Shown here: positions 1 through 34,293 of the stretch, in pieces | How the letters are laid out: each line of letters opens with the position of its first letter | Position numbering within the stretch: position 1 is the first letter of the stretch | Position numbers and translations under genes: made by a program | Notes under the pieces: generated by a model | What the model was told of the DNA's origin: nothing | The model's input: the letters and a program-made list of their open reading frames with translations, nothing else | Databases searched by the model: none | Assembly: GCA_021324255.1 (NCBI GenBank) | Contig: JAJPJL010000078.1 | Location: forward strand, 1 to 34,293 | Length of the DNA stretch: 34,293 nt | Reading direction: 5' to 3' | DNA from: Bacillota bacterium | Lineage (GTDB): Bacteria > Sysuimicrobiota > Sysuimicrobiia > Sysuimicrobiales > Segetimicrobiaceae

Positions 1-915
1 GAGCAGCCGGGCCACCCACTCCGCGGTCGTGCGGGCGCGAAACACCGGCGCGAGCAGCGCGATCAGCTCGTCCCGGCGCGCGACCCGGTCCGCGTTCGTG
101 GCAAACCGCGAATCGGCGGCGAGCGGCAGTTCCATGGCCCGGCAGCACCGCTGCCACTGCGCGTCGTTGCCCACGGCCACGTTGACGAAGCCGTCCCGGG
201 TCGCAAACGGCTGGTACGGGACGAGATTCGTGTGGGCCGACCCCACCCGGTCGGGGTCGCGCCCGGTCGCGAAGTAGTTGGCCGCCATGTAGGTCATCCA
301 CGCGACCTGACCGTCGAGCATCGCCGCGTCCACCCATTGGCCCGCGCCGGTTCGTTCGCGCGCGCGGAGCGCGGCCAGGATGGCGTACGCGGCGAACATC
401 CCGGCGCAGATGTCCGCCACCGCCACGCCGACGCGCATCGGGGCGCCGTCCGGCTCGCCGGTGATCCCCATGAGCCCGCCCATGCCCTGCACGATGAGAT
501 CGTACGCCGGCCGTTCGCGGTACGGTCCGGTCTGGCCGAACCCCGAGATCGAGCAGTACACGAGCCGCGGCAGCGCGGCGTGGACGGCCTCGTAGCCGAC
601 ACCGAGGCGATCCATCGCGCCCGGGCGGAAGTTTTCCACGAGCACATCCGCGCCGGCGAGCAGCTTCCACAGCAAGGCCCGTCCCCGGTCGGCCTTGAGG
701 TCGAGCGTGACGCTCCGCTTGTTGCGGTTGACGCTCATGAAGTAGGCGCTCTCCCCGCGGACAAACGGCGGCCCCCAGCCGCGCGTGTCGTCGCCCGCGC
801 CCGGGGCCTCGATCTTGATCACGCGCGCCCCGAGATCGGCGAGCATCATCGTACAGTACGGCCCGGCCAGGGCGCGCGTCACGTCGATCACCGTCAGATC
901 GTCGAGCGGATACAC
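1..915 (-). CDS. Class III (CaiB/BaiF) CoA-transferase, C-terminus cut by window edge
   Basis: Reverse-strand reading frame open from a GTG at 915 to the left edge, about 305 residues, so the C-terminus is missing (family members are usually near 400 residues). The N-terminus has the family look: a short start followed by LTVIDVTRALAGPYCTMMLA, then ADLGARVIKIEAPGAGD, the NRNKRSVTLDLK block, and ADVLVENFRPGAMDRLG. The segment VAVADICAGMFAAYAILAAL carries the Asp that in this family forms the acyl-anhydride intermediate. These enzymes move CoA between carboxylic acids in the cytoplasm; the substrate cannot be read from sequence. AGGTG lies just upstream, and the gene starts 8 bases after the cyclase stop, so the two are probably co-transcribed. 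Confidence 0.9.
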   Translation of the reverse strand, partial: MYPLDDLTVIDVTRALAGPYCTMMLADLGARVIKIEAPGAGDDTRGWGPPFVRGESAYFMSVNRNKRSVTLDLKADRGRALLWKLLAGADVLVENFRPGAMDRLGVGYEAVHAALPRLVYCSISGFGQTGPYRERPAYDLIVQGMGGLMGITGEPDGAPMRVGVAVADICAGMFAAYAILAALRARERTGAGQWVDAAMLDGQVAWMTYMAANYFATGRDPDRVGSAHTNLVPYQPFATRDGFVNVAVGNDAQWQRCCRAMELPLAADSRFATNADRVARRDELIALLAPVFRARTTAEWVARLL

Positions 916-923
916 GGGCGCAC

Positions 924-1748
924 CTACTTCTGCACGAAGGCGAAGCACCGGCAGAACGCGGCTTCCCCGCCCTTGAAGCGGAACGGGAACGCGCCGAACC
1001 ACACGCGCATGTCGAGGACCTCGTCGATCATCCCGCCCACGTTCTCGACGTGGAACACGCCCTTCGGGAAGAGGTGCGTGTGCGTGGCCTGGTAAGCGTG
1101 GGGCCACGGAAAGGCCTGGTCGATCGGCATGCCGATCTTCCGCTCCACCTCCGGGACCAGGTCGGGCCGCGCCCGCCGCACATTCGTATTGAACGGGTGG
1201 TCGGTGGAGATCGCGTCGACGGCCAGCCAGCGGATGCCCCGGTCGAGCACCCATTCGCAAAACTCCAGCTGCGGGCCCGGATGCCGGAGGAACGCCCGCG
1301 GGAGGTTGGGCTTGTCGCGGTTGCGGACCTTGTACCAGTCCTCGTTGTAGTAGTGGTGGTAGCCCGTGTGGATCACGAGGATGTCGCCCCGCTGGATGCG
1401 GGTCTTGTACCGCTTCTCCCAGCGCTCCATGTGCTCCGGACCGTAGATGTCGTAGTCGCCTACGCCGAACTGGGTGAGGTCGACGACGCACGCGGGACCG
1501 AGCAGCTCCGCAAGCGGAATGCCCGCCACGTCCGGGCCGGGGTCGTTGAAATGGAGCGGCGCATCGAGATGCGTCGCGATGTGGTTCGTGCTGCTGATGA
1601 GCTGCGCGTTGACGCCCTCAAACGCCATCTTCTTGACCCACTTCACCGTGGGACCCTCGTAGAAGGCAAACGGAGGCGAGTCCACGCTGAAGTTCTGCGA
1701 GAGATCGAGCACGCGCATCCGGCTGAGATCGGCCGGCTTCAATGCCAC
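924..1748 (-). CDS. Cyclase-family (kynurenine formamidase-like) metal-dependent hydrolase
   Basis: A 274-residue protein. I start it at GTG 1748 because a GGAGGGGGG ribosome-binding site sits just upstream and the family's N-terminal motif MRVLDLSQNFSVDSPPF follows directly; the frame stays open upstream to 2117, but that part is not conserved-looking. The metal-binding block is NHIATHLDAPLHF, with His56, His60, Asp62 and His66, matching the HxxxHxDxxxH signature of the Cyclase family (PF04199). Members hydrolyse amides or lactones such as N-formylkynurenine, isatin or cyclic amides. Its partner is the CoA-transferase downstream, which suggests catabolism of a carboxylic acid or ring compound; the substrate is unknown. 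Confidence 0.88.
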   Translation of the reverse strand: MALKPADLSRMRVLDLSQNFSVDSPPFAFYEGPTVKWVKKMAFEGVNAQLISSTNHIATHLDAPLHFNDPGPDVAGIPLAELLGPACVVDLTQFGVGDYDIYGPEHMERWEKRYKTRIQRGDILVIHTGYHHYYNEDWYKVRNRDKPNLPRAFLRHPGPQLEFCEWVLDRGIRWLAVDAISTDHPFNTNVRRARPDLVPEVERKIGMPIDQAFPWPHAYQATHTHLFPKGVFHVENVGGMIDEVLDMRVWFGAFPFRFKGGEAAFCRCFAFVQK

Positions 1749-1947
1749 GAGCCACCCCCCTCCGGCCGCCCGGGCCGGCACCTCGCGGCGTGCCCCACGG
1801 CCCACGACCTCGTGTGTGCATCGCGCGGCGGCATCGTATCCCGCTTCGCCCTCGGCACGCCCATCCCTCGCGGCGAGACGCCGGAAGGACTCCTGTGCGC
1901 GCGATCGGAAGGCACCGCGTGGACACTCATTGCGCGGGAGGTACGCC

Positions 1948-2394
1948 GTGCCCGACCCGGCCGCGCCCGAGCACGCCCTTCCCCCGATCCTCCGCATCCA
2001 CCACGTCGGGGTCGTCGTGCGCGACGCGGCGCTGGCGGCGGACACGTACGAACGCGGATTGGGCCTCGCGCGCCTCGCCGTTGAGGAACGGCCCGGGGCC
2101 TGGCGCGTCGCGTTCATGGACGCCGGCGATACCCGGCTCGAATTGATCGAGCCGCTCGACCCGACGTCGTCCTTCGCCGAGGCGCTGCGACGCCGCGGCG
2201 AGGGGGCCCACCATGTCGCCCTGGAGGTCGCGGACCTAGGCCGGGCGATCGCCGCGCTGGAGGCCCGGGGCGTCGCCCTGCTCGACCGGCAGCCGCGCCG
2301 TCAAGCGGGCAGCGTGCTGAGCGTCTTTTTGGATCCGCGCGGCACCGGCGGCACCCTCATCGAGTTGGTGCAGCAGATCCGTTCCGGGGCGTGA
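1948..2394 (+). CDS. VOC (glyoxalase-fold) protein, methylmalonyl-CoA epimerase-like
   Basis: A 148-residue protein beginning at GTG 1948, with GGGAGG at 1936-1941 giving good spacing. It has two beta-alpha-beta-beta-beta modules of the vicinal-oxygen-chelate fold: ILRIHHVGVVVRDAALAADTYERGLGL near residue 15 and AHHVALEVADLGRAIAALEARG in the second half. His19, Glu in LELIEPL, His in AHHVALEV and Glu in LIELVQ are at the usual metal-ligand positions. Length and motif spacing fit methylmalonyl-CoA/ethylmalonyl-CoA epimerases, but related VOC enzymes (lactoylglutathione lyase-like) look the same at this level. It stands alone on the plus strand, and its last 38 bases overlap the end of the convergent ATPase gene. 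Confidence 0.82.
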   Translation: MPDPAAPEHALPPILRIHHVGVVVRDAALAADTYERGLGLARLAVEERPGAWRVAFMDAGDTRLELIEPLDPTSSFAEALRRRGEGAHHVALEVADLGRAIAALEARGVALLDRQPRRQAGSVLSVFLDPRGTGGTLIELVQQIRSGA

Positions 2395-3817
2395 CCCGTC
2401 CCCGGGCCCGCCGCGCGCGGCCGTTGGACCGGGCTTGCGCGAGGAGCGCCTCGCCGCGGAGGCCGTCGATGAACTGACGTGCCGTCCGGCACGACAACCC
2501 ATTGTGCCACTGCGACCACACGAGCGCCCGCCGCCGCAATTCGCCGGCTGGAACCCGGAGGCCGTGGTGCGACGCCAGCTCCGCGACGATGCGCAGGTAC
2601 CGCTCCTGATCGGGGACGAGAAACGGCGCGTGGATTCCAAACCGGTCCGCGAGGGAGAGTTTTTCCTGGGCGGCGTCTTCCGGATGCACCTCGTCGTCGG
2701 TCGATGCACGGCGGCGGTCCGCGAATCGTTCGGTCACGAGATGCCGCCGGTTGCTCGTCGCGTACAGGATGACGTTCGGGGCGCGCGCCTCCAAGCCGCC
2801 TTCCAGCGCCGCCTTCAACGCCTTGTACTGCGTCTCGTGTTCCTCGAACGAGAGGTCGTCGACAAAGAGGACGAAGCGCTCTCGCCGCCCTCGCAGCCTG
2901 TCCAGGATCGCCGCGTAGTCACCGAGGTCCTCCTTCGCGACCTCGATCAGGCGCAGCCCCAGGTCGCCGTACTCATTCAGCAGGGCTTTCACGGTCGACG
3001 ATTTGCCGGTTCCGCGGTCGCCGTAGAGCAGCACGTTGTTCGCGGGGCCGCCCGCGACGAACTGCCGCGTGTTGTCCAGGACCGGCTGACGCTCGACCTC
3101 GTACCCGACGAGGTCGTTCAGGGTCACCGGATCGGGATCGCGGATTCCCTCGAGCCGGCCGCCGCGCCCGCCGACCCATCGAAACGCGCGGTAGCGCCCG
3201 AACATCCCGGCGCCGTGCTCGGCAACGTGGTCGGCGAGCGCCCGCGCCAAGCGGTCCCATCCCCGCGTGCGGTGGAAGCGCCGCATGAGCGCCAGGCGCG
3301 GGCTGTCCCCGGGCCCGCCGCCGAGCGGGCGGAACTGATCCCACGGCGTCACCGGCGCGCCCGCGGTTCGCGCTACCGCGGTCGCCAGCGCCGGCCCGGT
3401 CAACCGGTAACAACGCTCGAGCGCCGCGAGGTCCGCGCGCGCCTGCGCGGCCAGCGCCGGTCCCATGGCGTCCCAACCGCCGGCTTCCGCCTTGCGGCTA
3501 AACGGCGTCTCCGCGTCGAGCAGGCGTGACAGCAGGTGGTGTTGCCAGGCGTCGCCGACCAGCGGGGTCGCCGACAGTTCCGCCTCGTCGGCGAGCAGGG
3601 AAAATAGCCGTGCGTACGCGGTGGTGGCCGCCGCCGCGCGCGCCGGGCCATGGCTCAGCGCCGCGACGAGGTCCCGCCACGCGGCGCCCGCCCGGTCCTC
3701 GAGCACGGCGCGAAGCACGACGAGCGACGCCGCCGCCTGCCGCGCCCCATCCCATGCCGCGGCCTCCGCCGGCCGTTGCAGCGCCCGTCCGCGATGCGCG
3801 CCCGCGCGCCGCGTCAC
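2357..3817 (-). CDS. DUF815-type AAA ATPase
   Basis: A 486-residue protein starting at GTG 3817, which overlaps the stop of the threonine synthase gene as GTGA, so translation is probably coupled. The N-terminal ~240 residues are Ala/Arg-rich and helical. The ATPase domain follows: Walker A GDRGTGKSS near residue 266, Walker B RFVLFVDDLSF near 315, then NVILYATSNRRHLV (sensor-like) and DRFGIHAPFLVPDQERYL. This order is typical of DUF815 (PF05673), a widespread bacterial AAA family related to ORC/Cdc6-type ATPases and of unknown role. Its 3' end overlaps the convergent VOC gene by 38 bases. Function beyond ATP hydrolysis cannot be stated. Confidence 0.88.
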   Translation of the reverse strand: MTRRAGAHRGRALQRPAEAAAWDGARQAAASLVVLRAVLEDRAGAAWRDLVAALSHGPARAAAATTAYARLFSLLADEAELSATPLVGDAWQHHLLSRLLDAETPFSRKAEAGGWDAMGPALAAQARADLAALERCYRLTGPALATAVARTAGAPVTPWDQFRPLGGGPGDSPRLALMRRFHRTRGWDRLARALADHVAEHGAGMFGRYRAFRWVGGRGGRLEGIRDPDPVTLNDLVGYEVERQPVLDNTRQFVAGGPANNVLLYGDRGTGKSSTVKALLNEYGDLGLRLIEVAKEDLGDYAAILDRLRGRRERFVLFVDDLSFEEHETQYKALKAALEGGLEARAPNVILYATSNRRHLVTERFADRRRASTDDEVHPEDAAQEKLSLADRFGIHAPFLVPDQERYLRIVAELASHHGLRVPAGELRRRALVWSQWHNGLSCRTARQFIDGLRGEALLAQARSNGRARRARGRVTPRNGSAAPTR

Positions 3818-5034
3818 CGCCCTCGCGCCGCCGCGATCGGATGGTCCGCGTCGACGATCGGCAGCTCGGGACGGAGCAGGTCCACGTATTTCAGCCCGGC
3901 GCCGGTGTTGAACAACACCACCCGCTCCGCGGGACCGATCTTGCCGTCACGAACCATGGCCTTGAGCGCGCCGTAGGTGGCCGCGCCCTCGGGGCAGGCA
4001 AAGAGGCCCTCGGCCGCGGCCAGCTCGCGCATGGACGCGAGGATCTCGTCGTCGGTTACGGTGTACGCGTCGCCCCCGCTCTCGCGGACGGCCCCGAGGA
4101 TCAGGTAATCGCCGATGGCGACCGGCACCCGCAGGCCCGCCGCGATCGTCTCCGCCCGTTCCCAGGGCTCGGCGTGGTCGGTCCCCGCGCGGTAGGCGCG
4201 AATCATCGGCGCGCAGCCCGCGGCCTGGACGATGACCATGCGCGGCCGGTGGGGGCCGATCCAGCCGAGCGCCTCCATCTCCGCGAATGCCTTCCACATC
4301 CCGACGATGCCGGTGCCGCCCCCCGTCGGATAGATGACGACATCGGGCAGGCTCCAGCCCAGCTGTTCGGCCAGCTCGTAGCCGAGGGTCTTCTTGCCCT
4401 CGACCCGGTACGGCTCCTTGAGCGTCGACATGTCGAACCACCCGTGCTCCCGGCTGCCCTCCCGGATCACCTTGCCCGCGTCGTTGATCAGTCCGCGGAT
4501 CAGATACGCGCGGGCCCCGTAGACGTCGCACTCGGCCTTGTTCGTGTGCGGCGCGTCCGCCGGCATGACGATGTAGCAATCCAAGCCGGCCCGCGCGCAG
4601 TACGCCGCCGCCGCGGATGCGGCATTGCCGGCCGACGGCAGCGCCGCGGCGCGGGCGCCCAGCTCCTTGGCCTTGCTGACGGCGGCGGAGAGCCCGCGTG
4701 CCTTGAACGACCCAGTCGGATTGAGACCCTCCTCCTTGACCCACACCTGGCGGAGGCCCAGGCGTTGTGCCAGGCGCGGCAGCGGGAGCAACGGCGTCAT
4801 CCCTTCGCCGAGCGTCACGATGTGGCCGGGGTCCGAGACCGGCATCAGCTCATGATACCGCCACATCGTCGGCGCCCGGCCGGCGATCGCCGCCCGCGAG
4901 ACGGCGGACTTGGCCCGTTCGAGATCGTAGCGGGGGAAGAGGACTTTCCCGCAGGCCGTGCAGACGGTATGGAGCTCGTTCGCGGAGTACGTGGCCCCGC
5001 ATGCCGTGCACTCGAGATGGCTGAGGTATCCCAT
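3814..5034 (-). CDS. thrC: Threonine synthase family PLP enzyme with N-terminal zinc ribbon
   Basis: A 406-residue protein. It opens with a zinc-ribbon-like CxxC pair (Cys9/Cys12 and Cys25/Cys28: CTACG and CTACGK), followed by the fold-type II PLP domain. Lys111 in TGSFKARGLS should form the Schiff base with PLP; SAGNAASAAAAYCARAGL and GGGTGIVGMWKAF are the phosphate-binding and glycine-rich loops. The known reaction is O-phosphohomoserine to threonine. Zinc-ribbon forms are common among archaeal-type threonine synthases, but cysteate synthase and other PLP lyases share this layout, so the exact substrate is somewhat open. ATG at 5034 is supported by the zinc ribbon beginning immediately. The ribosome-binding site is weak, but TAGAGT six bases upstream could be a -10 box giving a leaderless message. 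Confidence 0.88.
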   Translation of the reverse strand: MGYLSHLECTACGATYSANELHTVCTACGKVLFPRYDLERAKSAVSRAAIAGRAPTMWRYHELMPVSDPGHIVTLGEGMTPLLPLPRLAQRLGLRQVWVKEEGLNPTGSFKARGLSAAVSKAKELGARAAALPSAGNAASAAAAYCARAGLDCYIVMPADAPHTNKAECDVYGARAYLIRGLINDAGKVIREGSREHGWFDMSTLKEPYRVEGKKTLGYELAEQLGWSLPDVVIYPTGGGTGIVGMWKAFAEMEALGWIGPHRPRMVIVQAAGCAPMIRAYRAGTDHAEPWERAETIAAGLRVPVAIGDYLILGAVRESGGDAYTVTDDEILASMRELAAAEGLFACPEGAATYGALKAMVRDGKIGPAERVVLFNTGAGLKYVDLLRPELPIVDADHPIAAARGR

Positions 5035-5050
5035 GAATTTACTCTACGAC

Positions 5051-5075
5051 AAAACAGCGGCCCGCGCCTCCGGGC
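5051..5075 (-). terminator. Weak terminator-like hairpin between methyltransferase and thrC
   Basis: On the minus strand, GCCCG (5075-5071) pairs with CGGGC (5064-5060) around a 6-base loop and is followed by CGCTG and TTTT (5054-5051). The stem is short and the T-run has only four residues. It lies in the 140-bp gap after the methyltransferase stop, which otherwise holds nothing I recognise. Confidence 0.3.
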
Positions 5076-5174
5076 ACGAGCCACCCTGAATCCCGCACAC
5101 CTCCGGCGATGCGTGGCTCAACAGAGGGTCGGTCCGCCGCCACGCTCGGCCGATCCTGTCGGGTCCGCGCTCGA

Positions 5175-5996
5175 TCAGACGGGAGCCTGCGCGATGAACT
5201 GCAGCCAGTATCGCGGCACGCCGCCCGTGAGGTTGGCGTCCGCCATCGCCACGCGGACGGAATGGCGCAGCGCCTCCGCGCCGCACTCGAGCGGCACGCC
5301 GGGCAGCGCTCCCTGGATGAACATCGAAAACTGTCCGATGTCCTCGAGGCTCTGCGGCGAAAGCGTGGCCTCATGCAGCTGCCACACCGCCCCGACGAAA
5401 CCCGAAGACGCCGCGAGCGCGCCGTACTCCTCCGGGCTGAACCACCGCATCGCGGGCGTCTTCGGGGCCCGCAGCACGGAGATGCCGCGGTCCCGCAAGT
5501 ACTGCGCCGCGCGAAGCGCCCAGTACCGCCAAAACCGCTCCGTGCCGGGCACGTAGCATCCCTTGAAGTACGTGGTGTTGAAGGCCAGAGTCCCGCCCGG
5601 CCCCAGGACCTTGCGAATTTCCGCCAGGGCCCGGCTCTTGTCCGCGACGAGGTGGATCGCATTGCAAAAGATGACCACATCGGCCTGCGGGACGAGACGG
5701 CTGAGGTTCTCCGCGCCGCCCTGGATAAAACGCACCAGGCCCGACGCGATCCGGCGGCGGGCCCGGTCCAGTTCGGTCAACGATGGGTCCACGGCGTAGA
5801 TCAGCAGCCGGCTTCGCTCCTTGACGGTGGCCAGGATGAGCTCGGTGATGGCGCCCGGGCCGCATGCGAGATCGACCACCCGCGGCCCCAGCGAAGCGAC
5901 CTGTTGAACGAGCCAGCGGTTGATCTCGGTGAAAAACGCATGACGGGCGAATCGCCAGAACCCGAAGCGATCGCCCTCCGAGACCAGCTCATCCAC
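5175..5996 (-). CDS. Class I SAM-dependent methyltransferase
   Basis: A 273-residue protein with GTG start at 5996. Motif I, VVDLACGPG (residues 41-48), binds S-adenosylmethionine; LIYAVDPSLTELDRARRR is motif II, ADVVIFCNAIHLVADKSRALAEIRKVLGPGGTLAFNTTYF covers motifs post-I to III. The long C-terminal part (about residues 160-273) includes WYLRDRGISV-like and FSPEEYGALAASSGF elements common in small-molecule methyltransferases of the UbiE/type 11 group. The substrate is unknown. No strong ribosome-binding site precedes the GTG (GGGAGG is 15 bases away). A good promoter lies about 50 bases upstream, so this gene is the likely start of its transcript. Confidence 0.85.
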   Translation of the reverse strand: MDELVSEGDRFGFWRFARHAFFTEINRWLVQQVASLGPRVVDLACGPGAITELILATVKERSRLLIYAVDPSLTELDRARRRIASGLVRFIQGGAENLSRLVPQADVVIFCNAIHLVADKSRALAEIRKVLGPGGTLAFNTTYFKGCYVPGTERFWRYWALRAAQYLRDRGISVLRAPKTPAMRWFSPEEYGALAASSGFVGAVWQLHEATLSPQSLEDIGQFSMFIQGALPGVPLECGAEALRHSVRVAMADANLTGGVPRYWLQFIAQAPV

Positions 5997-6048
5997 GCTC
6001 GACGTGCGGCGCCTCCCTACTCCCGCCCAGGAGCGACCTCATGGCTCC

Positions 6049-6078
6049 ATTATAGGGGCGGGTGGAACCGGCCCGCAA
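6049..6078 (-). promoter_or_regulatory. Sigma-70-like promoter for the methyltransferase gene
   Basis: On the minus strand TTGCGG (6078-6073) and a perfect TATAAT (6054-6049) are 18 bases apart. The expected transcription start lies about 45 bases before GTG 5996. An exact TATAAT in such GC-rich DNA, correctly placed in a short gap, makes this the clearest promoter in the window. The -35 box is only half consensus. Confidence 0.6.
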
Positions 6079-6087
6079 CCGCCGGTG

Positions 6088-6783
6088 TTACGACACGGCC
6101 GTGCGCGGGTTCCGCCGTGGTGCGTCGTGAAAGAGCGCGCCGTTTCCGGACCCGGGCGTTACCCAGATTGGATTGCGCAGATACCGCCCAACCATGGCGC
6201 GGATCGGGTCCGGGAGCGTGGCCGAAAACAGGGCCGTCTGCCGCGTGGAGGGCGTCCGGACCAGGATCTGCTCGACCTCGGATCGCAGCCCCATCTTAAG
6301 CATCCGGTCCGCGTCGTCGAGCACGAGCATGTGCACGCTGCGAAGTGTCAGCGTCCCCTTGCCCAGGTGCTCCAGCACGCGCGCCGGCGTCCCGACGACG
6401 ATGTGGGGCTTTTCGCGCAGGCGCTGCGTCTGGCGCGCCATGGGCTCGCCGCCGTAGATGGCCACGATCCGCAGCCGGGTGTGCGCCCCCAGCTTCGCCA
6501 GGTCGCTCGTTACACGCCGGGCCTGCTCCCGCGTCGGGGCAAGCACCAGGCCCTGGACCGCCTTGCTGCGCGGGTCGAGGCGCTGCAGCATCGGGATTCC
6601 AAACGCCGCCGTCGTACGCGATCCGGGGTCGGCTTGGCCGACGAGGTCCCTCCCGATCGTGAGGCTCGGAATCACCTGCGCCTCGATCGGGGTCGGCGTC
6701 GCCCATCCGATCTCCTGGATTGCCCGCTGAATCCGCGCATCTACCAGGCCGGAAAACCCGGCCGTGCGAGACTCCACCGCCAT
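6088..6783 (-). CDS. Degenerate DEAD-box helicase-like protein, RecA domain 1 only
   Basis: A 231-residue protein from ATG 6783 (an upstream in-frame start at 6834 is possible). It aligns by eye with the first RecA-like domain of RhlE/DeaD-type RNA helicases: GFSGLVDARIQRAIQEIGWATPTPI, then AAFGIPMLQRL, LAPTREQARRV, YGGEPMARQ, VLDDADRMLKMG, and LFSATLPDPI. The ATP-site residues are lost: the Q-motif Gln is Glu34 (PTPIEAQ), Walker A reads ADPGSRTT (residues 51-58) where AxTGxGKT is expected, and DEAD is DDAD (156-159). The helicase C-terminal domain is absent; the protein ends about 20 residues after domain 1. ATP-dependent unwinding is therefore unlikely. It could be an RNA-binding relic, a regulator, or an early pseudogene. 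Confidence 0.8.
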   Translation of the reverse strand: MAVESRTAGFSGLVDARIQRAIQEIGWATPTPIEAQVIPSLTIGRDLVGQADPGSRTTAAFGIPMLQRLDPRSKAVQGLVLAPTREQARRVTSDLAKLGAHTRLRIVAIYGGEPMARQTQRLREKPHIVVGTPARVLEHLGKGTLTLRSVHMLVLDDADRMLKMGLRSEVEQILVRTPSTRQTALFSATLPDPIRAMVGRYLRNPIWVTPGSGNGALFHDAPRRNPRTAVS

Positions 6784-6909
6784 GTGATCACACGCCCCTC
6801 GTGGGTTTTGCGTCGTGCGCCCGCGGCCATGCAACGAGCGGGACGGGCACGCAGAACGGGAGAGCGCGTCGCCCTCCCGCCGTCAAAGGACGCGATGAAA
6901 CATGCTTTC

Positions 6910-6925
6910 TGGTAATATCTTACCA
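6910..6925 (+). promoter_or_regulatory. Extended -10 element inside a perfect inverted repeat upstream of queF
   Basis: TGGTAATATCTTACCA is a 6-bp perfect inverted repeat with a 4-base loop. It contains TGG followed by TAATAT (6913-6918), which is a good extended -10 box for queF, whose GTG is 52 bases downstream. No clear -35 is visible, as expected for extended -10 promoters. The symmetry suggests that a repressor could bind over the -10 box; this is an inference. Confidence 0.5.
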
Positions 6926-6969
6926 TACAACGCCGGCCGGTTCAATTTGTCGGTTAGAGGAGCTGGAGC

Positions 6970-7416
6970 GTGTCCGAGGATCCCCGCATCGCCATAGCCC
7001 GCGGCCCCGCGGCGGAGCCCGGCACGGGCCGGCCCGGCCTCGAGATCCGGTCCCCGTCGTCGGTGCGGCCCGACATCCTGGAAGCGTTCCCGTACGAGTA
7101 TCCCGGTTCCCCGGCCACAGTCGAAATCGCGACGGACGAGTTCACCGCCGTATGCCCGTGGTCCGGATTGCCCGACTTCGGGACGATCCGAATCCGCTAC
7201 CTCCCGATCGATCGCGTCCTGGAGCTCCGTTCGTTCAAATACTACCTGCTGGCCTACCGGAACGTCGGCATCTACCAGGAGCATGCGGCGAACCGCATCC
7301 TCGGCGATCTCGTCGCCGCGTGCGCCCCCGCGTGGATGGAACTGGAACTCGACTACCGCGTCCGCGGAGGAGTCCACACGGTCGTCAAGATCCGGTGGCC
7401 GGGCGCGGCTCCGTGA
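6970..7416 (+). CDS. queF: NADPH-dependent 7-cyano-7-deazaguanine (preQ0) reductase
   Basis: A 148-residue type I QueF (YkvM-like, short form). It reduces the nitrile of preQ0 to preQ1 with NADPH in queuosine tRNA modification. The active-site segment FTAVCPWSGLPDFGTI holds the catalytic Cys62 and Asp69; YLLAYRNVGIYQEHAANRI holds Glu104 and His105. The Cys-to-Glu spacing of 42 residues equals that of the Bacillus enzyme (Cys55, Glu97). GTG 6970 is preceded by TGGAG and AGAGGAG. Its stop overlaps the queT start as GTGA, so the two genes are coupled. No queC, queD or queE is in view, so preQ0 may be imported or made by genes elsewhere. Confidence 0.95.
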   Translation: MSEDPRIAIARGPAAEPGTGRPGLEIRSPSSVRPDILEAFPYEYPGSPATVEIATDEFTAVCPWSGLPDFGTIRIRYLPIDRVLELRSFKYYLLAYRNVGIYQEHAANRILGDLVAACAPAWMELELDYRVRGGVHTVVKIRWPGAAP

Positions 7417-7913
7417 GGCGACCGGCCGTCAAAATAGCCTACCTCGGCGTCGTCGCGGCCGCCTACGCGTCGATTACGCTGGCGCTCGCCCCCGCCTCCT
7501 ACGGCCCGCTGCAGCTGCGGTTCGCGGAGACGCTCAAGCCGCTCGTGATGTGGGAACCGGATCTCATCCCGGCATTTGTCCTCGGCAATCTGCTGGGGAA
7601 CCTCGGCAGTCCGTGGCCGTGGTACTGGGAGCTCGTGTGGATGCCGTGCGCCAACCTGGTGGGCGCGTGGCTCTGCTGGCGGGTCGGCCGGGTGAACGCC
7701 TATCTCGGCGCGGCCGTCTACGCGATCGTGACGGCCGCCGCCGTCTCGACGATGTTGTCGTCGGTCCTGCACGCGCCGTTCGAGCCGGTCGCGCTGCCGA
7801 TCCTGGGCAGCGAGCTATTGCTGATCGTCCTGGGCGTCCCCGTGATGTGGCCCGTCCACCTGGTACTTCGCCGCGTAGCGGGCTACCACGCGGAGAACGC
7901 GCGCGCCCGTTAG
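7413..7913 (+). CDS. queT: QueT-family transporter S component (queuosine precursor uptake)
   Basis: A 166-residue, highly hydrophobic protein with about five or six membrane segments, starting at GTG 7413 inside the queF stop. The stretch YASITLALAPASYGPLQLRFAETLKPL, followed by PAFVLGNLLGNLGSPW, is characteristic of the QueT family (PF06177), the substrate-binding S component of ECF transporters for queuosine precursors. Such proteins need a shared EcfA-EcfA'-EcfT energy module, and one is encoded convergently next door (8610-11205). Fusion by overlap to queF supports a role in importing preQ0 or preQ1. Confidence 0.92.
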   Translation: MRRPAVKIAYLGVVAAAYASITLALAPASYGPLQLRFAETLKPLVMWEPDLIPAFVLGNLLGNLGSPWPWYWELVWMPCANLVGAWLCWRVGRVNAYLGAAVYAIVTAAAVSTMLSSVLHAPFEPVALPILGSELLLIVLGVPVMWPVHLVLRRVAGYHAENARAR

Positions 7914-7920
7914 TACGTCA

Positions 7921-7974
7921 TTGCCGGACTCCGGCAAGGGCGCGAGCCGGCCGGATCCGTCTGAGGCTCAGACG
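7921..7974. terminator. Two hairpins between the convergent queT and ECF S-component genes
   Basis: TTGCCGG-act-CCGGCAA (7921-7937) and CGTCTGA-ggc-TCAGACG (7958-7974) are perfect 7-bp stems with 3-base loops. They lie where two converging transcripts end, and the second covers the stop codon of the S-component gene. Neither has a T-run, so they may be RNA-stabilising ends or Rho-type stops rather than classical intrinsic terminators. Confidence 0.45.
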
Positions 7975-8519
7975 CGGGCGCGGGCCTGACCCCGGTGCAC
8001 CCGCTTCCACGGGAGCAACACCGCGAGCGAGAGGATCACCGCGACGACGATCTCGGGGATCCCGTGGGTGATCCCGACCACCCACGCCGCCTTGACCGGA
8101 AGATAGTGCCGCGCCGTCCCGAAGCCCAGGACCAGCACCGTGTTCGTCGCGGTGCCGACGATCGCGGCCAGCACAATGGCCCAAAACTCGCTCGCACGCC
8201 GCACCGACCAGTACGTCCACGCGGCGAAGACGCCGATGAAGATGCGCGGCGCGATCGCGACGATGGGGTCTTTGAACATCGGCACGGTCGCGTAGAAGAA
8301 ACTGTAGAGTCCGAAGATCGTGCCGATGATCGCGCCGACGACCGGGCCCTCCAGGACGCCGCCGATGATCGCCGGCACGTGCATGATCGTCGCCGCGATG
8401 CCCGTCGGGGTCGGGATAAATCCGAGCCGCGTCGCGCCGAGAAAGATCGCGACCGCCGCGAGCACGGCCGAGATCACGATCCCTCGGGTGGAGAGCCCGC
8501 CGCGTCCCGCATCCTGCAT
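7968..8519 (-). CDS. ECF transporter S component (substrate-specific membrane subunit)
   Basis: A 183-residue integral membrane protein with about six hydrophobic segments. The segment LGATRLGFIPTPTGIAATIMHVPAIIGGVLEGPVVGAIIGTIFGLYSF is the hallmark of ECF S components of the PF12822 group, which includes pantothenate, hydroxymethylpyrimidine and cobalamin binders. It follows EcfT in the same direction after a 90-base structured gap, so it probably belongs to the same operon and docks on the EcfA1-EcfA2-EcfT module. GGGGGG about seven bases before ATG 8519 serves as ribosome-binding site. The vitamin it binds cannot be assigned. Confidence 0.85.
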   Translation of the reverse strand: MQDAGRGGLSTRGIVISAVLAAVAIFLGATRLGFIPTPTGIAATIMHVPAIIGGVLEGPVVGAIIGTIFGLYSFFYATVPMFKDPIVAIAPRIFIGVFAAWTYWSVRRASEFWAIVLAAIVGTATNTVLVLGFGTARHYLPVKAAWVVGITHGIPEIVVAVILSLAVLLPWKRVHRGQARARV

Positions 8520-8584
8520 CGATATCCCCCCTCTCGCCCGGCCAGTGCGATCCCGACGCAGACTGCACCGCGGGGATTCCCTGG

Positions 8585-8603
8585 GCAGGGGCGCCCCCCC
8601 TGC
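8585..8603 (-). terminator. GC-rich intercistronic hairpin after ecfT
   Basis: GCAGGGG and CCCCTGC form a 7-bp stem with a 5-base loop just 7 bases beyond the ecfT stop. There is no T-run after it. It may limit read-through into, or protect the message around, the S-component gene. Confidence 0.35.
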
Positions 8604-8609
8604 TCCCGG

Positions 8610-9449
8610 TCACGCGGGAAACGGGGCCAGCAGCATCGCCGCGAGAAACACGGCCGCGGCGCCGACGGCGAGCCAGTCGCCCGGCCTGCTCGCGAGAACG
8701 GTGTAGGCCGTCCGCCCGGCCCCGCCGGTGTACGCCCGCGCCTCCATCGCCACGATGAGCTCTTCGCCGCGCCGGAGCGCGTAGGTCACGAGCGGCACGA
8801 GAATGGGCAGCGACCGGCGCACGCGGCTGATGAAGCGCCACCGGCTGCCGCCGAGGCGGGCGCCCCGGGAGGCCTGGGCTTTCATCAGCCGCTCCGCCTC
8901 GAGCGCGAGGGTCGGCACGAATCGCACGGCGATCGTCACGACGAGGGCGAGCTCGTGCGCGGGGACACGCAGCCGCTGGAACGGGCGCAGCAGGCTCTCG
9001 ATCCCCAGCGTCAAATCGGTCGTCTTCGTGGACAGGGTGAACACGCTCGTTACGAGCAGCAGCTCGAGGAACCGCGCGGCCGAGACGACCACCAGCTTGA
9101 GCACCGCGCCCGTGACGACGATCCAGCGCCATTGAAACACGACGGGACTGGTTGGGTCGTAATTGCGGCCGAAGAACACGAGCTGCATGACGGCAAGGAA
9201 GACGAGGATCGGCACCGCCGGCAGGAGGCCCCGCAGCGCGTACGCCAGGGGGATGCGGCCGAGCCACACCAGGGCCAGGCCCCCCGCGAGCAGACACGCG
9301 TTCCCGGCGAGGCTCGGCGTGAACGTGACCGCCGCGATCACCAAGATCGCGGCAAGGATCTTCGCCCGGGGATCGAGCCGGTGCAGATAGGAGTCAACCG
9401 GCAGATACTGACCGATCGTGATGTTGCGCAGCAGCTCGAACTCGTTCAC
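8610..9449 (-). CDS. ecfT: ECF transporter transmembrane coupling protein EcfT
   Basis: A 279-residue protein starting at GTG 9449, overlapping the ecfA2 stop as GTGA. The N-terminus YLPVDSYLHRLDPRAKILAAI is typical of EcfT, followed by several membrane helices. The cytosolic coupling region carries the two Ala-Arg motifs that contact the ATPases: near KAQASRGARLGGSRW and near AMEARAYTGGAGRT. EcfT joins the two ATPases to interchangeable S components. The frame stays open upstream through ecfA2, but the family N-terminus and the overlap fix the start. Confidence 0.95.
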   Translation of the reverse strand: MNEFELLRNITIGQYLPVDSYLHRLDPRAKILAAILVIAAVTFTPSLAGNACLLAGGLALVWLGRIPLAYALRGLLPAVPILVFLAVMQLVFFGRNYDPTSPVVFQWRWIVVTGAVLKLVVVSAARFLELLLVTSVFTLSTKTTDLTLGIESLLRPFQRLRVPAHELALVVTIAVRFVPTLALEAERLMKAQASRGARLGGSRWRFISRVRRSLPILVPLVTYALRRGEELIVAMEARAYTGGAGRTAYTVLASRPGDWLAVGAAAVFLAAMLLAPFPA

Positions 9450-10369
9450 CGGGCTTCCCGAAGCGCCGCCGCGATCGCCGCTCCGGCTTCCTCGATCGTC
9501 AGCGCGTCGCCGCGCACGGGAATGCCGCGGGCCCTGAGCCGCACGCACACCTGGGTCGGAAACGGCGGGAGCAGGCCGTAGGGAGCGAGCGCGTCGGGGC
9601 GCGCGAACACCTCGCGCGGCGGGCCGGATGCCACGACCGCGCCGGCGTGCAGCACGTAGACGCGATCGGCGAGGCCGGCGATCTCGTCCATGTCGTGCGA
9701 CACGAGCACCAGCGTCAGCCCGTCCCGGCGGCGCAGGGCCAGGAGCCGCTCCCGGACATCCAACCGCGTCGCGGGATCGAGGCCGGAGGTGGGTTCGTCC
9801 AGCACGAGCACCTGCGGCCGCATGGCCAGCACCCCCGCGAGCGCCGTTTTGCGCAGCTCGCCGCCGCTCAACGTGTACGTGTACCGGTCCTTGAACGCGT
9901 CGAACGGCAACCCGACGGCCTCCATCGCCCACCGGACCCGCGCCCGGAGTTCCTCCGCCGCGAGACCGAGCTGCCGAGGGCCGTACGCGACGTCGTCGCC
10001 GACGAGCGGCTCGAACACCTGGTCCTCGGGGTCCTGAAACGCGACCCCGACGAGCCGCCGGACCGCCTCGATGCCGGCGTTCGAACGCCCCACCTCGTGG
10101 CCGGCCACCACCACGCGGCCCCGAGCCGGACGGAGCAGCCCATTGAGGTATTGAATCAGGGTGGACTTCCCGGACCCGGTGTGCCCGATCACACCCACAA
10201 CCTCGCCCGGGTACACGTGCATCGTCACGCCCCGCAGCGCGGCCTCCGCAAACGGGGTGCCGGCCATGTACGTATGCCACAAGTCCTCGACGTGGATGAG
10301 CGCCCCGTCCGCCCGGCCGATCTCGGCGCGCGCACCGGCGGCGGACGCCGCCGCGCGGGACGCCGTCAT
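9446..10369 (-). CDS. ecfA2: ECF transporter ATPase EcfA2
   Basis: A 307-residue ABC ATPase starting at ATG 10369, overlapping the ecfA1 stop as ATGA. The pattern HTYMAGTPFAEAALRGVTM, then Walker A GHTGSGKST and the run IQYLNGLLRPARG, is diagnostic of EcfA2 (A'). The Q-loop is FQDPEDQVFE, the signature LSGGELRKTALAGVLAM, Walker B LVLDEPTSGLDP and the switch His in LVSHDMDE. It has a longer-than-usual N-terminal tail of ~22 Ala/Arg-rich residues; a later start is possible. With EcfA1 it powers uptake by S components, probably including the neighbouring QueT. Confidence 0.95.
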   Translation of the reverse strand: MTASRAAASAAGARAEIGRADGALIHVEDLWHTYMAGTPFAEAALRGVTMHVYPGEVVGVIGHTGSGKSTLIQYLNGLLRPARGRVVVAGHEVGRSNAGIEAVRRLVGVAFQDPEDQVFEPLVGDDVAYGPRQLGLAAEELRARVRWAMEAVGLPFDAFKDRYTYTLSGGELRKTALAGVLAMRPQVLVLDEPTSGLDPATRLDVRERLLALRRRDGLTLVLVSHDMDEIAGLADRVYVLHAGAVVASGPPREVFARPDALAPYGLLPPFPTQVCVRLRARGIPVRGDALTIEEAGAAIAAALREAR

Positions 10370-11205
10370 GAGGCGGCGCGGCCGGCCACGGCATCGACGA
10401 TCTCGTCGACGCTCATGAGATCCACCGGAAAGTCGGGAATCTCGCGGCGTATCCGAAACGCGAGCGCGGTCGCCGGCGGCAGGTCCAGGCCGAGCGTCGC
10501 GAGGCGGCCGGCGTCGGCGAACACGGCGCGCGGTGGCCCCGACGCGACGACCGTCCCGCGCGCGAGCACGACGATGCGGTCGGCCGCGGCGGCTTCGTCC
10601 ATGAGGTGCGTGATCGACACGACGGCCGTCCCCTGGCGTCGCAGGCCGGCAACCAGACGTCCCAGATCCGCGCGGCCGCGGGGGTCGAGCAGCGAGGTGG
10701 CTTCGTCCAGGACGATGCACGCCGGCCGCATGGCCAGCACCGCCGCGATGGCCACGCGCTGCTTTTGGCCCGCGGAGAGCAGGTGCGGGGGGCGGTCGCG
10801 ATAGTCCCACATCTCCACGAACTCCAGCGCCTCGCGGACCCGCGCGTGGAGCTCCGGGCGCGGCACGCCGAGGTTTTCGGGACCGAAGGCGACGTCCTCC
10901 TCGACCACGGTCGCCACCATCTGGCTGTCGGGATGCTGAAAGACCATGCCCACCGTCTGGCGGATGGACCGCGTGTGCGCCGGATCGCGCGTGTCCATGC
11001 CCCGGACCCGCACGGCGCCGGCGCTCGGGCGAAGGAGGCCGTTGAGGTGGCGGGCGAGGGTGGATTTGCCGGAACCGTTCGGACCGATGATCGCAACGTG
11101 CTCGCCGGCCGAGACCCGCAGCGAGACGCCGCCCAGGGCGAGGTCCCCGGCTCCGCCGTAGCCGTACTCCACGCCGTCGCAGACGATCAGCGGCTCGCCC
11201 GTCAC
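10366..11205 (-). CDS. ecfA1: ECF transporter ATPase EcfA1
   Basis: A 279-residue ABC ATPase. I start it at GTG 11205, which overlaps the M20 gene stop as GTGA; an upstream in-frame start at 11229 lies inside the M20 gene. Motifs: Walker A GPNGSGKST followed by LARHLNGLLRPSAG, Q-loop FQHPDSQMV, signature LSAGQKQRVAIAAVLAM, Walker B IVLDEATSLLDP and switch His in SITHLMDE. This is the EcfA1 (A) type. It completes a full energy-coupling module with EcfA2 and EcfT. Confidence 0.95.
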   Translation of the reverse strand: MTGEPLIVCDGVEYGYGGAGDLALGGVSLRVSAGEHVAIIGPNGSGKSTLARHLNGLLRPSAGAVRVRGMDTRDPAHTRSIRQTVGMVFQHPDSQMVATVVEEDVAFGPENLGVPRPELHARVREALEFVEMWDYRDRPPHLLSAGQKQRVAIAAVLAMRPACIVLDEATSLLDPRGRADLGRLVAGLRRQGTAVVSITHLMDEAAAADRIVVLARGTVVASGPPRAVFADAGRLATLGLDLPPATALAFRIRREIPDFPVDLMSVDEIVDAVAGRAAS

Positions 11206-12458
11206 GGCCGCACGCCGAGGCAATAGCACGCGGCGGCCGCGTAGATGCGCGCGGCCTCGCCGAGCGCGTCCAGCCCGACGAACTCATCCACCTGATGCGG
11301 GATCGTCACGTCGCCGGGTCCGATCGTCACGATCGGGACGCCGGCCCACGCGTGGAGAAACGTGCCGTCCGTGGCTCCCGGCACGCCCGCCGGATCCGGA
11401 CTGCGGCCCTGCACCCGTTCGCACGCCCGCTCGACCGCGCGGGCCACGGCCGCGTCCGGCGACGTCTCGGTCCAGGGCCGCTCCTCGATGATGTCCACGG
11501 CGGCGCGGCAGCCCGGCACGCCGGCCGCGGCGCGGTCGGCGGCATCGCCCAAATCGCCGCGGATCGCCTCGTGCGCCTGTCCGGGGATCGTCCGGATGTC
11601 GAGCGCCACGAGCGCGTCCGCGGGCACGACGTTGAGGTGCGCAAGGTCGCCCGCGCGGCACACGGTCGGGGTCACGCTGGGTTCGCCGAGGAGCGGATGC
11701 GCTCCGTGCCGCGCCAGGTACGCCCGTTGGAGTTCCGCGGCTTCCTGGATCAGGGCGGCCGCCGCCGGGATCGGGTTGATCCCGCTACGCGGCATTGCCC
11801 CGTGCGCCATGCGGCCCCGAAACCGGACCGCCGCGCGAAGGGCGCCTTTTTGCACGAGGCACGGCCGGTTGGCCTCGGGCTCGCAGACGATGGCGCCGAG
11901 CGCGCCGTCCGCCCAGCCGTTCCGGACGAACGTCTTGATGCCGAGCATCATGCCTTCTTCGTCGGCGACCAACGCCAGCCGCACCACGCCGCCGAGCCGC
12001 ACCCCGGTTTCCCGGAGCGCCCGTACCGCCGTGATCGCCGCCGCGATGCCGCCCTTCATGTCCGCGGCCCCGCGCCCGTAGAGACGGCCGTCGCGGACGA
12101 TGCCGGCGAATGGCGGCACGGACCACAGCGCCGGGTCGCCCTCGGTGACGACGTCGGTGTGCCCTTCGACGATGAGCACGGGAGCGGCCGCGGACCCCGG
12201 CCAGTCCGCGATGACGTTGGGGCGGCCGGGCGCCGCGTGCTCGACGGTCACCTGGAGATCGAGCGCGCGGAGCTCGCGCTCGACGAGGGCGGCGGCCGCC
12301 GCCTCGCCGGCCCCGGGCTCGTCCGGGCGAAACACGCTTGGCACCGCGACGAGACGCCGCGCCAGGTCCACGAGATAGCGGTCGTCGACCGCGGCCAGCG
12401 CCGCGTCGACCGCGCGCTCCACCCCTCCCTCGCCGGCCGTTGCCATCGCCCGCCGCAC
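11202..12458 (-). CDS. M20-family metallopeptidase (ArgE/DapE deacylase type)
   Basis: A 418-residue protein starting at GTG 12458 (ATG 12446 is an alternative). Metal-binding residues are visible: His100 and Asp102 in EGHTDVV, Asp133 in GRGAADMKGG, the Glu pair in VADEEGMM, and a C-terminal His in TIPHQVDEF. The dimerisation domain lies between about residues 200 and 320. The M20A group removes acyl groups from amino acids (acetylornithine, succinyl-diaminopimelate) or cleaves small peptides. It starts 7 bases after the aldehyde dehydrogenase stop and overlaps ecfA1, so it sits in the same transcript as a vitamin transporter. It might process an imported conjugate, but that is conjecture. 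Confidence 0.9.
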   Translation of the reverse strand: MRRAMATAGEGGVERAVDAALAAVDDRYLVDLARRLVAVPSVFRPDEPGAGEAAAAALVERELRALDLQVTVEHAAPGRPNVIADWPGSAAAPVLIVEGHTDVVTEGDPALWSVPPFAGIVRDGRLYGRGAADMKGGIAAAITAVRALRETGVRLGGVVRLALVADEEGMMLGIKTFVRNGWADGALGAIVCEPEANRPCLVQKGALRAAVRFRGRMAHGAMPRSGINPIPAAAALIQEAAELQRAYLARHGAHPLLGEPSVTPTVCRAGDLAHLNVVPADALVALDIRTIPGQAHEAIRGDLGDAADRAAAGVPGCRAAVDIIEERPWTETSPDAAVARAVERACERVQGRSPDPAGVPGATDGTFLHAWAGVPIVTIGPGDVTIPHQVDEFVGLDALGEAARIYAAAACYCLGVRP

Positions 12459-12465
12459 CGGGGCG

Positions 12466-13920
12466 TCAGTAGATATTGGTTGCGCGCGCGCGCCCTGTGT
12501 AGTCGAAGAACACGCTCTTGAGCTCGGTGAAGAACTCGAGGCCCTCCTCGGCCATCTCCCGTCCCCCGACCCCGCTCCATTTCACGCCGCCAAACGGGAT
12601 CTGGGCCTCGCCGCCGACCGTCGGCGAGTTGACGTGCACCATCCCGGTCTCGACGTCGTCCACGAACCGCATGATCGTGTTGGCATCGCCCGCATAGATC
12701 GACGACGTCAGGCCGTAGCGCAGGCCGTTCACGACCCCGAGGGCTTCCTCGAGCGAGTGGACCTCGATCAGGGAGAGCACGGGGCCGAAGATCTCCTCCT
12801 GTGCGATCCGGTGGGACCGCCGGACGTCACCGAACACCGTCGGCTCCACGAAAAATCCCCGCGCATGCGGTCCGCCGTCCAGCCGCCGGCCGCCGGTCAG
12901 CAGGCGCGCCCCCTCCTGCCGGCCGCGCTCGATGTAATCGAGCACGGTACACAGTTGCCCGCCGTCCACGAGCGGCCCCATCGTGACGCCGTCCTGGAGC
13001 CCGTTGCCGACCCGAAGCGCCCGCGCCCGGTCGACGACGAGATCGCGTACCCGGGCCGCCACGTCGCGGTGCAGCACGCCGAGGCTGGTCGCCGTGCACC
13101 GCTGGCCGGTGCTTCCAAATGCTCCTTGTACGATCCCGGCCGCGGCGAGATCAAGATCCGCATCGGGCATGACGACGACGGCGTTCTTGCCGCCCATCTC
13201 GCATGTCACCTTGGCAAGCCGGCCGGCCGCGCGCGCATAGACGCCGCCTCCGACCTCGCAGGACCCCGTGAACGACACCGCCCGGACCTCGGGATGGTCC
13301 ACGAGCGCCGTGCCCACGTCGCCGCCGGCGCCGAGGAGTACGGTCAGGACGCCGTCCGGGAGCCCCGCTTCCGCGAGGATCTCCACGAAGCGCTGCGCCA
13401 CGAGCGGGGTCAGCGACGCGGGCTTGAGCAGCACGGCGTTGCCGGCCACGAGCGCCGGGGCGACCTTCCACGCCGGCTCGGCCCAAGGGAAGTTCCACGG
13501 CGTGATGACCGCGACGACCCCGAGCGGTTGGCGCATCGTCCACAACAACGTCGTCGGCATCTCGGACGGACGCGTCCGGCCGCCGAGCCGAAATCCCTCA
13601 CCCGAGTACCATTCGAGCAGGTTGATGCCTTTGAGCACTTCGCCCCGGGCCTCGCTCAAAATCTTGCCTTCCTCGCGGGTGAGAAGGCGCGCCAGCTCGT
13701 CCAGCCGCTCACGCGCAAGCGTCGCGGCGCGCGCAAGCACACGTCCGCGCTCCGGAGCCGGCGTCGCGCGCCAGCCGGGATAGGCTCGCCTGGCACGCTC
13801 GACCGCGCGCTCCACGTCCGCGCCGGTCTGCGGGGCGAGCTCGGCCAGCACGTCGCTGGTGTCGGCCGGGTTGGTGTCCACGATCACGCGCGCGCCGTGC
13901 GCGTCCTGCGTCGTGCTCAT
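12466..13920 (-). CDS. NAD(P)-dependent aldehyde dehydrogenase
   Basis: A 484-residue member of the ALDH superfamily, with Asn143 in PWNFPWAEP, Lys166 in VLLKPAS, catalytic Glu241 in CEMGGKN and nucleophile Cys275 in GQRCTA. The C-terminal [31 protein letters not shown] is complete. The overall pattern resembles 2,5-dioxovalerate or succinate-semialdehyde dehydrogenases; the substrate is not fixed. ATG 13920 is chosen because the conserved part begins right after it. The good AGGAGG lies 33 bases further upstream and instead serves a 9-codon mini-ORF whose stop overlaps this ATG. First gene of the operon with the M20 enzyme and the ECF transporter. Confidence 0.92.
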
Positions 13921-13943
13921 GCGCGAGGCTTTCCGTTCGCCAA
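13917..13943 (-). CDS. Candidate 8-residue leader peptide upstream of the aldehyde dehydrogenase
   Basis: On the minus strand AGGAGG (13958-13953) is followed after 9 bases by TTG (13943), giving a nine-codon frame encoding (M)ANGKPRA. Its TGA overlaps the dehydrogenase ATG as ATGA. The dehydrogenase ATG has no strong ribosome-binding site of its own, and no start codon lies in its frame between AGGAGG and ATG. This would fit a translationally coupled leader. The evidence is spacing only. Confidence 0.3.
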   Translation of the reverse strand: MANGKPRA

Positions 13944-14045
13944 AACGAAAGTCCTCCTGGAAGCCCGCCGCGTCGCGCGACGTTATGGCTCGGTGGGTGT
14001 GTACGGTGCGCAGCACCAAATCCATGACGCCTTGGGGAGCATCGG

Positions 14046-15023
14046 ATGCACGGACAACCGCTTGATGAAGCCAACGCCGCCGGCTTCCGTACGCCGCCGC
14101 CGCACAAGGTACGCGGCCCCATCGTCGACGTGCACACGCACATGACCGAGCCGGCGACCAATCACGAGCTCGTCGAGGCGGCGCGCATCTACGGCGTCGG
14201 GCCGATCGTCGCCATCACGCCGCTCGAGGAGGGACTGGAGCTTCGCGCGCGCTATCCGGACGAGATCGTCATCGCCGCCCGCGAGCTATGGGAGTCCCCG
14301 GTCCCCTTTGAGCAGCGGATGCTGCGGCTGATTCCCCGGGCGCACGCGGCCGGCGCGCCGCTCATCAAATTCTGGTTCGCTCCGCGGGTCCGGGATCGCC
14401 TGCCGCTCCTGCTCGACGATCGCCGGCTCGATCCGGTCTTTCAGGCCATCGCGGACCACGCGTTGGGCGTCTTGGTGCACGTGAGCGATCCGGACCGGTG
14501 GTTCGAGCGCAAGTACGACCCGGCGAAGTACGGCACGAAGCCGGACCAGTACCCGATGCTGGAGACGCGCCTCCGGCAGTTCCCCCGGACGCCGTTTTTG
14601 GCCGCGCACATGGGCGGAGATCCCGAACACCTCGATCACCTTGACGACCTCCTCGAACGCTACCCCAATCTGTATCTCGACACCAGCGCGACCAAGTGGA
14701 TCGTGCGGGAACTCGGCAGGCAGCGGGAGGCCGCGCGGGCGTTCTTCCGGCGGTGGGCCGAACGGATTTGCTTCGGCACCGACCAGGTCGTGCTCAGGGA
14801 GTCCGATCCCGTGCGGTACACCGTCCGCTACTGGGTGCATCAGATGTTTTGGGAAACAGACCTGGTGTGCCCGTCGCCGATCCCGGATCCCGACGCGGAT
14901 GGTATCCCGATGCTGCGGGGGCTCGACCTGCCGGAGGATGTGCTCGAGCAGATCTACTGGAAAACCGCGGAGCGGGCGTTTGGCATCACCGCCCGCTCCG
15001 CATTACGTCCCAAGACGTCCTAG
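14046..15023 (+). CDS. Amidohydrolase-2 family metal-dependent hydrolase
   Basis: A 325-residue TIM-barrel hydrolase (PF04909 type). GGGGAG six bases before ATG 14046 supports the start. The first strand has VDVHTHMTEP (His30, His32), later LVHVSDPDRWFERKYDPAKYG with the second His, LAAHMGGDPEHLDHL with the third, and CFGTDQVVLRESD with the catalytic Asp. Family members are decarboxylases or hydrolases of small carboxylic acids. It is divergent from the aldehyde dehydrogenase operon, with 125 bases between start codons that must hold both promoters. Substrate unknown. Confidence 0.85.
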   Translation: MHGQPLDEANAAGFRTPPPHKVRGPIVDVHTHMTEPATNHELVEAARIYGVGPIVAITPLEEGLELRARYPDEIVIAARELWESPVPFEQRMLRLIPRAHAAGAPLIKFWFAPRVRDRLPLLLDDRRLDPVFQAIADHALGVLVHVSDPDRWFERKYDPAKYGTKPDQYPMLETRLRQFPRTPFLAAHMGGDPEHLDHLDDLLERYPNLYLDTSATKWIVRELGRQREAARAFFRRWAERICFGTDQVVLRESDPVRYTVRYWVHQMFWETDLVCPSPIPDPDADGIPMLRGLDLPEDVLEQIYWKTAERAFGITARSALRPKTS

Positions 15024-15052
15024 ACCGCCTCGCGTCGCGCGTCCCGCACCGC

Positions 15053-15064
15053 GGCGGCGCCGCC
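15053..15064. terminator. GC palindrome after the amidohydrolase gene
   Basis: GGCGGCGCCGCC is a perfect palindrome that extends with flanking CCG/CGG into a strong GC stem. It lies between the amidohydrolase stop (15023) and the stop of the convergent 23-residue peptide (15078). No T-run is present, so terminator function is only suggested by position. Confidence 0.3.
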
Positions 15065-15075
15065 GGAGACGTCCG

Positions 15076-15147
15076 CTACCGTAGAATCAGGTGCCCGGTC
15101 GCCCAGAGCGCGATCCCGAGCAGGACCAGGAGCCCCGCTAGGAACAT
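15076..15147 (-). CDS. Candidate 23-residue single-span membrane peptide
   Basis: ATG 15147 to TAG 15078 on the minus strand. A near-perfect ribosome-binding site AGGAGGTG (15162-15155) lies 7 bases before the ATG. The peptide, MFLAGLLVLLGIALWATGHL followed by ILR, is one hydrophobic helix with a basic C-terminus, like many bacterial small membrane proteins. It lies downstream of the 93-residue gene on the same strand. No family is recognised. The ribosome-binding site and the membrane-helix composition are the only evidence. Confidence 0.5.
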   Translation of the reverse strand: MFLAGLLVLLGIALWATGHLILR

Positions 15148-15270
15148 GCTCCCCCACCTCCTATGCTCGCCTATCGCGCCGACCTTTTACCCTCTTCCGA
15201 CCGGCGGCCAAACCTAGAGTCGAGCGGCGCAGGGTCACCGGCAACGACGCGCCGGGGCGATGCGGCGGGG

Positions 15271-15552
15271 TTACGCTTCGATCGCCTTTTGGACGTCGTC
15301 CCGGCTCAGCTCCTCCCCGAGCTCCCCTGCCCAGCGCATCAACACGTCCACGATCTCGTTATGCGACATGCCCAGTGTGGATGTCATCTCCTGTACGCAC
15401 ATCTCGACGACATACTCGAGCCGCCCGCTCCACCCGGCCTCCTTGGCTTCGGCGATCAGCGAAACCACGACCCCGGCGAGGAGCGGCTCTGCCCAAGCAC
15501 GGCGCTCCTGCGCGGCCCCGGCGCTGCCCTCCGACCGTGCCTCATTTTCCAC
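15271..15552 (-). CDS. Small acidic hypothetical protein
   Basis: A 93-residue protein beginning at GTG 15552, with GGAGGTG just upstream; the frame is open further upstream but that part is Arg/Ser-rich and unlike a real N-terminus. The sequence is helical and acidic: a C-terminal part with GMSHNEIVDVLMRWAGELGEELSRDDVQKAIEA resembles a small helix-turn-helix or dimerisation unit, and LEYVVEMCVQEM is amphipathic. I recognise no family. It follows the D,D-carboxypeptidase on the same strand after a 200-base gap that contains an inverted repeat. Confidence 0.65.
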   Translation of the reverse strand: MENEARSEGSAGAAQERRAWAEPLLAGVVVSLIAEAKEAGWSGRLEYVVEMCVQEMTSTLGMSHNEIVDVLMRWAGELGEELSRDDVQKAIEA

Positions 15553-15663
15553 GCCACACCTCCAGCTATTCCTACACTCCCCGCGCAGGGCCGACGTCAT
15601 CGAACGCATCATCGTTGAACACCTCGCCGAGTTTCGGGACCGCGCCGGTTCACTCCTGCGGAG

Positions 15664-15694
15664 ATTTCGCCGTTTGCGACGAAACGGCAGAAAA
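15664..15694. repeat. Inverted repeat upstream of the 93-residue gene
   Basis: GCCGTTT (15669-15675) and AAACGGC (15682-15688) form a perfect 7-bp stem with a hexaloop, and TTTC/GAAA outside it add four more pairs with one bulged A. It lies 115 bases upstream of the GTG of the 93-residue gene. It could be an operator or an RNA hairpin; there is no adjacent T-run on either strand. Confidence 0.45.
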
Positions 15695-15751
15695 TGTGCG
15701 CGACGGGATGCGTCCAGCGACGTCATGCGACGCGCGGCGCGTCCGCGCGAA

Positions 15752-16987
15752 TTAGGCGGACGGCGTATAGGTGCCTTGCGAGTACGCGGGGTGCCGATGA
15801 AGGATGGCGCCGAACTCGTACCGCACGTATCCCCACAGCCGTCCCAGCACGCCCGCGCGGGCGACGGCCTGCGCGGCGATCAACGGCGCGGTGACGAGCG
15901 TCCGGCCGTCGAGCGCGACGGTGAGCATCCCCACCTGCTGCGCTCGCGCCAGCGGCGCAAAGGGGCGTGCGGTGATCCTCTCGGAGATCGAAAACGACGG
16001 GCGGCCGCCCCGCGTCACGAGCACGGTCACGGGATGCGGCGTCGTGAGCGAAACGTCCGCGGCCGTGCCGCCGTAGATCCGGAACGACGAGGACACGACC
16101 CGCTCCCACGGCACGGCGACGAGCGCATACCGGTTAAACCCCTCCGCAAACAACCCTTCCGCGACCGCCGTACGGCGCTGAAGCGTCGGCGCGTCCATCA
16201 CGACCGCCAGCAGGCGCATCCCGTCTTGCTGCGCCGTGGCCGCGATGCAGTAGCCGGCGGCGTTGGTGTGCCCGGTCTTGAGCCCGTCGACGCGCGGATC
16301 CCTGAACACGAGGTTATTCCAGTTGGCCTGCCTGATCCCGCCGTAAGTTTCGTAGCGCGCCGCGGTGATCGAGACGACCTCCGGAAAGTCGAGGAGGATG
16401 CGCCGGCTCAACAGCGCCACGTCCCACGCGCTCGTGTACTCGTCGGGCGCCGGCAGCCCGTGCGGGGTGACGTAATGCGTGTCGTGCAGGCCGAGCCGCC
16501 CGGCCTCCGCGTTCATCATGGCGACAAACTCGTCCGCGGACCCGCCCACGACCTCCGCGAGCGCTTCGGCCGCATCGTTGCCGGAGGCCACCATGAGCCC
16601 GCTCAGCAGCTCCCGGACGGTCACGCGGTCGCCGACGTTGAGAAACATCCGGCTGCTCTCCGCGGTCCGGCCGATGCGCCAGGCCTCGGCGCTAATGGTG
16701 ACCACGGTGTCGAGCGTCGTCCGGTGATCGCGAATCGCCCCGAGCGTCAGGTACAGCGTCATGAGCTTGTCGAGGCTTGCGGGCGGCAGGCGGCGATGCG
16801 CGCCGCTCGAGGCGAGCACCTGCCCCGTCGAGACCTCCATGAGGACGGAGGCCGGCGCCGGCACGGCGCGGGATTCGCTCACGGCGCTGGGCGGCCGCAG
16901 CGGATGCCGGCCCGCGGCCGCGCGCGCGGGTTGACCGGGGCCAAGCGCGAGGACGAGCGCGAGCCAGAGAGGCGCGAGGCGCATCAT
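15752..16987 (-). CDS. D-alanyl-D-alanine carboxypeptidase (PBP5/DacF type)
   Basis: A 411-residue penicillin-binding protein that trims the terminal D-Ala from peptidoglycan stem peptides outside the membrane. Signal peptide: hydrophobic LAPLWLALVLALG with a likely cut near ARAAAG (residue 24). The active-site triads are complete: Ser71-x-x-Lys74 in ASLDKL, Ser135-Gly-Asn137 in ASGND, and Lys237-Thr-Gly in LKTGHT. A C-terminal beta domain follows (residues ~290-380), and GYVRYEFGAIL near the end may be the amphipathic membrane tether. ATG 16987 overlaps the alcohol dehydrogenase stop as ATGA. Confidence 0.93.
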   Translation of the reverse strand: MMRLAPLWLALVLALGPGQPARAAAGRHPLRPPSAVSESRAVPAPASVLMEVSTGQVLASSGAHRRLPPASLDKLMTLYLTLGAIRDHRTTLDTVVTISAEAWRIGRTAESSRMFLNVGDRVTVRELLSGLMVASGNDAAEALAEVVGGSADEFVAMMNAEAGRLGLHDTHYVTPHGLPAPDEYTSAWDVALLSRRILLDFPEVVSITAARYETYGGIRQANWNNLVFRDPRVDGLKTGHTNAAGYCIAATAQQDGMRLLAVVMDAPTLQRRTAVAEGLFAEGFNRYALVAVPWERVVSSSFRIYGGTAADVSLTTPHPVTVLVTRGGRPSFSISERITARPFAPLARAQQVGMLTVALDGRTLVTAPLIAAQAVARAGVLGRLWGYVRYEFGAILHRHPAYSQGTYTPSA

Positions 16988-18081
16988 GCCGCGGACATCT
17001 GGAGAATACTGCGGAGCCCGTCGCCCCGATCGAGCGCCTCGACCGCCTCGTTCACCCGTTCCAGCGCGTACGACGCGGTCACCAGCTCGTCGAGCATCAG
17101 CCGGCCGGCGCCGTAGAGGGACAGCAGCCTCGGGATGTCGTCCCGCAGGCGGGCGGACCCGTAAAAGCACGCCCGCAGCGTCTTTTCGTTGAGGACAAAC
17201 GACGGGCCCGGCAAGACCATCTCCTCGCGCGCCGGCGGGAGCCCGACGGCGACCGCGACGCCGCCACGCGCGACACTGTCGACCGCCTGCCGCACGGTGG
17301 CCGCGCGGCCGATCACCTCGAAGGCGTAGTCCGCGCCGCCGTTCGTCACATCCAGCACCGCCTGCACGGGATCGCCCGCACGGGCGTTGATGGCATGGGT
17401 CGCGCCGAAACGTCGCGCCGCCTCCAGCCGGTGGTCGAGCAGATCGATCCCGACGATCGTCACCGCGCCCGCAATCCTGGCGCCCTGCACGACGTTCAAG
17501 CCCACGCCGCCCAGCCCAAACACCGCCACGCTGGTCCCCGGGCGCACGCGCGCCGTGTTGACGACGGCGCCCACGCCGGTCGTCACGGCGCACCCCAGCA
17601 GCGCCGCGATCGTGAGCGGCACGTCCTTCGGAATCGGCAGCACGCCGGACTCCGGCACGACGGCCTGCTCGGCCCACGACGAGACGCAGGTAAAGTGGTG
17701 CAACTCCTGGTCGCCGAGCCTGAGGCGCGAGGTGCCGTCCGGCATCTTGCCGCGCACCCGGTACCGCATCTCGCAGAGATGGGGACGCCCGCCGTCGCAG
17801 TAGCGGCAGTGCCCGCACGCGGGCGCAAACAGGAGCACGACGTGATCGCCCGGCCGCACCGAGTCGACGCCGGGCCCCACCGTCTCGACCACCCCCGCCG
17901 CCTCGTGTCCGAGCACCACGGGCAGGGGCATCGTGAGGTCGCCCTTGATGTAATGCAGATCGCTGTGGCACACGCCGGTCGCGGCGATCCGCACGAGCAC
18001 CTCGCCGCCGCGCGGTGGAGCCAGCTCTACGTCTTCCACCGCCAGCGGCTTCCCGACCTCATAGAAGACCGCCGCCCGCAC
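16984..18081 (-). CDS. Zinc-dependent alcohol dehydrogenase (MDR family)
   Basis: A 365-residue medium-chain dehydrogenase. Catalytic zinc ligands Cys38 (TGVCHSD) and His59-Glu60 (LGHEAAG); structural zinc cysteines 89, 92, 95 and 103 (CGHCRYCDGGRPHLC). The Rossmann motif is GLGGVGLNVV, followed by VGIDLLDHRLEAARRFGATHAIN, which fits NAD binding. The layout resembles class III/aryl-alcohol dehydrogenases. GTG 18081 is preceded by GAGGGGG. It is directly coupled to the D,D-carboxypeptidase, an odd functional pairing. Natural substrate unknown. Confidence 0.92.
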   Translation of the reverse strand: MRAAVFYEVGKPLAVEDVELAPPRGGEVLVRIAATGVCHSDLHYIKGDLTMPLPVVLGHEAAGVVETVGPGVDSVRPGDHVVLLFAPACGHCRYCDGGRPHLCEMRYRVRGKMPDGTSRLRLGDQELHHFTCVSSWAEQAVVPESGVLPIPKDVPLTIAALLGCAVTTGVGAVVNTARVRPGTSVAVFGLGGVGLNVVQGARIAGAVTIVGIDLLDHRLEAARRFGATHAINARAGDPVQAVLDVTNGGADYAFEVIGRAATVRQAVDSVARGGVAVAVGLPPAREEMVLPGPSFVLNEKTLRACFYGSARLRDDIPRLLSLYGAGRLMLDELVTASYALERVNEAVEALDRGDGLRSILQMSAA

Positions 18082-18168
18082 TGCGCGCGCCCCCTCGCCA
18101 TAGCGACGTGCGCCAAGCCATTCCTCTCGACCGGCGCGGAATCCTTGTGTAGAACCGAATCGCCGCGG

Positions 18169-19272
18169 TCAGCGCGCCCCCGCCGCGCGCGCGGCGGGGG
18201 CGCGCCCCGAAGCCTCGCGCTCCTGCCGCAGCAGCGCGCGCTTACGTTCGGCACCCCACCGGTACCCTCCCGGCTCGCCGCTCGACTGCACGACACGGTG
18301 ACAGGGCACAATCAGCGCTACCGGATTGGATGCGCACGCGCGGGCGACCGCGCGGGCAGCGGAGGGCCGGCCCAGCGCGCGGGCAACCTCCGCGTAGGAC
18401 CGCGTCTCCCCGTAGGGAATCTTTTGCAGTTCGGTCCACACGCGCCGCTGAAACGCCGTCGCCTGGATGTCGAGCGGCAAGGCCAGGTGCGGGCGCCTGC
18501 CGGCGAGATGCTCGACGATCGCCGCGACCCGCTGGCGCAGGCCGGCGTCGTCCCGCCGGCGCTCCGCCGCCGGGTACTCGGCGGCCAGCGCCGCCTCGAG
18601 CGTCCGATCGTCCGCGCCGAGACACACCGCGCAGACGCCCCGTGAGGTGGCGCCGACCAGCAGGCGGCCGAGCGGCGCCGCGACGACCGTGTACCGGATC
18701 TGCATCCCGCGCCCGCCGCGGCGATACGCTCCCGGTGTCATCCCGAGATCTCGTCCCGCGCGCTCGTAGAGCCGGCTGCTGGATCCAAAGCCCGACGCGT
18801 ACAGCGCGGCCGCGATCGCCTCCTGCGCCCGCAGGCGCGCACGCACCAGATCGAGGCGGCACGCGTCCGCGTACTCGCGCGGGGTAATCCCGACAAGGCG
18901 CGAGAACACACGCCGCACGGCGTGCGGGCTGCGCCCGAGATGGCCCGCCAGCGCCGCGAGGCGGGCGCCGCCGTCGCCGGCGCGCGCCTCGATGTACCGG
19001 CAGGCGTCCTTGACCATCCGTATCTGAGCCGACGCCGGCTCGGCATCCTGCGGCCGGCATCGCCGGCACGCACGATACCCCGCCCGCTCGGCTTCCGCGG
19101 GGCTGCCAAAAAATGCCACCCGGTCGCGGCCCGGGCGCCGCGCGGGGCACGTCGGCCGGCAGTAGATTCCCGTGGACCGCACCGCAAACACAAAGGCGCC
19201 GTCGGCGCGCGGGTCCCGTGACAGTACGGCCTGCCACCTCGAATCCACCGTTGCCGCGAGTGTCATCGCCAT
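18169..19272 (-). CDS. ada: Bifunctional Ada: AraC-type regulator and methylated-DNA cysteine methyltransferase
   Basis: A 367-residue protein. Starting at ATG 19272 puts the four N-terminal zinc cysteines at positions 38, 42, 69 and 72, the same numbers as in E. coli Ada, which supports this start over ATG 19266; GGAGG is 9 bases upstream. Cys38 is the methylphosphotriester acceptor. An AraC-type DNA-binding domain follows (about residues 85-185, LAALAGHLGRSPHAVRRVFSR onward). The C-terminal O6-methylguanine transferase has Cys324 in VPCHRV. It repairs alkylated DNA and, once methylated, activates its own regulon. Confidence 0.94.
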   Translation of the reverse strand: MAMTLAATVDSRWQAVLSRDPRADGAFVFAVRSTGIYCRPTCPARRPGRDRVAFFGSPAEAERAGYRACRRCRPQDAEPASAQIRMVKDACRYIEARAGDGGARLAALAGHLGRSPHAVRRVFSRLVGITPREYADACRLDLVRARLRAQEAIAAALYASGFGSSSRLYERAGRDLGMTPGAYRRGGRGMQIRYTVVAAPLGRLLVGATSRGVCAVCLGADDRTLEAALAAEYPAAERRRDDAGLRQRVAAIVEHLAGRRPHLALPLDIQATAFQRRVWTELQKIPYGETRSYAEVARALGRPSAARAVARACASNPVALIVPCHRVVQSSGEPGGYRWGAERKRALLRQEREASGRAPAARAAGAR

Positions 19273-19582
19273 CTCCCTCCACCTCCGACCCCATGCTACG
19301 GCCGCGCACGCCGTCGTGCTATCCGTTTCTTGTGATCGAATTCCGGAGGACCGCGAGGTCGGCGCGGGCTTCCGTGCGGCGAGCGACACGGCCTGTTTCG
19401 AGGCGACGCCCGTAAGCCTCCGGCGGGAATCGACGCGCCGCGAGCCCGGGCCGCAACACGGCGGTCCGCGGCGCCCGGGTATCGGCGCCGCGCCGCGGGG
19501 AAGAATCAGTACCGGGACGCGCCGGCTGTCCGACGCGAACGGGGCTGCGGCGCCTGCTCAAACTACACACGGGAGAAGTGCC
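19273..19582. other. Divergent intergenic region between ada and the DUF948-like gene
   Basis: A 310-base gap holding the 5' ends of two divergent genes. I found no convincing -35/-10 pair, no Ada-box copy and no RNA gene. The short reading frames here are Arg/Pro-rich and lack ribosome-binding sites. The middle (about 19440-19500) is very GC-rich with short self-complementary runs. Confidence 0.5.
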
Positions 19583-20032
19583 GTGCGCGCCATACCCGAG
19601 ATTGCCGCCGCCATCATCGCCGTTGGGATCCTGGTCACGTTCGCCGCGGCGTGGAGGGCGCTGGCGCAGATGCGGCGGACCGCGACCCGCGCCGCCGCCA
19701 TGTACGGGCGCATCGCGACATCCCTGCCCGGGCTCACCGCGAAGCTACGGGTATTTGCCACGAGGCTCGACCGCATCGCCGACAGCCTCGGCACCATTGC
19801 CGCGGCCGCGGAACATCTCGCGGACCGCGGGGAAGCGGCCGCGCGGGCCGGCCGGGAGGGCTGGAATGGGATCCGGCAGAAGATACGGCGCGCCGCGACT
19901 GCGCTGACGGCCACCGCCGCCGGGGCGGTGTCGGCCTCGCGCGAGGCGCTCCACCTGGCCGGGATCGCGCGCCGCCCCGAGCCGAAGAGGGACGATATCG
20001 ATGCCGACGCGTTGTGGCTGGGCCCTGACTGA
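19583..20032 (+). CDS. Membrane-anchored helical protein, DUF948-like
   Basis: A 149-residue protein starting at GTG 19583 after GGGAGAAG. Residues 5-27 form one membrane helix (IAAAIIAVGILVTFAAAW), then a long Ala-rich amphipathic region with RLDRIADSLGTIAAAAEHLADRG that could form a coiled coil, and a charged tail. This plan, an N-terminal anchor plus helical cytoplasmic part, is that of DUF948 proteins, but I assign it by layout rather than motif. Its last 32 bases overlap tag, so the two are probably translated together. Role unknown. Confidence 0.65.
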   Translation: MRAIPEIAAAIIAVGILVTFAAAWRALAQMRRTATRAAAMYGRIATSLPGLTAKLRVFATRLDRIADSLGTIAAAAEHLADRGEAAARAGREGWNGIRQKIRRAATALTATAAGAVSASREALHLAGIARRPEPKRDDIDADALWLGPD

Positions 20033-20594
20033 TCCGCTGCTCACGGCGTACCACGACAGCGAATGGGGCACCCCGGTTCACGACGATCGCACGCTGTTCG
20101 AGTTCCTGGTGCTGGAGGGGGGGCAGGCCGGCTTGAGCTGGCTCACCATCCTGCGGCGACGCCCGCACTACCGCGCCGCGTTCGAGGGGTTCGATCCGGC
20201 GGCCGTCGCGCGGTTCGACGCGCGCCGGCGCCGGGCGCTCATGAGCGACCGCGGGTTGATCCGCAACTCCCTCAAGATCGCGTCCGCGATTACGAACGCG
20301 CGGGCCGTCCTCGCCGTCCAGGACGCCTTCGGGAGCTTCGACGCCTACCTGTGGCAGTTCGTCGACGGGGCACCGATTCGAAAGCCCCGTCGTTCACTCA
20401 AGGACATCCCCTCGGAGACGCCGGAGTCCCGCGCGCTCAGCAAGGACCTGAAGCGACGGGGCTTCACGTTTGTCGGCCCGACGATATGCTACGCGTTCAT
20501 GCAGGCGGTCGGCCTGGTGGACGATCACGTCGTCACCTGCTTCCGGAGCCTTGACGTTTCCCACGGCTCAGGCCGGCGGATTTCACGCCCGTGA
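20001..20594 (+). CDS. tag: DNA-3-methyladenine glycosylase I
   Basis: A 197-residue Tag-family glycosylase that removes 3-methyladenine from DNA. The N-terminal RCGWALTDPLLTAYHDSEWG gives the zinc ligands Cys5 and His18; LEGGQAGLSWLTIL contains the base-recognition Glu; GFTFVGPTICYAFMQAVGLVDDHVVTC gives the helix with the remaining zinc His and Cys. ATG 20001 follows GAGGGA. It lies close to ada but on the opposite strand, so the window carries two separate alkylation-repair activities around one small membrane protein. Confidence 0.95.
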   Translation: MPTRCGWALTDPLLTAYHDSEWGTPVHDDRTLFEFLVLEGGQAGLSWLTILRRRPHYRAAFEGFDPAAVARFDARRRRALMSDRGLIRNSLKIASAITNARAVLAVQDAFGSFDAYLWQFVDGAPIRKPRRSLKDIPSETPESRALSKDLKRRGFTFVGPTICYAFMQAVGLVDDHVVTCFRSLDVSHGSGRRISRP

Positions 20595-20600
20595 GGCCAG

Positions 20601-20615
20601 CTCCCCGGTGGGGAG
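20601..20615. terminator. Hairpin downstream of tag
   Basis: CTCCCC-ggt-GGGGAG is a perfect 6-bp stem with a 3-base loop, starting 6 bases after the tag stop, in a 97-base gap between convergent genes. A second GC-rich repeat (CCCGGC...GCCGGG, about 20632-20650) follows. Neither has a T-run. Confidence 0.4.
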
Positions 20616-20691
20616 GCAGAATGCGTTTCGTCCCGGCGGCCGCAGGCCGGGGGCTTATCCGCTGGGGCTCTGATAACCGGGCCCGCGGCGC

Positions 20692-21345
20692 TCAGTAACT
20701 GCTCGTCATCGTGGCGCTGCCCGACGGATAGGCCGACTTCGCGCTGGAATAGTCCAGGGTCGTCGCCGCGGGCGGAGGACACGAGGGACACACGAATGTC
20801 ACTGGCGGCGGCGCTGGCGCCGGGCCGACCTCGAACCTAAATGGACGCCACTGCTGCCGGAACGTCATGTGAATGCGCACCGCGCCGGTGACCGCTCGGG
20901 GCGCCGCTTGCGGAACGTGGACAGCCGCGGACCGCGCCGCGGCCTGCGGGACGGCCGTGGTACGGTCCGGCGCCGCGGGATAGACAGCGGTGCTCCGCGG
21001 CCGCGCACTCGACGCCCGGCCCTGTGAAGCGGGAGAGCCTTGCGGGACCGTTGCCGCGGCTCGGGGATGAGCCGGCGTCTGCGACGCGCGAGCCGAACGC
21101 GGCGGGATGGAGACCGCCCCGCGCACCCCCGCGGGGTGCGCCACGCCGATTCCACCCGGCACCAGACCTGCCGGGGCCGGCCGCCGTGCCGCACCGGCCG
21201 TCACGCTGGGAACGGCCTCCACCGATGGAGACGGCCCCTGCGCGATGCGGAGGCCCCATCGGTGCCACGCCCCGGCGACGACCGCGCCGGCCGCGATGAC
21301 CCCGACAACGAGGGCGCAAACCACCCTGGCGTTCGGCCTCGCCAT
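20692..21345 (-). CDS. Signal-anchored Pro/Ala/Ser-rich hypothetical protein
   Basis: A 217-residue protein from ATG 21345, preceded by CGGGGGG. Residues 8-28 (VVCALVVGVIAAGAVVAGAW) are a single membrane span or signal anchor. Residues ~35-150 are disordered Pro/Ala/Arg/Ser. The C-terminal part has a folded-looking segment, AVRIHMTFRQQWRPFRFEVG, then VTFVCPSCPPPAATTLDYSSAKSAYPSGSATMTSSY with a CPSC pair. I recognise no family. It is divergent from the glutamine-synthetase-like gene. The composition is typical of envelope linker proteins, but no function is implied. Confidence 0.6.
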   Translation of the reverse strand: MARPNARVVCALVVGVIAAGAVVAGAWHRWGLRIAQGPSPSVEAVPSVTAGAARRPAPAGLVPGGIGVAHPAGVRGAVSIPPRSARASQTPAHPRAAATVPQGSPASQGRASSARPRSTAVYPAAPDRTTAVPQAAARSAAVHVPQAAPRAVTGAVRIHMTFRQQWRPFRFEVGPAPAPPPVTFVCPSCPPPAATTLDYSSAKSAYPSGSATMTSSY

Positions 21346-21406
21346 GACCGTACCCCCCGGCTGGCGTGCAAATCTACCATAAGTTATTCCCCCGTACCGG
21401 CCGCGC

Positions 21407-22816
21407 ATGAAGGCCACCCGGGCCGCCCCGGACCCGGAGACGCGGGGAATCGGATCCGGCGCCGCGAAGTCGTATCAGGCCATGGGCTCCGTCGTCGATC
21501 AAGCCCGCGCGGCCGGCGTGGCGCTCGTCCGCGTCGCGTACTGCGACAACGCCAACCTGGTGCGGGCCAAAGCCGTCCCCCTCCATGCGCTGGACGACGT
21601 GCTCAGGTACGGCGTCGGCTTCACGGTCGCCCAACAGGCGCTCCCGATCATGGCGGACACGGTCCTCCCGGCGAGCGGCTTAGCACCGGTCGGCGAGGTG
21701 TGGCTCGTACCCGATCCGGCGACGTTCACGGTGCTGCCCTACAGCCCGGGCTGCGCTACGCTGCTCGGCGACTTCGTGACGGCGGCGGGGACGCCGTGGG
21801 AGCACTGCCCGCGCGCCTGCCTGCGGCGCGCCGTCGCGGCGGCCGCCGCGGACGGCCTCGAGATCCGCGCGGCGTACGAACCCGAATTCTACTTGTTCCG
21901 GCGCGCCGGCGCGGAGTACGAACCCCTGGACCAGACCAATTTCGCGATGACCGCCGCGCACGATCTGGCGCACGACCTGCTGCGCGACCTCGTGGAGACC
22001 TTGGACGCCATGCGGCTCGACGTGGCCCTCGTCCACCCCGAATCGGGCCCCGGCCAGTTCGAACTGTCGATCGGGCACGCCCCTGCGCTCGCCGCGGCGG
22101 ACCGGCACGTGCTGCTGCGGGATGCGGTGCGCGGCGTCGCGCTCCGGCACGCCGCCGTCGCGTCGTTTGCGCCGAAGCCGATCGCCGGCGCCGCCGGGAG
22201 CGGGTGCCACCTGCATGTCAGCCTCTGGCGCGGCGATCAAAACCTCCTGTACGACCACGGGCATCCCGCGCGGCTCTCGCGCGCGGCGTCGGCGTGGATC
22301 GCCGGCGTGCTCGCACACCTGCCGGGCTTGTGCGCGCTCGCGACGCCGTCCGTGAACTCATACGCGCGCCTCCAGCCGCGCGCGTGGGCGGGGGCGTATG
22401 CCTGCTGGGGGATCGATCACCGGGAAGCCGCCCTGCGCGTGATCACGCCGCGCCGCGGCCCCTCGTCGCTCAACCTGGAGCTCAAGACGGTCGACGGCAG
22501 CGCCAATCCCTATCTCGCGCTGGCCGGGGTCATCGCGGCGGGCCTCGACGGCCTCCGCCGCGACCTGCCGTGCGGCGCCCCGATGGAGGGAGACCCCGCG
22601 GCTCTGTCGGACGCGGAGCGGGCGGCCCGCGGGGTGCGCGCCCTGCCCCGAAGCCTGGACGAGGCCGTCGACGCCCTCTGCGACGACGCCGTGCTGCTCG
22701 ACGTGCTGGGGGCGCCGCTCGCGCAATCGTTTGTTGCGGTGCGCCGCGCGGAATCGGACGCGCTGCGCGACCTGCCGTACGATGCGCAGGTCCGGGCCCA
22801 CCTGCTCGCGTACTGA
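21407..22816 (+). CDS. Glutamine synthetase-like ligase, FluG C-terminal type
   Basis: A 469-residue GS-family protein (ATG 21482 is an equally possible start). Core motifs: AAYEPEFYLFRR with the first metal Glu, HPESGPGQFELSIG, GAAGSGCHLHVSLW (ATP/metal loop with His), PSVNSYARLQPRAWAG, and NLELKTVDGSANPYLALAGVIAAGLDGL. The last motif has Lys where true glutamine synthetases have Arg, and no adenylylation site is visible. This pattern is that of gamma-glutamyl ligases and FluG rather than housekeeping GlnA. The amidohydrolase begins one base after its stop, supporting a shared pathway. Substrate unknown. Confidence 0.88.
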   Translation: MKATRAAPDPETRGIGSGAAKSYQAMGSVVDQARAAGVALVRVAYCDNANLVRAKAVPLHALDDVLRYGVGFTVAQQALPIMADTVLPASGLAPVGEVWLVPDPATFTVLPYSPGCATLLGDFVTAAGTPWEHCPRACLRRAVAAAAADGLEIRAAYEPEFYLFRRAGAEYEPLDQTNFAMTAAHDLAHDLLRDLVETLDAMRLDVALVHPESGPGQFELSIGHAPALAAADRHVLLRDAVRGVALRHAAVASFAPKPIAGAAGSGCHLHVSLWRGDQNLLYDHGHPARLSRAASAWIAGVLAHLPGLCALATPSVNSYARLQPRAWAGAYACWGIDHREAALRVITPRRGPSSLNLELKTVDGSANPYLALAGVIAAGLDGLRRDLPCGAPMEGDPAALSDAERAARGVRALPRSLDEAVDALCDDAVLLDVLGAPLAQSFVAVRRAESDALRDLPYDAQVRAHLLAY

Positions 22817-22817
22817 C

Positions 22818-23954
22818 GTGTCCACGCCGCTCGGGGAGATCCCGCTCCTGGACCAGCACGCGCATTCCCTGTTGCGCGCCCAGCCGGCCACGCTGCGCGA
22901 GTTTCGCGCGTGCTTCACGGAGAGCGAGGCCGGCGAGATCATCGACCGCCACGTGCCGTGGAGCCTGTTCTACCGCCGGGCGATCCGAGACCTCGCGGAT
23001 TTCTTTGGGTGCGCGCCGGACGAGGACGCGGTCTTCGAGGCGCGCCGGGCGCGGCCGCTCGACCGGTTGACGCGCGAGATGTTCGCGGACGCGGCGATCG
23101 CCGCGGTCCTGGTCGATCTCGGCCTGCGCGCGGACGCGCACTTCGACCTGGAGTCGCTGCGGAGGCTCCTCCCGTGTCCGGCCTTCCCCGTGCTGCGGCT
23201 GGAGACGCTGGCGGAGCGGCTGCTGCCCGAGGCGTCGACCTGGCGGGATCTGGAGGATCGCTTCACCGCGGAAGTCGAGACCGCCGCCAACGGCGGCCTG
23301 CGCGCGCTCAAATCCATCATCGCGTACCGCACGGGGCTTGCGCTCGAGCGATGGGACGGCGGCGCGCTCGAGCGCGCGTTTCGCGAGACACGCGACGTCT
23401 TTCGCAGGGGGCGGCGCCGCCTGGAGTCCAAGCCGCTCCTGGATGCGCTGGTGGGCCGGGCGCTTTGGGTGGCGGCGCGGCGGCGCCTGCCGGTGCAGAT
23501 TCACACCGGCTTCGGAGACCATGACTTGGACCTCCGGCTCGCCAACCCCGTCTGGCTGCGGCCGATCCTCGAGGATCCGGCATTGCGCGGCGTCTCGTTC
23601 GTCTTGCTGCACTGCCACCCGTACGTGCATGAAGCCGCGTGGCTGGCCGCGGTATATCCTCACGTGTATCTCGACCTGTCGCTGACCGTGCCGTTTCTCG
23701 CGCACGGCGCGGCGGAGGCGCTGGCCGACGCGCTGGCGATGGCGCCGGTGACGAAGATCCTGGGTGCGACGGATGCGTTCTCGATCCCGGAGCTGTTTTG
23801 GCTGGGGGCGCGCCACGCGCGCGAGGCGGTCCATGCCGCCACCGAGAGCATCGGCGCGCGCGGGTTTCTCCCGGCGGCGGAGCGCCGGGATGCGGCCAGG
23901 CTCGTGCTGCACGACAACGCGGCCGCCCTCTACGGGATCGTCCCGGACGGGTAG
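22818..23954 (+). CDS. Amidohydrolase, FluG N-terminal type
   Basis: A 378-residue TIM-barrel hydrolase starting at GTG 22818, one base after the preceding stop. Metal motifs: LLDQHAHSLL at the start (two His), LKSIIAYRTGL, PVQIHTGFGDHDLDL, VLLHCHPYVHEAAWLA, YLDLSLTVPF and ILGATDAFSIPELFWL with the catalytic Asp. This order and the length fit the amidohydrolase half of FluG. In fungal FluG this domain is fused in front of a GS-like domain. Here the two are separate, coupled genes in the opposite order. Together they may make and break a gamma-glutamyl bond. Confidence 0.85.
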   Translation: MSTPLGEIPLLDQHAHSLLRAQPATLREFRACFTESEAGEIIDRHVPWSLFYRRAIRDLADFFGCAPDEDAVFEARRARPLDRLTREMFADAAIAAVLVDLGLRADAHFDLESLRRLLPCPAFPVLRLETLAERLLPEASTWRDLEDRFTAEVETAANGGLRALKSIIAYRTGLALERWDGGALERAFRETRDVFRRGRRRLESKPLLDALVGRALWVAARRRLPVQIHTGFGDHDLDLRLANPVWLRPILEDPALRGVSFVLLHCHPYVHEAAWLAAVYPHVYLDLSLTVPFLAHGAAEALADALAMAPVTKILGATDAFSIPELFWLGARHAREAVHAATESIGARGFLPAAERRDAARLVLHDNAAALYGIVPDG

Positions 23955-24280
23955 GGGGCGCGCCCGACGGGCCAGCCCTCCGCGCTACGCCCGACGCCGG
24001 TGTCCATTGTCGCTTTCGGCTTGGTCACGCCGCAAGCAAAACGACGCTACGCACATATGTATATCGCGGCGTCGAACGCCCGCGTCGGACAGACCCGTCA
24101 GGCCTACGCGTGCCTTGTCCAAATCCGCAACACCGCCCGGGCCGTCACCGTCACCCCGCGACGCACCGGGGCCGCCCGGCGCGTCACAACACGGCGGCGG
24201 TGCGATAGAATAGACCCGGCGTCTCCCGGGACGGCAGCGCCCGGTGGTGAAACGCCGAGACACCTTTTGGAGGACAGGCC
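23955..24280. other. Intergenic region with a candidate msrA promoter
   Basis: A 326-base gap without a supported gene. Around 24050-24070 there is an AT-rich patch with the palindrome ACATATGT, unusual for this DNA. The likely msrA promoter is in its last third. Short frames here lack ribosome-binding sites. Confidence 0.5.
24183..24211 (+). promoter_or_regulatory. Candidate sigma-70-like promoter for msrA
   Basis: GTCACA (24183-24188, four of six consensus bases) and TAGAAT (24206-24211, five of six) are 17 bases apart. The predicted start is about 60 bases before the msrA GTG. No other good match was seen in the gap. Confidence 0.4.
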
Positions 24281-24832
24281 GTGGAGCACGGGCATGCCAG
24301 CGAGGTCGTCACGCTCGGCGGGGGCTGCTTTTGGTGCACGGAGGCGGTATTTTCGGACCTGCGGGGCGTGGAGAAGGTGGAATCAGGGTACTCCGGCGGG
24401 ACCGTCCCGAACCCGACCTACGAGCAGGTCTGCACCGGCACGACCGGGCACGCGGAGGTCGTGCAGGTCACGTTCGACCCTTCCGTGATCTCGCTCAGGG
24501 AGATCCTGCAGGTGTTCTTTACGACCCACGATCCCACGACGCCGAACCGCCAGGGGCCGGACGTCGGGACTCAGTATCGCTCCGCGATCTTCTATCGCAC
24601 CCCGGAGCAGCAGGCAACGGCGCAGCAGGTCATCCAGGAGCTCACGCAGGCCGAGTTGTGGCGTGCGCCGGTCGTAACCGAGGTCAAGCCGTTTACCGCG
24701 TTTTACAAAGCCGAGGACTACCACCAGGAGTATTTCGCGCACAACGGCAACCAGCCGTATTGCCGCGCCGTGATCGCGCCGAAAGTGGCGAAGTTCCGCC
24801 AGCAGTACCGGGAGAAGCTCAAGCGCGCCTAG
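24281..24832 (+). CDS. msrA: Peptide methionine (S)-S-oxide reductase MsrA
   Basis: A 183-residue complete MsrA that reduces methionine sulfoxide in proteins. The active site GGCFWCTEA puts the nucleophile at Cys16. Also present are [28 protein letters not shown] and [19 protein letters not shown], the usual substrate-pocket motifs, and [15 protein letters not shown] 24281 follows GGAGGA with good spacing. There is no MsrB domain or neighbour. Confidence 0.97.
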
Positions 24833-24849
24833 GCGGTCGCCGCGCGCCG

Positions 24850-25911
24850 CTACGCGCCCCAGGTCTCCCGGAGCACGCGGACCCAGTTGCCGTGGAGGAG
24901 CTTGCGCAGGTCCTCCCCGGTGAACCCGCGCTCCTCGAGCGCGCGCACGAGCTTCGGCAGCCCCGCCGCGTCCCCGAGGTCCGCCGGCATCGTCGCGCCG
25001 TCGAAGTCGGACCCCATCGCGACGTGATCGATGCCCATCCGCTCGACCATGTACGCGACGTGATCCACCATCGTCGCCAGCGGGGTATTGGCGTCGCGCC
25101 CTCCGTCGCGGCGCAGGAACCCGACGTGAAAGTTGAGCCCAGCCACGCCCCCGGAGTCCCGGATCGCATCGAGCTGCCGGTCTGTCAGGTTCCGAGGGGT
25201 CGCCGACAGGGCGTGCGCATTGGAGTGCGTCGCGACGAGCGGGGCCGTGCTCAGCTTCGCGACGTCCCAGAACCCCTGCTCGTTCAGGTGCGAGAGATCG
25301 ATCATGACCCGCCGGGCATTGAGCTGACGGACGAGCACCCGACCCTCGTCGGTCAGCCCCGGCCCGAGGTCCGGCGTGCTGGGAAACTTGAATGGGACGC
25401 CCTGACAGTAGCGGTTGCGGCGGCTGTGTGTGAGGCCCACGGATCGGAGACCCGCGGCATAAAACGCTTCGAGCGCATGGCCGTCGGGGTCGAGCGGTTC
25501 GGCGCCCTCGAAGTGCAGCAGCATCGCGAAGATCCCGCGGTCCAAGCAGTGCTGCAGCTCGGCGGCCGTCCGGACGACCGCGACTTGCCCGTCCGAGGCG
25601 TCGACGACTCTCAGCAGCCGCCCTACGAGATCGAGCGCCTTGGATTGGGCGTACTCGAGCGACATCGGTGCGGGCCACGTTCGCTCGTCGCCGTAGATAC
25701 TGAGCACGGCATCCAGCCGCTGCGGATCGACGGCGATGGGGTCCCGGATGTACACGGCGAAGAATCCGCCGCCGAGCCCGCCGGCGCGCGCACGGGGCAG
25801 ATCGATATGCCCCTCGGAGGACCGCTCGAAGAACGAGCGCCCCGTGCGCTCGAGGCTTAGCACCGTATCGTTGTGGCCGTCGAAGACCGCGGGATATGTG
25901 GAAGTGGGCAT
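24850..25911 (-). CDS. M19 (membrane/renal-type) dipeptidase
   Basis: A 353-residue zinc dipeptidase of the amidohydrolase fold. Metal ligands: His13 and Asp15 in FDGHNDTVLSL, Glu in LHFEGAEPL, His in VATHSNAHAL, and the Asp in MGSDFDGATMP. The ATG at 25911 has GGAAGG upstream and sits right before the family N-terminus; in-frame starts at 25926 and 25938 are possible. No signal peptide is visible, so it is probably cytoplasmic. M19 enzymes cleave dipeptides, including D-amino acid containing ones. It is divergent from the NCS2 permease. Confidence 0.93.
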   Translation of the reverse strand: MPTSTYPAVFDGHNDTVLSLERTGRSFFERSSEGHIDLPRARAGGLGGGFFAVYIRDPIAVDPQRLDAVLSIYGDERTWPAPMSLEYAQSKALDLVGRLLRVVDASDGQVAVVRTAAELQHCLDRGIFAMLLHFEGAEPLDPDGHALEAFYAAGLRSVGLTHSRRNRYCQGVPFKFPSTPDLGPGLTDEGRVLVRQLNARRVMIDLSHLNEQGFWDVAKLSTAPLVATHSNAHALSATPRNLTDRQLDAIRDSGGVAGLNFHVGFLRRDGGRDANTPLATMVDHVAYMVERMGIDHVAMGSDFDGATMPADLGDAAGLPKLVRALEERGFTGEDLRKLLHGNWVRVLRETWGA

Positions 25912-26110
25912 ACCGGGACCTTCCATCACGCACGGCACTCCCCCTGCTGCCGGCCGATCGCCGTCCGCGCGGCGCAGCCCGCCGTTGCCCGGCGCGTCCG
26001 TAGGCCTGCCCGGGCAGCCGTCGGAGGTCCCGCGGCCGGGACCACGAACTCACCAGCGGATGCGTTCGCGGCGCGCGCTAGGGGCGCGCGCAACAAGGGG
26101 GGGACGCACA

Positions 26111-27418
26111 ATGGCGACAGCAGTGGGTGCCCGCGATCTCGTCCGCGAAGAGCCCATCTACTACCCCGAGGATCGCCTGCCCTGGGGCCAGACCGTCCTG
26201 ATGGGCATCCAGCATGTGATGGCGATGTTCGGCGCCACCGTCGTCGTACCGCTGATCCTCGGATTCAACGTCAATACGGTGCTGTTGTTCAGCGGCATCG
26301 CGACGTTGATCTTCCTCGCCGTGACGGCGGGCAACGTGCCGAGTTACCTGGGCTCGTCGTTCTCGTTCATCGGCTCGGTCCTGGCGATCCAAGGCGGCGC
26401 CGGCCGCAATCAGCCGCTGGCGTTCGGCGGCATCTTCATCGCGGGCCTGCTCTATTTCATCGCCGGGCTCGTGGTGCACCGGGCCGGCACGCGCGTCGTC
26501 CGATTTTTCATGCCGCCCGTGGTCACGGGAGCGGTCGTTGCCGTGATCGGGCTGGCCCTCGCGCCGGTGGCCTGGAGCAGCTACTCCAAGGACCTCGTCA
26601 CGGCCACGATCACCGTGCTCGCCGCGGCGCTCGCGAGCGTGTACCTGCGCGGATTCCTGCGGCTGCTGCCCATTCTCATCGGGATCGTCGTCGGGTACGT
26701 CGCCGCCCTGATCGATCCGGCATGCGCGCCCGCGACCGCGGGATGCCACATCAACTGGGGACTCGTCAGCGGGGCCGCCTGGCTCGGCCATCCGCAACTG
26801 AGCTTTCCGCCCCACCTCACCTGGCGGGCGTTGAGCCTGTTCTGGTTCGTTCCGATCCTGCTGATCGCCGAGAACACGGGGCACGTGTACGCGATCAGCG
26901 GCCTGATGAAGCGGGATCTGAGCGGCTACCTCGGGCGGACCTTCATGGGGGACGGGATCGGGACGATGCTGAGCGCCCTGTTCGGCGGCACGGGGGAGAC
27001 GACGTACGCGGAAAACATCGGCGTGATGGGCATCACGCGGGTCTTTGCGATCACGGTGTACGTCACCGCCGCGATCGTCGCGATCCTCCTCGGCTTCGTG
27101 CCGAAATTCGGCGGCCTGGTCGGGAGCATTCCGCTGAGCGTGCTCGGCGGCATCGAGCTGTACCTCTTCGGGCTGATCGCCGCGATCGGCGGCAAGATCT
27201 GGGTCGATGGACGCGTGGATTTCTCCAACCGGGCAAACCTCGCGACGGCGGCGATCCCGTTGATCCTGGCGGCGAGCGGGGCGGACATCAAGGCGGGCGC
27301 GTTCGAGATCAACAACCTCGGTCTGGGAGCACTCGGCGCCATCGTCCTGTATCAACTGCTCCGGCCGGGAGCGGGCATCGCCGCGGACACCGGCGCGAGC
27401 GAACAGCCGGGGGCGTAA
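26111..27418 (+). CDS. NCS2-family uracil/xanthine permease
   Basis: A 435-residue membrane protein with about 14 hydrophobic segments in the 7+7 layout of UraA. Motifs: LPWGQTVLMGIQHVMAMFGATVVVP at the N-terminus, GSSFSFIGSVLAI (TM3 half-helix), VVTGAVVAVIGLALAP, and the substrate-site segment GTGETTYAENIGVMGITRV, whose AENIG is typical of uracil permeases. It would import nucleobases with protons. ATG 26111 follows a GGGGGGGA run. The 199-base divergent gap upstream shows only GC-rich inverted repeats (for example GCGCGC...GCGCGC near 26080) and no riboswitch I can recognise. Confidence 0.93.
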   Translation: MATAVGARDLVREEPIYYPEDRLPWGQTVLMGIQHVMAMFGATVVVPLILGFNVNTVLLFSGIATLIFLAVTAGNVPSYLGSSFSFIGSVLAIQGGAGRNQPLAFGGIFIAGLLYFIAGLVVHRAGTRVVRFFMPPVVTGAVVAVIGLALAPVAWSSYSKDLVTATITVLAAALASVYLRGFLRLLPILIGIVVGYVAALIDPACAPATAGCHINWGLVSGAAWLGHPQLSFPPHLTWRALSLFWFVPILLIAENTGHVYAISGLMKRDLSGYLGRTFMGDGIGTMLSALFGGTGETTYAENIGVMGITRVFAITVYVTAAIVAILLGFVPKFGGLVGSIPLSVLGGIELYLFGLIAAIGGKIWVDGRVDFSNRANLATAAIPLILAASGADIKAGAFEINNLGLGALGAIVLYQLLRPGAGIAADTGASEQPGA

Positions 27419-27446
27419 CGGCGCACCCGCGCCGCGGAGGCGTACC

Positions 27447-28301
27447 ATGCCCGAGTTCGTCGCCACCCGCCGCATCGGGGACGCGACCGTCACGGTGATC
27501 TCGGACGGGACGCTGGAGTGGCGCCCGCGGTTTGCGATCACGGAGGCGGAGCGCCGGCGGGCCATGCCGGACGCCGCCGCGGACGGGACGGTCCGCCTCG
27601 GCTTGAACGCCGTGCATGTGCGCATCCGCGACGCGTCGATCATGATCGATCCCGGGCTCGACGATCCCTCGTCCGCGTGGCAGCGCGCGTTCGCGCAGAA
27701 GTGGCCCGGGGTCGCGCGGTCGCCGGGCCTCGCGGCGGCACTGGAGCGGATCGGAGAACGTCCGGAGTCGGTCTCGCATGTCGTGATTACGCACGCGCAC
27801 GCCGACCACTTCGCGGGGGTCGCGTTCGAACGCAACGGCTCGCTGGCCGCGAGATTCCCGCGGGCCCGCCACCTCATCGGCCTGGCCGACTGGGAGGGCC
27901 ACCCCGCGCGCGCGGACGCGGAGTCCGACCACGCGGCTCGCCTCGGGCTGATCGACGACCTCGGTCTCCTCGATCCCGTGGAGGGCGCGCGCGAGGTCGT
28001 CCCGGGCGTGCGGCTGGTGCCGACACCCGGCGAATCTCCGGGCCACCTGGCCGTGCACGTGCAGACCGGCGGCCGCGAGTTCTACTATCTCGGTGACCTA
28101 TTTCGCCATCCGTGCGAGGTCGAGCACCTCGACTGGGCTCCGCCGAATCGGGATGCCGTGGCGCTCGAGGCATCGCGCGACCGCATCATCGCCGAGGTCG
28201 CCGGCCGCCCGGCGTTGCTCGTGTTCACCCACGCCCAATTCCCGGCCTGGGGCCGGATCGTGCGGACGGCGTCCGGAGGACAGCGCTGGGAACCGGCCTA
28301 G
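27447..28301 (+). CDS. Metallo-beta-lactamase-fold hydrolase
   Basis: A 284-residue MBL-fold protein. The zinc motif THAHADH gives His116, His118, Asp120 and His121; other ligands are His in ESPGHLAVHV, Asp in YLGDLFRHP and His in FTHAQFPAWG. The N-terminus resembles quorum-quenching lactonase-like or glyoxalase II-like members, with ISDGTLEWRP. GCGGAGG precedes ATG 27447, and it follows the permease by 28 bases, so they may share a transcript. Its substrate is unknown. Confidence 0.9.
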   Translation: MPEFVATRRIGDATVTVISDGTLEWRPRFAITEAERRRAMPDAAADGTVRLGLNAVHVRIRDASIMIDPGLDDPSSAWQRAFAQKWPGVARSPGLAAALERIGERPESVSHVVITHAHADHFAGVAFERNGSLAARFPRARHLIGLADWEGHPARADAESDHAARLGLIDDLGLLDPVEGAREVVPGVRLVPTPGESPGHLAVHVQTGGREFYYLGDLFRHPCEVEHLDWAPPNRDAVALEASRDRIIAEVAGRPALLVFTHAQFPAWGRIVRTASGGQRWEPA

Positions 28302-28316
28302 CAACGCCTCGATTCG

Positions 28317-29183
28317 TCACCTCGCCGCGACGCCGGCGCGCAGGTACCGCAGCACCGACGGCGCCAGGGCGGCCGGGTGCCGCCCGCCGATCGTCAGGCA
28401 CCGCGCCGCCGGGAGGATCCGAGCAAACCCGCGAAACGCGTCCTCGAGGCGGTGCCGGCGGGAGAGCGAGGATGTGTGCCGCCCCAGGGCGAGCAGCGCC
28501 GCGCCCCTCGTGAGCGGCCGCAGCCGCGGCAGCCCGCCGCGTCCCACGAACACGAACATCGCGGCCCGCGCGGGGGCGTGGGCACGCGCGTCCGGGAGCC
28601 AGTAGCGCGTCCCTCCCTCGCACGCGACTTCCCGGCCGGCCGGCAGCGTGCCCGCGGCCCTGGCAGTCCATGCCTTGACCCCAAGCGGGATGATCACCGG
28701 GAGCATCGTCCCGTGCTCCGGATCGAGCAAGACGAGGTCGTCCGCCATGGATGCCGCGCCGGCCCGAATCAGCGACGCGGCCAGCGACGTCTTGCCCGCC
28801 CCGCTCTCCCCGACGATCACGCACCCCTGCCCCTCCGCGGCGATCGCGCCGGCGTGGATGAACAGCAGCCGCGTCAGCACGTTGGCCAGCGTCGCGACGG
28901 CGTGTCCCACCACGGCGCCGAGCCATCCGGAAGGCGGCAGCGCGAGCGTCCACAGCGTGCGCGCTCCGACCGCGCCGGTCGCTGATCGTAGATCGGGCGA
29001 CAGCGCGATGGTCACGGCCGGCGGCACCTCGCCGTCCACACGAAGTTCGGACAGCACCGCGCACACCGCCGACAGCGCCGCTGGGGGCCCGGCGAGATGC
29101 AGCGTCCAGTTTCCGAGCGCGAGCCGCACCTTCGCGGCCTTGCGGCCGCCGGCATCGAGCGGCGGCAAGAGGGTCAGATCCAC
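28317..29183 (-). CDS. HPr kinase-related P-loop kinase
   Basis: A 288-residue protein starting at GTG 29183, 10 bases inside the end of the PqqD-like gene. The kinase core is FIHAGAIAAEGQGCVIVGES followed by GAGKTSLAASLI: Walker A is GESGAGKT (125-132), and MADDLVLL (Asp148, Asp149) resembles the acidic pair of HPr kinase. The N-terminal ~100 residues replace the usual HprK N-domain. Such HprK-related kinases accompany PqqD-like proteins in exopolysaccharide/exosortase loci and in some lasso-peptide loci, where one phosphorylates a peptide Ser. No HPr (ptsH) is nearby. The target is unknown. Confidence 0.82.
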   Translation of the reverse strand: MDLTLLPPLDAGGRKAAKVRLALGNWTLHLAGPPAALSAVCAVLSELRVDGEVPPAVTIALSPDLRSATGAVGARTLWTLALPPSGWLGAVVGHAVATLANVLTRLLFIHAGAIAAEGQGCVIVGESGAGKTSLAASLIRAGAASMADDLVLLDPEHGTMLPVIIPLGVKAWTARAAGTLPAGREVACEGGTRYWLPDARAHAPARAAMFVFVGRGGLPRLRPLTRGAALLALGRHTSSLSRRHRLEDAFRGFARILPAARCLTIGGRHPAALAPSVLRYLRAGVAAR

Positions 29184-29446
29184 CGGACGCGGGCCTGCAC
29201 CCACCGGTCGCCGCCTTGGCGCACCACAGCGCCGGCGCGCGCCAGGCGGCGCAGGATGCCCGTGGCGCGGCGTTCTGCGCGTCCGCCCGCGGTCGCAGCG
29301 GCGCCGCAGGCGCGCCACACCCGCGCCGCCGCGCGGTCGAGCAGAATCAGCTGTCCGCGCGCCAGATCGAGCAGCACGATCTCGTCGTCGAGCGCCGCCG
29401 CGAGGAACGCCGCGCCGGGCGCGTGAACCGGGTTATTCTCTGTCAC
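29174..29446 (-). CDS. PqqD-like peptide-binding protein
   Basis: A 90-residue protein from GTG 29446. The pattern FLAAALDDEIVLLDLARGQL followed by ILLDRAAARVWRACG is that of PqqD/RRE-like proteins (eVLLd..sg.ly.Ln..aa.iW). The C-terminal half has a winged-helix-like stretch ending in VVRQGGDRWVQARVRW. PqqD proteins bind leader peptides and hand them to a modifying enzyme. No clear ribosome-binding site precedes the GTG, which lies 30 bases after the sortase stop. Coupled to the HprK-related kinase, it forms the known kinase/chaperone pair type. Confidence 0.75.
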   Translation of the reverse strand: MTENNPVHAPGAAFLAAALDDEIVLLDLARGQLILLDRAAARVWRACGAAATAGGRAERRATGILRRLARAGAVVRQGGDRWVQARVRWI

Positions 29447-29476
29447 GGATGCGTGACGGGTGGGGTGCCGGCGTCC

Positions 29477-30094
29477 TCAGGGCGCGGTGCGGCCCGGCGC
29501 AAGGGCCGTCACCTGGGACAGGTCGGCAAACACGACGAGGCGAAACGCCGCGCTGTACCAGGGGGTGCACGACACGAGCGCGACCTCGTGCTGAAGCGGG
29601 CTACCGTCGAGCACGTCGGCCTGCTCCGGCAGGACGGTGACCTGCCGGACGACGTCGTACGCGTAGCGCTTGCCATGGTAGTCGAGCAAAATGGAATCTC
29701 CCGGCTGGAGCCGGTTGATCCAAAAGAACGGCGCGCCGTACGTCGTACGGTGTCCCGCGATCCCCACTAATCCGCCCCGGTCCGGCCAGCTGGTCCACGA
29801 GATCCGTCCCACGCCGTATTTGCGAAGATGGTCTGGCGTCGCACCATCCGGGACGTATCGCCGCACGTGGAGTCTCGGAATCTCGATCACGAGCGCGTCG
29901 GCGGGGGAGGCGTGAGCCGCTTCACCATCCTGGTCCCAGCCCGCGAGCGCGGCGATCTGCGCGCCGCCGACGCCGAGACCCGTACCGGCAACCCACAGGC
30001 CCGGCAGAAGCACGAGGGCAACGCCCGCCGCCAGGGACGCTATGGAAAGAACGCCGAGGAGTTTAGCCCGACGTCGGCGCGTGCGGGTCATCAT
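29477..30094 (-). CDS. Sortase (membrane-anchored transpeptidase)
   Basis: A 205-residue protein. ATG 30094 (or 30091; GTG 30109 is also in frame) is followed by a basic stretch RTRRRRAK and a membrane helix (residues ~12-40). The catalytic domain has His115 in GIAGHRTTYGAPFFWI, Cys176 in VALVSCTPWY and Arg185 in AAFRLVVFA, in the right order for sortases. Motif spacing resembles class D/E-like enzymes, though the class is uncertain. It overlaps by about 30 bases the gene of an LPFTG protein encoded just upstream, its probable substrate. It acts on the outer face of the membrane. Confidence 0.9.
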   Translation of the reverse strand: MMTRTRRRRAKLLGVLSIASLAAGVALVLLPGLWVAGTGLGVGGAQIAALAGWDQDGEAAHASPADALVIEIPRLHVRRYVPDGATPDHLRKYGVGRISWTSWPDRGGLVGIAGHRTTYGAPFFWINRLQPGDSILLDYHGKRYAYDVVRQVTVLPEQADVLDGSPLQHEVALVSCTPWYSAAFRLVVFADLSQVTALAPGRTAP

Positions 30095-30662
30095 CGGGCG
30101 CGACGACACCCGGAGCGAGGATACCCCGCCGGAGCACTCGCATGCAGATCCCCGCCCAGATCAGCAGCGCGCCGGCCATGAACGGCAGCCACAGGTTCGC
30201 GCCGGTAAACGGGAGCACCCGCGGCGCTGGACGGCTGGGGCTCGCCACGGCGGCAACCGGCCTGCGGGGCGGCGCAACGCTTCGCGGCCCCTGGGCGAGC
30301 ACGACCGGACTCGTGGCCGCGGGGGGCGTGGTCGCGGATGCGGCATCGGCGACCGGCGCCGCTTGTCCGGCAGCGGGCACCGGCGCAACGACGGCCGCCA
30401 CGGGAGCCGTGGTCTGTGGCGCACTGGCGAGCAGCGGGAGCAACCCGCCCAGGAGCAACGGCAACAGCCCGGCGACAATCGGGAAGCTCGTGCCACCGCC
30501 ACCTCCACCGCCGCCGCCACCACCGCCGCTTGGCGGGCCCGGTGGCGTGGGCGGACCGGGTGGCGTAGGCGGCGGACCCGGTGGCGAAGGAGAGAACGAC
30601 GACACAACCCCGAGGTCGAACGGGATTGGTTGGACCGTTACCCCCCCACGAAAACCCAGCAT
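30063..30662 (-). CDS. Pro/Gly-rich surface protein with LPFTG sorting signal
   Basis: A 199-residue protein from ATG 30662, preceded by GGGGGAGA. The C-terminus is a cell-wall sorting signal: LPFTG (residues 150-154), a hydrophobic segment NLWLPFMAGALLIWAGICM, then basic RVLRRG, plus an unusual 20-residue acidic/Pro tail. Residues ~24-45 are PGPP-type repeats, followed by 12 consecutive Gly (46-57), then a hydrophobic stretch FPIVAGLLPLLLGGLLPLLASA that could act as a late signal sequence with a cut after ASA. Residues 82-148 are disordered Ala/Pro/Val. The long cytoplasmic-side N-region before the hydrophobic stretch is odd. Confidence 0.8.
   Translation of the reverse strand: MLGFRGGVTVQPIPFDLGVVSSFSPSPPGPPPTPPGPPTPPGPPSGGGGGGGGGGGGTSFPIVAGLLPLLLGGLLPLLASAPQTTAPVAAVVAPVPAAGQAAPVADAASATTPPAATSPVVLAQGPRSVAPPRRPVAAVASPSRPAPRVLPFTGANLWLPFMAGALLIWAGICMRVLRRGILAPGVVAPDDDPHAPTSG
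30201..30215 (-). other. LPFTG sortase recognition motif
   Basis: Codons for Leu-Pro-Phe-Thr-Gly, residues 150-154 of the Pro/Gly-rich protein, directly followed by a hydrophobic segment and basic residues. The cognate sortase is the next gene downstream. Confidence 0.85.
30490..30595. repeat. Low-complexity GGC/GGT triplet tract
   Basis: Near-repeats of GGN and CCN codons encode the poly-Gly and PGPP segments of the LPFTG protein. It is the strongest simple-sequence tract in the window and could vary in length between strains. Confidence 0.7.
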
Positions 30663-30919
30663 CCCCGGTCTCCCCCATCCCCCCTACGGCGACTTGGGCC
30701 GTACGGTCCCCACCTAGGGTGTCCGAACACGCCTTGCAATCTGGATTTTACACAAACCCGGCATGTGTCCTGCTCATTCAAAGGGCCAAGCATCGCTTAT
30801 CTGTTTGACACTTCCCATCATCCCCCAGATCAATCGGCCGGTCCTGGCGCCGCCTGGTATCATTTGACTGCCGGCGGACCGGTCATGCGGTCGGCATCGC
30901 GACCCCCCGCGCGGCCATT
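30663..30919. other. Divergent regulatory gap between LPFTG gene and ABC transporter
   Basis: A 257-base gap, noticeably richer in A+T than its surroundings. TTGACA (plus strand, 30805-30810) is a perfect -35 hexamer, though the best -10 at 18 bases (ATCAAT) is poor. On the minus strand TAAAAT (near 30745) could be a -10 for the LPFTG gene. No convincing small gene or precursor peptide was found. Confidence 0.45.
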
Positions 30920-31675
30920 ATGATCGATATTTGTAATCTCGGCAAAGTCTTTCGCCGGCCGGCGTGGGCGCTCGCCGCTCGACCGCGAACCGGAGCACGG
31001 TCGGTTCGGGCGCTGAGGGACGTTACCCTCACGGTCGGGCGCGGCGAAGTGCTGGCGCTCGTCGGCCCAAACGGCGCAGGCAAGACTACCCTTCTAAGAA
31101 TCCTCGCCACGCTCCTGCTTCCTACCGAGGGTTCGGCGCGGATCGGCGGGGCCGATGTCGTACGGGAGAGCGGCCGGGCGAAACGGCTGCTCGGGCTCGC
31201 TGCCGGCGACGACCAGGGATTTTACTGGCGGCTCAGTGGGCTCGAAAATCTGGAGTTTTTCGCCGGCCTGCTCGGAATGCACGCCGCGGCGGGCCGACGG
31301 CGGGCGACGGAGGCGCTCGAGCGCGCGGACCTGCTTCCGATGGCGCGGGAACCCGTCGGGCGGTATTCGACCGGCCTGCGGCAGCGGCTCGCGATCGCCA
31401 GGGCGTTGTTGGGCGACCCGCCGGTGCTCCTGTTCGACGAACCGACGCGCAGTCTCGATCCCGTCGCCGCGGCGGGGTTCCGCACGCTCGCGGCTGCGCT
31501 CGCCCGCGAACACCATCGGACCGTCGTGATGGCAACCCATAACTTGGAGGAGGCGGAGCTGCTCGCCGACCGTGCCGCGATCCTTACCGGCGGGATCGTG
31601 CGGGAAACCGTGGCGATGGACGGCCCGGGGGGCCTCACCCGCCGCTACCATACGCTCCTCGGGAGACCGCAGTGA
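30920..31675 (+). CDS. ABC exporter ATP-binding protein
   Basis: A 251-residue ABC ATPase. Walker A GPNGAGKTT (residues 49-57), Q-loop region GDDQGFYWRLSG, signature YSTGLRQRLAIARAL, Walker B VLLFDEPTRSLDP and switch His in MATHNLEEAE. The signature STGLRQR differs from the common SGGQ and is typical of DrrA/ABC-2 exporters such as NatA and CcmA-like proteins. ATG 30920 has no visible ribosome-binding site, so a leaderless or weakly translated start is possible. It is coupled to the permease by GTGA overlap. Confidence 0.93.
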   Translation: MIDICNLGKVFRRPAWALAARPRTGARSVRALRDVTLTVGRGEVLALVGPNGAGKTTLLRILATLLLPTEGSARIGGADVVRESGRAKRLLGLAAGDDQGFYWRLSGLENLEFFAGLLGMHAAAGRRRATEALERADLLPMAREPVGRYSTGLRQRLAIARALLGDPPVLLFDEPTRSLDPVAAAGFRTLAAALAREHHRTVVMATHNLEEAELLADRAAILTGGIVRETVAMDGPGGLTRRYHTLLGRPQ

Positions 31676-32475
31676 CGGCCACCATCCTGGCGTGCCTGAG
31701 GCGTGACTACCTGCTCGCCAGCAGCTCGCGCCTCGCGCTCGCCTGGCAGGTGGTGGCGGTCGGGTTCGCGGTCCCCACGCTGTATTATCTCGGCCGCATG
31801 GTCCACCTCGGCGCCGTGCCGGCGCTCCGCGCCGCGGGCGGCGATTACTTCACGTTCGTCGTGGTCGGGGTCGCGGCGGCCACGTTCTTCTCGGCGATGA
31901 TGGGGGCATGCGCCGCCGCGGTGCGCAACGAACAATTGGGAGGCACCATCGAAACGCTCCTGGTCTTGCCGGCCTCGTTTCCGGCGCTGGCGCTCGGCGT
32001 CTCGCTGTGGGCGATCCTCGTCGCCGCCGGGCAGGCCTGCGTCTACTTCGCCCTGGCCAGCATGGTCTTTCCGACCCATCTTGCCCACGCGAACCCGGCC
32101 GGCGTTCTGTGCGCCGCGGCCCTGACCGCCGCGGCCCAGGTGCCGCTCGGCATGCTGGCCGCCGCGTTCGTGTTGCTCTTTCGGCGTCCCGACCTGCTGA
32201 CCGGGACCCTGGCCAGCGTCTCGGTGCTGCTGGCCGGCGTGTTCTACCCGACGTCCGTGCTGCCGCCGGCGCTCAGGCGCGCGGCCGAATATCTGCCGCT
32301 CACGCACGGCCTGCGCGCGCTCCGGATGGCCGCGATCCAGGGCGCCGGCCCGGCCGCGCTCGCGGGGGACCTGGCCGCTCTGCTGGCCTTTGCCGTGGGG
32401 CTCTTTCCGGTTGCGGTGCTCGCATGCCGGTTCGCCCTCCACGAAATCCGGCGCTCCGGCGCCTTCAGCGCGTGA
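31672..32475 (+). CDS. ABC-2 type exporter permease
   Basis: A 267-residue protein with six hydrophobic segments, starting at GTG 31672 inside the ATPase stop. The region NEQLGGTIETLLVLPASFPALALG is the conserved ABC-2 coupling segment (E..GT.E.L...P). The last third has GVFYPTSVLPPALRRAAEYLPLTHGLRALR, a typical motif before the final helix. Together with the preceding ATPase it makes a half-size exporter that would form a homodimer of each. Cargo is unknown; LPS/drug/peptide export are all known for this family. Confidence 0.92.
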   Translation: MTATILACLRRDYLLASSSRLALAWQVVAVGFAVPTLYYLGRMVHLGAVPALRAAGGDYFTFVVVGVAAATFFSAMMGACAAAVRNEQLGGTIETLLVLPASFPALALGVSLWAILVAAGQACVYFALASMVFPTHLAHANPAGVLCAAALTAAAQVPLGMLAAAFVLLFRRPDLLTGTLASVSVLLAGVFYPTSVLPPALRRAAEYLPLTHGLRALRMAAIQGAGPAALAGDLAALLAFAVGLFPVAVLACRFALHEIRRSGAFSA

Positions 32476-33578
32476 CTACCCGCGCGGCGCTCCAGCGGGC
32501 CGAACGCGATCTGTTCGCGATCCTCCGAACGGGAAACCCGGCGGGCCCGCCGGCGGCGGTAGAGTGGGACGCGGTCCTGCGCCTGGCGCTCCGCGAGAGT
32601 GTGGCGCCTCTGGTCGGCGACCGGCTGCGTGCCGCGGGTCCGGCGCGCGCGGCGCCGGAAGCCGTGGCGGCGACATTCGAGCGGCTCCGCCGCGAGGGCG
32701 CCGAGCGCGCCGCCGCGGCGTACGCGGAACTCGAGACGCTCCTGGGGGCGCTGGCGGACGCCGGCATCGACGCGGTCCTGCTGAAGGGCGCGGCGCTCGC
32801 CCGGTTCACGTACGAGGACGCGGCGCTGCGCCCGTTTGCGGACCTCGACCTGCTCGTCCGTCCCGCCGACGTCCAGGCAGTCGCCGGCGTGATGCGGGCC
32901 GCGGGCTACGCGGCGGTGGGTCCGGCGCTCAGGACGCACGCCTACGAGCATTGCTATTTCACGCCGTCATGGAGCAAGCTGCCGGTGGACGTCCACTGGC
33001 AGTACGCGGAGCCGTTTCACGCGATCGAGCTCGACTACGGCGCTGTCTTTGCGCGCGCCTCGCGTGCCGCCGTGGGGGCCGCGGCCGCGTTGGTGCCGGC
33101 ACCCGAGGATCTGCTCGTGGCGTCGAGCGTCGAAGTGGTCCGCGAGGCGTGGGAGAGCAAGCCGGTGCTTCGCCACTTGTGCGACATCGCGGAGACCGTC
33201 CGCCGCAAGCCCGTGGATTGGGAGCGCGTCATCGCCTGCGCCGCCGGCGGCCGGCACCTTCGCGCGCCGCTCAGGCTCAGCCTCGCGGCGGCCCGCGCCC
33301 TGCTCGGCGTCCGAGTCCCGCAGCGGGTCATCGACGCGCTTCGCCCGAGGCGTGCCGCGGCGGTGGACCGCCTCGTGCGGCGGCGGATCCACGCGACGCT
33401 GTTGAGGCGTCCGTCGCCGCTCGAGGCGCTGGCGCGGCAGGCGCTGCTCCGGTGGACCGACGGGGAGGCGTCTCCGGGGTACGGCGCGCTGGTCATGGAA
33501 CGCGTCGAGGTTCAGTGGGAACGCGTTAAGCGGCGCGTTGGGCGGCGGGGGCGCGTCCGGGACGCGCTCGCCCGGTAG
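32472..33578 (+). CDS. NTP_transf_5-type nucleotidyltransferase family protein
   Basis: A 368-residue protein starting at GTG 32472, overlapping the permease stop as GTGA. The core is LETLLGALADAGIDAVLLKG, then AALARFTYEDAALRPFADLDLLVRPAD, with the DLDLLV acidic pair, and later LPVDVHWQYAEPF. This is the PF14907 pattern. The N-terminal ~90 residues and the helical C-terminus (from ~200) are family extensions. These proteins recur in exopolysaccharide and RiPP loci alongside HprK-like kinases and PqqD-like proteins; their reaction is not established. Its three-gene coupled unit faces away from those partners here. Confidence 0.85.
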   Translation: MTTRAALQRAERDLFAILRTGNPAGPPAAVEWDAVLRLALRESVAPLVGDRLRAAGPARAAPEAVAATFERLRREGAERAAAAYAELETLLGALADAGIDAVLLKGAALARFTYEDAALRPFADLDLLVRPADVQAVAGVMRAAGYAAVGPALRTHAYEHCYFTPSWSKLPVDVHWQYAEPFHAIELDYGAVFARASRAAVGAAAALVPAPEDLLVASSVEVVREAWESKPVLRHLCDIAETVRRKPVDWERVIACAAGGRHLRAPLRLSLAAARALLGVRVPQRVIDALRPRRAAAVDRLVRRRIHATLLRRPSPLEALARQALLRWTDGEASPGYGALVMERVEVQWERVKRRVGRRGRVRDALAR

Positions 33579-33581
33579 CGG

Positions 33582-34178
33582 CTACGGCGGCGTCACCGCG
33601 ACCGTGGCGCGATCCGTCCACCACTTTTGCAGCGGATGGGACACGCTGTCATCGGTGAAGTCCTCGACGACGATCACGCCGTCGGCACCCCCGTCGACCA
33701 CCGCGACCCCGACGAACCGGTAGGCCGGATACAAGATGTTGGCCCGATGCGGCGCGCTCGCCATGAGGGCGTCGTGCGCGGCCATCACGCCGTCGGCGTA
33801 GGCGAGATTTTCACCGACGGTCCGCACGCGCACGCCCGCTTCCACGATGCGGTCTCGCGGCGTCCGGCCGTCCGGCGATATGTGCGTGAGCGTGCCGCGC
33901 GCAAACAGGTCCTCGCCGTACGCCTGCGCCACGCGCCGGAGGGTGTCGTGCGGCATCAAGGGCACGAGCCCCGCCGCGACGCGCGTCTCGTTGAGCAGGT
34001 TGAGCACGGTCATGGCGAGATCGGCGCGAACCGGCGCCGCTTGCACATGATAGGGAAGCGCGTACGCCAGCGGCTCGCCCCCGAGCACCCGCGGAGCCGG
34101 TCCGGCCGGCGGCGCGGGCGCGGCGGGCGCGCCGGCGAGCATGGCGAGCGCGCAGACAAAACACAACCAGCCGCGAAT
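33582..34178 (-). CDS. Secreted CAP-domain (SCP/PR1-like) protein
   Basis: About 198 residues. Residues after the signal form a bacterial CAP domain: LLNETRVAAGLVPLMPHDTLRRVAQAYGEDL, then GTLTHISPDGRTPRDRIVEAGV, GENLAYADGVMAAHDALMASAPHRANILYPAYRFVGVAVV. The usual His/Glu cavity residues (HIS, GEN, HRAN) are present. Start choice: TTG 34166 leaves a signal peptide without a basic residue. ATT at 34178, with GGAGGA 8 bases upstream, gives IRGWLCFVCALAMLAG, a normal signal peptide; I use it. Extracellular; function of bacterial CAP proteins is poorly known. Controlled by the riboswitch upstream. Confidence 0.88.
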   Translation of the reverse strand: MRGWLCFVCALAMLAGAPAAPAPPAGPAPRVLGGEPLAYALPYHVQAAPVRADLAMTVLNLLNETRVAAGLVPLMPHDTLRRVAQAYGEDLFARGTLTHISPDGRTPRDRIVEAGVRVRTVGENLAYADGVMAAHDALMASAPHRANILYPAYRFVGVAVVDGGADGVIVVEDFTDDSVSHPLQKWWTDRATVAVTPP

Positions 34179-34208
34179 GACGGCAGTCCTCCATTCGGGG
34201 CTGGTTCC

Positions 34209-34293
34209 GGCTCTTCGGCGGCCCGGCCGACTTCGGTGGAAGTCCCGCGGCTTTGCGTCCCCGCCTCACGGCGGGTTTGCCCGTTCGGAAGCC
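34209..34293 (-). ncRNA. Cyclic di-GMP-I (GEMM) riboswitch upstream of the CAP gene
   Basis: Reading the minus strand from the window edge, the core matches the GEMM-I aptamer: GGGCAAACC, stem CCCGCC-GTGA-GGCGGG (34275-34260) with a GNRA tetraloop, GGGACGCAAAGCC, then P3 GCGGGACTTC-cacc-GAAGTC, and GGCCGGGCCGCCG. P1 can form from GGCTTC at the edge with GAAGAGCC (ending 34209). The 5' end may extend slightly beyond the window. The GGAGGA of the CAP gene follows 17 bases after the aptamer, so translational control or attenuation is plausible. Whether c-di-GMP switches it on or off is not visible. Confidence 0.9.

Follow-up and report, generated by a model that had tools for sequence, protein, structure and literature searches.

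A conserved RRE-kinase-sortase gene module in the phylum CSP1-3 suggests that a wall-anchored membrane protein is tagged inside the cell

Gene sets that unite a RiPP recognition element (RRE) with a kinase and a nucleotidyltransferase are so far known from small peptides. The paeninodin, pseudomycoidin and Bsf lasso peptide clusters (PMC9266682, PMC10368454) encode a B1 RRE, an HprK-like kinase (K) and a nucleotidyltransferase (N), to which the bsf cluster adds an ABC transporter. B1/RRE proteins bind leaders and BsfB1 accelerates BsfK (PMC10368454), and PsmN attaches a hexose to the phosphoserine (PMC9266682). In Bacillota, the clusters for linear polyphosphorylated peptides (LPP; Popov et al. 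2026, PMC13381572) contain a discrete RRE, an HprK-like kinase, an NTP transferase and a transporter but no cyclase; their precursors are linear and 35 to 200 residues long, with a conserved N terminus and a variable C terminus, and the LPP kinases phosphorylate a serine just past the leader of the linear precursor (PMC13381572). Pairs of a sortase and a dedicated LPXTG substrate, in turn, consist of an adjacent sortase and a single substrate with a sorting motif, a transmembrane segment (TM) and an arginine tail. The locus described here has these parts in common with all three kinds of system and differs from each of them. Unlike the phosphorylated lasso clusters, it has no C cyclase, B2 protein or short precursor, but a sortase, an LPXTG protein and a CAP protein instead. 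In LPP clusters, the leader peptidase is a signal peptidase of archaeal type, the transporter is MsbA-like and the leader is of the form YxxPxV, whereas the present module combines a sortase and an ABC-2 pair with an LPXTG membrane substrate whose motif contains no Tyr or Trp. Finally, in contrast to sortase/substrate pairs, its substrate has no signal peptide but an internal TM behind a conserved motif, and the pair is linked to an RRE and a kinase in a diderm host.

The window, i.e., the whole stretch of 34,293 nucleotides that was analyzed, is an entire contig (G000:C49) of a 3.7-Mb genome in 142 contigs. The host is an uncultured soil bacterium that the kinship of the compared genomes places in the phylum CSP1-3, which is Sysuimicrobiota (PMC11604079). 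Since Omp85 is present in 39 of the 43 genomes of the host's order, we take the cells to be diderm. The earlier note on this DNA had claimed a seven-gene island, and all seven genes lie where it had placed them; its gene list missed an eighth, which encodes a CAP/YkwD-domain protein (Table 1). As single sequences, the HprK-like and PqqD-like proteins score below the Pfam gathering cut-offs (27.4 versus 33.3 bits and 20.5 versus 23.4 bits, respectively), and both identities were confirmed by profile and structure comparison.

Table 1. Positions of the module genes and of the leader-like motif in the window.
Feature	Position	Strand	Evidence and remarks
HprK-like peptide kinase	28317..29183	-	Signature H110-G125-G128-G130-K131-T132-D148-D149
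PqqD-like discrete RiPP recognition element (RRE)	29174..29446	-	PF05402, 20.5 bits; profile match to TbiB1; predicted fold
Sortase	29477..30109	-	PF04203, E = 3e-22; catalytic His120, Cys181 and Arg190 invariant
LPFTG membrane protein	30063..30662	-	N-terminal motif, Gly/Pro linker, TM1, Pro/Ala stalk, LPFTG, TM2, Arg tail
Leader-like motif of LPFTG protein, residues 1-25	30588..30662	-	Invariant Gly7 and Ser24; candidate RRE-binding/phospho-acceptor site
ABC exporter ATPase, DrrA-like	30920..31675	+	PF00005, E = 1e-28
ABC-2 permease, DrrB-like	31672..32475	+	PF01061, E = 3e-11
NTP_transf_5 nucleotidyltransferase	32472..33578	+	PF14907, E = 2e-50; KGAAL, DxDLL and DxHW motifs all kept and invariant
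Secreted CAP/YkwD-domain protein	33582..34166	-	Conserved module edge; eighth gene

Related genomes were searched separately for the sortase, the kinase and the nucleotidyltransferase (100 to 147 each), 15 stretches from relatives were gene-called with a codon-based caller, and genes that the caller had skipped, namely those for PqqD and LPXTG proteins, were recovered by reading the frames. Profile scans covered 386 genomes, and the distribution outside CSP1-3 was sampled. The seven-gene set occurs together in seven other CSP1-3 genomes, belonging to three genera of the host's family and two of another. Its core of LPXTG protein, sortase, PqqD and HprK is intact in all 11 readable loci, which span three families; the ABC pair lies beside the core in nine of these and the nucleotidyltransferase in eight of the nine, always adjacent, and a CAP/YkwD gene accompanies the module. 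The full divergent layout, with CAP, NTP_transf_5, ABC permease and ABC ATPase on one side and LPXTG protein, sortase, PqqD and HprK on the other, is kept in two genomes of the host's genus (G001 and G002), in another genus of the same family (G004) and in another family (G041). It also occurs in G032, where there is no CAP match, and in G020, where NTP_transf_5 is missing beside the module. The contig stops within NTP_transf_5 in G005 and short of the ABC side in G003, and the module of G042 is divided between two contigs. G009 carries a single co-directional operon with small gaps, which runs from the LPXTG protein through sortase, PqqD, HprK, ABC ATPase and ABC permease to NTP_transf_5. In G021, CAP, LPXTG protein, sortase, PqqD and HprK are present, with neither the ABC pair nor NTP_transf_5; because this genome does without them, the roles of the latter genes would be nonessential, and the ABC/nucleotidyltransferase part is separable from the rest of the module.

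The earlier note had suggested one compact system, and had named independent subsets in the neighborhoods of relatives as the finding that would speak against it. This comparison, with its constant core and the single operon of G009, did not show the subsets to be independent, and the idea of one unit stands. The flanks of the module vary and share the same genes only in close relatives, so that the recurrence of the set across genera and families puts its grouping far above chance. For six module genes, the pairwise distances are correlated with one another (0.84 to 0.96), which indicates common inheritance and not function, and dN/dS values (NG86) of 0.1 to 0.42 for the six genes tested between G000 and two congeners show purifying selection. 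With a kinase profile, 11 module kinases scored 368 to 424 bits, the frameshift-split kinase of G032 scored 125 and 102 bits, and everything else in the 386 genomes reached at most 63 bits. Amidase genes close to the module in two families were not counted as members because they are 35 to 47% identical between families and differ in orientation.

This linkage bears on a reading in which two independent neighbors meet at the locus, namely, a wall set of sortase, LPXTG and CAP proteins and an RRE-kinase-NTP-ABC set with an unseen substrate. Sortase loci with CAP but without RRE or kinase do exist in G023 and G009, and G021 is missing the ABC and NTP genes; however, the constancy of the four-gene core across three families, the seven-gene operon of G009 and the correlated gene distances all point the other way. 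In addition, we looked for a hidden small precursor in the spacer between the LPXTG and ABC genes, reading it directly in three genomes and as a translation of all three forward frames in others. These frames held the LPXTG protein only, plus a second tagged membrane protein in G020 and G041, and the examined spacers thus offer no alternative precursor for a separate set. We therefore regard two unrelated units as very improbable.

Comparison of the PqqD-like profile with all PDB sequences gave TbiB1, a lasso RRE crystallized together with its leader, as the sole significant match (E = 3.6e-5). The AlphaFold2 model of the protein (pLDDT 84) retrieved TbiB1 chains at Foldseek ranks 1 to 5, and the top three VIA-align matches were to TbiB1 and the lasso B1 protein 6jx3 (Z 7.1 to 7.2, rmsd 2.0 to 2.2 over 66 to 68 residues), followed by an unrelated winged helix at 5.3. 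The predicted structure is thus that of a winged-helix RRE related to lasso B1. A particular closeness to the lasso B1 of G014, a genome of the same order, was considered and dropped, the profile comparison being weak (15.6% probability). The kinase model (pLDDT 90) matches the PEPCK/HPr-kinase fold. The lasso kinase BsfK has the signature H148-G163-G166-G168-K169-S170-D186-D187 (PMC10368454), and that of the window kinase is spaced identically, with T132 where BsfK has S170; all its residues up to D148 are invariant in 11 kinases, and position 149 is Asp or Glu. The best NCBIfam match of this kinase, HprK-related kinase A (TIGR04352), reaches 43 bits, but the cut-off of that model is 200. A defense system was also considered and set aside, since PADLOC returned only a weak HprK-type match.

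As for the precursor that the earlier note had reported missing, the LPFTG protein most probably supplies it with its own N-terminal tail. This protein starts with the motif GGVTVQPIPFDLGVVSSFSP in the window (GVRIASIPLAQGVTTFSP in G041), and the orthologues continue with a Gly/Pro linker, TM1, a Pro/Ala stalk, the sorting signal, a second hydrophobic stretch and Arg. The signal is LPFTG or LPYTG in families f1 and f2 and LPYGG or LPFGG in f6, and the LPFTG protein thereby combines the LPXTG-like motif, TM and basic tail of a sortase substrate. Apart from Met1, only Gly7 and Ser24 of the motif are invariant, with Pro25 present in more than 90% of the proteins, and residues 1 to 25 differ from those of G001 by 0 nonsynonymous and 6 synonymous changes and from those of G002 by 3 and 10. 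A search with a profile built on residues 1 to 31 found 13 proteins in 11 of the 386 genomes, at module loci only (E = 2e-6 to 1e-14), and the next best match in the order had an E value of 0.008; NCBIfam and PDB searches with the motif gave no match. G020 and G041 each encode a further membrane protein, 102 to 106 residues long, that has the same N terminus but no LPXTG, which suggests that the motif is a separable tag. The earlier note's proposal, that such a system could modify and anchor one surface protein, is supported apart from the "one", given the second tagged protein in these two genomes. On invariance alone, Ser24 is the most likely candidate phospho-acceptor.

The LPFTG proteins show no Sec signal peptide at the N terminus, and their first hydrophobic segment begins at residue 37 to 67. 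A proline that follows the cleavage site hinders signal peptidase I. In most orthologues, a proline stands at or near the residue after the likely signal-peptidase site downstream of TM1, and because it would hinder cleavage there, the N-terminal tail probably stays in the cytoplasm. This predicted topology has to be weighed against the view that the N-terminal segment represents a genuine RiPP precursor, which is cut off or has in TM1 a late signal peptide, with the ABC pair exporting the modified, released peptide and the anchored stalk being merely a by-product, a carrier or an immunity part. Lasso and LPP precursors are indeed cleaved after the leader, their clusters carry a transporter, and the ABC pair is akin to lasso-cluster exporters: the best permease matches outside the module in the order are in G030:C86, G026 and G014, the latter two in lasso clusters. 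However, besides the proline, a B2 leader peptidase (PF13471) is missing from the host genome and, among the module genomes, exceeds the cut-off in G005 only, on a different contig from the module, and G021 has no ABC genes yet retains substrate, sortase, RRE and kinase. A released peptide hence appears unlikely to us, and we favor a tail that remains part of the anchored protein.

Two lasso clusters of the same order allow a direct comparison. The gene row of G014 (NTP_transf_5, ABC ATPase, ABC permease, PqqD, Asn_synthase, HprK-like, Transglut_core3) is a cluster of the phosphorylated-lasso type whose likely precursor contains MRYEKPQVADFGLIQDHTF, and the likely precursor of the second cluster, in G026, contains YKPPELMELGSIARHTF; both carry a [Y/W]xxPx[L/V/I] leader. 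Five gene types are common to the module and the lasso clusters. Descent of the module from a lasso cluster is plausible, and we grade it no higher because the RRE and exporter similarities to lasso clusters are distant. The Asn_synthase cyclase (PF00733), present in the G014 and G026 clusters, is absent from the window contig, in agreement with what had been noted earlier for the lasso cyclase, and matches in the host genome are on other contigs. The [Y/W]xxPx[LVIFA] motif gripped by lasso and LPP RREs occurs in none of the 13 substrate N termini, all of which lack its Tyr or Trp, and the substrate motif also differs from the LPP leader YxxPxVLxHQxIxFETxxS (PMC13381572). An identification of the substrate leader with a lasso leader was tried and rejected: a P-x5-G-x5-S spacing is found in five of the 13 proteins, which are mutually related, and with nominal shuffle statistics the lasso-leader-like spacing is suggestive only. 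The combination that marks LPP clusters (discrete RRE, HprK-like kinase and NTP transferase) is present in the module, and no SpI-like leader peptidase was recognized in an inspection, by eye and not by profile search, of the genes called in the window and at the module loci. With the defining parts absent (cyclase, B2 peptidase, [Y/W]xxPx leader, LPP leader), we did not file the module as a lasso or LPP cluster, and the best explanation of the sequence comparisons is that it is akin to the tailoring pathways of paeninodin lasso peptides and of LPP.

Taken together, we propose, with a probability of roughly 60%, that the module encodes a tailoring pathway of the RiPP type whose substrate is a wall-anchored membrane protein and not a free peptide. 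This proposal is supported by the conserved module, the dedicated motif, the homologies of RRE and kinase, whose signatures are intact, and the lack of both a cyclase and a peptidase of lasso type at the locus. Against it speaks that the Tyr/Trp of the known RRE-binding motif is missing from all 13 substrates. We infer RRE binding, phosphorylation and its site, topology, export, anchoring and the roles of the NTP_transf_5, ABC and CAP proteins as follows. The roughly 35 to 65 N-terminal residues of the LPFTG protein, motif first, would be kept in the cytoplasm ahead of TM1, where the PqqD-like RRE would bind the motif and present it to the HprK-like kinase for phosphorylation, most likely at Ser24, and NTP_transf_5 may elaborate the phosphate with a sugar or nucleotide. 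The Pro/Ala-rich stalk would span the periplasm, and the cognate sortase would cleave LPFT|G and join that end to peptidoglycan, yielding a tether that links inner membrane and wall and whose cytoplasmic tail is modified. The ABC-2 pair might, like the CAP protein, help with export or have the wall as its target.

Alternatively, the locus could be an envelope or exopolysaccharide system in which a phospho-sugar destined for a surface polymer is made or transferred by the trio of RRE, kinase and nucleotidyltransferase, with the sortase substrate serving as an unphosphorylated wall scaffold. Wzz and SLBB/Poly_export genes lie close to the module in G002 and G005, and lasso and LPP clusters are also found within capsule loci. 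Yet the window and most relatives showed no polysaccharide genes next to the module, the RRE and kinase are of the peptide-modifying type, and the N-terminal motif, for which a scaffold would have no need, is present wherever RRE and kinase are; we thus give a polymer pathway little credence.

Returning to the tailoring of an anchored protein, the conserved gene set suggests that the LPFTG protein receives a chemical tag within the cell and becomes attached to the wall. It is tempting to speculate, although we hold this to be less than an even bet, that the module represents a categorically new class: a kinase guided by an RRE would act on the cytoplasmic tail of a membrane protein whose far end is covalently bound to peptidoglycan, and the modification would report on or control a diderm membrane-to-wall tether. 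In the open-licence literature searched, judged in part by titles, we found no report of an RRE or PqqD protein paired with a sortase and an LPXTG protein; nor did we find there a report of HprK and PqqD with an exosortase. If the proposal is true, RiPP-type modification reaches an anchored envelope protein, and the RiPP and sortase fields, between which that literature reports no link, would be joined. The pathway is directly testable because its substrate can be named and should stay attached to the cell, and because the modification site can be guessed. It would also give sortases a role in a diderm phylum. The window sortase comes nearest to the class E model NF033747, with 83 bits against a cut-off of 160 and thus short of assignment to class E, and its nearest PDB relative is SrtE1.

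An RRE (PqqD-like RiPP recognition element) and an HprK-like kinase also occur together outside the sortase module (table below). On contig C68 of genome G008 they lie close to a pilin-like protein and an NTP_transf_5 gene, with no lasso or sortase genes, possibly a further substrate class served by the same enzymes. Genome G005 carries both the sortase module and lasso-like genes, the latter close to glycosyltransferase-like genes and a GlcNAc 2-epimerase. For the two lasso clusters, the probable precursors are MRYEKPQVADFGLIQDHTF..., near position 4460 of L177, and one bearing YKPPELMELGSIARHTF on the minus strand within L213 10100-10980.

Features at and beyond the module loci (L, fetched stretch; B1, RRE; B2, leader peptidase; C, cyclase; K, HprK-like kinase)
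Feature	Coordinates	Genome:contig
RRE, HprK-like kinase; pilin-like protein, NTP_transf_5 close by	L174:6878-11810	G008:C68
Lasso-like PqqD, B2, HprK-like, NTP_transf_5	L175:10498-15816	G005:C115
Phosphorylated-lasso type cluster, CSP1-3, by gene content (NTP_transf_5, ABC pair, PqqD, Asn_synthase, HprK-like, Transglut_core3)	L177:1158-7802	G014:C17
Second lasso cluster: B1, ABC pair, C, K; B2 close by	L213:8210-13532	G026:C1
Additional sortases close to CAP/YkwD	L098:3954-5883; L097:10409-12481	
LuxR/NarL-type response regulators close to module (three genomes)	L085:2317-5154; L086:1442-3070; L087:2902-3570	
Contig ends	window:34166-34293; L084:1-131	G000:C49; G001
Frameshifted module kinase	L092:7019-7882	G032

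CAP-sortase pairing is recurrent in phylum CSP1-3. Neither additional sortase/CAP locus contains an RRE or kinase, and that of L098 adjoins a protein whose start resembles a signal peptide and which carries LPFNG. The sortases of this genome and order are present in a phylum that we take to be diderm, Omp85 being found in 39 of the 43 genomes of the host's order.

L085 also has a histidine-kinase-like ATPase gene. The contigs of the window's genome and its congener both stop just past the CAP gene, which might mean that repeated or poorly assembling DNA comes next. In G032 a frameshift, either real or an assembly error, splits the module kinase gene.

Follow-up and report, generated by a model that had tools for sequence, protein, structure and literature searches.

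We identified a class-I c-di-GMP riboswitch directly upstream of a gene encoding a putatively secreted CAP-domain (SCP/PR-1) protein, at the very end of the 34,293-nt stretch of DNA that we analysed (hereafter the window), and we propose that it controls translation of this gene, most likely as an OFF switch. The riboswitch-CAP association is non-chance, and control of the CAP gene by the riboswitch, as had been predicted from the letters of the window, appears well supported by comparative genomics. The sign that we assign to the window gene is a prediction of moderate strength.

The original prediction had recognised a c-di-GMP-I (GEMM-I) riboswitch here and had proposed a search with the Rfam model RF01051 as a check. 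This search, run on the window's own genome, gave a match at 34291 to 34214 on the minus strand with 61.9 bits, above the gathering cut-off of 35. With cmscan over the whole window, the sole match above gathering score was a full-length one to RF03167, c-di-GMP-I-GGC (34290 to 34213, minus strand; 62.5 bits, cut-off 59; E 1.2e-12). The aptamer drawn from both matches (34213 to 34290, minus strand) comprises part of P1, P2 with its loop, and P3. All the core elements that had been claimed for it could be read in the sequence, namely GGGCAAACC, P2 with a GUGA (GNRA) loop, GGGACGCAAAGCC and GGCCGGGCCGCCG. The bases that we take to be the ligand contacts G20, A47 and C92 (Vc2 numbering) are G, A and C in the window, and since these are the canonical ones, c-di-GMP is the likely ligand.

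The slightly higher score of RF03167 over RF01051 could speak for a variant RNA that prefers another ligand, either of the c-di-GMP-I-GGC class or 3',3'-cGAMP, and we consider this very improbable. The "GGC" of the model name presumably denotes a G in place of A47, and the RF03167 consensus reads GACGCG where the window has GACGCA; we rejected the window RNA as a true GGC variant, because the discriminating column is A, not G. RF03167 was moreover the best model in 14 of 21 matches when 15 CAP loci were scanned, despite a canonical A in those matches that were displayed. Position 20 is G in the window and not the A that would mark a cGAMP variant. A G20A change lets class-I GEMM RNA accept 3',3'-cGAMP (PMC6274999). 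Across the 94 sites of the window's family, G20-C22 was GGC in 86, AGC in 6 and GGT in 2, and the six aptamers with A at position 20 (G003_C250_672, G005_C11_38205, G007_C8_491, G003_C187_11629, G009_C27_41096 and G003_C30_25319) do not include that of the window. At two further family sites (G007_C4_21556 and G007_C48_154549) we saw by eye a second copy of the aptamer 3' half (GCAGCCGGGUUGCCGAA and similar) downstream, perhaps a decayed tandem aptamer.

The protein encoded directly after the aptamer matched PF00188 with 49.8 bits (E 7.3e-13; Pfam cut-off 21.1), which bears out its predicted CAP/SCP domain, and its N-terminus, read by eye, is signal-peptide-like. A profile of 13 CAP relatives matched the SCP-domain structure 4ifa (E 6.5e-18). 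We assigned the protein to neither YkwD nor DalA, because both NCBIfam scores fell below their cut-offs (82.3 bits against 171 for TIGR02909, the YkwD family, and 39.9 against 200 for the DalA model). For the alpha-beta-alpha CAP fold, a structure model built from 3 sequences had a mean pLDDT of 34.0. By eye, the 13 CAP proteins encoded after the switch in the family fall into two groups, the window type and the C39 type.

The gene, supported by PF00188, the below-cut-off TIGR02909 match and an alignment of 13 sequences, probably occupies 33582 to 34178 on the minus strand, and its start lies about 35 nt downstream of the aptamer. The open reading frame as called runs from 33582 to 34166, and the same-genus orthologues do not share the TTG at 34166. 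The Shine-Dalgarno (SD) sequence GGAGG (34188 to 34192, minus strand) was read directly and is kept in the G001 and G002 orthologues. Near it, no ATG, GTG or TTG is common to the window and its two closest orthologues, and for this reason we infer that the gene probably begins at the AUU at 34178-34176 (minus strand), 9 nt past the SD and kept in 3/3 same-genus orthologues. The G003 sequence, aligned by eye, has an ATG one codon upstream of this AUU. Identity between the window and G002 was 72/78 in the aptamer and 421/594 in the coding part.

In its genome (G000; 3.7 Mb in 142 contigs) the window corresponds to contig C49, which ends 2-3 bases past the aptamer. Contig C102 begins with exactly the 103 bases that end the window (34191 to 34293), and it provides the 5' side of the aptamer beyond the window end. 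The same 103 bases were found at four contig ends in two genomes of the same genus (C49 and C102 in G000; C53 and C116 in G001), so that joins at this place need care in either metagenome-assembled genome. The break fits an assembly collapse of two species, since the two orthologues are identical over their first 107 bases; with these same ends, a mobile repeat was rejected as its cause. In G002 a regulator, the aptamer and the CAP gene are consecutive on one contig, which supports the C102/C49 join, and by eye an export cluster likely lies beyond. Further along C102 we found genes for a TupA-like ATP-grasp protein, a LuxR-type regulator and a histidine kinase, as well as polysaccharide-export and Wzz-like genes (the Wzz score does not reach its cut-off); on the window side lie a sortase, an ABC exporter and a nucleotidyltransferase.

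We searched 43 genomes of the order, which seems to be the only one of its phylum in the genome set used, with PF00188 and obtained 35 matches in 17 genomes. Adjacency was judged from the coordinates of RF01051 matches relative to CAP genes and by cmscan of 20 CAP loci. A same-strand c-di-GMP-I element was directly upstream of 16 of the 35 CAP genes: 13 of 25 inside the window's family (two each in G000, G001, G002, G004, G005 and G007, and one in G003) and 3 of 10 outside it (L083, L086 and L088). The other 19 CAP genes have no such switch; two of these, G002:C88 and G002:C35, were scored as switch-free from the RF01051 list alone, and the CAP gene of G009, whose switch is downstream on the opposite strand, was left out of the 16. 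By chance, 0.016 adjacent pairs would be expected within a reach of 400 nt (Poisson P ~1e-42). In a control phylum (that of G046), none of 69 CAP rows from the 61 genomes sampled was adjacent to a c-di-GMP-I element, among 69 RF01051 rows of which 66 were above cut-off, and the nearest two CAP/riboswitch pairs were 4.3 kb apart and divergent. The two proportions differ strongly (Fisher 1.5e-9). Because the control phylum has no such case, the pairing is a feature of the order and not of CAP genes or of this riboswitch generally.

Within the family, CAP led the Pfam families found after c-di-GMP-I (13 of the 85 proteins scanned), followed by sigma-70 regions (7), T2SSE (PilT-like; 4), HD (4), GAF (4) and GGDEF (2), with prepilin-like N-termini recognised by eye; the non-CAP counts are rough, because mechanical calling of open reading frames put some of the 85 in a wrong frame. 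The starting set was 94 RF01051 rows, 93 of them above cut-off. It was reduced to 89 sites after dropping duplicates at the overlapping contig ends (C102, C116) and the flank-less G000_C59, G001_C60 and G010_C394, and to 85 proteins because one site had no open reading frame and three proteins were listed twice. Among the other targets, L013:3786-4900 (G000:C103) has a c-di-GMP-I element with a terminator-like hairpin before a sigma-factor gene, and a few kb further downstream there is a gene that by eye resembles a pilus ATPase (GspE/PilB).

Over 89 of the 94 family sites, the two flanks of each aptamer pair better with each other than swapped flanks do (mean duplex energy -12.1 vs -10.53; sd of the swapped means 0.30, minimum -11.48), and the observed mean lies beyond all 200 shuffles. 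We found two types of CAP leader. In the first, which accounts for 8 of the 13 family CAP leaders, the SD comes right past the aptamer and 4-5 of its 5 bases are inside the P1 duplex (8/8). By a stricter pattern, this layout is present at 7 of 13 CAP sites vs 10 of 76 others. An SD placed inside P1 should be hidden when the ligand holds P1, which would switch translation off. Terminator-like hairpins were scored at 53 of 76 non-CAP sites vs 4 of 13 CAP sites, and these four fall within the SD hairpin or the coding sequence.

The window has the second type of leader, found 5 times in the family and 3 times outside it. Here 21 nt separate the aptamer from the SD, and a hairpin encloses both the SD and the AUU. 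This hairpin, AACCAGCC-C-CGAAUG / CAUUCG-C-GGCUGGUU, extends from 34165 to 34206 (minus strand). RNAfold gave it -29.9 kcal/mol in the window, and the orthologues form the same one (-26.1 in G001 and -30.4 in G002; 60 nt folded). Part of its 5' arm belongs to the segment CGGAACCAGCCCCG (34196 to 34209, minus strand), which by duplex energy is a second partner for the 5' strand of P1. That strand (GGCUUCCG; 34286 to 34293, minus strand) has its outer bases on C102, as seen from the contig overlap, and its alternative pairing is with 34196-34209. In the window the duplex of CGGAACCAGCCCCG with the 5' P1 strand reaches -18.0 kcal/mol, and 20 of 500 shuffles were as good. Summed over the eight second-type leaders, the complement to the 5' P1 strand amounts to -131.9, whereas 500 shuffles averaged -97.1 and went no lower than -116.8; because the sequences are related, the shuffles overstate the significance. 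Taken individually, the leaders of G002, L083 and L088 are the only ones to come to about the 1% level, and G004_C15 has no significant complement to the 5' P1 strand (238 of 500 shuffles as good).

The mechanism that we favour for the window joins these pairings. At low c-di-GMP, the 5' P1 strand CGGGGCUUCCG would pair with the downstream segment CGGAACCAGCCCCG and prevent the outer half of the SD hairpin from closing, and ribosomes could then start at the AUU. With c-di-GMP bound, P1 would be locked and the downstream segment freed to close the 14-bp hairpin over the SD and the AUU, so that the CAP protein would not be made. In the paralogous CAP leaders a simpler layout would give the same outcome, in that the SD itself forms the 3' strand of P1. 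The second-type leader of the window thus also seems to fit an OFF switch, less firmly than the leaders with the SD in P1. In folds of shortened transcripts, the alternative pairs had probabilities of 0.06-0.50 in the window and 0.3-1.0 in three orthologues, with 0.00-0.06 for the outermost pair, and the inner 6-bp hairpin formed in both states. In full-length equilibrium folds the window SD was 0.21 unpaired in all three states, with or without P1. As the SD is equally hidden at equilibrium, a switch working in this way would be decided during transcription, while the RNA is being made, and this is why the sign for the window is only moderately strong.

These equilibrium folds do not discriminate the OFF switch from its opposite, in which ligand-bound P1 would open the SD hairpin and high c-di-GMP would induce CAP alongside pili and matrix. 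Other switches of the family do look ON, for example C39_716 and C39_951, in both of which an intrinsic terminator (GCUGGAC...GUCCAGC UUCUUGUUUUU in C39_716) uses the 3' strand of P1 as its 5' arm. We nevertheless consider an ON switch unlikely in the window: we found no pairing that would let P1 unfold the SD hairpin, the competing complement sits in the arm of that hairpin, and the paralogous CAP leaders bury their SD in P1 (8/8). Control could also be transcriptional. The window hairpin is followed by UUGUGUUUUGU, and with this U-rich tail it scored as a terminator-like element, as did its G001 counterpart; hairpin and tail could form an intrinsic terminator in the gene start when the ligand locks P1. 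Terminators are frequent in the family, as the non-CAP sites show, and L088 and L083 have by eye terminator-like hairpins between the aptamer and the SD. The G002 orthologue, however, keeps the hairpin without a U-rich tail and was not scored as a terminator, and the SD and AUU are enclosed in the window, G001 and G002 alike. We consider a terminator unlikely as well, more so than an ON switch. With translational OFF control as the preferred reading, one second messenger seems to drive paralogous CAP leaders via two different translational layouts.

Little is known about what bacterial CAP-domain proteins do, and the original prediction had suggested a surface or biofilm role for this one. The context agrees with it, circumstantially: in the same family, prepilin-like, PilT-like and sigma-factor genes likewise follow the switch, and an exopolysaccharide-export cluster is nearby. 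The biofilm part fares less well. The original prediction named no sign, and the one predicted here would have the protein secreted when c-di-GMP is low, which would suit a phase of motility or dispersal no less than one of matrix building. In three genomes (L009:3-1959 in G000:C39, G001:C4 and G002:C57) we observed three c-di-GMP-I aptamers within about 1.3 kb: a CAP gene with its SD in P1 is followed by two tandem aptamers that precede a gene for a Gly/Asn-rich secreted protein. The terminator 5' arm of the tandem aptamers is the P1 3' strand, which predicts an ON sign for the Gly/Asn-rich protein gene. We tentatively raise the possibility that the CAP proteins of the order are a dedicated riboswitch output of low c-di-GMP, opposite in sign to pili and matrix, which would aid in leaving or remodelling the surface layer, and that the CAP-OFF/tandem-ON locus of the three genomes is an RNA-only toggle. 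The conserved direct link to c-di-GMP across the order, together with the predicted sign, makes the question of CAP function testable.

The riboswitch class is known and its CAP target is apparently unreported. Like other c-di-GMP-I (GEMM-I, RF01051) RNAs, the window has a full-length aptamer above gathering score, whose pocket bases, so far as we read them, are canonical and which immediately precedes the gene of an exported protein; it differs in that the target is a CAP-domain gene, a pairing of which we found no report in the open-access literature searched. c-di-GMP-I-GGC (RF03167) is the best-scoring model for the window and differs from it at the column discussed above. Compared with bacterial CAP/SCP proteins, the window protein shares the PF00188 domain above the Pfam cut-off, and its similarity to the YkwD (TIGR02909) and DalA models is weaker. 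A further parallel is with Clostridioides difficile, whose class-I c-di-GMP switches acted as OFF switches, with a metalloprotease among the negatively regulated loci (PMC6200980). Those signs were measured in vivo, while we infer that of the window, where the platform looks translational; the OFF sign found there is also the one predicted here.
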